This document shows positions 1 to 64,000 of a stretch of 64,000 nt of DNA, piece by piece. A model generated the notes under the pieces. That model was given only the letters and a program-made list of their open reading frames with translations. It was not told the DNA's origin and made no database searches. How positions within the stretch are numbered: the first letter of the stretch is position 1; the number at the start of each line of letters is the position of its first letter. The DNA comes from Mycobacteroides salmoniphilum (GTDB lineage: Bacteria; Actinomycetota; Actinomycetes; Mycobacteriales; Mycobacteriaceae). The position numbers were made by a program, and so were the translations under genes. The stretch covers positions 868,001-932,000 of the forward strand of contig NZ_CP024633.1 in assembly GCF_004924335.1 (NCBI RefSeq), given 5' to 3'.

Positions 1-275
1 TTTCTCGGACCGTCGGCGCGGTGGTGCGCAGCGAGGGTGCTTACTGACATTCCGCGCGCTCCTGCGTGTCGCGAAGTCCTTACTGGTAAGGCATTCAGCC
101 ACCCGTTGCCGTACTGCACGTACGGGTTGTTTCGATGCGGCGACGATAGTCGGCCACCGGCAAATCGGCAGCGTCTCTTTGCGGACCGAATGGTTTCAGC
201 ATTCAATCGTTCGATCCACATTAGCGCGAAGTCAATGCGCCGAGTAATCAGTGAGCGTAAGAGGCTTACGTCGAA

Positions 276-314
276 AACACGGTGTTGACAGTATGACACC
301 CGGTGTCCTACACT
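276..314 (+). promoter_or_regulatory. Promoter with two overlapping operator-like palindromes
   Basis: TTGACA at 285-290 and TACACT at 309-314, separated by 18 bp, form a near-consensus SigA-type promoter 41 bp upstream of the lipoprotein start at 355. Two related palindromes overlap it: AACAC-G-GTGTT at 276-286 covers the -35 box, and GACACC-C-GGTGTC at 295-307 fills the spacer. Both share an ACAC/GTGT core, so a repressor binding there would block RNA polymerase. The regulator is unknown. Confidence 0.6.
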
Positions 315-354
315 TTCCACAAGTGAATTCCTGGCGCAGTGTTAAAGAGGTGAG

Positions 355-1326
355 TTGTCAGTGCTCGGTGCTTGGTCATTAACGTCTGGTTTTGTGGTGG
401 CGGCATTGGCAGTGACTGGATGCGGGCATTATCCCAGTGATGAAAATGGACACGCGACATTTGCAGAAATAGTAGCGCCATCGGTCGGCGATGAGATTCC
501 CTCGGATGCGGGTTCCAGGCCAATGCTGATTGCGCACCGTGGCGGCACGGCTGATTATCCAGAGAACACACTCTTGGCAATTACCAACGCCGAAAAGTCG
601 GGCGTGGATGGGATGTGGATAACCGTCCAGGTCAGTAGCGATGGGATACCGGTATTGTACCGTCCGGTTGACCTGTCGGTATTGACAAACGGTAGTGGCC
701 GGGTGGACTCCAAGACGGTAAAGCAATTGAAAGAGCTAAATGCGGCGTGGAATTTTATCAAAGGCGATATCAACCCCTATCGCCGACAAGCTGTCCGGAT
801 ACCGACGCTAGAGGAAGCACTCACCACGATCCCGCCGAATATGCCGCTATTCCTCGATCTGAAGCAGACGCCAGCTCAGCCCTTAGTGGATGCGGTTTCC
901 CGAGTATTATTCAGAGCAGCAGCTGTAGAGCGATCAATTATCTATTCGACAGATGCGGAAGTCACTGCATTAGCGGCTCGAAGTGGCCTAGAAGTCGCCG
1001 AAAGTCGTGATATGACGCGTCAGCGGCTTTTGAACATGGCGCTGAATCATCGATGCGAGCCAGTCCCAAATATCGGGAGATGGGCGGGCTTTGAGCTCCA
1101 TCGCGATGTCGTCGTGACCGAGAAGTTCACGTTGGGCACGGGCGCGTCTCATGTTGACGCCGAGCTCTGGGACCCTGCCTCTATCGAGTGCTTCAGCTCG
1201 CGGCAGTCTGGCATGAAAACAATTGGATTTTCCGTGAACACCGAAGATGATTTTCGCCTGGCCCGCAAGATCGGCTTGAGTGCCGTGTTAGTTGATTCGC
1301 CCCGGGCAGCACGACGATGGCAATAG
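355..1326 (+). CDS. GDPD-family lipoprotein, probably catalytically altered
   Basis: This is a 323-aa glycerophosphodiester phosphodiesterase-fold protein. The N-terminus has a hydrophobic signal and a lipobox (VTGC) placing the lipidated Cys at about residue 23, so it should be anchored outside the membrane. The fold signature is clear: LIAHRGG at about 58-64, PENT, and LTNGSG near 110. However, the segment that normally carries the catalytic E-x-D reads WITVQ and the usual HD pair reads YR, so metal binding and catalysis are doubtful. The start is TTG at 355, with GTG at 361 possible, behind an AAGAGG ribosome site. Codon use is less GC-biased than in the core genes. It may be a binding protein or pseudoenzyme rather than a phosphodiesterase. 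Confidence 0.72.
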   Translation: MSVLGAWSLTSGFVVAALAVTGCGHYPSDENGHATFAEIVAPSVGDEIPSDAGSRPMLIAHRGGTADYPENTLLAITNAEKSGVDGMWITVQVSSDGIPVLYRPVDLSVLTNGSGRVDSKTVKQLKELNAAWNFIKGDINPYRRQAVRIPTLEEALTTIPPNMPLFLDLKQTPAQPLVDAVSRVLFRAAAVERSIIYSTDAEVTALAARSGLEVAESRDMTRQRLLNMALNHRCEPVPNIGRWAGFELHRDVVVTEKFTLGTGASHVDAELWDPASIECFSSRQSGMKTIGFSVNTEDDFRLARKIGLSAVLVDSPRAARRWQ

Positions 1327-1368
1327 ATGCTGTTCCGCACGGCGACGTTTGGAAGAAATGTTCGCACA

Positions 1369-1746
1369 ATGTCTGACATTCACGTCGACCCATTACATGC
1401 TGAACTAACTGAACTACGTTTTATGGCCGGTCGGCCCAGCTTTCGCAGTATCAGTCGGGCTATCGGGTGCAGTCACACAACAGTTGCGAAGGTCTTCGCG
1501 CCGGGAGCCTTGCCGTCGTGGGAGATTCTCGATCTGGTTGTGCGTCAGCTCAACGGCGACGTGGAGACCTTCCGTAAGCTGTGGTGTGATGCTGCCCGTA
1601 AACAGGAAAATGCAGTCAGCGAGGCCCAAAAGACTGCTTCGGCGTCAACGTGGAGAATCGCCTCCGGGCTCATCCTCGCGGCCGTCGCCGTGGGTGCGGG
1701 AACGCTATTGATAGTCATCTACCCGTCGATACGCCATCGGCGCTGA
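1369..1746 (+). CDS. Membrane-anchored helix-turn-helix protein
   Basis: The 125-aa product carries an N-terminal HTH of an actinobacterial type (FRSISRAIGCSHTTVAKVF, residues about 22-40), followed by the LPSWEILDLVVRQLNGD region typical of that family. A single C-terminal membrane helix (SGLILAAVAVGAGTLLIVIY) and a short basic tail follow. It resembles the small HTH regulators widespread in actinobacteria, here tethered to the membrane. An alternative ATG at 1327 abuts the stop of the GDPD-like gene and would add 14 residues; 1369 is preferred because the family's conserved part begins soon after. The pair is probably co-transcribed. The DNA target is unknown. Confidence 0.6.
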   Translation: MSDIHVDPLHAELTELRFMAGRPSFRSISRAIGCSHTTVAKVFAPGALPSWEILDLVVRQLNGDVETFRKLWCDAARKQENAVSEAQKTASASTWRIASGLILAAVAVGAGTLLIVIYPSIRHRR

Positions 1747-1809
1747 ATCGCGACTCGCCGTCTTCCATCTATGCCCTGAAGCAGATTCCCCAGAACTCAA
1801 TAAACAACC

Positions 1810-1842
1810 CGTGAGGGTCTGGCGCTCTGCGTGACCCTCGCG
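1810..1842 (+). terminator. GC-rich hairpin, possible terminator
   Basis: CGTGAGGGTC (1810-1819) pairs with GACCCTCGCG (1833-1842), 9 of 10 positions, about 65 bp after the stop of the HTH gene. There is no T-tract, which is not unusual for mycobacterial terminators. The rest of 1747-1990 shows nothing recognisable. Confidence 0.35.
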
Positions 1843-1990
1843 GCTCGCAAGAAGCGTGGATCCGATCTGCATCCGCCGCGCGTCCATCGTCTGCCGGAGC
1901 CGACTTCTATTAATGCCCCAGATTCATGTGGCACTGAATGGACGCGGTTGGCAATTTGTGGATAGTCATGGCGCTAATCTGTAAAGCTGG

Positions 1991-2764
1991 ATGCAGAATG
2001 TGCGCCATAGCAAGAATAATAAGCTGCATGGTCGATCGCAGCGCTATGTCAGGAAGCGGCCTGAAGGCGCACGGTCATCTATGATTAATGCAGTACTAGG
2101 TTGGAGCGCTGCCGCACTTCACTGGTCTGAGGCGATGAAATTACTCCTAGGGGTTTCATTAGTCGTATTCTTCTTCATAGCTCCGCTGCTACCAACGGAT
2201 ATCGCTACGGAGAGCGCTTGGGATAATCCCGATCAAGCGCACCTGCCGTTGCAAAACTCTGTAGATCAATCGGCGAGTTTAGTGAGTACCGTTGATATCG
2301 GTGATGCCGAAGTCAAAGGTAATGTACTAAGCGATTTGGCTCCGAAATCCGGTGCGCCGTTAGCGCTGGGGCGGACGCAGACCAACCCTATGATTTCGCC
2401 CTTAAGTGCTGATGGCGCGCATTTGCCGGCCGTGGTTCCCGGAATGGCGGTCGTACTGTACTTATCTCACGAACGTGAACCCGAGGGTTTGACGTTCAGG
2501 TTACGCATGCCTCGGGGAACCCATATGCGTATGGCTGGAGACACGTGGCAGATTGAAAGAGATGTGGTGCCGGGCGGTGCTCCAAGGAGTATTGCGACCG
2601 TGTCGGCTCAGCTGACGAATACCGAAGGTGCCGCGGTGCCTATTACGGCAAAAGCTTATTCCTATTTTCGTTTCCGTAAGTTGAATTTACGACCGCGGGC
2701 CAAACACTTCGATGTGCAAAGTTTCGGTATATCGATACGTCTCACGTTCAGAGCTGAGGAGTAA
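1991..2764 (+). CDS. Unknown protein with one N-terminal membrane segment
   Basis: I do not recognise this 257-aa product. After a basic N-terminus it has one strong hydrophobic helix (LLLGVSLVVFFFIAPLLP, about residues 51-68) that could be an anchor or uncleaved signal. The rest (about 190 residues) would lie outside the membrane and is rich in beta-type sequence with few charged runs. An internal ATG at 2081 would shorten it to 227 residues and bring the membrane segment nearer the start; 1991 was chosen for the nearby AAGCTGG. Base composition is lower in GC than the core genes, like its neighbours at 355-1746. The next gene starts 1 bp after its stop, so the two are coupled. Confidence 0.5.
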   Translation: MQNVRHSKNNKLHGRSQRYVRKRPEGARSSMINAVLGWSAAALHWSEAMKLLLGVSLVVFFFIAPLLPTDIATESAWDNPDQAHLPLQNSVDQSASLVSTVDIGDAEVKGNVLSDLAPKSGAPLALGRTQTNPMISPLSADGAHLPAVVPGMAVVLYLSHEREPEGLTFRLRMPRGTHMRMAGDTWQIERDVVPGGAPRSIATVSAQLTNTEGAAVPITAKAYSYFRFRKLNLRPRAKHFDVQSFGISIRLTFRAEE

Positions 2765-2765
2765 A

Positions 2766-3014
2766 TTGAGCACGTATTATCGGCTGTGTATCTCGGATTA
2801 CGGCCTGGATGGAAATACATCCGTATATGTGGCTAACTGGGACGAAGGACAAGGTCTTGCGGCCGCGTTCGCGGCAGATCATCACTGTTCGATGGTGTCG
2901 CGGAAGAAGGAGCCTGACTATGCGGATTGGTGGATGTACAGGGGCTCGTTGCTGGTAGGGATCGTGTCTTTAGAACGGCGCTATCAAATCAGCGATGATC
3001 ACATTGATGGCTAG
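2766..3014 (+). CDS. Small unknown protein coupled to the upstream gene
   Basis: An 82-aa protein starting at TTG 2766, preceded by GCTGAGGAG a few bases upstream inside the end of the previous gene. The frame stays open upstream to 2712, but that extension overlaps the preceding gene and lacks a ribosome site. The product is acidic and aromatic (YYRLCISDYG, DYADWWMYRG) with no membrane segment or known motif. The 1-bp gap to the preceding gene suggests translational coupling and a shared role, perhaps as cytoplasmic partner of the membrane protein. The family is not recognised. Confidence 0.5.
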   Translation: MSTYYRLCISDYGLDGNTSVYVANWDEGQGLAAAFAADHHCSMVSRKKEPDYADWWMYRGSLLVGIVSLERRYQISDDHIDG

Positions 3015-3037
3015 TGGCCGCGTGGGACGTGTCCTTA

Positions 3038-4189
3038 TCAGGCCGTGGATCCGCGCGGTGCGCGGTCGCGTTTTGCTTCGTAGAGCCTGAAATCTGCCTC
3101 CCGAGCTAGGGATTCGAAGCTGAAATCCTCCTCGTCGGTGGATGACCACGCGATGCCTATGCTCAGGGACGTCTCGGGAGCGCCGGAGGTTATCGATGCA
3201 TTGCGGATTCGCGCGTTGATCGCGGCGATATCGTCGGGGTTGTCCACGAGGGCGACGACCATGAACTCGTCACCGCCGATGCGGGCGGCGATATCGCCGT
3301 CCCGGGTGTTTGCGAACAGTGTGTCCGCGATGGCCTGCAATGTTCTGTCGCCGGCTTCGTGGCCGTAGGTGTCGTTGAGCTCTTTGAACCTGTCCACATC
3401 GGCCACCATCACGACAACCGTTGCTGGATCCGTCCGCTTGCGCAGCTCGAACTCAAACATGGATTGCACGCCCCGGCGGTTGAGCAGGCCGGTCAGCGGG
3501 TCTCGGTTGGCGGCCCTGACAGCGGCCCGGATCGAGCGTCTACCCCCTTCGATTACCGCCTGGATGAGGATCGGCAGCAGGACCACGGTGGTGAATGCCG
3601 GGGCGTTGTAGAGGAACTGATCCAGGAAGGTCGCCGCGCCGGTGTGGATGTTCCAGAACGTGATCGAGCCGAGCACGGCTGACGCGAAGACACAGTGGAC
3701 GCCAAGCACCCGCCAACCCAGCAGAAACGCGGCGAAGACGCCGACCGTGCTCATGTACAGAATCGGCGCGAGTCGCATCATCGGCCCGGCGTACATCCAG
3801 GCAGATACCGCGAATGAGAGGTCCGCCCACACGACAAAGGAGATTGCCCAGCGTCTGCTTGGCCACGGGCGGACCATCCAGCACACACCCACCAGGAACG
3901 AGACCGCGATGAGCGATTGGTGGATGATGCGCCCGGTCCCCTGTGGGCCCAGGGGGTGCATATTGACGATGGTCCCCAAGGGGAGGATGGACATACACAG
4001 CAACCCGATGGTGACCTTCAAATGCCTCAGGTTTCGTGGGCCGAGAGCGCCTGTGACGAACCGGTATTCCTGCTCGGGGGTTCGACAGCGTCGCGGCCTA
4101 TGTCTTCGGTTGCTGGGCACGGGCTCATTGTGTGGCAAGAGTCGCGCTGAGTGTTCCGGATGTGGAACTGAGTATTGCAGGCACAGCAA
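3038..4189 (-). CDS. Membrane GGDEF protein, diguanylate cyclase
   Basis: A 383-aa protein with about six N-terminal membrane helices (residues about 55-210), then a short linker and a GGDEF domain (about 228-375). The conserved start DPLTGLLNRRG, the substrate-binding DVDRFKELND and an intact catalytic signature RIGGDEF are all visible, so synthesis of cyclic di-GMP from two GTP is expected. No EAL or HD-GYP domain is attached. The membrane half probably senses a signal. The start is uncertain: TTG 4189 opens the frame but the first 45 residues are arginine/proline-rich and unlike a domain; GTG 4120 is an alternative. It lies just beyond the left att repeat and was probably the native neighbour of tRNA-Arg before the island integrated. 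Confidence 0.85.
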   Translation of the reverse strand: MLCLQYSVPHPEHSARLLPHNEPVPSNRRHRPRRCRTPEQEYRFVTGALGPRNLRHLKVTIGLLCMSILPLGTIVNMHPLGPQGTGRIIHQSLIAVSFLVGVCWMVRPWPSRRWAISFVVWADLSFAVSAWMYAGPMMRLAPILYMSTVGVFAAFLLGWRVLGVHCVFASAVLGSITFWNIHTGAATFLDQFLYNAPAFTTVVLLPILIQAVIEGGRRSIRAAVRAANRDPLTGLLNRRGVQSMFEFELRKRTDPATVVVMVADVDRFKELNDTYGHEAGDRTLQAIADTLFANTRDGDIAARIGGDEFMVVALVDNPDDIAAINARIRNASITSGAPETSLSIGIAWSSTDEEDFSFESLAREADFRLYEAKRDRAPRGSTA

Positions 4190-4245
4190 TAGTGCGGCCT
4201 CGGCGGCAGCTGACTGCGTGCGATCGGTCCGCCAGTTGGCAGTTG

Positions 4246-4283
4246 TGTGCCCTCGGCAGGATTCGAACCTGCGACACCGGCTT
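4246..4283 (-). repeat. attL, duplicated 3' end of tRNA-Arg
   Basis: A 38-bp sequence identical to 10455-10492, containing the T-loop (TTCGAAT on the minus strand), the 3' acceptor strand and part of the anticodon arm. It diverges from the true tRNA after CTT, in the anticodon arm, so no functional tRNA is encoded. It marks the left end of the island and the displaced original tRNA 3' end. Confidence 0.88.
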
Positions 4284-4501
4284 ATAGCTCATGGGGTTGG
4301 GGCGTTACGCCAGAGTCCGTTAAAGTATTGCAGCACTGGGCAATGCGGGAGTATGCGGTACGGAAGGGTGCATACAAGTACGCGGCGTGTCGCGGACGTT
4401 TATACGGGGAAAGTACGGGGTGACCGCTACCCGCCCCCGACGCGGTTGCGGGATTCCGCAAACGGGTTCCTTGAGGAGGTTTTTCGGTGTAGCCCGGAGA
4501 A

Positions 4502-4640
4502 CTAGCCGCGCCGGTACTGCCATGGCGGTGGGGTGGCCCGGATGACGTACACCTCGCCGCGGGCTCGGGTCTCAGCGATCAGTTCGCCGGTGACGAATCG
4601 GATCCGCACCTCGACGCCACGCTCGACCTGAAACGGTGAG
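4502..4640 (-). pseudogene. 3' fragment of an unknown gene, copy A
   Basis: The minus strand encodes the end of a protein, read as GELIAETRARGEVYVIRA and PPPWQYRRG before a TAG stop at 4504-4502. The same C-terminus is encoded at about 7664-7800, and the first 90 bp or so differ at only a few positions. No start or upstream part is present, so this is a tail fragment. It sits about 35 bp downstream of the immunity gene, bracketing the toxin cassette together with copy B. The original gene is not recognised. Confidence 0.6.
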
Positions 4641-4674
4641 TCGTGTCTGTTCTGAACACAGTTGTGAGAACCGG

Positions 4675-5262
4675 TCAGCTAGTAGAGAACTTTCCCTCTT
4701 CTGGAAGTGAGGATTCCTCGCTGCGCCGCACAGTGTCAGGCTTAGTCGATGCCGCGGGGCTCGACTGCGCCGCCGTGTCGCCTTTCGTGGCTGAGGCGCC
4801 GCCGCTGGCTGGTTGTACATCAGGGGCCGTGTCTTGGGTGAGGGGGATCTCGCGAAGTGCCCAGCCTGAGGTGTCGATGGACTGGGTGTTGTGGTACTCG
4901 ATGAAGAGGTCAGCGACGGCGTCCGGCGAAAGAACCTCATTCTTGTTGACCTCGACGGTCGTACCGTCCTGACGGGCAAGTTGCAGCGGCTCGGTACCAC
5001 CGCTCGGGTGCCCAAGAGTGAACAGGCGTCCGTCCTTCATCCACTCAACAGTCAAACCATCTGCCGTGCCAGTGGATTGAAGGAAGTTGTCTTCGGGCTC
5101 CGCGTACTCGAACTTTGAAACGTTATCCGGCCACTTGAACAGAATGATGAAGAGCGAATCATCGCCGATGCCACGAATAAGGTGACCAAGCTGCATCGGC
5201 GCACGACCCGGCTCCTCACCGAGCGGAATGATCGCGGACTCATCCTGAATTGCAAACCTCAC
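4675..5262 (-). CDS. Probable immunity protein for the T7SS toxin
   Basis: A 195-aa soluble protein without signal peptide or membrane helix. Residues 1-140 look like a folded domain with alternating strands (GDDSLFIILFKWPD, GLTVEWMKDGRLFTLG) ending in a helix and GWALREI. Residues 141-195 are a Ser/Thr/Pro/Glu-rich disordered tail. Its ATG overlaps the toxin stop by 4 bp (5259-5262), the usual toxin-first immunity-second arrangement of polymorphic toxins. Function is inferred from position. Some resemblance to Imm1-type proteins exists but is too weak to assert. Confidence 0.55.
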   Translation of the reverse strand: MRFAIQDESAIIPLGEEPGRAPMQLGHLIRGIGDDSLFIILFKWPDNVSKFEYAEPEDNFLQSTGTADGLTVEWMKDGRLFTLGHPSGGTEPLQLARQDGTTVEVNKNEVLSPDAVADLFIEYHNTQSIDTSGWALREIPLTQDTAPDVQPASGGASATKGDTAAQSSPAASTKPDTVRRSEESSLPEEGKFSTS

Positions 5263-6899
5263 GGCACCCTCACCTCTACAACGTCCGTAATCTTGACTGG
5301 AACTACGCTACCGTCAGGCAGCTTCGCCGTTCCGTAGGCGGGCGTCTCAGCGCTGACATGCGGATCGAAACCTTTCTGATTTCCAGAGAGTCCTGCTGTT
5401 CCGCTCTTAACCTCTACGCCCTTTGCCTCTACATATCCATCCGCTCCTGGTTTTGGGTCTTTGGGCATGTCATAGCCGTCGAACTTGCGTACACGTGGAT
5501 CACCGTTCGGCTTGGTAGGTCCGGTTCCTTCGGGGAACTTCGCCTGACTCTGATTTGGCACCACTGTGCGATCCGGGTTCGTCTTCCCGTATGACCTAAT
5601 GCCAGCAGCTTCCTTGTCAGCGGACGGCGCGTCATGCCCTTGGTAGCGCCCCCTGGAGTCGCGTACTTGTTGGTGCATGATGGTGACGCCGTCTGCACCG
5701 AGGGCGGCTTGCGAGAGATCAAGGCTAGCGGCGGTGGACATTACAGCGCCGGTGCCGATGATGGCGACTCCTGCGACGTTTGCGGGTACACCGACAATGG
5801 CGCCGACCCCCGTGAGGTCTAGGGCGACGCCGCCGACCTCCACTCCCGACCCGAGCGCCATGAGCGCGGCCCCACCGATGAGTGCGGCAGTATCTCCTGG
5901 GTGGTGGACCATCGCGTTGCCGTAGGACGCGACGGCGTTCACGACGTCGGCCCCCACGTTGCAGAGGTCGTCACCGATGTCCTGGAGCTCAGCGCCTGCC
6001 CAGTCAGCCATGACTTTCCCGAATGCTTCCACCGCAGCAACGATCGGGGCAAGCAACTGGCCGACAGCGTCGGCCTCAGTTTTCAAGTCCCGCAAGACCT
6101 GCAGGGCTTCATGTGCGATCTTCTGAAGCTGCTCACCCTTGCCGGTGATGAGACTGATTCCCTCTTGGAACAGTCCGGAAGGAGTCGCAAGGTGCAGCGC
6201 TTCACCGATCAGCTTCTTTAGATGGGTGTGGGCATCATCGACGTGCTGGGCGTAGGCGTTGAGCTGCTTGGCGATATCCCCTGCAGCTTTGGACATCCCG
6301 GCGGCAGCCTTGGCCGAATCGCTGAATCCAGTACTGACATTGCCCTTTTCGGGGATGTCCTGGCCCTTGGCTTGATTCTCTGGCCCGACTAGGGCGCCGT
6401 CGAACGTGTTGGCGGCATTGGAAATGGCCGTCCACTGGCTGGCTGCTGCCCGCATCTTGCCGATATCGCCGTTGGGCCACACCATGCCGATCACGGATTG
6501 GATTAAGCCCCACCCGAACGGCGCCTCTGAAAGGCTGCCTTCGCCCTTTGGCGGAACGTGTGACGAGATGGGTTTGGTTGCAGTGGGTTTGGTAGGCGGT
6601 CCTCCACCAGGTTTGATCGCCGAGTAGTGGTTGGCGATGGCGTAGTTATAGGCGCTCATCTTCAATAGGTCACCGATGCGGCTGGTGCCGTTGCCGGTGT
6701 CCACCAGGGCCACCACCACCGCCGAGGCGGCATCGTCGTACTTCTCACCAACCACCAACCCAGCAGGGTCGGTACCGTTCATCCCACCTGAAGCGGAAAG
6801 CGCGTTGAGCGCATTCTGCACCGCCGTGGTGAAAGTGGTGCTCGCGGAAACCGTCGCGCCGCCGGCGGCATCGAGTACCGCGGGGTCAACGGTGACCAC
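5259..6899 (-). CDS. T7SS-associated polymorphic toxin with nuclease-like C-terminus
   Basis: A 546-aa protein encoded directly after two WXG100 genes. The N-terminal 330 residues are helical with small-residue repeats, as in ESX-exported toxins. Residues about 330-400 are Gly/Ala/Val-rich and may insert in membranes (ALIGGAALMALGSGVEVGGV, VPANVAGVAIIGTGAVMS). The last 130 residues form a separate polar module: VRKFDGYDMP, YVEAKGVEVKSG, LSGNQKGFDPHV. The D...E-x-K spacing with a following NQ/FD segment suggests a PD-(D/E)XK-type nuclease warhead; this is inference from motif shape. A 4-bp overlap with the downstream gene suggests co-translation with its immunity protein. Export would be through an ESX system encoded elsewhere. 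Confidence 0.68.
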   Translation of the reverse strand: MVTVDPAVLDAAGGATVSASTTFTTAVQNALNALSASGGMNGTDPAGLVVGEKYDDAASAVVVALVDTGNGTSRIGDLLKMSAYNYAIANHYSAIKPGGGPPTKPTATKPISSHVPPKGEGSLSEAPFGWGLIQSVIGMVWPNGDIGKMRAAASQWTAISNAANTFDGALVGPENQAKGQDIPEKGNVSTGFSDSAKAAAGMSKAAGDIAKQLNAYAQHVDDAHTHLKKLIGEALHLATPSGLFQEGISLITGKGEQLQKIAHEALQVLRDLKTEADAVGQLLAPIVAAVEAFGKVMADWAGAELQDIGDDLCNVGADVVNAVASYGNAMVHHPGDTAALIGGAALMALGSGVEVGGVALDLTGVGAIVGVPANVAGVAIIGTGAVMSTAASLDLSQAALGADGVTIMHQQVRDSRGRYQGHDAPSADKEAAGIRSYGKTNPDRTVVPNQSQAKFPEGTGPTKPNGDPRVRKFDGYDMPKDPKPGADGYVEAKGVEVKSGTAGLSGNQKGFDPHVSAETPAYGTAKLPDGSVVPVKITDVVEVRVP

Positions 6900-6902
6900 A
6901 AC

Positions 6903-7205
6903 TCACCCGCGTTTCCACATCGAGGAGTTCGTGTTGATTGCGGCGGTGTAGTTTCCATGCGCGCCGTGGGTGATCTTGCGCAATTCGGCGACAGCTTGAC
7001 GCATCTCTGCGGCCCCGACTGCCCACTTCTTTTGGGCCTCAAGGTGCCCCGCGGCTGCCGCGCCTTTCCAGTCGATATGCATATCGTTGACCCGCTGGTC
7101 CACGTCGCCGATGAATTGCTCCGTCGACCTCTCGAATTTGTCGAGGATCTCGATTACCGACGCCAATGCCGCTGGATCGACGTGGAAGCTGTTATCGCCG
7201 CCCAT
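6903..7205 (-). CDS. WXG100 family protein (ESX partner 2)
   Basis: A 100-aa EsxA/EsxB-like protein. The start at ATG 7205 follows GAGAAGGGAATCGAA; the open frame to 7262 overlaps the previous gene and lacks support. The helix-turn-helix hairpin has the diagnostic WKG turn (HIDWKGAAAAGH) in the middle, helices on both sides and a short C-terminal tail. It would dimerise with the product of 7219-7515 and help direct the following toxin to a type VII secretion system. The four genes 7515 to 4675 run as one compact unit; the gap to the toxin start is 3 bp. Confidence 0.82.
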   Translation of the reverse strand: MGGDNSFHVDPAALASVIEILDKFERSTEQFIGDVDQRVNDMHIDWKGAAAAGHLEAQKKWAVGAAEMRQAVAELRKITHGAHGNYTAAINTNSSMWKRG

Positions 7206-7218
7206 TTCGATTCCCTTC

Positions 7219-7515
7219 TCAGAGGTGTCCGCTGGCCCGGTGCAAAGTGGCCGCAACTTCATGGACCTTGGACGCCAGCAGCGTCATTCCGTCTACGACG
7301 TCCGATGCGCCTTCGTGCCAGTCGGCGAACGCATTGTGAAACTGGCTACCCGGGTCGCCCTTCCATCCGGCCCCAAGGAGCGTGCGGACCTCGTCATCGA
7401 CCTGGCTGAGCTGCCCTTTGAAACCCTGCGTCGCTGACGTGATCTGATTCGCCAGGGCATACACACGTTCGGGGGTTAGCTGCAATACCTCGCCCGATGA
7501 ACCCTCAGTGCCCAT
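7219..7515 (-). CDS. WXG100 family protein (ESX partner 1)
   Basis: A 98-aa protein with the WXG100 layout: a first helix (ERVYALANQITSATQGFKGQL), the WKG turn (GAGWKGDPGSQFHNAF) and a second helix ending at the C-terminus. First gene of the toxin cassette, separated by 13 bp from the second WXG100 gene. The two probably form the heterodimeric chaperone/targeting pair for the toxin. No separate YxxxD/E export signal is obvious in its tail, so that signal may be contributed by the partner or the toxin. Upstream 7516-7663 holds no gene. Confidence 0.82.
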   Translation of the reverse strand: MGTEGSSGEVLQLTPERVYALANQITSATQGFKGQLSQVDDEVRTLLGAGWKGDPGSQFHNAFADWHEGASDVVDGMTLLASKVHEVAATLHRASGHL

Positions 7516-7663
7516 AGTTAACCCCTCGCACGCTCCGGTCAGATAGCCCGGACACTACATGGCTGCTCGCTGGAGAGCCGCGCGAAGCGAGTAGCTGGGA
7601 AGTGGCTGTGGATACGCTGAATGTGTAATCCAAATGCCCGCCACAAGGGGGGCTGCACCCCTC

Positions 7664-7984
7664 AACCAGCCGCGCCGGTACTGCCATGGCGGTGGGGTGG
7701 CCCGGATGATGTACACCTCACCGCGGGCTCGGGTCTCAGCGATCAGTTCGCCGTCCATGAACCGGACGCGGACCTCTAGGCCCAGGCTCGACCTGGAACC
7801 GGGCGTACTCCTTGCCCTCGCGCAGGTCGCCGGTGATGGTCTCGGTCCAGACCCCGCGCGGCCCCAGTTGTGCATGACCGTGCAGACTGTCTGGCCGGTG
7901 GTGAGCTTGTTGACGTGGAGCTTGACCTCGGACCGGACGTTAGACCTGGGGTCCGACAGGTCGTCGGGCAGCAGTTCTAAAAAT
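7664..7984 (-). pseudogene. Decayed gene with the same C-terminus as copy A, copy B
   Basis: Minus-strand reading in shifting frames gives LPDDLSDPRSNVRSEVKLHV, then TITGDLREGKEYARFQVEP, then VRVRFMDGELIAETRARG and PPPWQYRRG. At least two frameshifts break it, and the final stop present in copy A is a Trp codon here. It is truncated upstream by the region of the next gene (8029). The last part is a direct repeat of 4500-4636. Together the two copies flank the toxin cassette. The family of the ancestor is not recognised. Confidence 0.6.
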
Positions 7985-8028
7985 GGTGTGGGGAAAGGAA
8001 CTCACGGCTCAACCAGCGCTGGTCGCGC

Positions 8029-8937
8029 CTAGTCCACCTCTGTCCACCTGTTGTGTGACGGTGCGTAGTTGCGTTTAACTCCGATGTAGTCGTAGGGAAT
8101 GGTGATCCATTCAAAGTCGGGTTCCCGCCACAGGGTTGGTTTCCCATCGATAACCATCGAAATCTCCAGGTTCCATAGCATCGCCCTTGTAGTCGCTCGG
8201 CCAGATACCCTGAACACGAGGGGATCTCCGGACGAGACGCTGAAAAGTGTGTCCACTTCGACTTCGCTCCCGATCTGGCGGGAGTCGATACACCAAACCC
8301 GATTCGCGTCCAGATCGGCTTCGAGGGACAGTGCACGTATTGGTCCCGCAAGTGCCTGGCGTAGGGCTACGCCGGGCACCGCCTCTGCTTCTCTCGCATT
8401 CACGGTAATGCCGTCGATCACAGCGGATGTGGTTCCCTTCGCCTGAACAACCAAGAGGAACTCTCCGAGTCCAATTGGCAGTGCCTGACGCTGCTTGATC
8501 CACCTGGCCGCAGCGCTCGTTTGATGCACGATCTCATCCGGGTTAGGCGGCGAGCACTCTTGTATGTCAATGACATTGGGCACAAAGAGCGAATAAGTCG
8601 GCGACCACTCGCGAACGGTGATCGTGACATTTCGGCTAGGTGTTGCAGCACGATGAAGGTACGACACGGCAGCACCGAACGCCTTGGCGCCCGAAATAAT
8701 TGTCGCTGGTTCCACAGATTGAACAGTAGGCGTAACCCAAGGGTATGGCGGTGATGAGGGGGCCGTGATCTCAGATCTGGAGACGGGACGCAAGCAGACG
8801 CTCGATATCAGTGAGTTGTTATCGCTCGCCGCAGCGCATTGTGTACCGCCAGCGTCATTGCTGTTTCCGGATGACGCGAGTGTGGAAGTCTTACCCGGCA
8901 AGTCCGTCTCTGGGCTGGTGGGGTAAGGGTGGTTCAT
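8029..8937 (-). CDS. Unknown island protein
   Basis: A 302-aa protein beginning at ATG 8937 (TTG 8946 opens the frame three codons earlier). The first 65 residues are Ser/Thr/Pro-rich and probably disordered. Residues 65-300 look like a mixed alpha/beta soluble domain with several Trp and charged segments (VTITVREWSPTYSLFVPNV, LWREPDFEWITIPYDYIGV). No signal peptide, membrane helix or catalytic motif is visible. It faces away from the integrase and may belong to the island's original cargo. Function unknown. Confidence 0.5.
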   Translation of the reverse strand: MNHPYPTSPETDLPGKTSTLASSGNSNDAGGTQCAAASDNNSLISSVCLRPVSRSEITAPSSPPYPWVTPTVQSVEPATIISGAKAFGAAVSYLHRAATPSRNVTITVREWSPTYSLFVPNVIDIQECSPPNPDEIVHQTSAAARWIKQRQALPIGLGEFLLVVQAKGTTSAVIDGITVNAREAEAVPGVALRQALAGPIRALSLEADLDANRVWCIDSRQIGSEVEVDTLFSVSSGDPLVFRVSGRATTRAMLWNLEISMVIDGKPTLWREPDFEWITIPYDYIGVKRNYAPSHNRWTEVD

Positions 8938-8995
8938 CGGCGCCAAGGGTCATGTTCCCGAAGGTGTCACCTCTGACGAATCTCTGCATGCTCCT

Positions 8996-9199
8996 TTGCA
9001 TCTCTTTGAAATTGCAGAGAAAATCGACGAACGTCAGATCATTCTTTATCAGCTGGGTGGCCGCGACCCGGACGTGGAAGTACTGAACGACGAGTCTGCA
9101 GCGATCGGCAAGGCCCTTGAGTGCTTCCAGAAGGATTACCGGATCCTGCTCGACTATTGGCAGCGGCGAAAGTCCAGCAAGCGGCAAGGCGATGCCTAG
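8996..9199 (+). CDS. Small protein overlapping the integrase start
   Basis: A 67-aa helical, acidic protein from TTG 8996 (HLFEIAEKIDERQIILYQLG, then ALECFQKDYRILLDYWQRRK). The frame is open in the same style back to about 8927 without a good start codon, so the gene may be 5'-truncated. Its stop overlaps the ATG of the integrase remnant (9192) by 8 bp, suggesting they were translated together. The position just before an integrase is where small accessory or excisionase-like genes often sit, but there is no HTH signature here. Confidence 0.4.
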   Translation: MHLFEIAEKIDERQIILYQLGGRDPDVEVLNDESAAIGKALECFQKDYRILLDYWQRRKSSKRQGDA

Positions 9200-10373
9200 G
9201 CAGCGGCTCGCGCCCGGCGAGCATGGCAAGGTCACGTGCACTCGGCGCGATGGGAAGCACTACGCCACAACGTATTTGCGACTGCACACCGGCAGGCGTG
9301 TGGAGCGTGAGGCGACGGGCAAGTCTGCGGAGGATGTGCGACGGAACCTTACGGCCAGGATCGCTGTCGAGTTGGCGACCGGCACCGGCGCGGGGGTAGT
9401 CAATGGCAAGACGACGCTTGATGACCTATTTGAGGCGTGGGTTGCCGACAAAGTCGCGCAAGGCTCGCTGAGCCCTCAATCAGAGGAGCAGTATCGCCGG
9501 GTATGGCGCGGCCACGGTTCTGAACAGCTTGGGCGCTGCGTATCACAGAGCTGACGACCAGCAGAGCTGATGCGCATTTGAAGACCGCTCCCGCGCGGCA
9601 GTCATCGCTCCTGCGGACAATCCTCGTTGGCATGTTTTCGATGGCGGTCCGCTTCGACGTGTTGCACCACAATCCGATTCGTGAGGCGCAATCAGCGCCG
9701 CGGGGTGAACGTAGGCCAGTGCGCGCGCTGACCGCTGTGGAGCTTGAGCAGGTGCGGCGGGCCGTGGGGGCATACGCGACTCCGTCGGGTCGATCGGGCC
9801 CTCCAAGGGGTGTGATGCTGCCGGCGTTCGTGGAGTTGTTGGCCGCGACCGGTGCCCGGCCAGGGGAGGTGCTGGCGATCAGATGGCAGGACGCGGATCT
9901 GCTTGCGGATCCACCAGTGGTGACGGTCAACGGGACGGTGATGGATCACGACCGTGTGCCGGGTAAGCCAATCCACAGGCAGGATTCCCGCAAGGGTGGG
10001 GCACCACCGATCACGGCACTGCTGCCGAAATTCGGCGTCGAGGCGCTGACGGCTCTAGTCGGGGAGACGTTGTCCACAACACCGTCAGCCACGGTCCTGA
10101 CCAACCGTGACGGGGGCCTGGTGTCGTTGTCGAATGTCCGCAGCGCTGCGTGAAGCACTAGCGCCGCACGAGGCGTTGCGATGGGTTACACCGCACAGCT
10201 TCAGGCGCTCGGTGGCCACGGCGGTTCGTGACGGCTTGGGCATTGAGGCCGCGCAGCGGCAGCTTGGGCACGCCGAGATGGCGACGACCGAGCAGCATTA
10301 CGCGCAGCGCTGCACCACCGGGCCGGACGCAGGTGCAGTGCTGGAGGAATGGGCAGGTCAGGCCAGGAAGTAG
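9192..10373 (+). pseudogene. int: Tyrosine integrase broken by two frameshifts
   Basis: Three consecutive pieces in different frames add up to one phage-type tyrosine recombinase. 9192 to about 9535 holds the arm-binding and SAM-like core-binding start (TTLDDLFEAWVADKVAQG). About 9550-10153 holds the rest of the core domain and the catalytic start (LLAATGARPGEVLAIRW with the first Arg, DSRKGG with the Lys). About 10107-10373 holds HSFRRSVATA and LGHAEMATTEQHYAQ with the HxxR, second His and nucleophilic Tyr. All catalytic residues are present but the frame is lost near 9540 and 10140. It lies next to the tRNA att site it presumably served. Confidence 0.82.
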
Positions 10374-10454
10374 GGCAATGTATGGGGAAAGTGAGGAGTT
10401 TGAGACCATGCGGATTAGCTGGCTACCTCAGAAACATCTCTGAACTGCAATCTT

Positions 10455-10492
10455 TGTGCCCTCGGCAGGATTCGAACCTGCGACACCGGCTT
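10455..10492 (-). repeat. attR, tRNA-Arg 3' end
   Basis: Perfect 38-bp match to 4246-4283, overlapping the 3' portion of the intact tRNA-Arg(CCU) gene. This is the crossover-containing segment of the island's right end, 81 bp from the integrase remnant. Confidence 0.88.
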
Positions 10493-10529
10493 TAGGAGAG
10501 CCGTGCTCTATCCCCTGAGCTACGAGGGC
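10457..10529 (-). tRNA. tRNA-Arg (anticodon CCU)
   Basis: The 73-nt cloverleaf on the minus strand folds fully: acceptor GCCCTCG with CGAGGGC, D-arm GCTC/GAGC, anticodon stem CGGCT/AGCCG around loop CTCCTAA (anticodon CCT), T-arm GCAGG/CCTGC with loop TTCGAAT, discriminator A. CCA is not encoded. It is the integration target of the 6.2-kb island, and its 5' flank is duplicated at 28551-28602. A TAGAGT -10 candidate lies at 10558-10563 (minus strand). Confidence 0.95.
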
Positions 10530-10575
10530 GGGGGACCTATGTGAATAGGTGTCTAAAACTCTAGCGGGTCGGCGG
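10524..10575. repeat. 52-bp direct repeat, left copy (tRNA-Arg 5' flank)
   Basis: Matches 28551-28602 at 50 of 52 positions (differences at 10535 and 10570). It covers the first bases of the tRNA gene and its promoter-proximal leader, including the small hairpin CCTAT-GTGA-ATAGG and the candidate -10 TAGAGT (minus strand). Confidence 0.75.
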
Positions 10576-10689
10576 ACCTGCTCCGAACGTCGGTTGGTAG
10601 CGAGTCGAGGGCGTTTCCGATGTTGCTCACGGGGCTCGTCGAGTCCCGTGGGACGCGTGTGACTAATCAGTGGGTAGACGCGTCCCTGG

Positions 10690-12105
10690 TTAGGCCATGC
10701 TGGTTTTTTGACTGCGCCGATGTAGATAGTGGGCGATCGCATTGCGGCCCAGGGCGAATCCGATCATGACAGCGTGTTGGCGCGTGGGGCTGTGCGCGGT
10801 AATGCGCCCGCCGTAGAGGGTGCGGTCGAGAGTGTTGTTGAGTGATTCGGCGTCTTCGCGCCAGCCGTAGCAGCGGTCATAGACGCCGTGGCTGCTTTCG
10901 GTTTTGGTGTGTTGGCGCAGGTGTTCGGCACGGTTGTAGCCCGTCTTGAGGTCCTTATCGGTGTTGTCGATGCGACCGGACTGGACGGTGCCGCACGTGG
11001 TGGCGAAGTCGATGTACCAGCGGTGGGTACCGCCTTGGTTGCGGCGCGGGTAGATCTTGGCGACCGGGAGTGGTTCGTAGGCCATTTCGCCGGTGTCGAT
11101 GATGCTGCGTTCGTGCAGGCGACCGTCGACGGTCCAGATGGCGTGGGTATCGCGGCATGTGCAGTTGATTTGGGTGAAGAAGGTGGGCTTGGCAGTGCCA
11201 GCGTGTGTCGGCACGAGGACGGTCAGGCCCTGCTTCATGGCGTGGTCGATGTGTGTGCCACGAAAGGCTCCGTCGTAGCAGATTCCGTCGACGCGCAGGT
11301 CTGGGTGGGCGATGACTTTGTCGAGCATCTTTATCGCGATGCCGGCTTCGCCTTTGTAGCCTTTGCCGTGCGGGACGGGTTCGGTGCCGAGGATAGCGCG
11401 CAGATTTCGGGTGTTGTCTGGCCGGGTGGACAGGGTGGCGAACTTGGCTCCGTAGCGGAATTCTGGTGCACCGTCACCGTTTTGGACTTCGTTGTGAGCG
11501 ACGATCCGGCAGCGGCCCTCAGCGGTGAGTTTCTCGACGGTTTTCTTGCGGAATGGAGGTGGCACGACGGTGCCGTCCCCGACGACGAACTGGCCGCGGG
11601 CGGGGTCGGCGTGCGATACCCGCTTGTCGGGGTTCAGGCAGCCAAGGCGGCGGGCCAATTCCGCTCCGGTCTCGCGCAGGCCGTCTTGCAGTTGCTCGAT
11701 ATGCCGGTCGAGCTTGGGCTGGGCGTAGGTGTGATGGTGGCGTCTGGGCGGTTCGGGCCGTGCGCTCTTGCCGTGGTCGGTGGCGTGTTCGCAGATGATG
11801 TCCCAGTAGTCGGGGTTGTTCATGATCCGGCTTGCGGCATTGGCCGAGCCGAACGCGCCGTGCAGGGAGGTGTGCAGGATGTGAACCCAGTTGGGATACA
11901 TCGGTGGCCGCCCGGGCGTGCCTGGTTCACGATCGGGAATGCGGTCGGCGATGGTGTATTGCGCTGGGTCGGAGGCGATCGCGTGGACCTTCTCGATCTC
12001 TACCAGGGTGTGATCACCCGGGATTTGAAGCTGCTGACGGCGCCACTGGTCGATCCGGCCAGCACCATAGGTGGTGCGACGACGGCGGTGCGGCGGCAGG
12101 GACAT
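10690..12105 (-). CDS. DDE transposase-like protein
   Basis: A 471-aa protein with the layout of a DDE/RNase H-fold transposase. The first Asp is in QFVVGDGTVV (about residue 175), the second in GICYDGAFRG (about 286), and the terminal acidic residue in WREDAESLNNTLDR (about 418), followed by the helix HAVMIGFALGRNAIAHY. The N-terminal 140 residues are basic and carry a homeodomain-like segment. I found no terminal inverted repeats or target duplications around it, so it is not an obvious simple IS. Its ATG lies 6 bp after the stop of the recombinase-like gene, so the two are probably co-translated. Confidence 0.6.
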   Translation of the reverse strand: MSLPPHRRRRTTYGAGRIDQWRRQQLQIPGDHTLVEIEKVHAIASDPAQYTIADRIPDREPGTPGRPPMYPNWVHILHTSLHGAFGSANAASRIMNNPDYWDIICEHATDHGKSARPEPPRRHHHTYAQPKLDRHIEQLQDGLRETGAELARRLGCLNPDKRVSHADPARGQFVVGDGTVVPPPFRKKTVEKLTAEGRCRIVAHNEVQNGDGAPEFRYGAKFATLSTRPDNTRNLRAILGTEPVPHGKGYKGEAGIAIKMLDKVIAHPDLRVDGICYDGAFRGTHIDHAMKQGLTVLVPTHAGTAKPTFFTQINCTCRDTHAIWTVDGRLHERSIIDTGEMAYEPLPVAKIYPRRNQGGTHRWYIDFATTCGTVQSGRIDNTDKDLKTGYNRAEHLRQHTKTESSHGVYDRCYGWREDAESLNNTLDRTLYGGRITAHSPTRQHAVMIGFALGRNAIAHYLHRRSQKTSMA

Positions 12106-12111
12106 GTGTGG

Positions 12112-13053
12112 TCAGTCGTCCTGGCGCCACTGGTAACCGATAAGTGCCGCAGTGCCATCGAGTGATCCCGAGCCGATCAGCTTGGCCGCCAACTCGATTC
12201 GACCGGTCTCCTCGAAGACTTGCCGGGCCGCATATGCGGTCAGCGAGGACGGCTTAATCCCGGTGGTGGCGCTTAAGCCGGCGCGGGTCAGGACATCGCG
12301 GACAGTGACACACACCCGGGCCTGACGTTGCGCGTCGGAGCCGTCTGAGCCGGTGCAAACGATCGTCTCGCCAGTGGCACCGTGTTCGGTCAGGTGCGCG
12401 ATCCGTTGGTCGATGACCCGGCGCGCCCAAGTGTCCAAGGCCAGGCGCCGGGCACGGTGCTTGGTCGAGCCGCGCGCCCATACCGTACGCGCGTCGACAT
12501 CGACATCACTGATGCGGATATGGCCGAGCTCGCTCGTATGCGCACCAGCCAGCAGCAGTGCGGTTGTAGCGGCATGCCGGGTGGGTGTGCCGTGTTCGCA
12601 GAAGAGCCGGACCAGCACCGCCTCATTGTCGGTGAGTGGCCGCAGCGCGGCGGCTTGCCGGTCCGGCACGTCGATATCTGCGGTCGGATCATGCAAGACC
12701 AGTCCGAGTCGGCGGGCGGTGCGAAAGTATGCGCGCAAGGCTGCGCGGCGGTTGTGCATCGTGGCTATCGCTGCCGGTGCCACCATGCCGTGACGGGAGC
12801 GGCCCTTGGCCGCAACGAATTTCGTCACTAAACCGTGGTCAATCGCGTCGAGCGTGGTGACATCGTGCGCCGCGGCGAAGCGAATGAACCGACGGGCGAG
12901 CAGCGTGAATTTGTCGAGTGTCTGTGTCGACATGGCGCCGTCGAGCGCCCAGTCCGCGACGACGAGGTCAACGGTGGTGGCCACGCTGTTCTCAGCCATG
13001 GCCGGCCCCCACGGCAGCAGCAGCTCTAGCTGTGCGCTGCTCATCGCACACAT
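12112..13053 (-). CDS. Tyrosine-recombinase-like protein lacking catalytic residues
   Basis: A 313-aa protein with the XerC/D-type architecture. The N-terminal core-binding domain spans residues about 30-125 (TLDKFTLLARRFIRFAAAHD) and the catalytic-like domain about 135-313. At the first Arg box it reads LLAGAHTSELGHIR instead of ATGxR. At the HxxR box it reads SSLTAYAARQVFEETG. The LGH box is LIGSGSLDG, although a Tyr follows in IGYQW and the hairpin Lys (GSTKHR) remains. With most of the R-H-R-H set missing, DNA cleavage is doubtful, yet the reading frame is intact. It is coupled to the DDE gene and divergent from an HTH gene. The start could also be ATG 13044 or 12999. Confidence 0.6.
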   Translation of the reverse strand: MCAMSSAQLELLLPWGPAMAENSVATTVDLVVADWALDGAMSTQTLDKFTLLARRFIRFAAAHDVTTLDAIDHGLVTKFVAAKGRSRHGMVAPAAIATMHNRRAALRAYFRTARRLGLVLHDPTADIDVPDRQAAALRPLTDNEAVLVRLFCEHGTPTRHAATTALLLAGAHTSELGHIRISDVDVDARTVWARGSTKHRARRLALDTWARRVIDQRIAHLTEHGATGETIVCTGSDGSDAQRQARVCVTVRDVLTRAGLSATTGIKPSSLTAYAARQVFEETGRIELAAKLIGSGSLDGTAALIGYQWRQDD

Positions 13054-13090
13054 CCCGTGTGTGGTGCTGGTCCATCGGTGATCCTTCCGC

Positions 13091-13118
13091 CATGCTGGTG
13101 CGTAAATGCACCAGCATG
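13091..13118. promoter_or_regulatory. 11-bp perfect inverted repeat, likely operator
   Basis: CATGCTGGTGC (13091-13101) and GCACCAGCATG (13108-13118) are separated by 6 bp in the 38-bp gap between the divergent recombinase-like gene and the HTH gene. The ATG at 13092 lies in the left arm. This is a good candidate operator controlling both genes. Confidence 0.6.
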
Positions 13119-13538
13119 GTACGGGTCACCCGCGGACGGGCTGTCGAGTGCCGCTTCGGGCGTTATCGTCAGGTGGTGTCGCGCAGCCATGGCGTTCGAC
13201 CACCCGCCGAGTACGTGTCCGCTGGCATATGGCCAGATGGACAGTTGGTGGCCGACGCGCCACCGGCAGCTGCTGTCGCGCAGCACGTGGCGAGAGCGTT
13301 GCGGGCGGCGATGATCGAAACGGGAACTGGTCAACGGCCACTTGCGCTGGCTAGCGGGGTGTCTCACACCACGATCGGGCGCATCCTGGCCGGCACGGTC
13401 CTCTGCGATATCGGGACGCTCGCGCACCTCGAACACACGCTCAGTCGACCGCTGTGGCCCCGGACGTCGGCGCGACAGAGCGCCCGATCCGCACGACATG
13501 TCGATCGAGCTACGCGACCGACATCTATTGACTCGTGA
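13092..13538 (+). CDS. Small HTH regulator
   Basis: A 148-aa protein whose core is an HTH of the actinobacterial type: QRPLALASGVSHTTIGRILA (about residues 77-96), then CDIGTLAHLEHTLSRPLWP. The start is uncertain. ATG 13092 falls inside the inverted repeat, whereas GTG 13173 or 13176 would give about 120 residues beginning nearer the conserved part. The C-terminal 25 residues are basic and disordered. It is divergent from the recombinase/DDE pair and probably regulates it through the repeat at 13091-13118. Confidence 0.6.
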   Translation: MLVRKCTSMVRVTRGRAVECRFGRYRQVVSRSHGVRPPAEYVSAGIWPDGQLVADAPPAAAVAQHVARALRAAMIETGTGQRPLALASGVSHTTIGRILAGTVLCDIGTLAHLEHTLSRPLWPRTSARQSARSARHVDRATRPTSIDS

Positions 13539-13682
13539 CACGTGTGGCACGTTACAAACCTTGAGTGACATTGCCGCGCATTTGCATCGGCGGGTTGCGC
13601 TTGACTCACGTTACAAGTGTCGGAACAATGGGTAGCGCAGGCGCATACGCGCCGAACTGGGACTGACACGGACAGGTGGGCC

Positions 13683-14273
13683 ATGGGCGCAACCAGCAGA
13701 TCGTTGGTCGAGTTGATCGAGTCGGCGGTGCGACGCCACGATGGGGCGTCCGGGCGGCGATTAGCGGAGATCGCCCAACGCGGCGGACATGAGGTGTCTC
13801 ACGCGACCTTGAACCGGCTGCGGCAAGGCACTTATGCGTCGCGCCCTTCGGATACATCGATTCGTGCGATCGCCTACCTGGCAGAGGTGCCTGAGACGGT
13901 TGCCTTCGCCGCGGCAGGGGTACGCCCACCGATGGCCGATCGATACGAGCCGCCAGCTGAAGCTCAAAGGATGACCACGCCGCAGCGCAAAGCGATCGAC
14001 CAATTGCTTCGCGCCTTCGTCGGCGACCAGGTTCCAGTGAATCGTGTCGATGGAGTGGACTTCTCCAAACTTCTGGCCGTCCGAGAACAACTTGCCACGG
14101 CTGTCGCCGACGACGATGCGGTCGCACTGTTGGAAACAGGTCGCTGTGCCGTACAGGTGATCGACGAGGTGACCGCGGCGGTATTTGCCGCGGCCGACGG
14201 TGACAACAGTGCAGATCATGAACAGCAATGGCCGCCTATGGATTCGGCGGCGCTGATAGCGGTCGCGCCGTAG
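13683..14273 (+). CDS. HTH regulator heading a three-gene module
   Basis: A 196-aa protein starting at ATG 13683. The N-terminal HTH has the helix pair GRRLAEIAQRGGHEVSHATLNRLRQG followed in the usual way by TSIRAIAYLAEVPETVAFAA. Residues about 75-196 form an acidic helical region of unknown role. The gene runs in the same direction as the two following genes (14316, 14851), with a 42-bp gap containing GGGGGAGGTGG before the next start. It likely regulates the module. The open frame upstream to 13617 lacks a ribosome site. Confidence 0.62.
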   Translation: MGATSRSLVELIESAVRRHDGASGRRLAEIAQRGGHEVSHATLNRLRQGTYASRPSDTSIRAIAYLAEVPETVAFAAAGVRPPMADRYEPPAEAQRMTTPQRKAIDQLLRAFVGDQVPVNRVDGVDFSKLLAVREQLATAVADDDAVALLETGRCAVQVIDEVTAAVFAAADGDNSADHEQQWPPMDSAALIAVAP

Positions 14274-14315
14274 CGTTATTCCCGCGATGGTGAACAACCA
14301 GGGGGAGGTGGATCG

Positions 14316-14864
14316 TTGATACCCGAGTTGAGTTCCGAGCACGGTCTGTTACCAGCCGGACGGTACGGGGCCACTCGCGACGAAGTACATGCCCGATTCG
14401 TACATGGACGCGGCGAGCGCCGCACTCAATTGTGGAACCACTGGGAACTGGCCACGAACCTGCTCGGCCAACACGTGCCCATCAACGCCGTGTGGTTGCA
14501 CGGCACGTTCCTGTCGGATGCGGCCCAGCCGCAGCCGGTGCAGTGCCTGTACTGGGTCGAAGACCTGGAACTTGGGAAGGCACGCCTTGATTCGGTCAGC
14601 GGGCCGCTACTGCGTGCGTTCGCTATGCCTGGAGAAGTGCGCAGGATTGTCGGTGTCCAGGTGGACACTCAACTAGTGCCCTGGCACTGTCAGCCCGACC
14701 CACAGGACCCCGACGATTACTATGCCCCATATCTACAACGTCGCGGCATGGTCGATGATTTGCTGCAACGCGTCGCCTCGAGACCGGCGGGCGCGATCCG
14801 TACCCGTATCGACGCGCTGCCCCGACGTGGCTATTTGGAGGTGATTATCGATGGCTACTCCTAG
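14316..14864 (+). CDS. DUF6932-like protein
   Basis: A 182-aa protein starting at TTG 14316 behind GGGGGAGGTGG. The opening MIPELSSEHGLLPAGRYGAT, then EVHARFVHGRGERR and a central VWLHGTFLSD fit the DUF6932 type (LPPG, RF..RR, GSF pattern). That family resembles nucleotidyltransferase-fold proteins found in toxin-antitoxin-like pairs. The family call is from pattern memory. The stop overlaps the next start by 14 bp, so the two proteins are made together. No membrane segment is present. Confidence 0.55.
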   Translation: MIPELSSEHGLLPAGRYGATRDEVHARFVHGRGERRTQLWNHWELATNLLGQHVPINAVWLHGTFLSDAAQPQPVQCLYWVEDLELGKARLDSVSGPLLRAFAMPGEVRRIVGVQVDTQLVPWHCQPDPQDPDDYYAPYLQRRGMVDDLLQRVASRPAGAIRTRIDALPRRGYLEVIIDGYS

Positions 14865-15846
14865 CGAGGAACTCGACCGTATGCAGGCTGCGATCGTCGC
14901 CGCGATGACTGGCCCCAATGCAGATACACAGGTGCCGGACTGGAGTACCCCCGATGATCTGGCGCGTATCGGCATCGAAGCCCTGATTGCCGCCGACCCG
15001 TTAGGTCGCACCCTCGCTTCCCGAGGCAACATCCGAATCACCGGCGACGGCGTTACCGGTTCCTCTGCCCGCGTCAACGACGTCGCCCGGATCATGACGG
15101 GATTTCAACGCCTGGCCACAGCCGTTGGCGCGGCTCATCAAGGCGACAAAACTCTTGGACGCCAACCCAACGCGGACGTCAAACGCCGCACCGATCTGCT
15201 GCTGACCGCTGCACCCGGCCCCGGCTCCATCATCTTGACCGTCACGCCCCGCACGTCGCCCATCGCCGAAACAGGGCACGCCGGCGGAAAAGTAGGCATG
15301 TTCGCCGAACTCGAAACCGACGACCAGATGCTCGACACCGCTGTCGCCGCCGCGATCGAGGTTTTCACTGCTGGCAACGACATCGGTGCTGCACCGCAGG
15401 ACTCGACTTTTGTGCGCCGACTCGGCGACATGGGGCCACGCACCGCGTCGGCCGTGCGTGACCTCGCCAAAACCCTTGATCGCGCCCAATTCGACGTCGA
15501 TATCACCTGGCGTCAACCCGCCTGCGCCACCCGCCGCGTCACTGTGACCGCCGCCGCCGCCGCTTACATGGCCGCCACCGTCGAACATGCCAACCTAGAC
15601 GAACAATCCGTCGAAATCATCGGCGAATACCTCACCGTTAGTGCTGTTAGTTCGTGGCTGATCCAACGCGCAGGCACTGACAACGACACCGTCACAGTGA
15701 AGCTTGGACGCATTGACCCCAGTCAAACTCGCGGACTGGCCGTCGGAGACCGTGTACGGATCACCGCCATCATGAAAATCGAGACCTCCCCAGGTGGCAA
15801 CACCAAAACTACTTATACGGCGGAAACGTTCGAGAAACTCGACTAG
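14851..15846 (+). CDS. Unknown partner of the DUF6932-like protein
   Basis: A 331-aa soluble protein, rich in Thr and Ala, not recognised. It has a helical N-terminus (about 1-55), an alpha/beta middle (about 60-240; SIILTVTPRTSP, ETDDQMLDTAVAAAIEVF) and a beta-rich C-terminus (TVTVKLGRIDPS, VGDRVRITAIMKIE) that looks like a small barrel. It overlaps the preceding gene by 14 bp, and the pair follows an HTH gene. This resembles a regulated two-component toxin/antitoxin or defence module, but no catalytic motif is evident. The 215 bp after it (15847-16062) show no gene. Confidence 0.5.
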   Translation: MATPSEELDRMQAAIVAAMTGPNADTQVPDWSTPDDLARIGIEALIAADPLGRTLASRGNIRITGDGVTGSSARVNDVARIMTGFQRLATAVGAAHQGDKTLGRQPNADVKRRTDLLLTAAPGPGSIILTVTPRTSPIAETGHAGGKVGMFAELETDDQMLDTAVAAAIEVFTAGNDIGAAPQDSTFVRRLGDMGPRTASAVRDLAKTLDRAQFDVDITWRQPACATRRVTVTAAAAAYMAATVEHANLDEQSVEIIGEYLTVSAVSSWLIQRAGTDNDTVTVKLGRIDPSQTRGLAVGDRVRITAIMKIETSPGGNTKTTYTAETFEKLD

Positions 15847-16062
15847 GCGTAGCCGGCAAACCAAAACGCGTTCCATAGAGCGTGCTCTCGCAACTGGCTT
15901 GAGTGCTCTTGTCGCCTGGGCTTCATTCGTCAAACCAGGCCACGCATCTGCTCAGCTACCATCCCTGTCTGATTGGGCGACTTTTGGGTGTCTGCTGACG
16001 TAGTCTTGCCGAACCATGGCCATAGGGTGCGCTCCGGGTGTCAGCGTGCGAGGGGAGATCGA

Positions 16063-18165
16063 GTGAGCGAAACACCACAGGATGGGTCCAACACCTACGA
16101 GATGAAAATCAGCATGTCGGTGTTCGAGGCACTGGGCATCAACCTGTACAGCAATGCGGCGGCAGTTCTGGCCGAGCTTGTCGCTAACGGTTGGGATGCA
16201 GATGCCAACCTGGTACAGGTGTCTTGGCAAACCGAGGGTGAAGAACCCTGCGTCGAGATACGAGACGACGGCCACGGGATGTCCCGCGAGGACCTTAACG
16301 ATAAGTTCCTCACCGTTGGATACCCAAAGCGCGCCAACGAGGGCGATAGGAGCTATCAGTACAAACGCCTCTATATGGGTAGAAAAGGGATCGGCAAACT
16401 TTCTGTCTTCTCTATCGCTGACACTGTCGAGGTCTATTCAGCCAAGGGCGGGTCTCAGAACGCATTTAAGATCGAGGTGGAGGATCTTAAGGAGAAGATC
16501 GAAAAGGATGAGAAATACAGTCCGAAGGAAATCCCTCCTATCGACTCGCTGAAGGGTCACGGCACTGTCATCCGCCTAACGAACCTGCGCCGTAAGCGCA
16601 TTGACATTACCTTGAATGCCGTACGGAAACGGATCGCGCGTCGCTTTGACGTCTTGACATTGACCCCTCCGCCATTAGAGTCCGAACCTGTTGATGTTGA
16701 TGCTGTCAACGAGTATCTGAATCAACTGCGAAAGTCTGATAAAAAGAACCAACTACCGCGGACCTTCTATGTGGCTATGAATGGAGATCTGATCACTTTT
16801 GATGATCGCGTAGAGCTTAAGAAGCTTGAATTTCTATGGGAGTTCGGCGAACAGAAAATTCCGGCGACAAGTCTGGCCGACGACGTGCAGCGAAGGGTGA
16901 TCCGGGGAGACGTTAGCGATACCGAATCATGGCAACTCACGGGATGGTTTGGGACAACCAAACGTCCTAGCCAACTTGTTGAAGACTCAGATGCTGGATC
17001 AGTTGGCAACATTATGGTGCTCGCCCGTGGTCGCCCAATCCAAGAGGGCATCATTGATCGTCTCGACTTCAATCGCATGTTCGTCAGCTATGTGACAGGG
17101 CAGATTCGTGGGGACTTTCTAGACACGGCCGAAAATGATGACATTGCGACAAGCGATCGCCAGCGGCTCATGGAAGACGATCCGCGTGTACTTGCATTGG
17201 GGAAGTTCTTACGTGAGGTCTTACTCAAGACGTCAGATGAGTGGTCGAAACTTCGCCCCAAGAAGAAGGCCAAGGAGATCCTAGCGAACAATGCGCCTAT
17301 CCGAGGCTGGATCGAGTCGTTGCCGAAGTATCAGCGCGACTCCGCAGCCCAACTGATGGGGACGATTGAATCGTTGTCAATTCCGGAGAGTACGGATCAG
17401 CAAGAAGATCGGAACCGACTCTTCAAATCTGGGATCATCGCATTCCAGCGAATAGCTCTACGTGAGGATTTAGCCGAGCTGGAACAACTCTCAACTTTGC
17501 ACAGCGAGAATATTCTTCACGCGCTTGCGACCCTGGACGACTACGAATCGGCCATGTATCTGGATCTAATTCGAGCTCGTGTGGAGACTGTTCAAAGCTT
17601 CAAGAACGACGTCGGTATCAATGTCTTGGAGAAGACTCTGCAGGACAAGCTGCATCAGAATTTGTGGCTTCTGGACCCTGCCTGGGATCGGATTCAACAA
17701 GATGTAGAGATGGAAGAGCGTGTTTTCGAAATGGCAGAAAAATTCGGAGCTGCACGTCCAGACGAGGACGCGTTGAAGCGTATAGATCTGCGTTATTGCA
17801 ACGTCCAAAACCGCCACGTGATAATTGAACTAAAACGTCCCCATATCAAGCCCGATGTTGACGACCTTTACGACCAAGGTTTGATGTACGTCAGCGCGCT
17901 ATCGAAAATTCTCGAAGAAACGGGACGCTCCGATGAGCCTTATGAGCTAATCTTCATTGTCGGTGAGAAACCGACGACAAAGAAAGTTCCACCAGCAAAA
18001 CTATCAGACGACTATAGTCGGACGAGGCTGGCAGAGATCAGTGGTCGCGTATTTCGATATCAGGAGCTTATTCATAAAGCAGAGGCGCAGTATAACGATT
18101 ATATCCAAAAGAACAAGGACTTGAACAGCCTCACGCAAGTACTTAATTCACTTGACGGCCCTTGA
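16063..18165 (+). CDS. paraMORC-type GHKL ATPase with nuclease-like C-terminus
   Basis: A 700-aa protein starting at GTG 16063 behind AGGGGAG. The GHKL ATP site is complete: N-box ELVANGWDADA (about residue 38), DDGHGMS (about 70), GRKGIGKLSVFSIAD (about 107) and GTVIRLTNL (about 166). This fits the MutL/MORC-like ATPases (paraMORC) described in restriction-modification contexts. A long middle region follows. Near residues 570-595, RIDLRYC then HVIIELKRP gives a D...E-x-K arrangement suggestive of a PD-(D/E)XK nuclease domain. GC and codon use are clearly lower than the core genes. It faces the methyltransferase gene and likely forms the motor/effector of this cluster. Confidence 0.75.
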   Translation: MSETPQDGSNTYEMKISMSVFEALGINLYSNAAAVLAELVANGWDADANLVQVSWQTEGEEPCVEIRDDGHGMSREDLNDKFLTVGYPKRANEGDRSYQYKRLYMGRKGIGKLSVFSIADTVEVYSAKGGSQNAFKIEVEDLKEKIEKDEKYSPKEIPPIDSLKGHGTVIRLTNLRRKRIDITLNAVRKRIARRFDVLTLTPPPLESEPVDVDAVNEYLNQLRKSDKKNQLPRTFYVAMNGDLITFDDRVELKKLEFLWEFGEQKIPATSLADDVQRRVIRGDVSDTESWQLTGWFGTTKRPSQLVEDSDAGSVGNIMVLARGRPIQEGIIDRLDFNRMFVSYVTGQIRGDFLDTAENDDIATSDRQRLMEDDPRVLALGKFLREVLLKTSDEWSKLRPKKKAKEILANNAPIRGWIESLPKYQRDSAAQLMGTIESLSIPESTDQQEDRNRLFKSGIIAFQRIALREDLAELEQLSTLHSENILHALATLDDYESAMYLDLIRARVETVQSFKNDVGINVLEKTLQDKLHQNLWLLDPAWDRIQQDVEMEERVFEMAEKFGAARPDEDALKRIDLRYCNVQNRHVIIELKRPHIKPDVDDLYDQGLMYVSALSKILEETGRSDEPYELIFIVGEKPTTKKVPPAKLSDDYSRTRLAEISGRVFRYQELIHKAEAQYNDYIQKNKDLNSLTQVLNSLDGP

Positions 18166-18169
18166 TTCT

Positions 18170-18188
18170 GTCAACAATTGATGTTGAC
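18170..18188. terminator. Inverted repeat between convergent genes
   Basis: GTCAACA and TGTTGAC are perfect 7-bp arms with a 5-bp loop, 5 bp after the ATPase stop. It could act as a weak terminator or a binding site. The remaining bases to 18316 show nothing else. Confidence 0.4.
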
Positions 18189-18316
18189 CAATGCGCGGAT
18201 TTCCACTCTTCGCGTTCCTGAGATGGATTGCCCTGGTGCTTTGAGTATTTGGTGTAGCTGCCCTCGCAACGGCGAGACGTGCCGCCGGATGCCAATCTTG
18301 AAGCGAGGCTTCAAAA

Positions 18317-19372
18317 TTACTGTGGGTTTTCGATTTCGGTGATATGTCGTCTTATTTGCTTTCCTATGGCCTTGCCCAGTGGCGGCGGTACAGCGTTTCC
18401 TATCAGTCGGCCTAGTGAGGTGAAGTAGATGGGCTGATCCCGGCGTTGGAATCGGTAGTTACGGGGGAAGCCCTGGAGCATTGCGGCCTCGCGCAATGTT
18501 AGTGAGCGATCCTGTTCAGGGTGTCCGAAGCGGCCAGTTCCGAAGTTGAAGGCTTGGGTGGTGATGGTAGGTGCTGGCTCATCCCAGCACATGCGGGCGT
18601 AAACACTCTGGAAAGAGGCGCCGGTGTCCTTCTGGTGGCAGGCGGATCGCAAATCCTTGGGCCAGTCACGCCATGTCCCTCCCGGCTTGGATGCTTGGAT
18701 GCGTCGAAGGTTGATGTCCGTGAGGTTCCGGGCCTTGTGTAGGGGGTCTTTGGTATCTGTTTGGCCGGAAATCAGGGGCGGTAGTTTTTCGATGGTTTGC
18801 CGAACGGTCTTGTAGTTCTTTTGGTTTCCTGTCGGGACTGTGATTGGTCCTAGTCGGGATGCCAGCAGCACCATACGGCGGCGGCGCTGAGGGAGTCCGA
18901 AGTCCGGTGCGTAGCAGACTCGGTAGTCGACGAAGTATTCCAACTCTTCCAGTTCGGCGACAAAGCGCTTGAATACTTCTGTTGTCTCGATTCGTGGGAC
19001 ATTCTCCATGGATACGATATCTGGAAGTGATTCGGCGATAAGGCGTTTGAATTCGTCGAGCAACGGCCAGCGTTTGTCTTTGGTGGGATCTGCCCCGCGT
19101 CGGTGCGCACTGAAAGGCTGGCATGGGGCGCAACCCACCAACACGCGGTACTTCGATTTGCCCCAGTACTTTTGAAGATCTGTTCCCTTGATCGACTCGA
19201 TGTCAGCTTCCATGAACACCCCGCCGATGTTCTCTTCGAAGGGGTATCGGCAGAGGGGATCGATATCGAATCCTGCCGCCACGGAAAGCCCAGCTTGAAG
19301 CATTCCTTGGGACAGTCCGCCGGCTCCACAGAACCCGTCTATGACCCTGATCTGATCGTTTACTCTCGGCAC
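18317..19372 (-). CDS. DNA (cytosine-5) methyltransferase
   Basis: A 351-aa C5 methyltransferase with all key motifs in order: I FCGAGGLSQG (residue about 14), IV with the catalytic Cys in APCQPFS (about 82), VI SMENVP (about 126), VIII QRRRR (about 160), and a short target-recognition region before IX/X (LGRLIGNAVPPPLG, about 320). It transfers methyl from SAM to cytosine C5. The recognition sequence cannot be read from the protein. It is transcribed towards the ATPase gene and away from Vsr. Base composition is lower in GC than the core, suggesting acquisition with its neighbours. Confidence 0.92.
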   Translation of the reverse strand: MPRVNDQIRVIDGFCGAGGLSQGMLQAGLSVAAGFDIDPLCRYPFEENIGGVFMEADIESIKGTDLQKYWGKSKYRVLVGCAPCQPFSAHRRGADPTKDKRWPLLDEFKRLIAESLPDIVSMENVPRIETTEVFKRFVAELEELEYFVDYRVCYAPDFGLPQRRRRMVLLASRLGPITVPTGNQKNYKTVRQTIEKLPPLISGQTDTKDPLHKARNLTDINLRRIQASKPGGTWRDWPKDLRSACHQKDTGASFQSVYARMCWDEPAPTITTQAFNFGTGRFGHPEQDRSLTLREAAMLQGFPRNYRFQRRDQPIYFTSLGRLIGNAVPPPLGKAIGKQIRRHITEIENPQ

Positions 19373-19665
19373 TGCACGAATTTATCCGAAAATTGCCCCG
19401 CCGTCGACCCAACAGACGGCTGACAGTTTGGTCGGTACGAGGATAGGTTGGACCATGGGGGTGACGGTGCCATAGGGGTCTGACAGCGCCCTGCGGTCAT
19501 CGCAAGTCGAGTGGTTGTCGGCTGTTCGAGCGGCGAAACCTCAAGCGCAGAGACAACGTAAGTTGCCAGCTGAGGGGCGTGCGACGGCCGAGGTCGATAC
19601 GCCGTTTACCTGAGCCCCGCAAGGCGATACCTGGACGACGACGGATCGCGCAGCGATATTCTGCG

Positions 19666-20136
19666 GTGGTGGCCACATCCTGGGCGTCCAGTGAGCGTTC
19701 TCGGGCCGTAATGAAGGGAAATCGGGGCCGCGATACGACTCCCGAGGTCGCTGTACGCAGGTTGCTGCACGCATCGGGGCTGCGCTACCGAGTCCATCAG
19801 CGACCGCTACAGGAGTTGAGGCGCACCGCTGACATCGTCTTCCGTCGGAAACGAATCGCAGTGTTCATAGACGGCTGTTACTGGCATGGCTGTCCGGCAC
19901 ACTATGTTCAGCCCAATGCCAACGGTGACTACTGGGCGGCGAAGATCGCCACCAACGTGACGCGTGACCGAGATACAGATAGCGCGCTGGTCGCCGCCGG
20001 ATGGAAAGTCCTACGATTCTGGAGCCACGAGTCGCCGCACGATGTTTGTCTTCGTGTGCGAGCGGCTGTTCTCGCCGCACCGGACGCTGGTGCTCCGTCG
20101 CGGACGACGAGGCGAGGCCTCTCCGGCACGGGCTAG
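19666..20136 (+). CDS. vsr: Vsr (very short patch repair) endonuclease
   Basis: A 156-aa Vsr-type nickase, which repairs the T:G mismatches left when methylated cytosine deaminates and so accompanies 5mC methylases. Seen: RDTTPEVAVRRLLHASGLRY (conserved N-terminal helix), the catalytic RRTADIVF Asp, and IDGCYWHGCPAHY with the Zn-binding Cys/His. Start is GTG 19666 or 19669; the frame is open to GTG 19579, but the family begins near SERSRAVMKGNRGRD, so longer starts are unlikely. It is divergent from the methyltransferase with a 293-bp gap that holds nothing recognisable. Confidence 0.88.
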   Translation: MVATSWASSERSRAVMKGNRGRDTTPEVAVRRLLHASGLRYRVHQRPLQELRRTADIVFRRKRIAVFIDGCYWHGCPAHYVQPNANGDYWAAKIATNVTRDRDTDSALVAAGWKVLRFWSHESPHDVCLRVRAAVLAAPDAGAPSRTTRRGLSGTG

Positions 20137-20162
20137 CCAATATGAAGGCAGCCAAAGAAGTT

Positions 20163-21170
20163 TCATTTACTTCTGGTGGTCTCGATGATTTGGCGTAGCT
20201 CTTCCGGTGTCTTCCAACGAGATCGGTCACGATGGATCATCTGGTGGCAGTTGACGCACACGAGTACGAGGTCATCCAGGGTGGTGTTTACCTGACCGGA
20301 AAAGTGCAGTGGGATCACATGGTGGACGTGGATGTACCCGGCCCCGAGATCTCCGTAGACTTTTTCGAAGTCGAATCCGCATATCTCACAGGAAATATTG
20401 CCCCGCGCCGATCGAGACTGGGCGATCTTGGCATTGCGCATTTTTGGATCGCGTTCCCGCGTGGTGACCAGACGCCGTAGCACCTGGCCTTCCAGTGACG
20501 ACGCGATCGTTTCACCCATCCGACCCTCTGATCTACCTACATCCGTGGGGTGTTCATAGGAGTTGGACTCGTCACGAAGGCCAACTGCTCTCAACGCCTG
20601 TGCGAGTTGATGCATTCGATCCGGTTCTGCCGCGAATGCCGCGACCACATCTGCAGTTAGTCGGCCACCCCGAGTGCGTTGGCCACTGTAGCTGGGGTGC
20701 GCTGTGCGGAGATCTTCGAGTTTCCGATGTACGCTGCTAGGGCTCCGAAAGCGTTGTGCGCCTTCGAGTTCAGGTCGCTGACTGCGCAAGAATTGGCTTA
20801 GATCGATAACGCGGTCGTCGCGCGATGACATGGCCTGCGACCAGCCGTTCGAGTTCACCAAATCACAGGCGAGGAGGAGTTCTGGCCATTGCCAGTCAAC
20901 CTCAAGGGTGACGGTGAAACCAAGTGCTTCGAGCCGCTCGGCGACTGCGCGGCCGCCGGTGAAATCGACCGAGCTGACGGAAGTTCCGGTGTCGTACCGA
21001 TAGGCAACGCCCGTGATGGCTTTTGAGTCGTACACACGTCCGTCGTAGAGGAGGTAGTACTCGAGAGCTTCGCGGAAGCCATTTTCGTCTAGGAAACGAT
21101 CTCGCCCTAACCGGTCGCACTCGCCGATGGCACGAATAACGCTGTCACGTGTTAGTTGCTTGAGCTCCAC
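20163..21170 (-). CDS. HNH endonuclease with ScoMcrA-like N-terminal domain
   Basis: A 335-aa protein. Residues about 1-90 match the head domain of McrA-like enzymes such as ScoMcrA (FLDENGF, LLYDGRVYDSKAITGVAYRY). The C-terminal HNH/beta-beta-alpha metal site is at about 262-320: CEICGFDF, HVHHVIPLHFSG, DDLVLVCVNCHQMIHR, with the Zn-binding Cys pairs intact. It ends 27 bp from the convergent vsr stop. In this context it is the likely cleaving subunit of the modification system, or a type IV enzyme attacking foreign modified DNA; the motifs alone do not decide. Confidence 0.85.
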   Translation of the reverse strand: MELKQLTRDSVIRAIGECDRLGRDRFLDENGFREALEYYLLYDGRVYDSKAITGVAYRYDTGTSVSSVDFTGGRAVAERLEALGFTVTLEVDWQWPELLLACDLVNSNGWSQAMSSRDDRVIDLSQFLRSQRPELEGAQRFRSPSSVHRKLEDLRTAHPSYSGQRTRGGRLTADVVAAFAAEPDRMHQLAQALRAVGLRDESNSYEHPTDVGRSEGRMGETIASSLEGQVLRRLVTTRERDPKMRNAKIAQSRSARGNISCEICGFDFEKVYGDLGAGYIHVHHVIPLHFSGQVNTTLDDLVLVCVNCHQMIHRDRSRWKTPEELRQIIETTRSK

Positions 21171-21631
21171 AGAACTAGGTTATGAGGTCGATTGGCCATA
21201 CAGGGGCCAAGTCCAAAAGCGATGGCGGGCCTCCGCCAGGGGCGCCTTCGCTGAACGGGCCGCTGCCATCGCTCATACAGTTGCGATATATTCCGACCAG
21301 ACTGGTGGCCCTTACGGGCGTGTCGGCAGTCGCCTGATGAGCATTGGCCCGATCACGTGGGCCAGCAAGCCGCCGGTGCGCTCAAGAAGACTGCGACCGA
21401 AGCTGGGGCCGTTGCCGAACTGGTCGACGCTCTTGCTTGTACTGTAGGCATCTTCGACGTAAACGTCTGTCTGACGGGTACCCAGCCACCTTCGGAGACG
21501 TAAGAGCGGTGGTCTTTCAGTGACCGGATAGGGCCGGACCTGTAGCGTCTTCTCGGAAAGAGAATCTCGGGAGTTTGACTTGATCACGTCGAACCGGGCA
21601 GCCGGAGTGTTCTTCGTGCGAGCATTGGTCC
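21171..21631. other. Intergenic region without a convincing gene
   Basis: This 461-bp gap separates the divergent HNH and PIN-like genes and must hold both promoters. Short frames exist on both strands but none has a ribosome site or protein-like composition. No repeat or RNA gene was seen. Confidence 0.5.
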
Positions 21632-22504
21632 GTGGACGCAATGTTCTTTGGCAAAAATAAGGACGTAGTGTTTTTTGGGGACTACGAGTTCTCACGCCTA
21701 GAGCGTTACGGAATTGCGTTGGCTAACGCCACCATCCGTCGCCTCCGCGCTCAGGTCGCTAGGCCGTCTGCTGGCCTTCCGACGGTCGAGGGCCCGCATT
21801 TCGTGTACGAGCAGGGTCCACAGTTGTTTCTCGGACGTAGAGGCCGAGGTGCATTGCACATCGCCTGGGACACCAACCTCCTCATCGATTACTTCGAGTA
21901 CGGTCGAGCGCTATGGGAGGGAGAGTCCCTGCCGGAACTGCTGCCTGGTGAGCATGGTGAACAGCTTGAGGCGCTTCAGATTATCGTCACTCTGTGGGTG
22001 TTACGCGACATCCGATTCCATATACTTCCGCGCACCATCACTGATTCCAAGAGAAAGGAACTGAGTCCGGAACGCCGCGAGCAGAGGCTGACAGCGTGGC
22101 GCGAGTTCTGCGCGGCCGTCAGGATTGTTGCCGACGAAGACGAGTACCGAGGTGAGACACTGATCCTCCCGCGCTCAGCGCTCGACCGTGCGCTCGCTGA
22201 AGTCCCGGCTGGCAATGATCGCGAACTCGTCGCGGGCGCGGTGAGAGACAAGGTTCACGTGTTCTTAACCCGCGATCGAGGCGTCCTGAAGGCTGGAAAA
22301 GCTTTGCGTCCCTTCGGTCTTCATATCACGAGTCCGCAGGATCTGCTCGAGGATCTCGCGTGCTGCGGCGCCCTGAGCTGCTTGCTAGAACCGGAACACC
22401 TCTACTGGCCGATGCCAGATCAGCAACGCGTGGCCCATCTAGTTTCAGCTCTCCTGCGAGCCGACTCAAACCTAGAAGCCGCGAGGCCGGCGAACGATAG
22501 TTGA
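21632..22504 (+). CDS. PIN-like domain protein
   Basis: A 290-aa protein from GTG 21632 or ATG 21641. The PIN-type acidic residues can be placed: WDTNLLIDYFEYG (first Asp, about residue 80), LPRTITDSKRKE (second, about 133) and GNDRELVAGAVRD...FLTRDRGVL (third and fourth, about 195-218). PIN domains are metal-dependent RNases used in toxins and defence. The N-terminal 75 residues may bind a partner. No antitoxin gene is adjacent, which argues against a simple VapBC pair and for a stand-alone defence nuclease beside the methylase/HNH cluster. Confidence 0.65.
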   Translation: MDAMFFGKNKDVVFFGDYEFSRLERYGIALANATIRRLRAQVARPSAGLPTVEGPHFVYEQGPQLFLGRRGRGALHIAWDTNLLIDYFEYGRALWEGESLPELLPGEHGEQLEALQIIVTLWVLRDIRFHILPRTITDSKRKELSPERREQRLTAWREFCAAVRIVADEDEYRGETLILPRSALDRALAEVPAGNDRELVAGAVRDKVHVFLTRDRGVLKAGKALRPFGLHITSPQDLLEDLACCGALSCLLEPEHLYWPMPDQQRVAHLVSALLRADSNLEAARPANDS

Positions 22505-23029
22505 TCAGCTGCTAATCCACTCCGAGAACGGCCAGATGCTCTGGCTTCCTGCGCATCTTGACGAACTACAATGCATCCAGAGTCGTGGCCGTACGGCCCG
22601 CTCCAACCTCTGCCTTCCGTCATATTTCGTAAACACATTGCGGTGCAGCGTAGTTAGTGCATATCCGGCAAGGATCGAGGAATAGCTGCATGAGTGGAGC
22701 TCGCTTCGTTCGCTTCGAAGGCTCTGAACAGTTCAACAAGGCGGCCCTGGGAACTCGCACGGTGCGACTTGCGTGCAGGGCCGGAAGTGGGGCCACTGGG
22801 GCGGGAGGTTTGAGCAACAAGGTCCCGCGGTCTGCAGGCCGATGATTGTTGCTGGGGTGCAGCCATATTCGCTGCATTTGACTGACCTGGGGAATACTGA
22901 GTGAACCTGAGGTCCCGACGGAGGGTTTCCGCGCGTCCCGCTACAGACGTTGAAACCACGGCAGCGGATGATCGTCGTCGGGCTCTCGTGCCTAGCTCGT
23001 CAACCACCGCGTCGATGCGCGCCGAGGAT
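22505..23029. other. 525-bp region without a convincing gene
   Basis: This gap lies between the PIN-like gene and the end of the NAD operon. A 62-codon frame at 22657-22845 has a Gly/Arg-rich, non-protein-like translation. No tRNA, hairpin terminator or repeat was recognised. It may be degraded sequence at the junction of two cargo modules. Confidence 0.45.
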
Positions 23030-23683
23030 CTACATGGCGAATCGGTAGACGTGTCCGGGTCGGCCGGTTGGTGCTGGCTTGCGGAGTTTGTCGGTTCGGC
23101 GGTATAGCGGTGAGCGGTCCAGGCGCTTGCGGGCTGCGCCCGCGGTTGTCGGACCCGTCACGTTCAGGAGTGCCCGTACCTGGGCGAGGGTGGTCTCATC
23201 GCCGAGCATTGCGTGTGTGGTGTCCGGGTCAACCAGCAGGCGCTCCTCTAGTCGCCGGATCGCCGCCCTGGCGATCGTGGTGTGGCCGAATGGCATTGCC
23301 TCCGGTATCTGGGTTACGGGCACAGCGCCTGTGGCCTCGGCGGGGACGCGGGCCACTACGACGATAGATACGGTGTGTCCGCGTTCGTCGCGGTCTGGGT
23401 CGCTGATGACGTCGACGACAGCGACGCCGCCGGTGAGCTCGGTGCCGGCTTTGTCGCGCATGATGCGCTGCGCGCATTGCTCGACGGTTTCGCCGTCCCA
23501 GGCGGCCAGCAGCCCACCGGGCAGGGTGGTTTCACCCTTGTGTGGTGCACCGGCACGCTCGATCAGTACGATCTTCGGTTCGGGGTCATCGGTGAGTGCA
23601 ACGACATCCACGCTGAGCCAAGTACCGTGCACGGGATGATCGTCGGGTCGCACGGCGAGGTTGGATTCGGTCATCGATCTCAT
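23030..23683 (-). CDS. NrtR-like Nudix-fold transcriptional regulator
   Basis: A 217-aa fusion of a Nudix domain (about 18-150) and a winged-helix C-terminus (about 155-217; QVRALLNVTGPTTAGAARKR). The Nudix box starts normally (PGGLLA) but ends RIMRDKAG instead of REUxEExG, so the catalytic glutamates are gone, as is usual for NrtR, which senses NAD-related metabolites and represses NAD genes. Its ATG overlaps the NadV stop by 4 bp (23680-23683), so it is the last cistron of the operon. The predicted target is the palindrome at 26125-26139. Confidence 0.78.
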   Translation of the reverse strand: MRSMTESNLAVRPDDHPVHGTWLSVDVVALTDDPEPKIVLIERAGAPHKGETTLPGGLLAAWDGETVEQCAQRIMRDKAGTELTGGVAVVDVISDPDRDERGHTVSIVVVARVPAEATGAVPVTQIPEAMPFGHTTIARAAIRRLEERLLVDPDTTHAMLGDETTLAQVRALLNVTGPTTAGAARKRLDRSPLYRRTDKLRKPAPTGRPGHVYRFAM

Positions 23684-25203
23684 GACTGCTCCCTGGCTGT
23701 GCCGCTGTAGCGCGCGTAGATACCGGTTTCACGCGCCAACGTTTCGCGCACCTCGGTGAAGCTATACTGCCGCAACAGCTTTCCGTTCTCGAATACCAGT
23801 TTCAGTTCATTGTCGGCTTCCTGATCGGCGTCGGCGTGCTCGATCAAGAACGGCTCACCGCTCATCCAGCGGCGCACCGCCAACCGCCCGGTAGCCGACT
23901 TCTTGGATCCGTCATCGGTGACCGGGTCCTTGAGGATGTCGCGGCCGACGCCGTCGACCTGAACCCATGTTGCCTTGACGGCCATCTTGAAGGTGTCCCG
24001 TGTTTGGTATTGGTATGTGTAGGAGCCGAAGCCGAAAACGACAGCGGTGGAGGCATATCCCTGAGTCATCAGGTTCCGGGTAATCGCGTCCGCGCGCTCA
24101 TGGGTGATCGAGTCGCCGTAGATCGCTCCGACATGCGTGTCTAGCTCGCGGTACCCCTTGGTGTTGGTGATGGTCCCGAATGTCTCGGCTAGCAGATTGA
24201 CTACGCCTTTGCGGGCGGCGCTGTCTTCGGGCGCAGCCGGATCCCCGCACAGGATCAGTTCGGGGTCGCCGCTGTCGGGGCGGATCACGAGCTTTCCGTC
24301 ACGGGCCATGATCTGTTCCTTGCGTGCGGGCAGGTACTCGGTGAGCACCCGCCACAGATCCCAGGTGTCGGAGACGACTGACAGGATTCCTTCGGGATAC
24401 AGGCTCAGCAGCCGGTCGAAGGTCGCCAGCTCTCCGTCTTGTCCGCCGGCACACATCACGGAGTGTTCGGTGGCCGGAACCGATGCGCCGATCAACGCTT
24501 GCCCGTTGCCGGGGTAGAACCGTTCGATGAACCGGATTGCGGGCAGTCCGTCGGTCCCTGCGAAGCTGATCAGGTGGCCGGCACCTGACGCGGCTGCTGC
24601 CGCGTCACCGGCCATGCCGCGGTAGGAGAAGTCGTGGCCCTGGAACTGCACCGCGGCTTCGTCACCGGACTCGGCGGCGCGCTCGTCGAGTAGCTTGCGG
24701 TTGTTCCAGGCGATGGTGGCGCTGGTGATCGGCTGCCACAGCTCAGCGGAGAGTTGTGTCTCGAAGTAGTTGGTCAGCCAGAAGAACCGTGGGTCGGTGT
24801 TCTCTACCGTCAGGTACGGAACCCGCAGCGGGATCAACGATCCCTCACACGCAGCCCGCACCTGCAGCGGCAAGTATCCCAACGCGTGCAGATCTCGGAA
24901 GTGCTGAACACCAATGGCATTCGGCCCCAACAGCCCGGTGACGAACCGCTCATATCCGGCCAGAACCGGTTCGAGTTCGTCGTCGGTCAGATCGAAGAAC
25001 ACCTGCCAGTCCTCGATTAACCGCTGCAGATACGCCTGCAGCCCGAAGAAGACCGTGGCGTTGATACCCGCCACCCGCGTGCCGCGCGCGGTGAGGTTGG
25101 AGTAGACGAACTCGGTTCCGTCCGGGTACTGGCGCCGGTGATCAAGCTTGTAAGCGTCGGTGGCCAGCAGGGTGTCCAGCGCCCGATTTTGGTTGTCGTT
25201 CAT
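23680..25203 (-). CDS. nadV: Nicotinamide phosphoribosyltransferase (NadV type)
   Basis: A 507-aa enzyme of the NAMPT/NadV family making NMN from nicotinamide and PRPP. Family segments are clear: DAYKLDHRRQYPDGTEFVYS, QGHDFSYRGM (about 193), PATEHSVMCAGG with the catalytic His (about 247), SDTWDLW, VIRPDSGDPE (about 310) and a C-terminal FEVRETL-like region. The length fits the family. The gap to the upstream Prs-like gene is 14 bp. With an ADP-ribose pyrophosphate-making partner it could instead be a Namat-type enzyme as in the phage NARP1 pathway; sequence alone does not settle this. Confidence 0.87.
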   Translation of the reverse strand: MNDNQNRALDTLLATDAYKLDHRRQYPDGTEFVYSNLTARGTRVAGINATVFFGLQAYLQRLIEDWQVFFDLTDDELEPVLAGYERFVTGLLGPNAIGVQHFRDLHALGYLPLQVRAACEGSLIPLRVPYLTVENTDPRFFWLTNYFETQLSAELWQPITSATIAWNNRKLLDERAAESGDEAAVQFQGHDFSYRGMAGDAAAAASGAGHLISFAGTDGLPAIRFIERFYPGNGQALIGASVPATEHSVMCAGGQDGELATFDRLLSLYPEGILSVVSDTWDLWRVLTEYLPARKEQIMARDGKLVIRPDSGDPELILCGDPAAPEDSAARKGVVNLLAETFGTITNTKGYRELDTHVGAIYGDSITHERADAITRNLMTQGYASTAVVFGFGSYTYQYQTRDTFKMAVKATWVQVDGVGRDILKDPVTDDGSKKSATGRLAVRRWMSGEPFLIEHADADQEADNELKLVFENGKLLRQYSFTEVRETLARETGIYARYSGTAREQS

Positions 25204-25217
25204 GGTGTTTCCTCCCC

Positions 25218-26102
25218 CTATCGAGTGGTGTTGATGGTGTCCAGGACGTCGAGCACGTGGCGGCGCAGCGGGTGGACCTTGACCGCGCCGTCTTGCGGTG
25301 AGCCCATGGCGGCCGCGACCGCCGAGCGTAAAGAGTCAGTGGTGTGGACAGTCAGATAGTTGTCGGCGAGTGCTTCGATGCCCTTGGTGAACCCGCCGTG
25401 TGTGACCCACAGATCCAGGTCGAACCCGTCACCAAGGCCTTGTGCCAGTAGTGCGAACGTTCCGCCACCATCACAGATGTCGTCGACCACCAGGTACCGG
25501 CCCGGTCGGTCCTGCACCTCGGCGGGGGCTTTGTAGCCCAGTAGTTGTCCGGTGGCAGGGTCGCGCTTCTTGTCGGCCACGGACACCGGCAGCTCCAGTT
25601 GCGCGGCGACCGCGCTTGCGCGCCGAAGCGAGCCGGCGTCCGGTCCGATCACCCCGAGGTAGTCGCCGGCGTCGACAGCAGCGGTCACTACCTGGGCCAT
25701 GTCGATGACGTGAGCCGCGACCGTAGGGTTGACCGCCCGCATCGTGTTCAGCCACACCGGCGAGTGCGGATCGATGGTGACGAGGTCAGTGATCCCAGAT
25801 AGCGCGGCCAGGCGCGCGTTGGTGTGCGCAGGACAGGGCGTGTCTTTGTCGCCGCGTGCACTCGGCAGGAACGGCATCACCAAGATCCGGTGTGGGAACG
25901 CCGCCGTCAGAGCGGCCCAGTTGAACACCACCGTCCAGTCTGGTGCCGCGGTGTGCACCCAGAGCACCTGTACACCCGGGGTGGGGCCTGCACCGGCAAT
26001 AGTGCGCACCGTCACATCGCCCATCGGATAAGCAAATATCTCGATGGCTGTTGCGTTGAGCTGTCCCCCGGCGTAGGCGAAGAACTCGTAGTCGTTCGTC
26101 AT
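25218..26102 (-). CDS. PRPP-synthetase-like protein of the NAD operon
   Basis: A 294-aa ribose-phosphate pyrophosphokinase homologue from ATG 26102 (GTG 26111 is possible). The fold has two PRTase-like halves: MPFLPSARGDK with the ATP-binding Arg loop (about 90-100), the PDAGSLRRA loop (about 150) and the PRPP-binding YLVVDDICDGGGTF (about 210). The length is shorter than housekeeping Prs (about 315-330) and the sequence is divergent, as in prs-nadV operons. It supplies the activated ribose donor to the adjacent NadV-type enzyme. First gene of the operon, behind a 15-bp palindrome. Confidence 0.8.
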   Translation of the reverse strand: MTNDYEFFAYAGGQLNATAIEIFAYPMGDVTVRTIAGAGPTPGVQVLWVHTAAPDWTVVFNWAALTAAFPHRILVMPFLPSARGDKDTPCPAHTNARLAALSGITDLVTIDPHSPVWLNTMRAVNPTVAAHVIDMAQVVTAAVDAGDYLGVIGPDAGSLRRASAVAAQLELPVSVADKKRDPATGQLLGYKAPAEVQDRPGRYLVVDDICDGGGTFALLAQGLGDGFDLDLWVTHGGFTKGIEALADNYLTVHTTDSLRSAVAAAMGSPQDGAVKVHPLRRHVLDVLDTINTTR

Positions 26103-26124
26103 GTCGGCAACCGTACACCACTTT

Positions 26125-26139
26125 CGTACTCTTTGTACG
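26125..26139 (-). promoter_or_regulatory. Palindromic operator of the NAD operon
   Basis: CGTAC-TCTTT-GTACG is a perfect 5-bp-arm inverted repeat 23 bp upstream of the Prs-like start, with TTAC/GTAA-like extensions on both sides. Its place and the NrtR-like gene at the operon's end make it the natural NrtR site. Confidence 0.55.
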
Positions 26140-26254
26140 TAAGTAACTGGATCGGCCGCGAGTGGACGAGTTCTGTCACCGACAACGCCCTGAGCGTATG
26201 TATAGCGGTTGGGGCTTTGGAAGTGCTGGACGCCACTGCTGGTGAGCCATCCAC

Positions 26255-28348
26255 TCACGCGGGCGATGCGACGGGGAGTTTGAGAACCTGTCCTGAGTCG
26301 TCACTGAAGTCGACGTAACCGCTAACGTAGACGTTTCCGTCGGCGTCGACGGCTACATCTAGTGGGCCACGGAGCCCGGTGAACGGCAGCACCGTTGTTG
26401 CGTGGGAGCCTGCGGCGAAGGCCACTACCTTGCCACCGGTGTAGTCGGCTACGTATATGGTGCCGCGGCTGTCGACAGCCAGGCCCGACGGCCCTTTGAG
26501 TCCGGTCAGGGGGAATTCGGATTGGGTGGTGGAACCGGAACGCAGCGACAGTATTCGTTTGCGAACCTGATCCAGGACATAGACAGTGCCCGCGGCGTCC
26601 ACCGTCACAAAGGTGGCTTCGTCCAACCCGGTGAACGGCAGCTCTATCGGTGGGGCTTCACCGGCGGCACGCGACAGAACCCGCCCCTTGTCGGCAACGT
26701 ATACGGTTCCGGCAGTATCGACTGCCACGCCATGACCATGTCGACCGGGGAAAGACAGCTTGGTCGGGGTGCTGGAACCCGCCGTCAGAACCTGCACACC
26801 GTCGTAGCCGTTGTTGACGTAAACGGTGCCAGCCGCATCGACCGCCACTCCGTTTCTACCCGGCTCGAATGGCAGCGTGCTCGGAGCCGTGGCACCTACC
26901 GGCAGGGACAACACACGGCTGGTTTCGTGAACAGTGTCACTGTCTACGACATACACGGCGCCTGCAGCGTCGACCGCGATGTCCCACGGATAGCTCAGCT
27001 CGGTGAACGGAAGGACGCTCTGCGTACCGTAGGAGTGGAGCACCGTGGCCTCGGGTTTTCGCGAGATGGTGGTGAACGTCACGGCTGTCGCTGCGGCAAG
27101 CACCATCACCGTTCCTGCTGCTGCGGCTATCACCCATATCCGCTTGCGCCGGGCCGCGTCGACGGGGGCTGTCGGCGGCACGTGCGCTGGTGTGCCCGCC
27201 CCGAACGGCAGCTCAATCGGTTGCGGCTGATGCTGCGCCGGGGCCAAGGGACCTGTGACGCCCATCGGAGCCGGGTGCTCTGGGCCCGGCAGGGTCTGTC
27301 TGCCGAACCCCGTCCGCGTCTCACACCAGCGTCGGGTGGACCGGGCCAAAGCCAAGGCGATCGCCGCAACCGCATAAACCACCGTGAATACCAACACCGC
27401 AATGCGGAGCTCGAGGTCTCCGGGTCGAGGGTTGTCGCTTGCCGTCACTGCCGAAAGCAATCCGGTTGCCAACAGGATGACGACTGCCCAGGTGACGACA
27501 ACCGTCGTGCGTCCGGAGAGGCGTCGGCGCAGCAACAGAATCCCGCCCACGATCAGCCCAGCGGCAAGCGGCGTCGTGACGGCTGCGCCAACCCCGGCGA
27601 CGACCCGGGCCGACTCACGTTTATCCGAATCGAGTGCCTCCACCACACCCGCTATAGCGAGAAACAGAAACACCGCACCACCCAGCACACTCAGCACTGC
27701 CGCGCCGAGCGCCGTGCCGCGGGTGGGAGGCGGCAGCGAAGGGTCTACAACTGAACCGGGCACCGCTGCCAGCTGCCGTTGTCCGTCAGGCTGGCCCTGG
27801 TAGGTCAACCAACGTTTGGTTGACGGTGCAAGCACCAGCCCCAGCATCACCAACGCGACGAGCGCACCACGAATCACCGTTCCTGCACCAGGACCGAAGC
27901 GCATGACCTCCACATCGGAGGTCTCGCCCATCGCGCCGACGAGCCTGTTCCAAATCTGGGTGGAGACGACATAGGTGATGATCGGCGCCAGTAGCAAGAA
28001 AGCACCCGTCACCGCGACGACCGGGCGGCCGGCCGGTTTGCGACGAAACAGCATGATCCCGCCGACCACTAGGGCCGCCGCCAATATCGCGTTGAGCACC
28101 GCGACCACCGTGTTCAGGGTGTCCATCGCATTGAGTGCCGAGGTCGCGTCCTGGGTCAGGTGTCCGTCAAGGCCGCCAAATGAATCATCGGTCACCCACC
28201 GCGCGTACACGGACCAGGCGATACCCACCAGGCACATGAACGCCGCAATGAAACATAAGATCGCGGCCCAGCGAGCGGTCTCACGACTTGGCGGCTTGAG
28301 CGCTTCTTCGGGATCACCGGTGGGACCCCCCGACTGCACCGTATGCAT
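26255..28348 (-). CDS. Polytopic membrane protein with NHL beta-propeller
   Basis: A 697-aa protein. The N-terminal half holds about eight membrane helices in two similar four-helix blocks (residues about 27-180 and 215-340), each with a GGI-(M/L)-LFRR/LLRRR turn. A Pro-rich linker follows, then another membrane helix (about 407-430). The last 260 residues contain five to six repeats of the form AVDAAGTVYV, spaced about 42 residues: an NHL propeller like the sensor of mycobacterial PknD, but without a kinase. The propeller would face outward and bind a ligand or the cell wall. It follows the palindromic promoter-like repeat at 28503-28602. Confidence 0.7.
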   Translation of the reverse strand: MHTVQSGGPTGDPEEALKPPSRETARWAAILCFIAAFMCLVGIAWSVYARWVTDDSFGGLDGHLTQDATSALNAMDTLNTVVAVLNAILAAALVVGGIMLFRRKPAGRPVVAVTGAFLLLAPIITYVVSTQIWNRLVGAMGETSDVEVMRFGPGAGTVIRGALVALVMLGLVLAPSTKRWLTYQGQPDGQRQLAAVPGSVVDPSLPPPTRGTALGAAVLSVLGGAVFLFLAIAGVVEALDSDKRESARVVAGVGAAVTTPLAAGLIVGGILLLRRRLSGRTTVVVTWAVVILLATGLLSAVTASDNPRPGDLELRIAVLVFTVVYAVAAIALALARSTRRWCETRTGFGRQTLPGPEHPAPMGVTGPLAPAQHQPQPIELPFGAGTPAHVPPTAPVDAARRKRIWVIAAAAGTVMVLAAATAVTFTTISRKPEATVLHSYGTQSVLPFTELSYPWDIAVDAAGAVYVVDSDTVHETSRVLSLPVGATAPSTLPFEPGRNGVAVDAAGTVYVNNGYDGVQVLTAGSSTPTKLSFPGRHGHGVAVDTAGTVYVADKGRVLSRAAGEAPPIELPFTGLDEATFVTVDAAGTVYVLDQVRKRILSLRSGSTTQSEFPLTGLKGPSGLAVDSRGTIYVADYTGGKVVAFAAGSHATTVLPFTGLRGPLDVAVDADGNVYVSGYVDFSDDSGQVLKLPVASPA

Positions 28349-28502
28349 AAGTCCAGAACTTACCGAGCCCGCTTGGTCTTTCGTGCACCAAATGCGTGAC
28401 GCTGCATCGCGCAGCGGACGGCATGCGGAGGTTCACGCGTTCCGCAATCGGCACTATCGCGTTCCGGAGCCGAAAACAGCACCACCGCCGAAGAGCCACG
28501 AA

Positions 28503-28526
28503 GGGGTTTTCAACACGTCCCCGAGG
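28503..28526. repeat. 24-bp repeat, copy 1 (other copy 30024-30047)
   Basis: Identical to 30024-30047. Read on the minus strand it contains GGGGACG and AACCCC ends that can pair. In both places it is followed on the plus strand by GAGGGCG units and a tRNA-promoter-like element, upstream of a minus-strand gene. Confidence 0.7.
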
Positions 28527-28557
28527 GCGGAGGGCGGAGGGCGGAGGGCGGAGGGCG
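28523..28557. repeat. Five tandem copies of a 7-bp unit
   Basis: GAGGGCG is repeated five times without interruption and the last copy starts the 52-bp repeat. The same 7 bp form the 5' end of the tRNA-Arg gene (minus strand CGCCCTC). Such a short GC-rich array is prone to copy-number change. Confidence 0.85.
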
Positions 28558-28602
28558 GGGGTCCTATGTGAATAGGTGTCTAAAACTCTAGCGGGTTGGC
28601 GG
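28551..28602. repeat. 52-bp direct repeat, right copy
   Basis: 50 of 52 positions match 10524-10575, the 5' flank of tRNA-Arg, including the CCTAT-GTGA-ATAGG hairpin and TAGAGT (minus strand, 28585-28590). It may mark the right end of an 18-kb island or be a duplicated promoter for the NHL gene. The rest of 28603-28870 shows no gene. Confidence 0.75.
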
Positions 28603-28870
28603 GGTGCTTCGGACGCTGGCTGTTGGGCGAGGCGGGGGTGTTGCCGGTGGTATGGATGTGACCCGATGGGTTCAGCAGGGCAGATGTGACTTGGCGTATG
28701 GCGGTAAGGGCTCGACGGCTGATCGTAAGCCTGATCATTGATGGCGCGGTGTTGCGATCGAAGTGGTGGCCTCGTGCCAACGGTTGGAGTAGCCGAGAGG
28801 CTGGTCCTGAGCCAGCGCGTCCCACCGCAGTGGTTCCTCGACATCGAGTGATCCACCGAAAGGAGATATC

Positions 28871-29188
28871 ATGAAGCTATTTAGGAATAAACGAGTAGAA
28901 CCAGCTGCGACTGACTCAAAAGTCTTCTATTCCACGCCTTTTGGCGACACGAACGACGGCCAAAAGAGAGTCTTCATGCTTGAGCGTGCCGGCGTACGGT
29001 ATTTCCCCGTTTTCCGTAGCGCAGAGTCAATGAACGAGTTCTACAAACGGATGAACCGGGCCGCGTACATGATCATTGAGGGAACCCTGCAGAGCGTGAT
29101 AGATACCACGCGCTCGATCGAACAAATGAAGGATGTGCGAATCGTAATTGAACCCTTGGGCGAACATCCCATTGAGGTCGACCTCTAA
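28871..29188 (+). CDS. Small SseB-like protein
   Basis: A 105-aa protein starting at ATG 28871 behind a perfect AAAGGAG with a short spacer. Central segments (RVFMLERAGVRYFPVFRSAE, MNEFYKRM, IIEGTLQSVID) resemble the SseB-type N-terminal domain, in which a value is supplied to and checked against a protein partner; this is a tentative resemblance. Lower GC than the neighbouring core genes. The strong ribosome site suggests good expression. No partner gene is adjacent. Confidence 0.55.
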   Translation: MKLFRNKRVEPAATDSKVFYSTPFGDTNDGQKRVFMLERAGVRYFPVFRSAESMNEFYKRMNRAAYMIIEGTLQSVIDTTRSIEQMKDVRIVIEPLGEHPIEVDL

Positions 29189-29287
29189 CCTCCCGCGCTA
29201 GACGCACTCACGCCGCCACTCGGAAGAGATTTCAAGGCCAAGCCGGGCTTCGGCAAGGCGCTTCACCGTTGAATCACGGTGAGCTAT

Positions 29288-29815
29288 CTAGAAAGTCGAG
29301 CTGTCTTCTGGGCCGAGCACGAACCCGTGGGGAGCCCTTGAGGTTGACTCGCCAGGTCCTGGGACGATCTCGACAATACAGGCGGTGATCGCCTCGTCAA
29401 CCGCGCAAGTGCCGGTCCATACCCCGCGGGTGAACACGACCTTGCTACCCGCCGGCAACAGTTTCGCCTGCCCGGGACTGGGCGGAGAGTTGCCGAATTT
29501 ACCGGCTTCCATGTAGCTCGCGGTCACGCTGCTCTGGCTACTCCCTGGAATCCGCCCGGTGCACGTCGCGATGTCCCACATACCTCGAACATTGATCACC
29601 ACACTGCAGTTTTGGCCCGCTGGGGTGCTGAACTGCACGCTGCTCACGGCACCGTTATAGCCGCTGGTTGGGATCGCGACCGTATAGTCGGACGTCTTCA
29701 CCGCGGTATACCGATCCAGATCCGGTAATTGCGGTTCAGCGACAGCCGACGGCGCCAATAACAAGCTGCTGGCCGCCAGCGCGCCGATACATCCAAAAGC
29801 CCGAGCGGACGCCAT
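29288..29815 (-). CDS. Secreted protein of unknown function
   Basis: A 175-aa protein with a Sec signal peptide (cleavage after PSAVA, about residue 26). The mature part is beta-rich and has four Cys in two plausible disulfides (QNCSVV/IATCTG and GTCAVD/TACIVE). The pattern fits the many small secreted beta-sandwich proteins of mycobacteria, but I cannot place it in a named family. The gene begins about 200 bp downstream of the tRNA-promoter-like element at 30024-30095 (minus direction), which may drive it. Confidence 0.65.
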   Translation of the reverse strand: MASARAFGCIGALAASSLLLAPSAVAEPQLPDLDRYTAVKTSDYTVAIPTSGYNGAVSSVQFSTPAGQNCSVVINVRGMWDIATCTGRIPGSSQSSVTASYMEAGKFGNSPPSPGQAKLLPAGSKVVFTRGVWTGTCAVDEAITACIVEIVPGPGESTSRAPHGFVLGPEDSSTF

Positions 29816-30023
29816 TCCACCACGTTAACAGCGCGCACCAGTCATTAGAGCAACTCCGTCTTGGTGGCGCACTGCCGCTCGCCCAGCTGATCGCAGCGCA
29901 TCAGTTACCCGGACAGCGAAATATTGGGCTCATGCGCTGAGCAGCCTCAGGAGCAGGCTAGCGTCCAGGCATTGTGGGCGCGTTGCGGAACGACAAACGG
30001 GACCACAGCTGATCAGCTTCGTC

Positions 30024-30095
30024 GGGGTTTTCAACACGTCCCCGAGGACGGAGGGCGGGGAGCTGTGAAAGCTGACCAAACTCTAACGGGTCAGT
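30024..30095 (-). promoter_or_regulatory. tRNA-promoter-like element, third copy
   Basis: Contains the 24-bp repeat (30024-30047), GAGGGCGGGG, a hairpin AGCT-GTGAA-AGCT and AAACTCTAACGGGT. Compared with the copies at 10524 and 28551 the hairpin stem is different but still pairs, while the GTGA loop and the TAGAGT (minus strand) are kept. It could be the promoter of the secreted-protein gene at 29288-29815. Confidence 0.5.
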
Positions 30096-30133
30096 GCTAG
30101 ACATTCGTCCCTGGACCGCCGTAGCCCCGGCAC

Positions 30134-31234
30134 TCACCCGAACGGGCAGGTGCCGGTTGGCCGCTCCGGAACGGCAAAGCTGTCCAGCCGGTAGCTGTGG
30201 TAGAAGTCGGCCAGCCGCTCATTGCGCCGCGTCAGGGAACGCGAAACCCTGTCGAATTTGCGCTGTGCACTACGCGAACCGTCCAGCTGGGAGCGGGCCG
30301 TATCGATGCGAATATTGTTGTACAGCATGGGTTCGATGAGTAACCGCTCAGGCGTAACGCGCCACACCAGCTGCAGCAGCCGGGTGTACAGAGCGAACTC
30401 CACATTGTGATGAGGCTTGAGTCGGAATCCGATCATCTCGCGTATCTCGGGATGCATAGCCTTGGCCGAACATACCTGGATTACCCGGCCCGCCATCGGG
30501 CGAATCGCGAGCCAGAGGGGCAGCAGGGCTGGGCGCAGGGCAGCAGGGAGCAGCAGCGTCGGCAGCGGCAGTCGCATTAAACCGGAGAACTGCTCGCGCA
30601 GAAAGCCGTTGGACTGCAACCTGTTTTCCACCATGTTGTCGTAGTAATCGACGAAGGCGCCGTAGGTCTCCGGGAATTTTCCCTTGGCGCTGGGCAGTTC
30701 GAGGTCTTTGAACAGGTAGCGTTGATATTGATACGCGGCTTCCTGCTCTGTGGCAGTCATCGTGTAGCCCGTGCAGTAGGGGAAGGCCTCCATCGTGGCG
30801 TTCATTGCGCTGGCCGCGATCCATATCCATAGCTCGGGATCCAATGCGCTGTAACGAATCCCGTCGTACTCACCAACTCCGGTGCCCCGCACATCGCGGT
30901 GTCGCTCCTTGAGCCATTGCGCCGTGTCGGCCCGCTGCTGCTGATTGCCGGATAACAGCGACAGCGCGCTCAGCCCGCTCCGGATACCCCGGTCGGTGAA
31001 ATTCTCGCGGAACCGTCCCGTGCGATCGACGGACGCGGCCACCGGCATCAGGGCCACCTCATCGAACAGCACCCCGCCGAAGACGCCGACAAGAGGACTG
31101 CCCAGGTGCTTGCGGAACGCGTCCATGATCCGTGGGCGCGTTCCGTCCACGTGAAGCAAGCTCAGGCCGTCCTCGTGGGAATCCCGGCCCGATTCGTCGT
31201 CATGTGTGATGTAGCGCGGCAGTACATGCGTCAT
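30134..31234 (-). CDS. DUF2236/MpaB-family oxygenase-like protein
   Basis: A 366-aa protein of the ER-bound-oxygenase MpaB (DUF2236) family, common in mycobacteria. Helical throughout, with the family segments SPLVGVFGGVLFDEVALMPV, ERHRDVRGTG, ALDPELWIWIAASAMNATME (about 145) and LPALLLPA-type hydrophobic stretch near 235. Family members bind heme, and the conserved His in RHRDV and HHNVEF are ligand candidates. The substrate is unknown. Transcribed divergently from a TetR gene with an inverted repeat between them, so it is probably repressed by that TetR. Confidence 0.82.
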   Translation of the reverse strand: MTHVLPRYITHDDESGRDSHEDGLSLLHVDGTRPRIMDAFRKHLGSPLVGVFGGVLFDEVALMPVAASVDRTGRFRENFTDRGIRSGLSALSLLSGNQQQRADTAQWLKERHRDVRGTGVGEYDGIRYSALDPELWIWIAASAMNATMEAFPYCTGYTMTATEQEAAYQYQRYLFKDLELPSAKGKFPETYGAFVDYYDNMVENRLQSNGFLREQFSGLMRLPLPTLLLPAALRPALLPLWLAIRPMAGRVIQVCSAKAMHPEIREMIGFRLKPHHNVEFALYTRLLQLVWRVTPERLLIEPMLYNNIRIDTARSQLDGSRSAQRKFDRVSRSLTRRNERLADFYHSYRLDSFAVPERPTGTCPFG

Positions 31235-31249
31235 TGCATCCTCCGTCGG

Positions 31250-31276
31250 TGTTAGTAACTGAGTTGAACACTAACA
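31250..31276. promoter_or_regulatory. TetR operator
   Basis: TGTTAGT (31250-31256) and ACTAACA (31270-31276) are perfect 7-bp arms around a centre that itself contains AACT-G-AGTT. It lies 16 bp from the oxygenase start and 46 bp from the tetR start, as expected for a local repressor controlling both. Confidence 0.7.
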
Positions 31277-31321
31277 TCGCAACATCGGGTTGGGAAGGAC
31301 TTCTGCGTGAGAGACTGAGCT

Positions 31322-31924
31322 GTGTCTGCAGATCCGGATCCGACCGGCGAGCGCATCCTTGAGGCCGCGCTGCAGACCATGCTCAGCTTCGGCCTCCGTC
31401 GGGCCACGGTCGACGAGATCGCAAGGCGCGCGGGTGTATCGCATATGACGGTGTATCGCCGCTGGTCCAACAAGACCGAGCTGGTGCTCGCCGTCCTCAT
31501 GCGGGAGGCGCAGACGATGTTCTCCGCCATAGACCGCGACATCGCCGCCCTGGAAAGCCCCGAGGACAAGCTCGTGGCGGGCTTCACCGGCATCTATTGG
31601 TATGTGCATACCCATCCGCTGATGCAGCGGGCGGTGGAGACCGATCCGGAGTCGGTGCTGCCGGTCATGACAAGCGGTGCGGGCCCGGCCCTGGATATGG
31701 CGACCACATACCTGGCCGGCCACGTGAGCCGAAGTGCCGGTGACCTCGTCGACGACTCCTACGGTGTCGCGGAAGTATTTGTGCGCCTGACACATTCGCT
31801 CATACTCGCGCCCAGCCCCCGGCGGGAGCTTGCCAGCAGGGAAGACACCGAGAGGTACGCCCGTCAGTACATCTTGCCTATCGCGCGGGCGTTGGTGCCG
31901 GAGCCGAGCAAGGCGGTCCGCTAG
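31322..31924 (+). CDS. TetR-family regulator
   Basis: A 200-aa TetR protein from GTG 31322. The HTH is at about residues 30-55 (VDEIARRAGVSHMTVYRRWSNKTEL) preceded by the usual ILEAALQTMLSFGLRRAT. The ligand domain is typical in size. Divergent from the MpaB-type oxygenase, with the palindrome 31250-31276 between; a local repressor role is inferred. Confidence 0.88.
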   Translation: MSADPDPTGERILEAALQTMLSFGLRRATVDEIARRAGVSHMTVYRRWSNKTELVLAVLMREAQTMFSAIDRDIAALESPEDKLVAGFTGIYWYVHTHPLMQRAVETDPESVLPVMTSGAGPALDMATTYLAGHVSRSAGDLVDDSYGVAEVFVRLTHSLILAPSPRRELASREDTERYARQYILPIARALVPEPSKAVR

Positions 31925-32022
31925 CGACTGGCGATATCCGCCGCGAGTGGGCGGCGGGGCCAAGTAATCTTTGTGCATTGACCATGGTCGGGGACATAAC
32001 AACGAGACATTGGGGGTAGTGG

Positions 32023-32922
32023 ATGGACACGGATATCGGAGCGGGCTCACCGGAAGCCGACGATTCGTCGGACGCCGCGGACACCGCACCGCTGCCGGTC
32101 CTGAACGCGCTTCCCGGGATGTCCGAACTCGGCCCGTTCGCTCCGTCGGAGCACGAGTTTGATCAGCCTCCGTTCCTCGAGCAGCCGGCATTCACGGAAC
32201 CGCGCCCACTCGCCGTGGATCCGGGCAATCAGTACGTGCAGTGGCCGGGCCAGCAGACCTTCAGCACCGCGCCGCCAGCCGCTTCGGGACCGATCAGGCC
32301 GACGACTTCGGTCGATTTCTCGTCCTGGGAAGACAAGCCTGAAAGAAGCAAGCGGCCGTTGGTGATTGGTGGCGCGGTGCTGGCGGCCGTGGTTGTTGTT
32401 ATCGGTGGTGTGGTCGCGGTGTTCGCGGGCAGCGGCGGCGATGCCGCGCCCGCCGAACCGAGCGCGGCCCCGACGACAACGGTGTCCAGCAGGGATTCCG
32501 ACGCGGAGACGCGCTTGCTCTCCATGCTGCCGACGGGATACGGGCTGTCGGCGTGTAAGGCGGTCGATCCCGCCAATGAGGCGGTGGCACAAGTCAAGTG
32601 CGGGCGCAGTGATGATCCAGACGGGCCGGTTGAGGCGAGCTACTCGCTGGTGAAGGATAAGTCCGCGCTCGCCGCCGGGTTGAGTCGTCTGACGAAACGG
32701 AACGCGGTGGTGGTGTGCCCCGGCCGGATCCAGTCGCCGGGACCATGGCGTCGCAATGCCACGCCCGACCAGGTGAGCGGCACGGTGTTCTGCGGCAGCA
32801 ATCAGGGGCACCCGGTGGTCGGCTGGACCGATGAGGAGCGCCTTTTGCTCAGCGAGACGCGTTCGGGCGCGACCGGTCCGACTCTGGACCAGTTGTACGC
32901 CTGGTGGTCTTCGCACTCATAA
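32023..32922 (+). CDS. Single-pass membrane protein with extracytoplasmic domain
   Basis: A 299-aa protein. Residues 1-108 are acidic and Pro-rich (cytoplasmic, disordered), a membrane helix follows at about 112-134 (VVVVIGGVVAVFAG), then a short Thr/Pro linker and an extracytoplasmic domain (about 160-299) with four Cys that may form disulfides (GLSACKAV, VKCGRSDD, VVCPGR, VFCGSN). The layout resembles mycobacterial membrane proteins with extracellular Ser/Thr-kinase-sensor-like domains, but no kinase is present. Ends at a strong terminator shared with the convergent MPT63-like gene. Confidence 0.6.
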   Translation: MDTDIGAGSPEADDSSDAADTAPLPVLNALPGMSELGPFAPSEHEFDQPPFLEQPAFTEPRPLAVDPGNQYVQWPGQQTFSTAPPAASGPIRPTTSVDFSSWEDKPERSKRPLVIGGAVLAAVVVVIGGVVAVFAGSGGDAAPAEPSAAPTTTVSSRDSDAETRLLSMLPTGYGLSACKAVDPANEAVAQVKCGRSDDPDGPVEASYSLVKDKSALAAGLSRLTKRNAVVVCPGRIQSPGPWRRNATPDQVSGTVFCGSNQGHPVVGWTDEERLLLSETRSGATGPTLDQLYAWWSSHS

Positions 32923-32927
32923 CAAAA

Positions 32928-32956
32928 ACCGCCGGCCGCGTGAGGCGGCCGGCGGT
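32928..32956. terminator. Bidirectional terminator hairpin
   Basis: ACCGCCGGCCGC and GCGGCCGGCGGT are perfect 12-bp arms with a 5-bp loop, preceded by a run of A (plus strand), between the convergent genes ending at 32922 and 32987. Confidence 0.85.
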
Positions 32957-32986
32957 CAATGCCGAAATGACTACTTATCCCTCTGT

Positions 32987-33913
32987 TTAACCCTCGGTGG
33001 AAACGGGAGTGCCCTGGCTGCCGGCCGCACGCTGGCCGTGCGGGGTGCTCTCCGAGGCCGGAACGGCGGGAACCGCGGCCACCGGCGGGGTGGCGGTCTG
33101 CGGGGCGCCTTCGGCACCCGGCGCGGGAGCCGGTGAGGCAGGCGCGGGCGACGCGGGAGCGGGGGAAGCGGGTACCGCGGTGCTGTTCAACGGCGTGCCC
33201 TCGGCGCCAGGCACCGGGGTGGCGGGTGTCGGACCCGGAGTCGCGGTCACCGGTGCCACCGTGGGGGTCGGAGTCGTCGCGGGCTGCTGCTCGTCGACCG
33301 GGGTGCCCTGGCTGCCGGCGGGCAGCGGAGTGCCCTGGCTTCCCGCGGGCGCAGCGGCAGGCGCCGGGGAGGTGGTGGGTGCGGCGCTGGTGGCCGGCGC
33401 GGGGCTGGTGCCGTGCGATTGGCTCGAACCACCCGAACGCGGTGCGGCAGCGGGGGGAGCCACCTTCCAGGTGAGCAGATCCTCGTCACCGGAGGTGTAC
33501 GTCACCGTCTCGGGGGCAGGACCGGTCACGTCGAAGTAGATCTTGCCGCTGGTCTTTTCGCCCTGCGACAGGGTCCCCGGGTTCACGCCCTGCTCGGTGG
33601 GCACGCCGTACAGCACGCGGTAGGTCTCGCCGTCCTTGGCCTTCGCGTTGAAGTTGGCGACGATCGGGATGACGCTGCCCTGGATAGCCTCGTCGGTGGC
33701 AGTGGCTTCCCACAGCGTGCCCTTGGCCTGGTAGGGCAGCTGGTCAGCACTAACCTTGAGGTCGCTGACGGTCCACGCCTGGACGACGTCGCCGTTGGTG
33801 AGGCGACCCTGCTGGCCGAGCGTGGTGTCGGCTCCGGCGGTTGGCATCAGGGCCAGTCCGGCCGCTGCTGCGGCCGCGGCCACGGCGGCGGTAATGGGCA
33901 CGTTGATCTTCAC
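32987..33913 (-). CDS. MPT63-like secreted protein with Pro/Ala repeat tail
   Basis: A 308-aa protein from GTG 33913, placed 9-10 bp after AAGGAG; the frame is open to 33994 without a signal-like start. The signal peptide ends near PTAGA. Residues about 30-145 match the MPT63 immunogenic protein family (VQAWTVSDLKVS, GTLWEATATDEAIQGSV, KIYFDVTGPAPE, DEDLLTWK). MPT63 itself is about 130 residues mature; here a 160-residue low-complexity tail of Pro/Ala with repeated GSQGTP and GAEGTP/A units is added. The tail may span or bind the cell envelope. Function of the domain is unknown. Confidence 0.82.
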   Translation of the reverse strand: MKINVPITAAVAAAAAAAGLALMPTAGADTTLGQQGRLTNGDVVQAWTVSDLKVSADQLPYQAKGTLWEATATDEAIQGSVIPIVANFNAKAKDGETYRVLYGVPTEQGVNPGTLSQGEKTSGKIYFDVTGPAPETVTYTSGDEDLLTWKVAPPAAAPRSGGSSQSHGTSPAPATSAAPTTSPAPAAAPAGSQGTPLPAGSQGTPVDEQQPATTPTPTVAPVTATPGPTPATPVPGAEGTPLNSTAVPASPAPASPAPASPAPAPGAEGAPQTATPPVAAVPAVPASESTPHGQRAAGSQGTPVSTEG

Positions 33914-34032
33914 GATGGTGGTCTCCTTGACGTCCGAAATGCTCCCCCCAGCGGGGACGGTCTGTCGTAAAAATAACAGGTCTGGGTGCACCATCGTCGC
34001 CCGAAGTACACGATTGCCATACGGTTAAGAAC

Positions 34033-35028
34033 ATGACGGTTGATTCCACCGGTCACGAGGGGGCCGCGCCGGAGCCAGACGATTGGCCACCCGACGCACG
34101 CACGTTCACCATTCGGGCGGCGGCGGACGATGCAGCGCCGAGCCTGGCTGCTGAACTGCCGATTACCGCAACGGAACTCGGCATGTTGGACGGAGACGCC
34201 AACCACCCCGTGCAGTTCTGCAGCGTGCTTCTGGAACCGCCGGTCAAGCACCGGTTCGATACCTCCGATGCCGCCCGGTACGAGCGTGAATATTGCGACC
34301 GGGACGACGGTGGCGAGTTCTTCATGGTGCATGTCGCGCTGCTGGGGCCCCGCCGCCCCGGAGTTTCCCTTGCGCCCGGCGCGCGTGACGTTCTCGTCGA
34401 TATCGCCTATGTGGTCGATTTGTCGCTCGAAGAAGACGGAGTGCTCAACCCTGCGAAAGTGGACTGGGCGGGTGGGGCGATCGTCGATGTCGACGGAGAG
34501 ATGCCGGCCGAGCAGGCGACCCAGGGGACAGCGGATGAGCAGACGATCGCCGAGTCCGCACCACCGGCCGGTCCGGCGGCGGCAGTGCCCGAGCCGGGGA
34601 GCCCGGGGAGTTCGGAGTGGATCCGCGAGCAGCTCGACGTTCGTATCGCGGTGCTCGGTCGTCTCGCTGGGGAAGTCGCGATCTCCGAAGTGCCGGTGCC
34701 GACCGAGCTGGCCAAGAGTGAACGGCACTCCAATACCGCTCCGCAGTACGTGCTCGATGGAGCACAGTTCTGGTACCACACGCGTGACCCGAAAACAGGT
34801 TTCGTGTGGAAGACCACGACCAACCCGAACGAGCTGATCTATTGGTGCATCGATGATGTGGCCAGAGGGTTGGCATGGCGGTGGACGCAGCAGGCGGCCA
34901 CCTACAAGACGATGCCGCCGGCCATGGCGCAACGCACCCTGTGGGCGCCGTACTGGCAGCTGCTCATGAACGCGCTCGACACCAAATGGGGGGCCATTAC
35001 TGGCCGCAACATTCGCGGTCTGCTGTGA
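34033..35028 (+). CDS. Unknown protein, C-terminus Imm63-like
   Basis: A 331-aa soluble protein. The N-terminal half (about 40-155) is an alpha/beta domain; a Pro/Ala/Glu-rich linker (about 160-200) follows. The C-terminal 110 residues (YVLDGAQFWYHTRDPKTGF, NELIYWCIDDVARGLAWRW, WQLLMNALDTKWG) resemble Imm63-type immunity domains in the order of aromatic and acidic residues; this is a weak, memory-based match. It overlaps nothing and ends 4 bp before the convergent cynS stop. No toxin is adjacent. Confidence 0.45.
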   Translation: MTVDSTGHEGAAPEPDDWPPDARTFTIRAAADDAAPSLAAELPITATELGMLDGDANHPVQFCSVLLEPPVKHRFDTSDAARYEREYCDRDDGGEFFMVHVALLGPRRPGVSLAPGARDVLVDIAYVVDLSLEEDGVLNPAKVDWAGGAIVDVDGEMPAEQATQGTADEQTIAESAPPAGPAAAVPEPGSPGSSEWIREQLDVRIAVLGRLAGEVAISEVPVPTELAKSERHSNTAPQYVLDGAQFWYHTRDPKTGFVWKTTTNPNELIYWCIDDVARGLAWRWTQQAATYKTMPPAMAQRTLWAPYWQLLMNALDTKWGAITGRNIRGLL

Positions 35029-35032
35029 GCGA

Positions 35033-35473
35033 TCACCACCGGTAGTCGAGAAACTTCCCGTCGAAGGTCAGGACCACCCGATCGCCGTCCGGGTCGGGGC
35101 GGCGCGTGATGTCGACCTTGAAATTGATGGCGCTCATGATGCCGTCGCCGAACTCCTCGTGGATGGCTTCCTTGATCGCCGGGCCATAGACGCTCAGTGC
35201 CTCGTAGAGCCGGTAGATCGTCGGATCGGACGGCGCCCCGCCGTCCAGCGTGCCGCGATAGGGCTGGGCACGCAGCGCGGTACTGACCTGCGGCTCCAGG
35301 TCGAGAAGCTCGGCCACCTTCGCGGCCTTTGCTTCGGGTACGGGATGCTGGCCCAGTAGCGCGGCAATGGTCCAAATCAGCGGTGAGTCAATCGCTTCCG
35401 CGATCTGTTGCCACGTCAGGTTCTTCTCGAGGCGACGGGCGGTGATCAGTTCGGCGGCTTCGTCCTTGGTCAT
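35033..35473 (-). CDS. cynS: Cyanate hydratase (cyanase)
   Basis: A 146-aa cyanase, which converts cyanate and bicarbonate to ammonia and two CO2. N-terminal HTH-like helical domain (TWQQIAEAIDSPLIWTIAAL) and C-terminal catalytic part with Arg and Glu in IYRLYEAL and Ser in MSAINFKVD, the residues of the decamer's active site. Length equals the family norm when ATG 35473 is used; the frame runs to 35497. A 42-aa membrane peptide gene precedes it by 36 bp on the same strand, behind two tandem operators. No cyanate transporter or carbonic anhydrase is adjacent. Confidence 0.92.
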   Translation of the reverse strand: MTKDEAAELITARRLEKNLTWQQIAEAIDSPLIWTIAALLGQHPVPEAKAAKVAELLDLEPQVSTALRAQPYRGTLDGGAPSDPTIYRLYEALSVYGPAIKEAIHEEFGDGIMSAINFKVDITRRPDPDGDRVVLTFDGKFLDYRW

Positions 35474-35509
35474 GACGTCAGAAAAACAGACGCCCACCGT
35501 CCGCGCAAA

Positions 35510-35638
35510 CTAGCGCTGCCACAGGTCTTTCTGCGCATCGCGTTGGTAGTAGTTCATCGAGTTCTCCCCGCTCGCGGTCCAGAGCATGACCACGGTGACG
35601 AGCGTGATCGCGATGAGCACCATTGTGTCGTTAAACAT
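35510..35638 (-). CDS. 42-aa single-helix membrane peptide upstream of cynS
   Basis: ATG 35638 follows AAGGAGG with a 5-bp spacer, one of the best ribosome sites in the window. The product has one hydrophobic helix (MVLIAITLVTVVMLW, residues 6-20) and a polar tail rich in Gln, Asp and Arg (NYYQRDAQKDLWQR). It stops at 35510, 36 bp before cynS, so the two are probably co-transcribed. Function unknown; a role in membrane association or cyanate/bicarbonate handling is speculation. Confidence 0.65.
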   Translation of the reverse strand: MFNDTMVLIAITLVTVVMLWTASGENSMNYYQRDAQKDLWQR

Positions 35639-35651
35639 GATGACCTCCTTG

Positions 35652-35702
35652 GTATATCGATCGGTCTACCTGTGATTGCAGCACGTACACCGATCGGTGT
35701 AC
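35652..35702 (-). promoter_or_regulatory. Two tandem 18-bp operators of the small ORF-cynS unit
   Basis: GTACACCGATCGGTGTAC at 35685-35702 is a perfect 18-bp palindrome. A second copy at 35652-35669 matches 15 of 18 positions. Their starts are 33 bp apart, about three helical turns, so two dimers would bind on one face of the DNA just upstream of the ATG at 35638. The style (CGATCGG core) suggests a TetR-type repressor; none is adjacent. Confidence 0.75.
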
Positions 35703-35740
35703 AGGGATGTGTGGCGGACGCCACACGGCGGCCTTCCGGG

Positions 35741-36235
35741 CTACTCGGTGTCCAACGCTCCGGAGGCCAGTGCAGCGCTGTTGATCCTGGTCAGCACCGC
35801 GTGTAGGTGCTCAAGTTCGGACAGTTCGACGCCCAGGCGTTCCACCACCGCCGCGGGGACCTTAAGCGCCTCTCGGCGCAGCGCGGCGCCCTGGGGGGTG
35901 AGGGTGACGCGAGTGGTGCGCTCGTCGGCGGCGCTGCGCGCGCGAGTGATGAGCCCCAATGTCTCGAGCCGCTTGAGCATGGGGGAGATGGTCGCCGAAT
36001 CCGTTTGCAACAGGGCGGCTATCTGCTTGACGGACAAGGCTTCCCGCGCCTCTTCGCTGCCGCTCTTGGCGTGATCCCAGAGTGCCAGCATCACCAGATA
36101 CTGCGGGTGTGTGATCCCCAGGGGTGCGAGCAGTGGCCGGTAGACCGCGAGCACCGCGCGATTGGTGACCGCCAGGGCGAAGCACACCTGTCGCTCCAGG
36201 GCCAGCGGGTCTACATCGGGTGAGACTGCGGTCAT
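35741..36235 (-). CDS. MarR-family regulator
   Basis: A 164-aa MarR protein from ATG 36235 (frame open to 36253). The winged helix is plain: LSVKQIAALLQTDSATISPM as recognition region, TRARSAADERTTRVTLT as wing. N-terminal part FALAVTNRAVLAVYRPLLAPLGITHPQYLVML is as in OhrR/MarR proteins that sense oxidants or phenolics; the N-terminal Cys in RQVCFAL is at the position of the OhrR redox Cys. Divergent from a DUF5313 gene with a palindrome between. Confidence 0.88.
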   Translation of the reverse strand: MTAVSPDVDPLALERQVCFALAVTNRAVLAVYRPLLAPLGITHPQYLVMLALWDHAKSGSEEAREALSVKQIAALLQTDSATISPMLKRLETLGLITRARSAADERTTRVTLTPQGAALRREALKVPAAVVERLGVELSELEHLHAVLTRINSAALASGALDTE

Positions 36236-36256
36236 TCTCACTATCCTAACCATTAG

Positions 36257-36268
36257 TTAGTGCACTAA
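36257..36268. promoter_or_regulatory. MarR operator
   Basis: TTAGTGCACTAA is a perfect 12-bp palindrome within a longer TA-rich repeat (ATTAGT on the left, ACTAAT on the right), 21 bp from each of the divergent starts. It has the usual size and AT-rich character of MarR/OhrR sites. Confidence 0.75.
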
Positions 36269-36289
36269 TTATTAGTCTACAATTTAGTT

Positions 36290-36700
36290 ATGGCCGCCGA
36301 CCGTCCGAATCTTCTTCAGTACATCGCCTACTGCTACGGGCGTCGTCTGCCTGACTCGATGAAGGACTGGGTCGCCCATGATCTGGCGGGCAAGGGTGCG
36401 GTGCGGCGGCACATTCTGCGGTGCGCGATTCCGCCGCTGTTCGTCCTCGCGCCGTTCTGGCTGCTGCCCGCCTCGCTATACGTCCACATGGAGATGACGG
36501 TGCCCATCTACGTGTGGGTGCTGATCATGGCGCACGCCCTCAACAAGGTGTGGCGCCGCCACCGGCTGGTGCAGCATGATCTGGATCCGGGCCTGGTCGA
36601 CGTGCTCAAACGTCAGAAAGACGCGTGGATTCACGAGGACTATGCGCGGCGATTCGGACCGCGTTCGGGCGACGGCTACTCCAGTAGCGGGCCCATCTAG
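36290..36700 (+). CDS. DUF5313-type membrane protein
   Basis: A 136-aa protein with two membrane helices (about 47-68 and 74-90). N-terminal NLLQYIAYCYGRRLPDSMKDWVAHDLAG and the middle LRCAIPPLFVLAP fit the DUF5313 family of mycobacteria. The C-terminus is basic. Divergent from the MarR gene and probably its target through the palindrome at 36257. Function unknown. Confidence 0.75.
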   Translation: MAADRPNLLQYIAYCYGRRLPDSMKDWVAHDLAGKGAVRRHILRCAIPPLFVLAPFWLLPASLYVHMEMTVPIYVWVLIMAHALNKVWRRHRLVQHDLDPGLVDVLKRQKDAWIHEDYARRFGPRSGDGYSSSGPI

Positions 36701-36754
36701 TAGTCCGCGCTGTGAAAAATCCGAGCGTTTCGTGGGTCAGTTAGCGGCGCTGAC

Positions 36755-36997
36755 TCAGTCCCAGTCGCCGTGCTTCCAGTGGCCCTTGCCCCAGCCGTTG
36801 CCATGTCCGCCGCGCCAGCCGCGATCCCAGCCACGGTCCCAGTTGCCGTCCGCGCAAACGGTCACTCGCGGGTAGGTGTCCACGGAGCCGCAAATGTCTG
36901 GATCTGCCTTTGCCGGGGTTGCAGAGGCGATACCTCCAACGAACAAACCACTAGCAACGACTCCAATTGTCAAGGCTGAGGGCAGGATTCGTTTCAT
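36755..36997 (-). CDS. Small secreted Gly/Trp/His-rich protein
   Basis: An 80-aa protein with a Sec signal peptide (cleavage about residue 31, after PAKA). The mature 49 residues have one Cys pair (DICGSV and TVCADG) and a tail of GW, GH and WD repeats (NWDRGWDRGWRGG, GHWKHGD). The His/Trp/Asp-rich tail could bind metal. It lies directly downstream of mntH on the same strand with a 26-bp gap to the mntH stop reading upstream, which fits a metal link but does not prove it. Confidence 0.65.
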   Translation of the reverse strand: MKRILPSALTIGVVASGLFVGGIASATPAKADPDICGSVDTYPRVTVCADGNWDRGWDRGWRGGHGNGWGKGHWKHGDWD

Positions 36998-37023
36998 GAC
37001 TCACAGCCTACTGCCAGACAAAT

Positions 37024-38253
37024 CTAGTTTGCAAGGGTAAGGAAAATCAGTACCGCGTTCAGTAGCGTGATGAGCGCGGCGATGATCCAGCCGAGCAGTG
37101 TCGTCACGCGATGGTTGACATCGGTACCCATCAGCCCGCGATTGCTGGTCAACCGGATGAGGGGTATGAGAGCGAAGGGGATACCGAAGGACAGCACCAC
37201 CTGCGACACCACCAGTGCCCGGGTGGGGTCGATGCCCACTGCGAGGATCGCCAGCGCGGGCAGCAGCGTGATAAGCCGCCGCATCATGATGGGGATGGAG
37301 CGGCGCAATAGTCCTTGCATGATCATCGCGCCGGCATAGGCGCCGACCGAGGACGATGCGAGGCCGGATGCCAGCAGGCCGATGGCGAACAGCAGAGCCA
37401 CGGTGGGGCCGAGACTGTCGCGTACGGCGGCATGGGCACCTTCGATGGTGTCGACGCCGTCGCGACCCTGCAGATTCGTGGCCGCCACCAGCAGCATTGC
37501 CATGTTGACGGCGCCGGCGAACAGCATCGCCAGGCTCACGTCCCAGCGGGTAATGCGCAGCAGTCTGCGTCGCGGCTCGCCCGCTTCCGGATTCCCGTGC
37601 CGGTCTCGGGCCAGGCCGGAGTGCAGATACACCGCGTGTGGCATGACCGTGGCACCCAGCATTGCCGTCGCCAGCATCAGGCTTTCGGCGCCCTGGAAGC
37701 GTGGGATCAGTCCCGCGGCCGTCGCGGCCAGTGGTGGCGGTTCCACCACGACGCTGGCGAGGAATCCGATCGCGATGATGGCCAGCAGTGCGGAGATGAC
37801 GTATTCGAAAGAACGCTGGCCGCGCCGGTCCTGTACGGCAAGCAGCCCCATCGAGACGACTCCGGTGATGACACCGCCGATGAGCAGCGGCAGGTCGAAC
37901 AGCAGATACAAGGCGATGGCCCCGCCCACAACCTCGGCTAAATCCGTTGCCATAGCGACTAATTCGGCCTGCATCCAGAACGCGATTCGGGTGGGTCGTG
38001 ACATGCGATCGCCGACGGCTTCCGGTAGCGACTTCCCGGTGACGAGGCCGAGCTTCGCCGAGAGGTACTGCACGAGCCCGGCCATGACGTTGGCGGTGAC
38101 GATCACCCACACCAGCAGAAAGCCGTACTTGGCGCCGGCGCTGACATTTGAGGCGACGTTTCCGGGGTCGACATAGGCGATGGCTGCGACGAAGGCGGGC
38201 CCGAGTAGAGAGATCCCGCGCACCGGTCGCGCTTGCTTGTGCCGCTCGAGCAC
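37024..38253 (-). CDS. mntH: Manganese transporter MntH (Nramp)
   Basis: A 409-aa Nramp-family proton-coupled divalent metal importer with eleven membrane helices. The metal site is intact: DPGN in helix 1 (AYVDPGNVAS, about residue 28) and the MPH motif in helix 6 (GATVMPHAVYLHS, about 205). The start is GTG 38253 after AGGAGGAG. An open shadow frame 37001-38272 on the same strand is not coding. A symmetric AT-rich element lies 34 bp upstream, probably a manganese- or iron-dependent operator. Confidence 0.95.
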   Translation of the reverse strand: MLERHKQARPVRGISLLGPAFVAAIAYVDPGNVASNVSAGAKYGFLLVWVIVTANVMAGLVQYLSAKLGLVTGKSLPEAVGDRMSRPTRIAFWMQAELVAMATDLAEVVGGAIALYLLFDLPLLIGGVITGVVSMGLLAVQDRRGQRSFEYVISALLAIIAIGFLASVVVEPPPLAATAAGLIPRFQGAESLMLATAMLGATVMPHAVYLHSGLARDRHGNPEAGEPRRRLLRITRWDVSLAMLFAGAVNMAMLLVAATNLQGRDGVDTIEGAHAAVRDSLGPTVALLFAIGLLASGLASSSVGAYAGAMIMQGLLRRSIPIMMRRLITLLPALAILAVGIDPTRALVVSQVVLSFGIPFALIPLIRLTSNRGLMGTDVNHRVTTLLGWIIAALITLLNAVLIFLTLAN

Positions 38254-38286
38254 CCACTCCTCCTAATTTCAAGCACCCCGAATAGA

Positions 38287-38309
38287 AAAGTTAGAGTACC
38301 CGAAACTTT
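38287..38309. promoter_or_regulatory. Operator candidate of mntH
   Basis: AAAGTT (38287-38292) and AACTTT (38304-38309) are perfect arms around a central GTAC. This symmetrical 23-bp element just upstream of the mntH start is the size of an MntR/IdeR-type site. It does not match the M. tuberculosis MntR box that I remember, so the regulator is open. Confidence 0.5.
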
Positions 38310-38349
38310 GTGATGCGGCGAGGCCCCACGGGACGGTGGCGCCCGGTGA

Positions 38350-39159
38350 CTAGTTGGTGCTGGCCTTCGCCGCCTGACGCTTCTTGACGCTGGCCTCGAG
38401 CTTGGCCAGCAGGTCGGAGACATCGGTGGCGTCGAGTTCGGTGGGCGCCTCTTCCTTGGTGAACGCCTCACCACCTTCGAGCTTCGCCTCCACCATCTCC
38501 AGCAGCTGCGATTGGTACGTGTCGTTGTATCGGCTCGGATCGAATTCGTCGGCCATCGACTCCACCACCTGCCCCGCCATCGACAGTTCGGCCGGTTTGA
38601 TCTTCACTTCCTGGTCCAACACCGGGAAGTCGGGTTCACGAATCTCGTCAGGCCACAGCAGCGTATGGATGATCATCACCTGACGCTCGCCGAAGTCCTT
38701 GACGCGCAACGCCGCGAGTCGTGTCTTATTGCGCAGCGCAAAATGCACGATCGCCACCCGATCGGTCTGCGCGAGTGTCTGTGCCAGCAGCACATACGAT
38801 TTCGAAGACTTGCTATCCGGCTCCAGGTAGTAGCTCTTGTCGTACATCAGCGGGTCGAGTTCGGCGGCGGGGATGAACTCCAGCACCTCGATCTCGCGGC
38901 TGGACTCGGCGGGCAGGCTTGCCAGATCCTCATCGGTGATGACGACGGTGCGGCCGTCCTCGGCCTCGTAGGCCTTGTTGATGTCCCGGAACTCGACGAT
39001 CTCACCGCATTCTTCGCAGGTGCGTTTGTAGCGGATTCGGCCGTTGTCCTTGTTGTGAACCTGATGGAACTTGAGGTCGTGGTCCTCGGTCGCGCTGTAT
39101 ACCTTGACAGGGACGTTCACCAGCCCGAAGGCGAGGGAGCCCTTCCAGATGGAACGCAT
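38350..39159 (-). CDS. ku: Non-homologous end-joining protein Ku
   Basis: A 269-aa bacterial Ku from ATG 39159 (MRSIWKGSLAFGLVNVPVKV); the frame to 39264 is unsupported. The homodimer forms a ring on DNA ends and recruits LigD, encoded divergently next door. Visible: KRTCEECG (Zn-like Cys pair remnant), YYLEPD, ALRNKTRLAALRV and a C-terminal Lys/Ala tail (KKRQAAKAS) that is short compared with some mycobacterial Ku. Gene order matches Rv0937c/Rv0938. Confidence 0.96.
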   Translation of the reverse strand: MRSIWKGSLAFGLVNVPVKVYSATEDHDLKFHQVHNKDNGRIRYKRTCEECGEIVEFRDINKAYEAEDGRTVVITDEDLASLPAESSREIEVLEFIPAAELDPLMYDKSYYLEPDSKSSKSYVLLAQTLAQTDRVAIVHFALRNKTRLAALRVKDFGERQVMIIHTLLWPDEIREPDFPVLDQEVKIKPAELSMAGQVVESMADEFDPSRYNDTYQSQLLEMVEAKLEGGEAFTKEEAPTELDATDVSDLLAKLEASVKKRQAAKASTN

Positions 39160-39199
39160 ATCCCAAGTATGGCCCACGCAGCCAACTTCGGGACCTTCT

Positions 39200-41476
39200 G
39201 TGCGCCTTTCCAATGCGGAAAAGGTGCTGTACCCGGATACCGGGGCTACTCCGGCCACGACCAAGGCTGATGTTTTCAGCTACTACACGGCCATTGCGCC
39301 CTTCATGCTGCCGCATATCGTGGGGCGCCCGGTCACCCGCAAGCGGTGGCCTAATGGAGTTGGCCAGCCGTCGTTCTTCGAGAAGGACCTGGCGTCGTCT
39401 GCCCCCGATTGGCTTCCGCGGCGGCGCATCGAGCACAAATCCCGCTACGTCACCTACCCGTTGATCGACACCTCGGTGGCACTGGCCTGGATAGCCCAGC
39501 AGGCGGCATTGGAGGTGCATGTGCCGCAGTGGCGTTTCGCTGGCGAAAATCCCGGTCCAGCAACACGATTGGTGTTTGATCTAGATCCTGGCGAGGGGGT
39601 GGTTCTGTCGCAGCTGGCGCAGGTCGCTCGAGCCGTGCGCGATGTACTCGACGATATCGGCCTGACTACCTTTCCGTTGACCAGTGGTAGCAAGGGTCTT
39701 CACCTGTATGTGCCGTTGGCGCAACCCGTCAGTTCGTCCGGGGCGGTGACCGTCGCAAAAAAGGTCGCGGTCCAGCTGGAGCAGTCGATGCCGGAACTGG
39801 TGACCGCGACGATGACCCGGGAGCTGCGTGCCGGCAAGGTCTTCGTGGACTGGAGTCAGAACAGCGGTTCCAAAACGACGGTTGCCCCCTACTCATTGCG
39901 CGGTCGCGAGGCGCCGACCGTTGCCGCACCGCGTACCTGGGAGGAACTGGACGATCCGGAGCTGCGTCAGCTGCGCTTTGACGAGGTGCTGGCGCGCGCC
40001 GAACGTGACGGTGACCTGCTGGCAGGACTGGACGATGTAGAGATCATCGAGGACAGGCTGTCCACGTACCGCAGCATGCGCGATCCCGCGCGTACGCCCG
40101 AACCCGTGCCCGCCGTCGAACCGCAGGTAGGCCACGACAGTTCGTTTGTCATCCAAGAGCATCACGCCACCGCGCTGCACTACGACTTCCGGCTGGAGCG
40201 CGACGGCGTGCTGGTCTCGTGGGCAGTGCCCAAGAATCTGCCGATGGAACCCTCGGTCAACCATCTCGCGGTGCATACCGAGGATCACCCGCTGGAGTAC
40301 GGAACTTTTGAGGGCACCATTCCGAAGGGGGAGTACGGCGCGGGAGAGGTGACCATCTGGGACTCGGGCACGTACGACACCGAGAAGTTCATCGATCCGC
40401 GCGACGACTCCGGCCCCGACGGCGGGGCCAAAGGCGAGGTCATTGTCACTCTGCACGGCAAGCGAATATCGGGGCGTTACGCGCTGATCCGCACCGGCGG
40501 CAAGCAATGGCTGGCGCACCGCATGAAGGATCAGCGATCACCCGCCACGATGCCGGCCGGCCTCGCGCCGATGGTGCCGACCACCGGATCCGTGGCGGCC
40601 CTGGCGGCCGATGAGTGGGCCTTCGAAGGGAAATGGGATGGCTATCGCCTCATTCTCGAATGCGACCACGGCCAGCTGAGGGCCTTGGCGCGCAGCGGGC
40701 GTGATGTCACCGCGGAGTTCCCGGCCTTGCAGCGGCTCGCTCACGAATTAGGCGATCACCGTGTGGTTCTGGACGGGGAGGTGGTGGTTTTGGATCCGAA
40801 TGGGTTACCGAGTTTCTCGCTGCTGCAAAATCGGACGGCGGGTACCGAGACCCAGTTCTGGGCCTTCGATCTGCTGTATCTGGATGGAAAATCCTTGTTG
40901 AGCAACAAGTATCGTGACAGGCGCCGACTGCTTGACGTGCTCGGTGCCAGCACCGAGGAGATGGCCGTGCCGGCACAACTGAGCGGCGATGGCGCTGCGG
41001 CTCTGGCGCATTCGCATGACCAGGGGTGGGAGGGCGTCGTCGCCAAGAGGCTGGATTCCAGTTACGCTCCGGGCCGCACTCAGTCCTGGATCAAGGCGAA
41101 GAACTGGAGCGGCCAGGAGATCGTCATCGGCGGTTGGCGTAAGGGCAAGGGTGGGCGCAGCAGCGGAATAGGGGCCCTGTTGATGGGGATACCGGACGAG
41201 GACGGGCTTCGTTATGTGGGACGGGTGGGTACCGGGTTTACGGAGAAGGAGTTGGCGTCACTCAAGGCGCGGCTAGAACCGCTACATCGCGATGAATCGC
41301 CTTTTAGTGCAGCACTTTCCGCGGTCGAGGCCAAGGATGTGCAGTTTGTCGAGCCGGTGCTGGTTGGCGAGGTCCGCTACGGCGATCGCACGCCCGGTGG
41401 GATTCTCAAGCACTCCAGCTGGCGTGGTCTGCGCACCGACAAGTCAGTTGGCGACGTCGAGCTCGATCTCGGGTAG
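39200..41476 (+). CDS. ligD: NHEJ DNA ligase LigD (polymerase, phosphoesterase, ligase)
   Basis: A 758-aa protein (GTG 39200), nearly the same length as M. tuberculosis LigD. Order: primase-polymerase domain (about 1-290; LVFDLDPGEG with metal Asp), 3'-phosphoesterase (about 305-460; TALHYDFRLERDG, GTIPKGEYGAGEV), ATP-dependent ligase (about 470-758; nucleotidyl Lys in EGKWDGYR, EGVVAKRLDSSY, SWIKAKNW). It fills and seals double-strand breaks with Ku. ATG 39149 would extend it into ku and is less likely. Its 3' end overlaps the convergent DUF4873 gene by 33 bp. Confidence 0.95.
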   Translation: MRLSNAEKVLYPDTGATPATTKADVFSYYTAIAPFMLPHIVGRPVTRKRWPNGVGQPSFFEKDLASSAPDWLPRRRIEHKSRYVTYPLIDTSVALAWIAQQAALEVHVPQWRFAGENPGPATRLVFDLDPGEGVVLSQLAQVARAVRDVLDDIGLTTFPLTSGSKGLHLYVPLAQPVSSSGAVTVAKKVAVQLEQSMPELVTATMTRELRAGKVFVDWSQNSGSKTTVAPYSLRGREAPTVAAPRTWEELDDPELRQLRFDEVLARAERDGDLLAGLDDVEIIEDRLSTYRSMRDPARTPEPVPAVEPQVGHDSSFVIQEHHATALHYDFRLERDGVLVSWAVPKNLPMEPSVNHLAVHTEDHPLEYGTFEGTIPKGEYGAGEVTIWDSGTYDTEKFIDPRDDSGPDGGAKGEVIVTLHGKRISGRYALIRTGGKQWLAHRMKDQRSPATMPAGLAPMVPTTGSVAALAADEWAFEGKWDGYRLILECDHGQLRALARSGRDVTAEFPALQRLAHELGDHRVVLDGEVVVLDPNGLPSFSLLQNRTAGTETQFWAFDLLYLDGKSLLSNKYRDRRRLLDVLGASTEEMAVPAQLSGDGAAALAHSHDQGWEGVVAKRLDSSYAPGRTQSWIKAKNWSGQEIVIGGWRKGKGGRSSGIGALLMGIPDEDGLRYVGRVGTGFTEKELASLKARLEPLHRDESPFSAALSAVEAKDVQFVEPVLVGEVRYGDRTPGGILKHSSWRGLRTDKSVGDVELDLG

Positions 41477-41752
41477 CGGGTACGGCGGTGCGCCGACACC
41501 CGCCACTGAAAAATGGCCCCACGGGGTCTGCTCGGTGATGCGCCCCGGCGCGCTGGTCTCGCCCACGGCGATGGTGACCTGGGTACCGCCCTTGAGCTCC
41601 CCTCCCTCTGGCTTGGCGTAAATCGTTCCCTGCCAGTGGAACTTGCCATCGAGCGGATTGAAGAACCCGATCAGCCGTACCCGGGACTCGACGGTGAACT
41701 CTCCCGCGGTGATGACCGCAGGGCCGTCGTACAGGTCGTCGTCATCCATCAT
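41444..41752 (-). CDS. DUF4873 protein
   Basis: A 102-aa beta-rich protein from ATG 41752, which overlaps the stop of the upstream diiron oxygenase gene by 4 bp (ATGA). Segments YDGPAVITAGEFTVESRVRL, NPLDGKFHWQGTIYA and TPWGHFSVAGVG belong to DUF4873, found fused to or beside flavin monooxygenases and oxygenases in mycobacteria. Probably an accessory to the oxygenase. The 3' end lies inside the ligD 3' end. Confidence 0.8.
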   Translation of the reverse strand: MMDDDDLYDGPAVITAGEFTVESRVRLIGFFNPLDGKFHWQGTIYAKPEGGELKGGTQVTIAVGETSAPGRITEQTPWGHFSVAGVGAPPYPLPEIELDVAN

Positions 41753-42651
41753 GCGACGAACTTTGCTTTGCGCCACAACCAGCGTGACGTTGCACCCATC
41801 AGACCGATACCGCTGAGGAAGTTGTACAGCGGTGCGAAACCGAGCTGTTGCGTCTCGCGGAAGTTCTCGTTGCGGTACGCGATCCGCTGGGTCTGATATC
41901 CGGGTAACCCGACATTGCGGTACATCTTCGGATTCGTGAACAGGTACATGAAGATGGGGCCACCGAAGCCGTTGACCTGCCGGACGATGAAACGTGCGTA
42001 CCAGGGCAGTTTGTCAACACGCTGGCGCAGACCGTCGCGGGCGAACTGGATGTGCCGAGCTTCCTCGGTGACGTGAATTCGCATGAGCCGCGCCACCATG
42101 GGTTGCAGCTCGGGATCATCCATCATCTCGCGCTGGATGGCGTCGAAGATCTCCTCGCCGATCAGGGCGGCAACCCAGAGCATCGGACCCTTGAGAACCA
42201 GGGGCAGGGCGTTGGCCAGCCACCGCTGGTAGAGCGGTAGCCGGTAGGGCTCGACTCCGGCTTGCGATATCGCCTTACCGAACATCGTCATGTGACGGGT
42301 TTCGTCGCCGATCTCGGTGAGTGAATAGAAGGTCTCGCTGCTGTTCGGTCTGGCATGCATGAGCGCGCGCAGCAGGCTCTGATTGAGGATGTTCTCGAAC
42401 CAGATGCCTACCGACAGGACGTTGGCCATCTCATGCTTGGACAGCTCAATCTGTTCGGCGCGTGACATGTTGTTCCAGATGTCGGTGCCGTACAGCGAGA
42501 TGGCCTTCGGGGGAAGGAAATACTTGTCGGGATCTAACGGTGCGTCCCAGTCCAGGTCGACCATCGGCTGGTATGACCGGCGGACGGAACCTTTGAGTAG
42601 CCGGTCTGAGTACTCCTCGCGAGTGGGGCCGTTATTGAGGGTTGCGGTCAC
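41749..42651 (-). CDS. AurF-type diiron oxygenase
   Basis: A 300-aa protein of the AurF/CmlI family (PF11583). Diiron ligands can be placed: Glu in ENILNQSLL, EIGDETRHMTMFG, EEIFDAIQRE, and HVTEEARHIQFARD. The helical core is followed by a C-terminal hydrophobic helix (about 205-225). Relatives oxidise amines or fatty substrates; the substrate here is unknown. It forms a coupled pair with DUF4873 and is divergent from a TetR gene, with two palindromes between them. Confidence 0.85.
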   Translation of the reverse strand: MTATLNNGPTREEYSDRLLKGSVRRSYQPMVDLDWDAPLDPDKYFLPPKAISLYGTDIWNNMSRAEQIELSKHEMANVLSVGIWFENILNQSLLRALMHARPNSSETFYSLTEIGDETRHMTMFGKAISQAGVEPYRLPLYQRWLANALPLVLKGPMLWVAALIGEEIFDAIQREMMDDPELQPMVARLMRIHVTEEARHIQFARDGLRQRVDKLPWYARFIVRQVNGFGGPIFMYLFTNPKMYRNVGLPGYQTQRIAYRNENFRETQQLGFAPLYNFLSGIGLMGATSRWLWRKAKFVA

Positions 42652-42680
42652 CGTTGGCCGTCCTTTCCGTTAGGATGTCA

Positions 42681-42709
42681 AACGTAAACGTTGCAGGTTG
42701 ACGCGTCAA
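42681..42709. promoter_or_regulatory. Two TetR operator palindromes
   Basis: AACGT-AA-ACGTT (42681-42692) and TTGACGCGTCAA (42698-42709, a perfect 12-bp palindrome) lie side by side between the divergent aurF-like and tetR genes. Either or both may be bound by the local TetR; the start of the oxygenase gene is 30 bp away. Confidence 0.65.
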
Positions 42710-42760
42710 GTGAGACGCGAAGTGCCACGTATTTTTTGTGGCGAACGAAAGTAGGCACCG

Positions 42761-43411
42761 ATGAAAGTGAGCCGGTCGAGCCACCGTGGCCGTACCCGCG
42801 ATCACGGCGAGATTCGCCGTCGCATCCTCGACGCCGCCGAAGAATGCTTGCTGGAACATGGCTACGAGGCACGCCTGCATGCGTTGATCGCCAAGAAGGC
42901 CGGCCTATCGCGGCCCACGGTCTACAAGCACGTGGGTGACCAGGCCGCGATCATTGAGGCGCTGTTCCATCGCGAATTTCTGCGTTTCGGGGAGATTCTG
43001 GAACCGGTCTTCGCGACGGCCAAGACGCCGCGCACCGGATTCATCGATGCCATCGTGCGCATCGTCCAGCACGGTCGCCATCATCCGTTGCTGCAGAAGG
43101 GTCTCAAGGAGAACCCCGAGCAGGTGCTGCCGTACCTGACTGTTAAGGCGCGTCCGTTTATCGACCAGACCACCGTGTTGCTAGCCCCATACTTCCGCAA
43201 GTTGCTCACCGAGGAGCAGCTGGCCAGCATCAACGTCAGGGGCGCCGCTGAGTGGAGCTTCCGGATCGCCGCCTCGTTGTTGGTGACTCCCGGTGTTGTC
43301 GAGACTCAGACCGACGAGCAGTTGGGCGATTTCATCGGCAACCTGCTCACCGTATCGGCGATCACCGAGGAGATCTCGGCAGTGTTGACTCCCAATTCGG
43401 CTGCTTCTTAA
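42761..43411 (+). CDS. TetR-family regulator
   Basis: A 216-aa TetR protein. The N-terminus is basic (SRSSHRGRTRDHGEIRRR), and the HTH lies at about 25-65 (LHALIAKKAGLSRPTVYKHV). The ligand-binding domain is of normal size. Divergent from the diiron oxygenase/DUF4873 pair, which it most likely represses. Seven bp separate its stop from the cobF start, so read-through is possible. Confidence 0.88.
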   Translation: MKVSRSSHRGRTRDHGEIRRRILDAAEECLLEHGYEARLHALIAKKAGLSRPTVYKHVGDQAAIIEALFHREFLRFGEILEPVFATAKTPRTGFIDAIVRIVQHGRHHPLLQKGLKENPEQVLPYLTVKARPFIDQTTVLLAPYFRKLLTEEQLASINVRGAAEWSFRIAASLLVTPGVVETQTDEQLGDFIGNLLTVSAITEEISAVLTPNSAAS

Positions 43412-43417
43412 GTCGCG

Positions 43418-44167
43418 ATGCGGCGGATTCGCGTCATCGGGATCGGCGCCGGCCATCCCGAATACCTGACCGTGCAGGCCATCGCGGCGCTCAACGAGGT
43501 CGACGTCTTCTTCGTTGCCGACAAAGGTGACACCAAGGGCGATCTGGTCGAACTGCGCCGCCATATCTGCGAGCGGTACATCACCGACCCCGACTATCGC
43601 TTCGTTGAACTGTCCGATCCGGTGCGCGGCAAGGGGGAGTATCGGGGTGCGGTGGCGCAATGGCATGCCGAACGGGCAGCCTTGTGGGGCAAAGCAATTG
43701 CTTCCGAGCTGCCCGAGAGTGGAGTCGGCGCCTTTCTGGCCTGGGGTGATCCGTCCCTCTACGACAGCACGCTGCGGATCCTGGATGCGATCCTGGTCGA
43801 CGATCCCCAGGCATTCGAGTACGACGTGCTGCCGGGTATTACGGCGATTTCCGTGCTTACCGCACGGCACCGGATTGTGTTGAACGGTATCGGCGAACCG
43901 GTGCTCATCACCACGGGGCGCCGGTTGCTGGACGAGTGGCCCCGCACCGGAACAGTTGTGGTGATGCTTGACGGTGATTGCGCGTTCCAGCAGCTGGAGC
44001 CGTCGACGCAGATCTGGTGGGGTGCCTACCTGGGCACCGAACACGAACTGTTGGTGTCGGGGGCGGTAGGGGAGGTCGGTGCCCGAATCGCCGAGATTCG
44101 TGCCTCGGCCCGTGCCGAACATGGCTGGATCATGGACACCTACCTGCTGCGGTGCGTCGGCGAGTAG
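43418..44167 (+). CDS. cobF: Precorrin-6A synthase (deacetylating) CobF
   Basis: A 249-aa SAM-dependent tetrapyrrole methyltransferase. Seen: GIGAGHPEYLTVQAIAALNEVD (N-terminal SAM loop and helix), VELSDPVRGKG, FLAWGDPSLYDS (the GDP.LY signature of the fold) and VLPGITAISVL. CobF methylates C1 and removes acetate in the aerobic cobalamin pathway. It stands alone here without other cob genes, as in several mycobacteria. Confidence 0.9.
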   Translation: MRRIRVIGIGAGHPEYLTVQAIAALNEVDVFFVADKGDTKGDLVELRRHICERYITDPDYRFVELSDPVRGKGEYRGAVAQWHAERAALWGKAIASELPESGVGAFLAWGDPSLYDSTLRILDAILVDDPQAFEYDVLPGITAISVLTARHRIVLNGIGEPVLITTGRRLLDEWPRTGTVVVMLDGDCAFQQLEPSTQIWWGAYLGTEHELLVSGAVGEVGARIAEIRASARAEHGWIMDTYLLRCVGE

Positions 44168-44182
44168 AGGCAGACTGAGCTC

Positions 44183-45046
44183 ATGCCCGAACTACCGGAA
44201 GTCGAGGCGCTCGCCGATCACCTGCGTCGTCACGCCACCGGGACCACCATCGCGCGCATCGACGTCTCGGCGTTCTCGGTGCTCAAGACCTTTGATCCGC
44301 CGATCACCGCGCTGTACGGCCAGACGGTCACCGGCGCGACGCGCTGGGGCAAGTACCTGGGCCTGCGGGTTGGGGACCTGTATCTGATTACTCACCTGTC
44401 GCGAGCCGGGTGGCTGCGCTGGTCGGACAAGCTGGCAGCGGCGCCGCTCAAGCCGGGCAAGGGCCCCATCGCGCTGCGGGTTCATCTTGGAACACCTGGC
44501 GATGCAGCGGGATTCGATCTCACCGAGGCCGGCACTCAGAAGCGTCTGGCGGTGTGGGTCGTGGCGGACCCGGCCACCGTGCCGCAGATCGCCTCCTTGG
44601 GGCCCGATGCGCTCTCTCTGACCGCCAGCGGGTTGGCCGACATCTTGTCCGGCACCACCGCACGTCTGAAGAACGTGATCACCGACCAGCGGGTGATTGC
44701 CGGGATCGGCAACGCCTACAGCGATGAGATCCTGCATGTGGCCAAGCTGTCCCCTTTCGCCAGTGGAAAGGCGCTCACGGAGGGCCAACTGACGGCGTTG
44801 TATGAGGCAATGCAGTCGGTTCTCACCGACGCGGTGCAACGCAGTGTGGGGCAACAGGCGGCGACTCTCAAGGGGGAGAAGCGATCCGGGCTGCGGGTGC
44901 ATGCCCGCACCGGGATGCCCTGCCCGGTGTGCGGCGACGTGGTGCGAGAGGTGTCGTTCGCCGATAAGTCGTTCCAGTACTGCCCGACGTGCCAGACCGG
45001 CGGCAAGGTGCTGGCCGACCGTCGGCTCTCGCGGCTCCTCAAATAA
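44183..45046 (+). CDS. Fpg/Nei-family DNA glycosylase
   Basis: A 287-aa base-excision glycosylase/AP lyase. It begins PELPEVEAL, the catalytic N-terminal Pro and Glu after Met removal. The H2TH region (AGIGNAYSDEILH) and the C-terminal zinc finger (CPVCGD ... CPTCQTGG) are intact. It removes oxidised bases. The position matches Rv0944, which I recall as a short fragment in M. tuberculosis, so here the gene appears complete. Starts 15 bp after cobF. Confidence 0.9.
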   Translation: MPELPEVEALADHLRRHATGTTIARIDVSAFSVLKTFDPPITALYGQTVTGATRWGKYLGLRVGDLYLITHLSRAGWLRWSDKLAAAPLKPGKGPIALRVHLGTPGDAAGFDLTEAGTQKRLAVWVVADPATVPQIASLGPDALSLTASGLADILSGTTARLKNVITDQRVIAGIGNAYSDEILHVAKLSPFASGKALTEGQLTALYEAMQSVLTDAVQRSVGQQAATLKGEKRSGLRVHARTGMPCPVCGDVVREVSFADKSFQYCPTCQTGGKVLADRRLSRLLK

Positions 45047-45055
45047 AGTGGCGAC

Positions 45056-45805
45056 GTGACGCGACAGAAGATCCTCATCACCGGGGCGAGCTCCGGCCTG
45101 GGCGCCGAGATGGCCCGTCAGTTCGCCGCGAAGGGACGTGACCTGGCGTTGTGCGCCCGGCGCACCGAGGCGCTGGAAGAACTCAAGGCTGAGCTGTTGG
45201 CCGCCAACCCGAGCATCACGGTTGCCGTGCGGTCCCTGGACGTCACCGACCATGACTCGGTGCCGGTGGTCTTCGGTGAGCTGCGCGAGGAGCTCGGCGG
45301 TCTGGATCGCGTGGTCGTGAACGCCGGTATCGCCAAGGGCTGGCATCTGGGCGGCGGCAAGTCGTGGGCCAATATCCAGACCATCGAAACCAATCTCATT
45401 GGTGCCCTGGTGCAGATCGAAGCAACGCTCGCGCTGTTCAAAGAGCAGGGCCACGGGCACTTGGTGCTCATCTCGTCGGTCACCGCGGCCAAGGGGCTGC
45501 CCGGCACCAAAGCCGCCTACGCGGCCAGCAAGGCTGGGCTGTCCTCGCTGGGTGAGTCGCTGCGTGCCGAATACGCCAGCGGTCCGATCAAAGTCAGCAC
45601 CATCGAGCCCGGCTACATCCAGACCGACCTGAGCGCCAAATCGCCGACCACGCCGATGATGGTGGATACCAAGACCGGTGTGACGGCGATGGTGGACGCC
45701 ATCGAGAGGGAGCCCGGACGTGCCGCTGTGCCGCGCTGGCCGTGGGCCCCGGTGACCTTGATCATGCGCCTGATTCCGCCGCGGCTGGCCGGACGCCTGG
45801 CCTGA
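45056..45805 (+). CDS. Short-chain dehydrogenase/reductase
   Basis: A 249-aa classical SDR from GTG 45056. Cofactor motif GASSGLGAEMA (about 10-20) with the following Arg (LCARR) suggesting NADP, NAG at about 90, Ser in ISSVTAAKG and YAASK (Tyr/Lys, about 155). The substrate is unknown. Corresponds in order to Rv0945. Nine bp downstream of the glycosylase gene, likely the same transcript. Confidence 0.9.
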   Translation: MTRQKILITGASSGLGAEMARQFAAKGRDLALCARRTEALEELKAELLAANPSITVAVRSLDVTDHDSVPVVFGELREELGGLDRVVVNAGIAKGWHLGGGKSWANIQTIETNLIGALVQIEATLALFKEQGHGHLVLISSVTAAKGLPGTKAAYAASKAGLSSLGESLRAEYASGPIKVSTIEPGYIQTDLSAKSPTTPMMVDTKTGVTAMVDAIEREPGRAAVPRWPWAPVTLIMRLIPPRLAGRLA

Positions 45806-45859
45806 TCCGGCCAGGGGTTTCCCGCATGGGACTTTGTGCCCACGTGGGATGCTGCATCT

Positions 45860-46768
45860 ATGGGCGAGGAAAAGAAACACAACGCTTCCGTCACGGTGGA
45901 CTACGCAGCCGAACTCGATGAACTCGCGAGTCTGCGCGGTGGAATCAAACGCAACAAAGAGGCCAAGGATGCCTGGAAGCAGGGCTATCCCTACGACGAG
46001 AAACTCACCCGCAAGGAATACGAGAAGGCCAAGCGCAAATTGCAGATCGAGCTTCTCAAGCTGCAGCTGTGGGTCAAGGAGAACGGCGAGAAGATCTGCA
46101 TCGTCTTCGAAGGCCGCGACGCTGCCGGTAAGGGCGGGTCGATCAAGAGGTTCACCGAGCACCTCAATCCCCGTGGTGCCCGGGTGGTGGCGCTGGAGAA
46201 GCCGACACCGGTGGAACAGAGTCAGTGGTATTTCCAGCGATACACGGCCCACCTGCCCAGCGGCGGTGAGATCGTGCTGATGGACCGCTCCTGGTACAAC
46301 CGCGCGGGTGTCGAGCGGGTAATGGGTTATTGCACGCCCGCGCAATGTGCCGAATTCCTACGCGAGGCACCGGAATACGAACGCATGCTGGTGAATTCAG
46401 GGACACACCTGATCAAGTTGTGGTTCTCGGTGAGCCGCAAGGAACAGATGGCCCGGTTCGCGGCCCGGCGCACCGACCCCGTTCGGCACTGGAAGCTCTC
46501 GCCGACCGACCTCGCGTCTCTGGACAAGTGGGACGCCTACACCGAGGCCAAAGAGGCCATGTTCTTCTACACGGACACCGACTACGCGCCGTGGACGGTG
46601 GTCAAGAGCAATGACAAGAAACGTGCCCGGCTGGAGGCAATGCGCCACGTGCTCTCGCAGTTCGACTACGACAACAAGGACGTGGAGATCGTGGGTGCCC
46701 CGGACCCGCTGATCGTCGGACCCGCCTCGGCTATCTTCGAAGAAGGAGAGAAGGCCGCTTCGCGTTAG
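45860..46768 (+). CDS. ppk2: Polyphosphate kinase 2
   Basis: A 302-aa PPK2 from ATG 45860 (GTG 45836 opens the frame). Walker A EGRDAAGKGG (about 83-92), Walker B VLMDRSWYNRAGVER (about 138), lid arginines in PVRHWKLS, and the C-terminal SNDKKRARLEAM. PPK2 moves phosphate between polyphosphate and nucleotides. A hydrophilic N-terminal extension of about 50 residues precedes the core. Followed by a 195-bp gap. Confidence 0.92.
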   Translation: MGEEKKHNASVTVDYAAELDELASLRGGIKRNKEAKDAWKQGYPYDEKLTRKEYEKAKRKLQIELLKLQLWVKENGEKICIVFEGRDAAGKGGSIKRFTEHLNPRGARVVALEKPTPVEQSQWYFQRYTAHLPSGGEIVLMDRSWYNRAGVERVMGYCTPAQCAEFLREAPEYERMLVNSGTHLIKLWFSVSRKEQMARFAARRTDPVRHWKLSPTDLASLDKWDAYTEAKEAMFFYTDTDYAPWTVVKSNDKKRARLEAMRHVLSQFDYDNKDVEIVGAPDPLIVGPASAIFEEGEKAASR

Positions 46769-46947
46769 ACGAGTGAAGCATTGAAGCACCGAATGTTCAG
46801 CCCTGCAAAGGTTTTCGCGTACTACCTTGTTCTGGAACTGGTCACATCGCCTAACTCGGATCAGGCATTGCTAACGTGCGTGCACGCACATCACCTAAGG
46901 GTCGGGAGCTACCGGTTCATCCGATAAGGACGCTGCGTAACGAGCAG

Positions 46948-46982
46948 TCCTCGGCTCCGCCGTTCATCGGTGGAGCCGAGGA
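46948..46982. terminator. Hairpin at the end of the 46964-48016 gene
   Basis: TCCTCGGCTCC (46948-46958) and GGAGCCGAGGA (46972-46982) are perfect 11-bp arms. The right arm lies in the last codons of the minus-strand gene. It probably terminates transcription from one or both convergent genes. The preceding gap 46769-46947 has only a 14-bp palindrome (46876-46889). Confidence 0.75.
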
Positions 46983-48016
46983 TGCGCTCTGCCCGCGATG
47001 AGCGGAAGGTCGAGGTACGACTTGAGCCCCGGCGCGGCCTCGCAGACATAGGGCACGGAGTTGACGCAGTGCGCGGCGGTCGCGACGACGCCCTCGTTCG
47101 CGACGAGCCCGGCCTCGACACTATGGGGATGAAAGCCGGTGATCGTGCACGATGACGAGGGGGTGCCGCGCACCTCGACCTCGTAGCGCGGACCGCTCGG
47201 GCCGAAGGACCAGGCGGGTTCCAAATGTTCTTCGCCCATCAGCCAGTTCACGGCAATTCGCGCGACCGCCTCGTCCCCGATGAATGCCTCCCACGAGAAT
47301 TGCTGACCGGCAACACATCCGGGTTGGATAGTGCCGATCGGAGACTCGATGTCCGCGGTAGCGACGGCGACCTTCAGATTGGGCCGGATCTCCACCTCTG
47401 CGAAGCCCATGCCATCGAGGATCATTCGTAAGGACTGTTTGAAGCCACCGCCCAACAGCTTGGGCATCGGGCCGCTGATTGCTTCTTCGGGTGTGCCACC
47501 AAACTTCATGATGTGTCGGATGACATCCGGCGCGCCATAGGTGCGGATATCCGAGTACTCCTCGGCGCGTACATAGGTGACGGCGGAGGTCATGGAGGAG
47601 AAGATCAACGGATACAGATCTGTGATACCGCCGGGGTCAATTCCGGTGCCGTGCAGTGTCACTCCGCACTGGCGCGCAGTGGCATCCAGGTCATGGCCGG
47701 AGCTGTCCGGGTAGAACCAACCGACCGGCGTGACCACGTTCTTCCCTGAGGCGAGCAATGCCGAGACCTCGGACGGATTCGGGAGCAGCGGGCTGTAGAT
47801 CACGCAGTCGGCCTCCAGAGCGACGATGTCGTCCAGACTGTTGGTCGCCGCGACACCTATGGGTGCCTGGCCTACGAGCTCGCCGGCGTCGACGCCGGTC
47901 TTCTGCGGCGAGTGCACCCAGCACCCCACCAGCCGCAGTTCCGGGTGTGCGAGCACCGCACTAATCGCGGCCCTGCCCACTTCGCCCGTCGCCCACTGGA
48001 CCACTCGATAGACCAT
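46964..48016 (-). CDS. DAP-reductase-like NAD(P)-dependent dehydrogenase
   Basis: A 350-aa protein from ATG 48016 behind AAGGAGGC. The N-terminal Rossmann part (VVQWATGEVGRAAISAVLAH) and the middle HGTGIDPGGITDLYP resemble the dihydrodipicolinate-reductase-like / amine-dehydrogenase-like proteins frequent in mycobacterial lipid and steroid gene sets. The substrate is not known. Divergent from an LLM-type oxidoreductase with an AnCAAGnnCTTGnT site between, so the two are probably regulated together. Confidence 0.75.
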   Translation of the reverse strand: MVYRVVQWATGEVGRAAISAVLAHPELRLVGCWVHSPQKTGVDAGELVGQAPIGVAATNSLDDIVALEADCVIYSPLLPNPSEVSALLASGKNVVTPVGWFYPDSSGHDLDATARQCGVTLHGTGIDPGGITDLYPLIFSSMTSAVTYVRAEEYSDIRTYGAPDVIRHIMKFGGTPEEAISGPMPKLLGGGFKQSLRMILDGMGFAEVEIRPNLKVAVATADIESPIGTIQPGCVAGQQFSWEAFIGDEAVARIAVNWLMGEEHLEPAWSFGPSGPRYEVEVRGTPSSSCTITGFHPHSVEAGLVANEGVVATAAHCVNSVPYVCEAAPGLKSYLDLPLIAGRAHPRLHR

Positions 48017-48062
48017 GTTATTGCCTCCTTGCAACCGGTAACCTCAGACCTGCATAACACCA

Positions 48063-48076
48063 AACAAGTGCTTGGT
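48063..48076. promoter_or_regulatory. KstR2-pattern operator
   Basis: AACAAGTGCTTGGT fits the published KstR2 palindrome pattern AnCAAGnnCTTGnT at every fixed position. It lies 47 bp from one divergent start and about 27-40 bp from the other. KstR2 represses late steps of cholesterol ring degradation in mycobacteria; other TetR proteins share similar sites. Confidence 0.65.
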
Positions 48077-48102
48077 CCAGATCTTGAGAGGTGGGAATCT
48101 CG

Positions 48103-48951
48103 GTGATTAGACACGGATTTCGGTTTGGGACGAATCTGATCTCCCATGGGGACATTGGCCAGATTCGCGATCAGGTGCGGCAGGCCGAGGATTGCGGTGT
48201 TGACGTCATCGTGGTTCCCGACCACCTCGGTGTCGGTGCACCCTTCCCGGTGATGCTTGCCGCCGCGAGCGTTTCGACCAGTATCCGGGTCGGGAGCTTC
48301 GTGCTGACTACCGGTTTGTATTCTCCGCGTCTACTTGCGCGTGACATCGCGACGGTTGATCGGCTCACCGACGGTCGTGTCGAGATCGGATTGGGGGCCG
48401 GTTATGTCCAGCAGGAGTATGAGGCTACGGGAGTGCCCTTCCTGAGTCCGGCCGGACGGGTGCAGCAGCTCGCCGATGCCGTTGGCGCGGTGCGGGGTCT
48501 ACTCGCCAGCTCCCATCATTGGCCACGGCCGATTCAGTCGACCGTACCCATCATGATCGCGGGTAAGGGAGACAAAATTCTGAAACTCGCTGCACAGCAA
48601 GCCGATATCGTCGCCATCTCCGATGCCAAGACGCGCGCTGATCTCGCCGAACGTGCCGCATACGTTCGCGACGCCGCCGGGCAGCGTGCCGACACACCGG
48701 AGCTGAATCTGGGGATCTTCGATGTCGCTATCGACCGCGCACCGGACCTGGCGCTCATGCGCGTCTACCGACCACATGATTCCGATGATCAGTTACTCGC
48801 GTCGCCCACCCTACTGCACGGGTCCAAGGGGGATCTTGTCGAGCGGGTCCTCGCGCTTCGCGAGGAACTCGGCATCTCCTATCTGACGTACATGGGAGTA
48901 GATCCACGTGGACTCAAGGATTTTCATTCGCTGATCGCTGCGCTCACGTAG
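48103..48951 (+). CDS. LLM-class F420-dependent oxidoreductase
   Basis: A 282-aa TIM-barrel protein of the luciferase-like family (TIGR03621-type). Seen: FRFGTNLISHG, VVPDHLGVGAPFP, IRVGSFVLTTGLYSPRLLARDIATVDRLTDGRVEIGLGAGY and IMIAGKGDKILKLAAQQADI. F420 or FMN is the cofactor; the substrate is unknown. GTG 48103 is preferred over 48091 because GAGAGGTGG then has proper spacing. It shares a divergent promoter region and the KstR2-like site with the gene at 46964. Confidence 0.85.
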   Translation: MIRHGFRFGTNLISHGDIGQIRDQVRQAEDCGVDVIVVPDHLGVGAPFPVMLAAASVSTSIRVGSFVLTTGLYSPRLLARDIATVDRLTDGRVEIGLGAGYVQQEYEATGVPFLSPAGRVQQLADAVGAVRGLLASSHHWPRPIQSTVPIMIAGKGDKILKLAAQQADIVAISDAKTRADLAERAAYVRDAAGQRADTPELNLGIFDVAIDRAPDLALMRVYRPHDSDDQLLASPTLLHGSKGDLVERVLALREELGISYLTYMGVDPRGLKDFHSLIAALT

Positions 48952-49000
48952 GGACCTTCGCATCTAGTTTCGGATGCTGCGGTCGGCGATCATCGGCGTC

Positions 49001-49435
49001 ATGACGCCCGATTCGCAACCCGTGACCCTGCTCGAGAAGTACGAAAGCTGGACGCTGTTGTCGAGCGCCAAGCTGGGCAGATTGGTGGTGGTGATCGATG
49101 GCAGACCCGAGATCTTCCCGATCAACTTCGTGACCCAACGTGGCACCGTGCTGTTCCGGACGGCCGAGGGGACCAAGCTTTTCGGTGCGGTGGTGAGCGA
49201 CGAGGTGCTGTTCGAAGCGGACGATCACAACGATATCGGCGGCTGGAGCGTCGTCGTGCGCGGCGCAGCGCAGGTACTGAACTCGTCGGCCGACATCGAC
49301 GAGGCCGACCGGGGCGGCCTGTACCCGTGGATCCCCACCGTAAAGCTGCATTACGTGCGGATCATCCCGGCGCAGATCACCGGCCGCCGCTTCGTTTTCG
49401 GGCGCGAGCCGGACGGCGGCCATGTTCCGGGCTAG
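49001..49435 (+). CDS. Pyridoxamine-phosphate-oxidase-like flavin/F420-binding protein
   Basis: A 144-aa split-barrel protein from ATG 49001. [28 protein letters not shown] and [15 protein letters not shown] are typical of the PPOX/FDOR family in mycobacteria, which bind F420, FMN or heme. The partner substrate is unknown. Its stop overlaps the ctaD stop by 4 bp (convergent). Confidence 0.85.
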
Positions 49436-51111
49436 TGCCCGACGTGCGCCTCGGCGCGCATGCGTTCGGACATGTGCGGGTAGTGCAGCTCGAATGCCGG
49501 TCGCTCTGAACGGATTCGGGGAAGTTCGGTGAAGTTGTGCCGCGGCGGCGGGCAGCTGGTGGCCCACTCCAGGGAGTTGCCGTAGCCCCACGGATCGTCG
49601 ACCGTGACAACCTCGCCGTAGCGGTAGCTCTTGAAGACGTTCCACACGAACGGAAGCATCGATGAACCCAGAATGAAGGCGCCGATCGTTGACACGATGT
49701 TCAACCCCGTGAAGCCGTCAGTGGGCAGGTAGTCGGCGTACCGGCGCGGCATGCCCTGGTTACCCAGCCAGTGCTGCACCAGGAAGGTGGTGTGAAAGCC
49801 GATGAAAGTGAGCCAGAAGTGGAACTTGCCCAGCCGCTCGTCGAGCAGGCGGCCCGTCATCTTCGGGAACCAGAAGTACACGCCCGCGAAGCTGGCGAAC
49901 ACGATGGTGCCGAACAAGGTGTAGTGGAAGTGCGCCACGACAAAGTACGAGTCGGTGACGTGGAAATCGATGGGCGGAGCGGCGAGCAGCACACCGGTCA
50001 GGCCACCGAAGAGGAAGGTGACCAGAAAGCCGATCGAGAACAGCATCGGGGTCTCGAAGGTCAACTGCCCCTTCCACATCGTGCCGATCCAGTTGAAGAA
50101 CTTGATACCCGTCGGAACCGCGATCAGAAACGTCATGAAGGAGAAGAATGGCAACAGCACCGCGCCGGTGGCGTACATGTGGTGCGCCCACACCGCGATC
50201 GATAACGCTCCGATACCCAGGGTCGCAAAGACCAGCGTCGTGTATCCGAAGATCGGCTTGCGACTGAACACCGGGAAGATCTCCGACACCACGCCGAAGA
50301 ACGGCAAGGCCAACACATACACCTCGGGGTGTCCGAAGAACCAGAACAGGTGCTGCCACAGCAGAACACCGCCGTTGGCGGGATCGAAGATGTGCGCGCC
50401 CAGGTGCCGATCGGCTGCCAGACCAATGGCCGCGGCAGCCAAGAGCGGGAAGACGAGCAGCACCAGCACGCTGACCACCAGGATGTTCCAGGTGAAGATC
50501 GGCATCCGGAACATCACCATGCCGGGCGCGCGCATGCACACGATGGTGGTGATCATGTTGACCGCACCCAGAATCGTGCCCAGGCCTCCTACCGCGATAC
50601 CCAGGATCCACAGGTCGGCTCCGGCGCCGGGGGAGTGAATGGCATCGGAGAGCGGGGTGTACGCGGTCCAGCCGAAGTCGGCGGCGCCACCGGGGGTGAT
50701 GAAGCCGGCCATCGCAATGAGGGCGCCAAACAGGAAGAGCCAGAACGATAATGCGTTCAGGCGCGGGAATGCCACGTCGGGCGCGCCGATCTGCAACGGC
50801 AGCACCACGTTCGCGAAGCCGAATACGATAGGCGTCGCGTAGAACAGCAGCATGGCTGTTCCGTGCATGGTGAACAGCTGGTTGTACTGCTCGTTGGACA
50901 GGAACGCCAGTCCCGGCGTGGTGAGTTCGGCGCGGATCAACAGCGCCATCAGGCCGCCCACCATGAAGAAGGCGAAACAGGTGACGAGGTACATGACCCC
51001 GATCAGTTTGTGATCGGTTGTGGACACAAGTCTGTAGATAAGAGAGCCTTTGGGCCCTAGTCGGCGGGGAAAGGGGCGACTTGCCGCCAGTTCGAGAGAT
51101 GATGTAGCCAC
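49432..51111 (-). CDS. ctaD: Cytochrome c oxidase subunit I (aa3)
   Basis: A 559-aa heme-copper oxidase subunit I with twelve membrane helices. Ligands visible: His in [12 protein letters not shown] (heme a), [19 protein letters not shown] (CuB His and cross-linked Tyr with the D/K-channel Tyr), [10 protein letters not shown] (CuB pair) and [11 protein letters not shown] (heme pair). It reduces O2 and pumps protons in the supercomplex with the bcc complex. Stand-alone, as ctaD is in mycobacteria. Confidence 0.97.
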
Positions 51112-51183
51112 AGGAAACCTCCATACGGGACAGTGCGATTCGCCTGTGTACGTGAGGCATTTCCTGCGGACATCATGCCATAG

Positions 51184-52056
51184 TCACCCCGCGTCGCGCG
51201 CCCGCTGTAGATCGGCGATCGAAGACCAGTCCAGGTCGGCCTGTCCGTTGGCCAGCGCCTCATCGAGAATGGCGCGCAGTACCTCACCGAACGGCAATCG
51301 CAGACCGGTGTCCGCCGCAACATCGAGTGCGAGTCCAACATCCTTGCGGCCCAGGGTGGTTGTGAACCCGGCGGGTTGGTAGGTGGAGGTGGCGATGAGC
51401 TTGCCGTAGCTGCTGTATGCCGGCCCCTGAAACAGGGTGCTGGTCAGCAAGTCCACCAGCAGTTCGGAGTCGACGCCGGATCGTTCGGCCATGCTGACGG
51501 CCTCGCTCAACGACTGGATGGCCGACGCGATGAGGAAGTTTCCGATGATCTTGACGACGTTGGCTTGTCGTGGCACATCGCCCAATCGCCAGGTGCGTGC
51601 CCCGATAACGTCAAAGAATGGTTGCGCTCTGTCGATCTGGTCGGCGGCACCCGCTGCCAGCACCTGCAGCTGCCCGGCCTGTGCCACGGCGACCCTGCCG
51701 AACACCGGTGCGGCGACGTACCCCACGCCATGCTCGGCATGCAGTGCCGTAGCCCTGTCGGCCAGCTGGGTGCTTACGGTGGCGATATTGACATGCAAAG
51801 CTCCCGATGCGACAGCGAGAACATTTGGAGTCAAAAAGGTTTCGTTCACGGCTCGGTCGTCGGCCAGCACGGAGAACACCACGCCGGACTCGAAGGCCTG
51901 GGCGGCCGACTGAAGCGGGCGAGCGCCGAGGGCCGTGAGTTCTGCGACGGGGCCGGGAGACCGATTCCACACGGATACCTCGTGTCCCGCCTGAACAAGA
52001 TTGTGCGCCAACGGCTTTCCCATGGCTCCGAGTCCGACGACGGCAATTGTGCTCAT
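51184..52056 (-). CDS. 3-hydroxyisobutyrate-dehydrogenase-like protein
   Basis: A 290-aa beta-hydroxyacid dehydrogenase from ATG 52056, overlapping the VOC gene stop by 4 bp (ATGA). VVGLGAMGKPLAHNLVQAGHEVSVWNRS is the NAD(P)-binding start. The substrate loop reads SGALHVNIATVS, where family members usually have a G-T motif. KIIGNFL carries the catalytic Lys in NVVKIIGN. The longer frame to 52467 is not coding. Substrate unknown; acts with the VOC protein. Confidence 0.85.
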   Translation of the reverse strand: MSTIAVVGLGAMGKPLAHNLVQAGHEVSVWNRSPGPVAELTALGARPLQSAAQAFESGVVFSVLADDRAVNETFLTPNVLAVASGALHVNIATVSTQLADRATALHAEHGVGYVAAPVFGRVAVAQAGQLQVLAAGAADQIDRAQPFFDVIGARTWRLGDVPRQANVVKIIGNFLIASAIQSLSEAVSMAERSGVDSELLVDLLTSTLFQGPAYSSYGKLIATSTYQPAGFTTTLGRKDVGLALDVAADTGLRLPFGEVLRAILDEALANGQADLDWSSIADLQRARDAG

Positions 52057-52547
52057 TGGTGTGCTCCTGTTTCGGTGGGCCAGTTGGTGAATATTTCGGT
52101 GTAGTCGTGGCTCATCAGTTCGATGACGGTGCCCCATGGATCGGTGAGATAGGACATGGTCCACGGTCTGCCCGCAACGACCGGTCGCGGGGCTGTGATG
52201 ATGCGTCCGCCGCTGGCAGCGGCGGCACACGTTAGCTCCTGCACATCGGGAACGGTGAGGCACAGATGCCAGGTGCCGCGTCGGGTGTAGTCGACAGGCC
52301 GGTCCGGCGCCGCGTCGGTGACGGGATCGATGAATTCGAAGAGTTCGACACCCACGCCATTGTCCGTCTGCAGGCCGGCCATTCGGGCCCGGCCGAATCG
52401 GGCGTCCAGTCCCGGCGGCAGCTCCCCGGCCGGTCCGGGTTCGAGTATGCGCGGCCCCATGACGCATTCAAATCCGAAGACCTCGCGATACCAGTCGATG
52501 GCCGCTGCGATATCGGGAACGGTGATCCCAATGTGATTGACAGACAT
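52053..52547 (-). CDS. VOC/glyoxalase-fold protein
   Basis: A 164-aa vicinal-oxygen-chelate protein from ATG 52547 after GGAGGAG. Two beta-alpha-beta-beta-beta modules: SVNHIGITVPDIAAAIDWYREVFGF and TWHLCLTVPDVQELTCAAAASGG. Metal ligands are plausible at His (VNHIGI), Glu (VELFEF), His (TWHLCL) and Glu (VIELMSH). Could be a lyase, isomerase or dioxygenase. First gene of a two-gene operon divergent from a CGNR regulator. Confidence 0.82.
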   Translation of the reverse strand: MSVNHIGITVPDIAAAIDWYREVFGFECVMGPRILEPGPAGELPPGLDARFGRARMAGLQTDNGVGVELFEFIDPVTDAAPDRPVDYTRRGTWHLCLTVPDVQELTCAAAASGGRIITAPRPVVAGRPWTMSYLTDPWGTVIELMSHDYTEIFTNWPTETGAHQ

Positions 52548-52563
52548 CCATCTCTCCTCCGCT

Positions 52564-52630
52564 GGAACTGGTTTAGACGGTTCCACAGTAGGTCACCGCG
52601 GAAGATCTGTCGAACCGGCTAAGATGGTTC
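52564..52630. promoter_or_regulatory. Two inverted-repeat operators, VOC/CGNR divergent region
   Basis: GGAAC-N11-GTTCC (52564-52584) and GAACC-N9-GGTTC (52612-52630) flank the divergent promoters. The inner halves GGTTTAGACGGTTC and GGCTAAGATGGTTC are also similar in direct orientation. This suggests a shared dimeric site for the CGNR regulator itself. Confidence 0.6.
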
Positions 52631-52632
52631 AC

Positions 52633-53202
52633 ATGGCTAGCGTGATGAGAGATGTGGGGGCGATCTTCCGGCTGGACAACGCGGTGCTGGCTTTTCGTTT
52701 CACCGCGACGGTTTTTGACCGCGCGGGGGTGGCAACCGAGCGGCTCACCGACCCGGGACGGTTGGGGCTGTGGTTGCAGGCCAACGGGCTGGATTTCTCG
52801 GATGTGGCAGTGACCGAAGCCGATTTGGCCACTGCCAAGGAGCTGCGCGAGAGCATTCACCGTGCGGGTGCTGCGGTCGCTGATGGTGGCACGATCGGGT
52901 GGGCAGCGGCCCGGACGTTGAATGCGTTCTCCCGGAATGGACATGCGTACCGGTTGTTGGAGAACGGCGAGGCGACCTGGCGGGGCGCGAGCATCGCGGA
53001 CGCGCTGTCGGTGATCGCCGCCGATGCGATCGAGACACTGGGCGGGCCCGATCGTGATCGGGTGAAGGCGTGCTCGGATGAGCACTGCCACGGGCTCTAC
53101 GTCGATACCAGCCGCGCCAATAACCGGCGCTGGTGCAACATGAACACCTGCGGGAACAGGGCCAAGAAGGCTGCGATGAGCCGCTTGCGCGAAGAGCGCT
53201 GA
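52633..53202 (+). CDS. CGNR zinc-finger regulator
   Basis: A 189-aa protein (ATG 52633, or 52624). N-terminal ABATE-type stress domain (FRFTATVFDRAGVATERLTDPGRL) and a C-terminal CGNR finger: KACSDEHCHGLYVDTSRANNRRWCNMNTCGNRAKKAAM. Such proteins are predicted transcription regulators that sense a small molecule in the N-terminal part. Divergent from the VOC/HIBADH operon. The last codons are copied downstream in a tandem repeat. Confidence 0.88.
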   Translation: MASVMRDVGAIFRLDNAVLAFRFTATVFDRAGVATERLTDPGRLGLWLQANGLDFSDVAVTEADLATAKELRESIHRAGAAVADGGTIGWAAARTLNAFSRNGHAYRLLENGEATWRGASIADALSVIAADAIETLGGPDRDRVKACSDEHCHGLYVDTSRANNRRWCNMNTCGNRAKKAAMSRLREER

Positions 53203-53249
53203 ACCGGATGAGCCGCTTGCGCGAAGAGCGCTGAACCCGATGAGCCGCG
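53175..53249 (+). repeat. 32-bp tandem duplication at the CGNR gene end
   Basis: A unit of 32 bp including the last codons and TGA of the CGNR gene (53175-53206) is repeated at 53207-53238, with a third partial copy to 53249. The first copy supplies the real end. It lies directly before the COG0523 gene's stop. Confidence 0.85.
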
Positions 53250-53253
53250 TGGG

Positions 53254-54390
53254 TTAGTGGGCGTGCATGACACCCCAGGCCGGTAGGGGATCGGGGAAGT
53301 CGCGCCAGGCCTGCGGTCCGGCCGCCAGTTCCTTGTCGGTGAGCACTGCGGACTCCAGAAGATGCTGCACGCGCGGACGGTCCAGCCGTACCCCGATGAA
53401 GACAATCTCCTGGCCCGGCGCGACCTCGGTGCCGTGCCAGAACTGGGCGGGTTCGATCGTCAGGTTCGGCCCCGCCTGCGACCAGATCGCGGCGATATCA
53501 GGACGGCTGGCGATCCAGCAGAATCCCTTGCTGCGCAGTAGTCCTTGCAGTGATTCCAGCGCGGTGTTGAGGCGCTGCGGGTGAAACGGGCGGTCCGAGC
53601 GGAAGGTCATGCTGCTGATGCCGTATTCCTCGGTTTCGGGTGTGTGCCCGTCGGCGATCTCCTCGTCCCAGCCAGGTGTTTGGGCGGCCAGGTCCGGGTC
53701 GAACAATCCCGTCTGCAGTACGAGATCGAGGTCGACGGCGCCGCCGGTGGAGCGCACGATCGTCGCCGACGGATTGAGGCGGCGCAGCAGCGTCTCCACC
53801 ATTCCGAGGGTCCGTTCGTTGACCAGATCCACCTTGTTGAGGATCAGAACGTCGGCGAACTCCACCTGATCGGTGAGCAGATCAGCGATGGACCGGCCGT
53901 CGCCGTCGGCGGCGGCCATATCGCGGTCGGCCAGCGCCTCACCGCGCGCCAGTTCGGGCAGGAAGGTGGAGGCGTCGACGACCGTCACCATGGTGTCGAG
54001 TTTGGCGACCTGTCCGAGGCTGGTTCCGTCCTCGAACTCCCAGGTGAACGAGGCGGCTACCGGCATGGGCTCGGAGATGCCCGTCGACTCGATGACGAGC
54101 TGGTCAAATCGGTTCTGCCGGGCCAGGTCTCCGACGGCTTCGATCAGATCCTCGCGCAAGGTGCAGCAGATACAGCCGTTGGTGAGCTCGACGAGCCGTT
54201 CCTCGGTGCGGTCCAGGTGTCCTGTGCCCGCAACGAGGGCGGCGTCGATGTTCACCTCGCTCATATCGTTGACGATCACCGCGACGCGACGTCCCTCGGT
54301 ATTGGCAAGGATGTGGTTGAGAAGGGTGGTTTTTCCCGCTCCGAGAAATCCGGAGAGCACGGTTACGGGTAAGAGCTGGGCTGTGGTCAC
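53254..54390 (-). CDS. COG0523/CobW-type metallochaperone GTPase
   Basis: A 378-aa P-loop GTPase. Walker [16 protein letters not shown] (about 14), the metal-binding CxCC motif in [12 protein letters not shown] (about 70), Walker [13 protein letters not shown] (about 182), and a CobW C-terminal domain (about 265-370) with His at the end (VMHAH). Such proteins deliver Zn or other metals when supply is low. The GTG start directly abuts a 9-bp-arm palindrome typical of Zur boxes, which places it in the zinc-starvation response. Confidence 0.9.
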
Positions 54391-54413
54391 ATGATAATGA
54401 TAACCATTATCAT
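54391..54413 (-). promoter_or_regulatory. Zur-like box touching the start codon
   Basis: ATGATAATG-ATAAC-CATTATCAT has perfect 9-bp arms and ends one base before the GTG start. A TATCAT hexamer lies six bases before the start, so transcription would begin at the start codon: a leaderless mRNA with the operator over the -10. Confidence 0.75.
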
Positions 54414-55300
54414 TAAGAAGTCGACGCGAGGATGCCCTTCAGTGTCTCGCGACCCTCGGAATCCAGCGGGAGCAATGGGCGCCTCGGATCCCCGACGGCA
54501 CGCCCCTGCAGTTCCAATCCGGCCTTGACGGTTGTCGGCAACCCGCCCGCGACGATGAACTGAAGCAGCGGCTTGAGTCCCTGGTAGATCGACGCGGCGT
54601 CGTCGTGGCGTCCGGCCCGCACGGCCTCGTAGAGATCCAGGCACGGACTCGGCACCAAACACGTTGCAGCGGTACACCATCCGGACGCGCCCGCGTTGAG
54701 CGCATCGAGCACCAGTGGGTTGCTGCCGTTGTAGAAGGGCAGCTGACCGTCGCTGAGGCGTTGGATGCCGAGCATCCGGTTGAGGTCGCCTGTCGACTCC
54801 TTGACCATGGTGAAGTTGTCGATATCGCGGAACATCGACACCAGGAGTTCGGGTTTCATATCCACGCCGCTGGTGGCGGGGTTGTTGTAGGCCATCAGCG
54901 GAATGTCGATGGCCGCCGCCACGGAGGCGTAGTGCTGTGCGATCTCGCGGTCGCTGAGCTTCCAGTACGACACCGGCAGCACCATCACCGCATCGGCTCC
55001 GGCCTGCTGGGCGTGACGCGCACGCCGAATGGTGTTGGCGGTAGTCAGATCCGAGGCTCCAACAATGACGGGAACCCGCTTGTTTACGGCCGCCACGGTG
55101 GTATCGACGACGGCGTCGAATTCGCGTTCCTCAAGATAGGCGGACTCGCCGGTGCTGCCCAGCGGCGCGATGGCATGGACGCCATCCTCGACGAGCCGGG
55201 ACACCAGTTCGGCGAGCCGATCGGTGTCCACGGTGTCGTCGGGAAGGAAGGGAGTCACGGGATAGGCGATGATTCCGTGGAACTGGGGTGTGGAGGTCAT
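54413..55300 (-). CDS. DapA-family lyase/aldolase
   Basis: A 295-aa N-acetylneuraminate-lyase/dihydrodipicolinate-synthase family protein. Seen: [12 protein letters not shown] (substrate loop), [10 protein letters not shown] (catalytic Tyr) and [12 protein letters not shown] (Schiff-base Lys). Class I aldolase chemistry on a pyruvate-type substrate; the real housekeeping dapA is usually elsewhere, so this is probably catabolic. Its ATG overlaps the class II aldolase gene by 4 bp, and the pair is controlled by the divergent XRE-cupin gene. Confidence 0.85.
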
Positions 55301-56088
55301 GCGGTCTTCCTCAGGGTCTCAGGGTGATTAGTGAGCGCGGTGCGGGCGTAATACGCGAAGTTGGCGATGCTGCGCCCGGGAGTGAGCGTCCAGTCGTGGG
55401 CCTCGCGGGCTAGCCGGTCGGGCAGGGGTGCGATGGTTCCCGCCGCCATGGCGGCCAGCTGCAGCTTGGCGCCTCTCTCTATCAACACCGCCAGCGAGCA
55501 GGATTCTTCGACGGACGCGCCGGCGACCACATGGCCGTGGTGGGCGAGCAGTATCGCCTTCTTGTCTCCCAAAGCGGCCGAAATGATCTCGCCCTCTTCG
55601 TTTCCGACGGGTACGCCCGGCCAATCGGGCAGGAAGGCGCAGTCGTCATACAGGGGTGCGATGTCCATCTGTGACACCACGAGCGGTGTTTCCAGCATGG
55701 ACAGTGCCGCGACATGGAACGGGTGGGTATGCACGATGCACCGCACATCGGGGCGGGCTCGGTAGATCCAGCTGTGAAAGCGGTTGGCCGGGTTGGCCAT
55801 TCCTGACCCTTCGAGAACGTTGAGGTCCTCGTCGACGAGTAACAGGTTTTCCTCGGTGATCTCGTCGAACCCGAGTCCGAGCCGTTGCGTATAGAAGGTG
55901 CCTGGTTCCTCCGCGCGGGCGGTGATTTGTCCGGCGAGGCCGGAATCGTGTCCGCGGTCGAAGAGCGCGCGGCACGTGAGCGCGACCTTTTGCCGTGTGG
56001 TCCACTCCGAGTCGGAGAAGTGCGTCTCCATGCTGCGCTCGGCGCGACCCATCAGGTCGGACTTGGTGTCGTGAAGTGTGCTGGCCAT
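55297..56088 (-). CDS. Class II aldolase/adducin-family protein
   Basis: A 263-aa zinc-dependent aldolase/decarboxylase-like protein. GHDSGLAGQITAR, NPANRFHSWIYRARPDVRCIVHTHPFHVAAL (Zn His-x-His and further His), and LLAHHGHVVAG (third ligand) fit the family. Substrates of relatives are sugar phosphates or hydroxy-oxo acids. First gene of a two-gene operon with the DapA-type lyase, behind a perfect palindrome. Confidence 0.87.
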   Translation of the reverse strand: MASTLHDTKSDLMGRAERSMETHFSDSEWTTRQKVALTCRALFDRGHDSGLAGQITARAEEPGTFYTQRLGLGFDEITEENLLLVDEDLNVLEGSGMANPANRFHSWIYRARPDVRCIVHTHPFHVAALSMLETPLVVSQMDIAPLYDDCAFLPDWPGVPVGNEEGEIISAALGDKKAILLAHHGHVVAGASVEESCSLAVLIERGAKLQLAAMAAGTIAPLPDRLAREAHDWTLTPGRSIANFAYYARTALTNHPETLRKTA

Positions 56089-56130
56089 TTCCGTGCTCCT
56101 TTCTGGTCTCGGGCTGTTCGATCATCACCC

Positions 56131-56149
56131 TATGACACTAGGTGTCATA
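56131..56149. promoter_or_regulatory. XRE-cupin operator
   Basis: TATGACAC-TAG-GTGTCATA is a perfect 8-bp-arm palindrome between the divergent aldolase operon and the XRE-cupin gene, 42 bp and 67 bp from the two starts. Confidence 0.8.
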
Positions 56150-56216
56150 TAGTCAACATTGTTGTATGTATGTCGTGATAAGTGGCCGATGGGAACCTTC
56201 GTGTCACACTGGCCTG

Positions 56217-56726
56217 ATGACATCGCTGGTGCGCGCGCTGCGCCGGGAACGTGGCCTGACCTTGGAAGAACTGGGCAGCCGCACCGGCCTGACCAAGAGC
56301 TATCTATCGAAAGTCGAGCGCGAGCACAGCACCCCGTCGGTGTCCGTGGCGATACGCATCGCGAAGGCCCTCGAAGTCGATGTCAGCCGACTGTTTACCA
56401 ACGACGCCCACGAGTCCCGGGTGGTAGTGGATCGCGGTGCGGATGAATGGGATGACAGTAAGTTTCACGCGCTGAGCACCGAGATGCTCGGCAAGATCAT
56501 GACGCCGTTCCTGGCCAGCCCGTCTACGGAATTCGCGGAACACAAGTCTTCCCACGAGGGGCAGGAGTTTGTGTTCGTGCACCGCGGGTCGATCGAGCTG
56601 CAGTGCGAGGACGTCAGTTATGTCCTCGATGAAGGGGACAGCGCCTACCTTGACGCCACCCGCACCCACCGGATTCGCCGCATGTCGCAGACGCCGGCGC
56701 TGGTGGTCATCATCGCCGCGACGTAG
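56217..56726 (+). CDS. XRE-cupin transcription regulator
   Basis: A 169-aa protein from ATG 56217. HTH at about 5-60 (RRERGLTLEELGSRTGLTKSYLSKVERE and VAIRIAKALEVDVSRLF), cupin at about 95-169 (EGQEFVFVHRGSIELQ, LDEGDSAYLDATRTHRI). The cupin binds the small-molecule signal. Divergent from the lyase/aldolase operon, which it likely regulates. The open frame up to 56142 would run over the operator. Confidence 0.9.
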   Translation: MTSLVRALRRERGLTLEELGSRTGLTKSYLSKVEREHSTPSVSVAIRIAKALEVDVSRLFTNDAHESRVVVDRGADEWDDSKFHALSTEMLGKIMTPFLASPSTEFAEHKSSHEGQEFVFVHRGSIELQCEDVSYVLDEGDSAYLDATRTHRIRRMSQTPALVVIIAAT

Positions 56727-56729
56727 CGA

Positions 56730-57260
56730 TTACGTGGCGCGAAAGTTCATCGCGGCGCCGTTCATGCAATAGCGCAACCCCGTGGGTTTGGGGCCGTCGT
56801 CGAAGACATGGCCCAGATGTCCCCCGCACCGTCCGCAGAGCACTTCGGTGCGACTCATCCCCAAGCTGTTGTCTGGTCTTTCCGACACGGCGTGCGGCAA
56901 TGGCTGCCAGAAGCTCGGCCACCCCGTGCCGCTGTCGAACTTGGTCGCCGATGAGAACACGTCCAAAGCGCAACCGGCGCAACTGAAGACGCCAGCCCGA
57001 TGCTCGTTGTTAAGAGGGCTGCTGTATGGGGTCTCGGTGCCGGCCTGCCGGAGGATCTGGTACTGGCTGGGAGTCAGCAGCTGGCGCCACTCGGCGTCGG
57101 TGTGGGAGATCGCAGGATTCGGTGAGGGCGGAGTCGTCGGATCGGCCACCGCGGGAGCGAGCGTGCCCCAGCCCGCAAGAGCGCATACTGCCGCCACACC
57201 GGCGAGCAGCTGCCGCCGGGTGAGGGCCGGGTCAGCGGCCGAAGGCAACCAGTGCCGCAT
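56730..57260 (-). CDS. msrB: Peptide-methionine (R)-S-oxide reductase, Tat-exported
   Basis: A 176-aa MsrB with an N-terminal twin-arginine signal (TRRQLLAGVAAVCALAG), so it acts outside the membrane. Mature enzyme: PLNNEHRAGVFSCAGC and VLCGRCGGHLGHVF (four Zn Cys), GTGWPSFWQP, and catalytic Cys in GLRYCMNGAAMNF. The secreted form repairs oxidised Met in exported proteins. Convergent with the XRE-cupin gene, 3 bp apart. Confidence 0.92.
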   Translation of the reverse strand: MRHWLPSAADPALTRRQLLAGVAAVCALAGWGTLAPAVADPTTPPSPNPAISHTDAEWRQLLTPSQYQILRQAGTETPYSSPLNNEHRAGVFSCAGCALDVFSSATKFDSGTGWPSFWQPLPHAVSERPDNSLGMSRTEVLCGRCGGHLGHVFDDGPKPTGLRYCMNGAAMNFRAT

Positions 57261-57305
57261 AGAGTTAGAGTAGGCCGCCCACGAACCGCGTGAAAGATCT
57301 CGCGG

Positions 57306-58943
57306 TTACTTGGCTCTGCCCCGCGCCCCGCGGTAATAGCGCACCAGTGCGTCCGTGGAGCTGTCGGTCTGCTCTGCCGGGGATGCGTCGTCAGTGATGA
57401 CGGGCAGCAAGGCGACCGCCTGCTTCTTGCCCAGTTCCACTCCCCACTGGTCAAAGGAGTCGATCCCCCAGACCGTGCCCGCGGTGAACACCTCATGTTC
57501 GTAGAGAGCGATCAGCTGCCCGACCGCCGAGGGTGTCAGTTTGGTCGCGAGAATTGTTGTGCTGGGCCGATTTCCCGGCATCACCTTGTGGGGGACGACA
57601 CTCGGTGCGGTGCCCTCGGCGGCGATCTCCTCGGCGGTCTTGCCGAAGGCCAGCACCTGCGTCTGTGCGAAGAAGTTACTCATCAGCAGGTCGTGCATGC
57701 TGCCGGTGCCGTCGGCGGTGGGCAGATCGTCGGTGGGCTCGCTGAAGCCGATGAAGTCCGCCGGAATCAGCCGGGTGCCCTGGTGTAGCAGTTGGTAGAA
57801 GGCATGCTGACCGTTGGTTCCGGGCTCGCCCCAGTAGATATCGCCGGTATCGACGGTCACGGGCGCGCCATCGGCCTTCACCGACTTGCCATTGGATTCC
57901 ATGGTCAGCTGCTGCAGATAGGCCGCGAACCTTGCCAAGTCGTTCGAGTAGGGAAGCACCCCACGCGACTGCGCGCCAAAGAAATTCGAGTACCACAGAC
58001 CAATGAGGCCCAGGAGCGCCGGAGCGTTCTCTTCCAGGGGGGCGGTGCGGAAGTGCTCGTCCACGGTGTGGAACCCGGCCAGGAATTCACCGAATGCCTC
58101 ACGCCCGATCACCGCCATCACGGAGAGGCCGATCGCCGAGTCCACCGAGTAGCGACCGCCGACCCAATCCCAGAAGCCAAACATGTTGGCGGTGTCGATT
58201 CCGAACTCCGACACCAGCTTCGCGTTGGTGGAGACGGCGACGAAGTGCTGGGAGACGGCGTCCTCGCCGAGTGCGTCCACGAGCCAGCGCCGTGCCGCCG
58301 TCGCGTTGGTAAGTGTCTCCAGCGTCGAGAATGTCTTGGAGGCGACGATGAAAAGCGTTGTCGCCGGGTCCAGGTCGGCGAGTGTGGCCACCAGGTCCGC
58401 GGGGTCGACGTTGGAGACGAATCTGGCCGAGATCCCGGCGTCGGCGTAGTGACGCAGTGCCTGGTACACCATCACCGGTCCCAGGTCCGAACCGCCGATC
58501 CCAATGTTGACGACGGCGGTGATGCGCTGCCCGGTGGCCCCGCTCCACTCACCGCTGCGTAGCCGGTCGGTGAAGTCGCCCATGGCATCGAGCACCTGGT
58601 GCACGTCGGCGACCACGTCCTGCCCGTCGACCACCAGCTGCGCGTCGCGGGGCAGGCGCAGCGCGGTGTGCAATACCGCGCGGTCCTCGGAGGTGTTGAT
58701 GTGCGCCCCGGCGAACATGGCGTCGCGGCGCTGCTCGAGATTGGCCGCCTTGGCCAAATCGACCAGCAGCGAAAGGGTTTCGCGGGTCAGGCGGTGCTTG
58801 CTGTAATCGATGTACAGGTCACCGACCGTGACGGTCAGGTCACTTCCCCGAGTCGGGTCGTCGGCGAAGAATTCTCGAAGATGGGTGGAGGCGATCTGCT
58901 TGTGATGAGTTTCCAGTGCCTGCCACGCCGCTGCGAGTGTCAT
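57306..58943 (-). CDS. pgi: Glucose-6-phosphate isomerase
   Basis: A 545-aa Pgi, interconverting glucose-6-P and fructose-6-P. Both signature regions are visible: [11 protein letters not shown] (about 148), [13 protein letters not shown] (about 207), [33 protein letters not shown] and [13 protein letters not shown] (about 505). Corresponds to Rv0946c. 42 bp from the downstream end of the next upstream gene. Confidence 0.97.
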
Positions 58944-58985
58944 GCGACCGAGCCTAGTAGTGGCGCTCGGAGGCTGCAGGGCTGC

Positions 58986-59867
58986 CTATTGGTTGGCGCA
59001 GGTGACCCATCGGCTGCTGATCCGGGCGAACCCTGCGACACCGGTCTTGGTCTCGGTCTTTCCGCCGGCCGATGCGGTGATCGTCACCCGCGATGAGGCG
59101 GTGTCGCCATTGACGACCGACTTTTCGACCTTGTCCACGTTGATCTTCAGATCGTCGGGCTGACCCTCAAGGTCCGCGTCGGTGATCGTCACGCAGGACA
59201 GCGCGTTGAGCACGTCGAGGTTTTTGGCGCCGAGCGCGGCATAGAACGCCTTGAGCACGTTCGTGAGCTCGCGCTCCTCCTCCTTGGTCGACTCACGTGG
59301 CACCGACGAGGTGGTGGGGCCCGGCACCGAGATGCTGGTGGTCGCGGGTCCCGTGTTCGACGTCGTCGTCGAGGTCGAGGTCGAGCGTCCGGTGCTGGTG
59401 GGCGTGCTGGAAGAGCTGGTGGCGATCGTGGTGGTGCTGCTGGTCCTGGTCCGTGACTTTGTGGTGGTCGTCGTCGTGCTGCTGGTCGGCGCCTCGGGGT
59501 TCACGAGAGGCACGCCGAGCTTCACGGTGGGGCGCGATAGGGGTGTGTCTTCGATCGTCCGGTTGTTCTCGATCCAGAGCCCTACGGCCACCGCCGTCAC
59601 CGCGACCAGGCAGAGCGCCAGCACTCCGATGACGATCTTGGTGGCGTGCCTGGCGACGAACCTGCGTGTGGGCGTCGGTTCGGCGGCGACGGCGGCCTCC
59701 AGGTCGTAGTCCACCGACTCGTCGTCGCCGTCCTTCGCTGTGCCGTCCTTCGGTGCGGGTTTGTCCGTTGCGACCTCGTCATGGGAGGGGACGTTCTTAC
59801 CCTCGGCCTCCGGGGTGCCGGCACCGGTGACGTCGGGCTTGTCCTCGGCCTTGTCTTGGTCGCTCAA
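58986..59867 (-). CDS. Single-pass membrane protein with Ser/Thr-rich stalk
   Basis: A 293-aa protein from TTG 59867 behind AGGGAGG. Acidic cytoplasmic N-terminus (1-75), membrane helix at about 78-98 (IVIGVLALCLVAVTAVAVGLW), a Ser/Thr-rich stalk (about 128-195, Thr runs), and a small C-terminal domain of about 95 residues with two Cys (ALSCVTI, WVTCANQ). The stalk is probably glycosylated. Resembles the mycobacterial Mce-associated and similar small extracytoplasmic domains; not named. Confidence 0.65.
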   Translation of the reverse strand: MSDQDKAEDKPDVTGAGTPEAEGKNVPSHDEVATDKPAPKDGTAKDGDDESVDYDLEAAVAAEPTPTRRFVARHATKIVIGVLALCLVAVTAVAVGLWIENNRTIEDTPLSRPTVKLGVPLVNPEAPTSSTTTTTTKSRTRTSSTTTIATSSSSTPTSTGRSTSTSTTTSNTGPATTSISVPGPTTSSVPRESTKEEERELTNVLKAFYAALGAKNLDVLNALSCVTITDADLEGQPDDLKINVDKVEKSVVNGDTASSRVTITASAGGKTETKTGVAGFARISSRWVTCANQ

Positions 59868-59897
59868 CGGATCCCTCCCTGTCGGTTCCAGCCGGGA

Positions 59898-60200
59898 TTA
59901 GTGTCCCAATCTGCCGCGACCCAGGCGCAGCAGCAGCATGGCCAGAGTGTGGCCTTCTTGGCCTAGTTCGCTGAAGCGTTCGAGGACCTTCATCTCGCGG
60001 CTGTGCACAAGGCGCGGGCCACCGGAGGCCATCCGGGCCTTACCGATTTCGCGGGAGACCTCGGTGCGCCGCTTGATCGCGGACAGGATCTCCGCGTCGA
60101 GCCGGTCGATCTCCTTGCGCAGCTCATCTATATCGGGCGCGGGCTCGGTAGCTTCGCCGATATCTTTTTGGCTGGCGTTCTCGGTCATTTGAGTAGTCAT
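59898..60200 (-). CDS. Chorismate mutase (AroQ-delta type)
   Basis: A 100-aa intracellular chorismate mutase, homologous in order and size to Rv0948c. IDELRKEIDRLDAEILSAIKRRTEVSREIGKARMASGGPR shows the long first helix with the active-site Arg and Lys, and VHSREMKVLERFSEL the second active-site region. Enzymes of this type are weak alone and activated by DAHP synthase. ATG 60200 (or 60188). The 5' region has a leader peptide and hairpins typical of attenuation by Phe/Tyr. Confidence 0.93.
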   Translation of the reverse strand: MTTQMTENASQKDIGEATEPAPDIDELRKEIDRLDAEILSAIKRRTEVSREIGKARMASGGPRLVHSREMKVLERFSELGQEGHTLAMLLLRLGRGRLGH

Positions 60201-60270
60201 TCTGTCTCACACTTTCTCTTGGAGCGGTTCGATCCGCAATGCCGCCCCGGAATCGGGCCTCACAAGAGAG

Positions 60271-60343
60271 GAGCCCCGTAGTCCGGTAGCGGACTGCGGG
60301 GCTCGTGAATCGGCTAGACCACGGGCACCGGAGTCCGGTACCC
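60271..60343 (-). promoter_or_regulatory. Attenuator-type hairpins before chorismate mutase
   Basis: Reading the minus strand, hairpin 1 (60343-60323) pairs GGGTACCGG with CCGGTGCCC (8 of 9). Hairpin 2 (60304-60271) pairs GAGCCCCGCAGTCCG with CGGACTACGGGGCTC (14 of 15). TACCGGACT occurs both in hairpin 1 and in the loop and right arm of hairpin 2, so the left arm of hairpin 2 can pair with either. There is no U-tract, so hairpin 2 could act on transcription or translation. Confidence 0.7.
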
Positions 60344-60373
60344 GTAGAAAAATCGCTGCTGGTGGTCAAGCAC
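60314..60373 (-). CDS. Leader peptide of chorismate mutase (19 aa, FFYGY)
   Basis: A 19-codon frame from GTG 60373 to TAG 60314, encoding MLDHQQRFFYGYRTPVPVV. Four of residues 8-12 are Phe or Tyr, the end products of the chorismate mutase branch. A -10 TACACT (minus strand, plus coordinates 60381-60386) lies 7 bp before the GTG, so the mRNA would be leaderless and translation would start at its first base. The peptide ends just before hairpin 2. It fits a classical ribosome-stalling leader. Confidence 0.68.
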   Translation of the reverse strand: MLDHQQRFFYGYRTPVPVV

Positions 60374-60462
60374 ATCGAAGAGTGTAGCCGAGATGCGAGG
60401 AACGCTTGCGGGAAGTGCGTCAGGCCGAGATTGTCCCTCGTCAGCGGTAAGTTAGATCGGTC

Positions 60463-62871
60463 ATGGCGAATCTTTCTGAACCAGCACTTTTTGATATGCC
60501 CAGCGCCTCGGGTTCCCACAGCGAGGCGTTGCTCGAGGGGCTGAATCCGCAGCAGCGGGCCGCCGTCGCGCACGAGGGGTCGGCGCTGCTCATCGTCGCC
60601 GGCGCCGGGTCCGGCAAGACCGCGGTGTTGACCCGTCGAATCGCCTACCTGCTGGCCGAGCGGGACGTGAGCCCGGGGCAGATCCTGGCCATCACCTTCA
60701 CCAACAAGGCCGCCGCCGAGATGCGCGAGCGCGTCGCGAACCTCGTGGGCCGGCGTGCCAACTCGATGTGGGTGTCGACGTTCCACTCCAGCTGCGTGCG
60801 CATCCTGCGGAATCAGGCCTCACTGCTGCCCGGATTGAACTCCAACTTCTCGATTTACGACTCCGATGACTCACGGCGGCTGTTGCAGATGATCGGCCGC
60901 GATATGGGCCTGGACATCAAGCGCTACTCACCACGGCTGCTGGCGACCGCCGTCTCCAACCTGAAGAACGAGCTCATCTCGCCGGAGCAGGCGGTGGCCA
61001 ACCTCAGCGTCGATGATGAGGCCGGTGAGCTACGCCGAATCGTCGCCGATGTGTACGGCGAGTACCAGCGGCGCCTGCGTGCGGCCAACGCTCTGGACTT
61101 CGACGATCTCATCGGTGAGACGGTCGCCGTGCTGCAGCAGTTCCCGCAGATCGCGCAGTTCTACCGCCGCAAGTTCCGGCACATCCTGGTTGACGAGTAT
61201 CAGGACACCAACCATGCCCAATACATACTGGTCCGCGAACTGGTAGGTGCTCACGTGGACCGTACGGTCGATCCGGACAGCCCGGAACCGGCGGAGCTGT
61301 GCGTGGTGGGTGACGCCGACCAGTCCATCTATGCCTTCCGTGGTGCCACGATCCGCAACATCGAAGAATTCGAGCGCGACTATCCGAATGCGAAAACCAT
61401 TCTGCTGGAACAGAATTATCGGTCCACGCAGAACATATTGAGCGCGGCCAATGCCGTCATTGCCAAGAACACGAACCGCAGAGAAAAGCGGCTGTGGACC
61501 GATTCCGGCGAGGGCGAGCTGATCGTCGGCTACGTCGCGGACAACGAACATGATGAAGCGTCCTTCATCGCCCGCGAGATCGACGGACTCTTCGATCGCA
61601 GCGACGCCAACTATGGCGACGTCGCGGTGTTCTACCGCACCAACAACAACTCCCGGTCGCTCGAAGAGATCTTCATCCGAACCGGTATCCCCTACAAAGT
61701 TATTGGGGGAGTGCGGTTCTACGAGCGCAAGGAAATCCGCGACATCGTCGCCTACCTGCGGGTGCTGACCAACCCGGGCGATGCGGTGAGCCTACGGCGG
61801 ATCCTCAACACTCCTCGCCGGGGCATCGGGGACCGGGCCGAGGCGTGTGTTGCCGTACACGCGGAGACAGCCGGCATCGGTTTCGGGGAAGCGCTCGCGG
61901 ATGCCGCCGCGGGCAAGGTCGCGATGCTGAACTCTCGCTCCGAGAAGGCGATTGCCGCCTTCATGGACATGCTCGACGAGATTCGCGCCACCCTACGCAC
62001 CGATCCGGGGGCATTACCGGATATCGGCGATGTGGTCGACGCCGTGCTCAACCACACCGGGTATCGATATGAACTGGAGAACAGCAGCGACCCCCAGGAG
62101 CTGGCACGTCTCGATAACCTCAACGAATTGGTCAGCGTCGCACACGAATTCAGTGCGGATGCGGCAAATGCCCAGGCAGCTGGGGAAGACCTGCCGGTCG
62201 ACGACGAGGATGTCGGCGCGCCCCCGGGGAGTCTCGAGGCGTTCCTGGAGCGGGTGTCGCTGGTCGCCGATGCCGACGAGCTGCCCGAATCGACCGCCGG
62301 TGTGGTCACGATGATGACTCTGCACACCGCCAAGGGGCTGGAGTTCCCGGTGGTCTTCGTGACCGGCTGGGAGGACGGCATGTTCCCGCACATGCGTGCC
62401 CTCGGCGATCCGGTGGAGCTGGCCGAGGAACGTCGACTTGCCTACGTCGGGATCACGCGGGCGCGTCAGCGGCTATATCTGAGCCGGGCCAAGGTGCGCT
62501 CGTCGTGGGGGCAGCCCATGATGAACCCGGAATCGCGCTTCCTGCAAGAGATTCCGCAAGATCTGATCGAATGGCGGCGCACCGATCCGCTGCCAGGGCG
62601 CATCGCGACCGGCGCCGGAAGCTACGGCGGCGGGGGCTATGGGTCCAGTGGATCACGCGGAGGCGGCGGCTCGCTGGGTGCTCCGTCCAAAAAGCGCACC
62701 AAGCCGCTGCTGGTGCTGGAGCCCGGTGATCGGGTGAGCCACGACAAGTACGGGCTGGGCAAGGTCATGGAGGTGACTGGTGTCGGCGAGAGCGCCACAT
62801 CGCTCATCGACTTCGGCAGCGACGGGCGCGTGAAGCTGATGCACAACTTCGCGCCCGTGCAAAAGCTTTAG
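60463..62871 (+). CDS. uvrD1: UvrD1/PcrA-type DNA helicase
   Basis: An 802-aa SF1A helicase. Motifs: Q NPQQRAAVAH, I AGAGSGKTAVLTRRIAYLL, Ia ITFTNKAA, II VDEYQDTN, III GDADQSIYAFRG, IV NYRST, V TLHTAKGLEFPVVF, VI YVGITRARQRL. The C-terminus has a Gly-rich linker and a Tudor-like domain (GDRVSHDKYGLGKVMEV) as in PcrA, which binds RNA polymerase. Functions in nucleotide excision repair and with Ku. Corresponds to Rv0949. Confidence 0.96.
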   Translation: MANLSEPALFDMPSASGSHSEALLEGLNPQQRAAVAHEGSALLIVAGAGSGKTAVLTRRIAYLLAERDVSPGQILAITFTNKAAAEMRERVANLVGRRANSMWVSTFHSSCVRILRNQASLLPGLNSNFSIYDSDDSRRLLQMIGRDMGLDIKRYSPRLLATAVSNLKNELISPEQAVANLSVDDEAGELRRIVADVYGEYQRRLRAANALDFDDLIGETVAVLQQFPQIAQFYRRKFRHILVDEYQDTNHAQYILVRELVGAHVDRTVDPDSPEPAELCVVGDADQSIYAFRGATIRNIEEFERDYPNAKTILLEQNYRSTQNILSAANAVIAKNTNRREKRLWTDSGEGELIVGYVADNEHDEASFIAREIDGLFDRSDANYGDVAVFYRTNNNSRSLEEIFIRTGIPYKVIGGVRFYERKEIRDIVAYLRVLTNPGDAVSLRRILNTPRRGIGDRAEACVAVHAETAGIGFGEALADAAAGKVAMLNSRSEKAIAAFMDMLDEIRATLRTDPGALPDIGDVVDAVLNHTGYRYELENSSDPQELARLDNLNELVSVAHEFSADAANAQAAGEDLPVDDEDVGAPPGSLEAFLERVSLVADADELPESTAGVVTMMTLHTAKGLEFPVVFVTGWEDGMFPHMRALGDPVELAEERRLAYVGITRARQRLYLSRAKVRSSWGQPMMNPESRFLQEIPQDLIEWRRTDPLPGRIATGAGSYGGGGYGSSGSRGGGGSLGAPSKKRTKPLLVLEPGDRVSHDKYGLGKVMEVTGVGESATSLIDFGSDGRVKLMHNFAPVQKL

Positions 62872-62877
62872 AACAAA

Positions 62878-62915
62878 AACGCCGAGCGTGAGCGGCGCTG
62901 CTCACACTCGGCGTT
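62878..62915. terminator. Bidirectional terminator
   Basis: AACGCCGAGCGTGAGC (62878-62893) pairs with GCTCACACTCGGCGTT (62900-62915) at 15 of 16 positions, with flanking A-rich sequence before it, between the convergent uvrD1 and peptidase genes. Confidence 0.88.
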
Positions 62916-62926
62916 GAAAGCTATGA

Positions 62927-63973
62927 CTAGTCGCCGAAGCGGCTGAAAGTGATGCCCTTGTTGGCCAACCAGCCCTGCGGGTCGATGCGCTGCGAACCGC
63001 CCAGCAGCACTTCGAAGTGCAGATGCGGACCGGTCGAGTTGCCGCGGTTGCCGATGGTGGCGATGCGGTCACCCGCCATCACCCGCTGACCCACCGATAC
63101 TTCCCAGGTGTTGATGTGGCCGTACAGGGTCACGGTGCCATCCGAATGGCGGATCTTGACCCAGGCGCCGTAACCCGCGGTGGGACCCGTCGCGATGACG
63201 ACACCATCGGCGGCTGCCACGATCGGAGTGCCGATGCTGTTGGCGATGTCGATGCCGCCGTGCAGGGCGCCCCAGCGGTATCCGAAGCCGGAGGTGAAGG
63301 TGCCGTTCGCGGGCATCACGAAGCGTGGAGCCAGCAGACGCTTCTCGCGGTCCGCACGCTCGGAAGCGAAGGCCGTGGCCTTCGCCAGCTGCTCGTCGGT
63401 GATCGAGGTGTCGGTGGCCAGCGGAGCGGAGATCAACTGCGGTCCGTGGGTGGCCATCACCGCTGCGGAGGTGCCCAACGCGAGGCTGTGACGATCCGCG
63501 GCCGTCGCGGCGTCGTGCTCACTGAGCGCGCTGTACCCGGCGGCCGCAGCGGCACCGGCGGCCATGGCTGCCAGGGCGATGCGCGTCTTGCCTACCTGGC
63601 CGATCTCGCGGCGGCGGTGTGCGCCTCCGCTGCTGATCCTGGGCAGCTTGTCGGTGGGGGTGTCGCGAGGGTCTCTGGTGCGTGCGGCAGAAGCGGCGAA
63701 CCAGTCCGCGGTGGCCTCGATGGAGGCGCGGATCCGGTCGGCCTCGTCGGTGTCTTCTTCCCAGTCCTGCTCGATTTGGGCCAGAGCGGCCTGGTGCTCC
63801 GTCTCGGCGCCCTCTTCCGGGGCGTCCTCGTAGACGTCGTAATCCTCAAGCTCGGGGCGATCCAGCGCGTCCTTCAGGCCGAACTCGTCGATCGGCACGA
63901 TGTTGGTGATCTCGTTCTCACTCGGTGCCGCGCTTCGATCACCACGCGTGCGTGTCGTTCGATGCTGTGTCAA
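62927..63973 (-). CDS. M23-family peptidase (LytM type)
   Basis: A 348-aa protein from TTG 63973. Long acidic cytoplasmic N-terminus (1-125), one membrane helix (about 133-150, ALAAMAAGAAAAAGYSAL), a coiled segment, and the M23 domain (about 220-345): GALHGGIDIAN (His and Asp Zn ligands) and GPHLHFEVLLGG (HxH). All zinc ligands are kept, so it probably cuts peptidoglycan cross-bridges. Corresponds to Rv0950c. The start is near the window's end and the promoter is largely outside. Confidence 0.9.
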   Translation of the reverse strand: MTQHRTTRTRGDRSAAPSENEITNIVPIDEFGLKDALDRPELEDYDVYEDAPEEGAETEHQAALAQIEQDWEEDTDEADRIRASIEATADWFAASAARTRDPRDTPTDKLPRISSGGAHRRREIGQVGKTRIALAAMAAGAAAAAGYSALSEHDAATAADRHSLALGTSAAVMATHGPQLISAPLATDTSITDEQLAKATAFASERADREKRLLAPRFVMPANGTFTSGFGYRWGALHGGIDIANSIGTPIVAAADGVVIATGPTAGYGAWVKIRHSDGTVTLYGHINTWEVSVGQRVMAGDRIATIGNRGNSTGPHLHFEVLLGGSQRIDPQGWLANKGITFSRFGD

Positions 63974-64000
63974 TACCCTGCCAGTCTTCCGTTCGGCGTC

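Follow-up and report, generated by a model that had tools for sequence, protein, structure and literature searches.

A candidate leaderless Phe/Tyr attenuator upstream of chorismate mutase in mycobacteria and related Actinobacteria

Chorismate mutase (CM) is the gene committing chorismate to Phe and Tyr. Here we report that the leader of a mycobacterial CM gene is, with high confidence, a ribosome-mediated transcription attenuator sensing charged tRNA-Phe and tRNA-Tyr, and that CM is very probably upregulated when Phe and Tyr run short. The argument draws on the sequences themselves, on their conservation and covariation, on the exclusivity and geometry of the structures in folding, and on the mostly joint loss of the parts.

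In the window (the whole 64-kb stretch of DNA that was analysed), a gap of about 260 bp on the minus strand separates a divergent uvrD-like gene, which starts at 60463 on the plus strand, from the regulated gene at 59898..60200 (minus strand), a CM of 100 aa (PF01817, TIGR01808, NF005894). All elements of the leader lie on the minus strand. A -10 element, TACACT (60381..60386), stands 7 nt upstream of a GTG at 60373, and a leaderless transcript is predicted; the GTG opens a leader peptide ORF of 19 codons, MLDHQQRFFYGYRTPVPVV (60314..60373), which ends in TAG at 60316-60314. This frame, its FFYGY run and the placement of the -10 element had been noted in a sequence-only reading of the window, and a base-by-base check of the strand agrees with it. 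The putative regulatory codons TTT TTC TAC (Phe Phe Tyr; 60344..60352), directly followed by GGG TAC, abut and enter the 5' arm of a protector hairpin, P1 (60321..60345), which is identified by folding, conservation and compensatory change. The left arm of the candidate antiterminator, CGGACTCCGG (60328..60337), lies within P1, and its right arm, CCGCAGTCCG (60290..60299), is the left half of a terminator-like hairpin, T (60271..60304; -26.5 kcal/mol); 3' of T there is a pyrimidine-rich tail, CTCTCTTGTG (60261..60270), which makes a weak U-tract. Both hairpins, P1 within the leader (60345-60321) and T (60304-60271), were found where the earlier reading had placed them, but the earlier wording 'just before the gene' needs a small correction for T, since 70 nt lie between its 3' end and the CM ATG at 60200. 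Also 3' of T, the sequence TGTGAGGCCCG (60254-60264, minus strand) is conserved in the mycobacterial alignment A1 almost as well as the hairpins, and it might pair with the right arm of T. Downstream of CM by 30 nt there is a frame for a 293-aa Ser/Thr-rich protein with a TTG start (58986-59867, minus strand), which may be co-transcribed with CM.

The 173-nt leader folds more stably than 200 of 200 shuffled sequences (z -4.6), and its minimum-energy fold contains both P1 and T. A scan of the 64-kb window asked for three things in combination: a -10 box, 8-40 codons of leaderless frame that include 4/5 aromatic codons, and downstream of them a hairpin at -18 kcal/mol or lower. The CM leader was the single site combining all of these (15 leaderless frames examined), and 40 Markov controls of 64 kb gave one qualifying site among 1391 frames. 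Because the scan criteria are post hoc and the site was already known, conservation is the stronger test. No Rfam leader family (Phe, Trp or others) and no T-box riboswitch matched in the window at the curated score; the sole Rfam match there at the gathering score is a tRNA gene (10457-10529, minus strand).

CM was detected in 60 of the 61 genomes searched, and 80 of 275 loci were kept from named genomes. The leader frame is present at 38 of 39 mycobacterial CM loci (L001-L039, one of which is the window's; Mycobacteroides franklinii, Mycobacteroides chelonae, Mycolicibacter senuensis and Mycolicibacter heraklionensis are among the named species), and at the same 38 loci a -10-like box lies 6 or 7 nt upstream of the ATG or GTG that opens the motif-bearing frame. 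ORF lengths in multiples of three follow by construction, starts having been sought in frame. FFYG is retained in 33 of the 38 leaders, and the rest have FPYG, FFDG, FLYG, FYCG and one rebuilt aromatic-rich stretch. An RNA model, R1, built from the 38 sequences, finds a match in 176 of the 198 genomes that represent the genus (166 of 185 good ones); loose motif searches, which also match inside coding sequence, were left unused. In Mycolicibacter senuensis (L036) the leader carries a 12-nt insertion, RRFCFSNSYGQWYAEPVV, and is aromatic-rich nonetheless.

The one exception among the 39 loci, L015, lacks the leader. Here and in L228, L231, L234 and L235, the match to CM starts 15 nt past the -10 box, and therefore CM itself starts there and the leader is gone; such natural deletions of the whole leader appear to abut the CM start to the -10 box, which would render CM leaderless. 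L233 resembles these loci by eye. R1 is negative in 22 genomes of the genus, and among the 20 of these that were listed CM is present in 17 (the misses are G003, G094 and G150). In a sample of 108 distinct mycobacterial loci, deliberately enriched for losses and drawn from related genomes so that the events are not independent, T occurs together with three aromatic codons at 67 and with a smaller number at 11 (two codons at nine of these); three loci keep the codons but no T, and 27 are without either feature under this rule. Some mycobacteria have lost the leader as one unit. In L221, and perhaps L232, a terminator-like hairpin T persists and the aromatic codons are absent.

Covariation points to the same structures. 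Over 76 loci, 92.9% of cells in P1 and T are paired, double changes occur at 13 of 23 pairs, and 89 double-change cells are observed against 24.0 in shuffles, figures to be read with the facts that the loci were hand-picked as intact-looking, that the alignment was fitted to the structure and that the shuffles ignore relatedness; structures with slid partners are just 32-48% paired on those loci. One P1 pair, formed by the third position of the Gly codon, occurs as G-C, A-U, U-A and C-G, and the terminator hairpin between leader and gene is likewise conserved with compensatory changes. A comparison of orthologues for the FFYGY codons and for compensatory changes in both hairpins, which the sequence-only reading had proposed as a check, was thus run on mycobacteria and beyond and bore that reading out; together with the frame at 38 of 39 loci, it supports a Phe/Tyr attenuator.

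In each of the 38 mycobacterial sequences, 7-9 of the 10 positions of the antiterminator, which would exclude T, are paired; on both arms the letters of Mycobacteroides depart from those of the other mycobacteria. The repeat that had been proposed to enable alternative pairing, TACCGGACT, is indeed present in two copies in the window (60340-60332 and 60288-60280, minus strand), but it is limited to Mycobacteroides, and the antiterminator of other lineages is spelled differently. When left and right arms were permuted among six groups, own-group pairing summed to -97.4 kcal/mol, whereas the permutations averaged -84.0; permutations as low as the true one, itself included, numbered 2 of 720 with six groups and 2 of 120 with the five larger groups. 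L168, L201, L213 and L222, in which hairpin T was mis-called, and single-member groups had been dropped beforehand. A T-excluding antiterminator is supported in mycobacteria and in the families f4, f14 and f16; in f2, f5, f7, f9 and f11 a group's arms pair with each other no better than with those of other groups.

The transcript start, translation, termination and amino-acid response of the CM leader are predictions from sequence and folding models, and they have the three-hairpin logic of E. coli pheA-type attenuators. RNA polymerase would start at the GTG and a ribosome would initiate on the leaderless 5' end. With ample Phe and Tyr, the ribosome would reach the TAG and cover the left arm of the antiterminator, T would form, and most transcripts would stop upstream of CM. 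With scarce charged tRNA-Phe (or tRNA-Tyr, which is less well placed), the ribosome would stall at TTT TTC TAC and mask the 5' arm of P1, after which pairing of the left antiterminator arm with the left half of T would delay T, and CM would be transcribed. Without translation, P1 and T would form. Masking the bases that a ribosome on the first Phe codon or on the second would cover made the antiterminator the best fold up to the T loop (-24.0 kcal/mol), and in both cases it arises before the right arm of T is made; it was weaker with the ribosome at the first Tyr (-15.4 kcal/mol) and absent at the second Tyr or the stop. These masking results suggest that sensing would fall mainly to the Phe codons, which are the best placed, and less strongly to the first Tyr. 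In masked folding, a ribosome placed on the regulatory codons breaks up the P1 protector. In the full-length RNA, T wins in all masked states, and the switch must therefore be kinetic, decided during transcription of T.

Other readings of the leader have to be weighed against this one. In translation attenuation, transcription would not terminate, and the stalled ribosome would instead alter how accessible the ribosome-binding site of CM is, as has been reported for mycobacterial cysteine genes behind poly-Cys short ORFs (accessible text of PMC13236596; also PMC4633059). We consider this improbable for CM: the 70 nt that separate T from the CM start leave no overlap, so that T cannot hide the start; in f4 and f2, where the U-tract is clear, 4-6 T in a row follow the hairpin (mostly about 3 in f14 and f16). 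Termination at T has the U-tract against it in mycobacteria, where this is weak (about 5 T among 10 nt), and more so in f14 (3.9). It is just as improbable that an arrest peptide, that is, a conserved peptide stalling in the exit tunnel on free metabolite (Phe, Tyr or prephenate), is at work. The residues past the aromatic run are well conserved among mycobacteria, but the same stretch also encodes P1, and it varies widely elsewhere (YGNRTPAPVIA, YGHRDPVSVTAG, WRYFTCPGPRCT); since P1 is kept paired in the aligned set while the peptide diverges, RNA pairing can explain the conservation.

The strong terminator-like hairpin would free a short RNA of about 110 nt, so the frame might be incidental to a constitutive early terminator or to a leader-derived small RNA, but the codons and T are mostly retained or lost jointly at the 108 mycobacterial loci, which makes this less probable still. 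Finally, the conserved block might be a DNA site serving the divergent uvrD-like gene, a UvrD match being found at 112 of 121 mycobacterial loci. We give this reading hardly any weight, because the compensatory changes sit on RNA pairs and because the UvrD start was not found in 62 of 71 distant loci, where the upstream stretch is short (about 200 nt).

The transcription attenuator that we favour is also found beyond mycobacteria. Within the order, 164 of 298 genomes have an R1 match, representing 53 of 76 genera, at a threshold of E 0.05 at which some matches are perhaps due to chance. Among 60 fetched matches, mostly distant, CM lies downstream in 51 (tblastn with the window's CM as query; CM downstream of L198 and L201 is neither confirmed nor excluded); re-detection of R1 in 60 of 60 follows by construction. 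Five further matches adjoin CM by position (G042, G043, G046, G056 and G059), and L217 and L218 were set aside as CM leaders because CM is located elsewhere. Examples of distant leaders are RFFYGNRTPAPVIA, FFFFYGNRTPAPVVA, QFYYGYRPPVPVSG, EFYFGYRTPVPVSG and SFFYGHRDPVSVTAG. A wider model, R2, has matches at E 0.001 in 96 of the 394 genomes from the class, and in the window's own genome it found no second copy (beyond two plus-strand matches at the same locus, E was at least 0.013). Of 40 additional fetched R2 matches, 14 are upstream of CM and 12 upstream of a DAHP-synthase-like gene; the 14 beside neither gene, some of which adjoin tRNA genes by eye, were taken as false, and part of the 164 (R1) and 96 (R2) genome matches may therefore be false. 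Eight of the 14 matches preceding CM come from one genus with genomes of 6.8-9.9 Mb, in which three of eight leaders are TFLFTYGNRPTGCHGRAA and the others are alike. At 71 loci titled Nocardia, Rhodococcus, Williamsia and similar, no R2 match was found before CM in 62, and in the other nine, all Rhodococcus or Prescottella, the match is correctly placed before CM; the leader of Rhodococcus erythropolis is LWRYFTCPGPRCT. Nocardia CM loci (among L044-L110) have a different recurring 5' block upstream, GGTCTGTTTCACGGTGAAAGAACCGGTCGGTAACG and similar, and the CM locus of L043, titled Kitasatospora arboriphila, is near-identical to Williamsia muralis L041 and L042, so the title may be wrong.

The codon content of the leaders tracks the branch: DAHP synthase supplies Phe, Tyr and Trp, whereas CM serves Phe and Tyr only. 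An attenuator of the CM-leader type precedes a DAHP-synthase-like gene in 12 loci, all of family f31 (L269, L275-L283, L285 and L296); the 12 downstream proteins share a similar N-terminal start, and the two that were scanned are DAHP synthases (PF00793 and PF18152). Their leaders read like MQRNFWRFYGYRP, MRTAWSFWYGDGP and MRTAFLFWYGDGP, and Trp stands alongside Phe and Tyr in 12 of 12, whereas Trp is found within the last six codons before Gly in 11 of 129 parsed CM-type leaders. These 129 were preselected for an aromatic codon before Gly and at least two aromatic codons in three, so that an aromatic last codon before Gly in 129 of 129 holds by construction and is not evidence, the FFYG count in mycobacteria (33/38) being less biased; for some of them, e.g. 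L129, L198 and L201, CM is not confirmed in the fetched stretch. Before this count, L049, L054, L056, L061, L062, L063, L067 and L100 (Nocardia loci, wrong site), L203 (wrong site) and L220 and L165 (terminator gone) were dropped. We consider it reasonably likely that one ancestral family of leaderless aromatic attenuators extends across much of the class, with a shared P1/terminator frame and a codon block retuned per target, Phe/Tyr for CM and Phe/Trp/Tyr for DAHP synthase.

The proposed CM attenuator is widely conserved and was not described in the literature searched, and the type of device is already known from aroR of Corynebacterium glutamicum. The earlier reading knew of no such attenuator for AroQ-type CM genes; that holds for the literature searched, but a Phe-Tyr-Phe attenuator is known before the DAHP synthase gene of C. 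glutamicum (as covered in the review PMC11802643). No description of the CM leader was found in literature on attenuation (mycobacteria, Actinobacteria, Streptomyces, Corynebacterium), on Rv0948c or on chorismate mutase, a weak absence, as subscription papers lie mostly outside this coverage. 'Rv0948c' and 'chorismate' are absent from the main text of PMC13236596, and chorismate has no mention in the accessible text of Naville 2010 (PMC2965389). In the accessible part of the Streptomyces lividans reannotation, eight leader peptides are given, Phe not among them. The accessible text of the 2005 survey of actinobacterial amino-acid genes by Seliverstov (PMC1262725) reports that no conserved RNA regulatory structures were seen ahead of Phe and Tyr operons; the CM leader would be such a structure, found in 176 of the 198 genomes sampled from the genus and in many more genera. 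Mycobacterial CM is poorly active without its partner DAHP synthase (abstracted from PMC4281200), and control of its expression would add one more layer. The relatives that lack the leader are natural controls, and the prediction is easily tested.

Several known systems resemble the CM leader in part. In mycobacteria, the ilvB1 attenuator of M. tuberculosis likewise consists of a uORF with a terminator/antiterminator switch but has branched-chain amino acids as its signal (accessible text of PMC13236596), and the poly-Cys uORFs are likewise leaderless regulatory short ORFs but respond to cysteine (accessible text of PMC4633059); for the latter, Seliverstov 2005 found no conserved terminator hairpin (accessible text of PMC1262725). 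By its description, the aroR leader of C. glutamicum, before aroF (DAHP synthase), is also an actinobacterial leader with Phe-Tyr-Phe and precedes another gene; transcription rises under Phe limitation (Neshat 2014, via the review PMC11802643), and according to the same review Tyr availability has no effect. In the pheA (pheL) and pheST attenuators of E. coli, charged tRNA-Phe controls a leader peptide (as outlined in PMC11802643). The CM leader shares with pheA (pheL) a leader peptide, the proposed control by tRNA-Phe and a CM-containing gene product; in contrast to pheA and pheST, it is predicted to be leaderless, carries Phe and Tyr codons and precedes a stand-alone AroQ-type CM.
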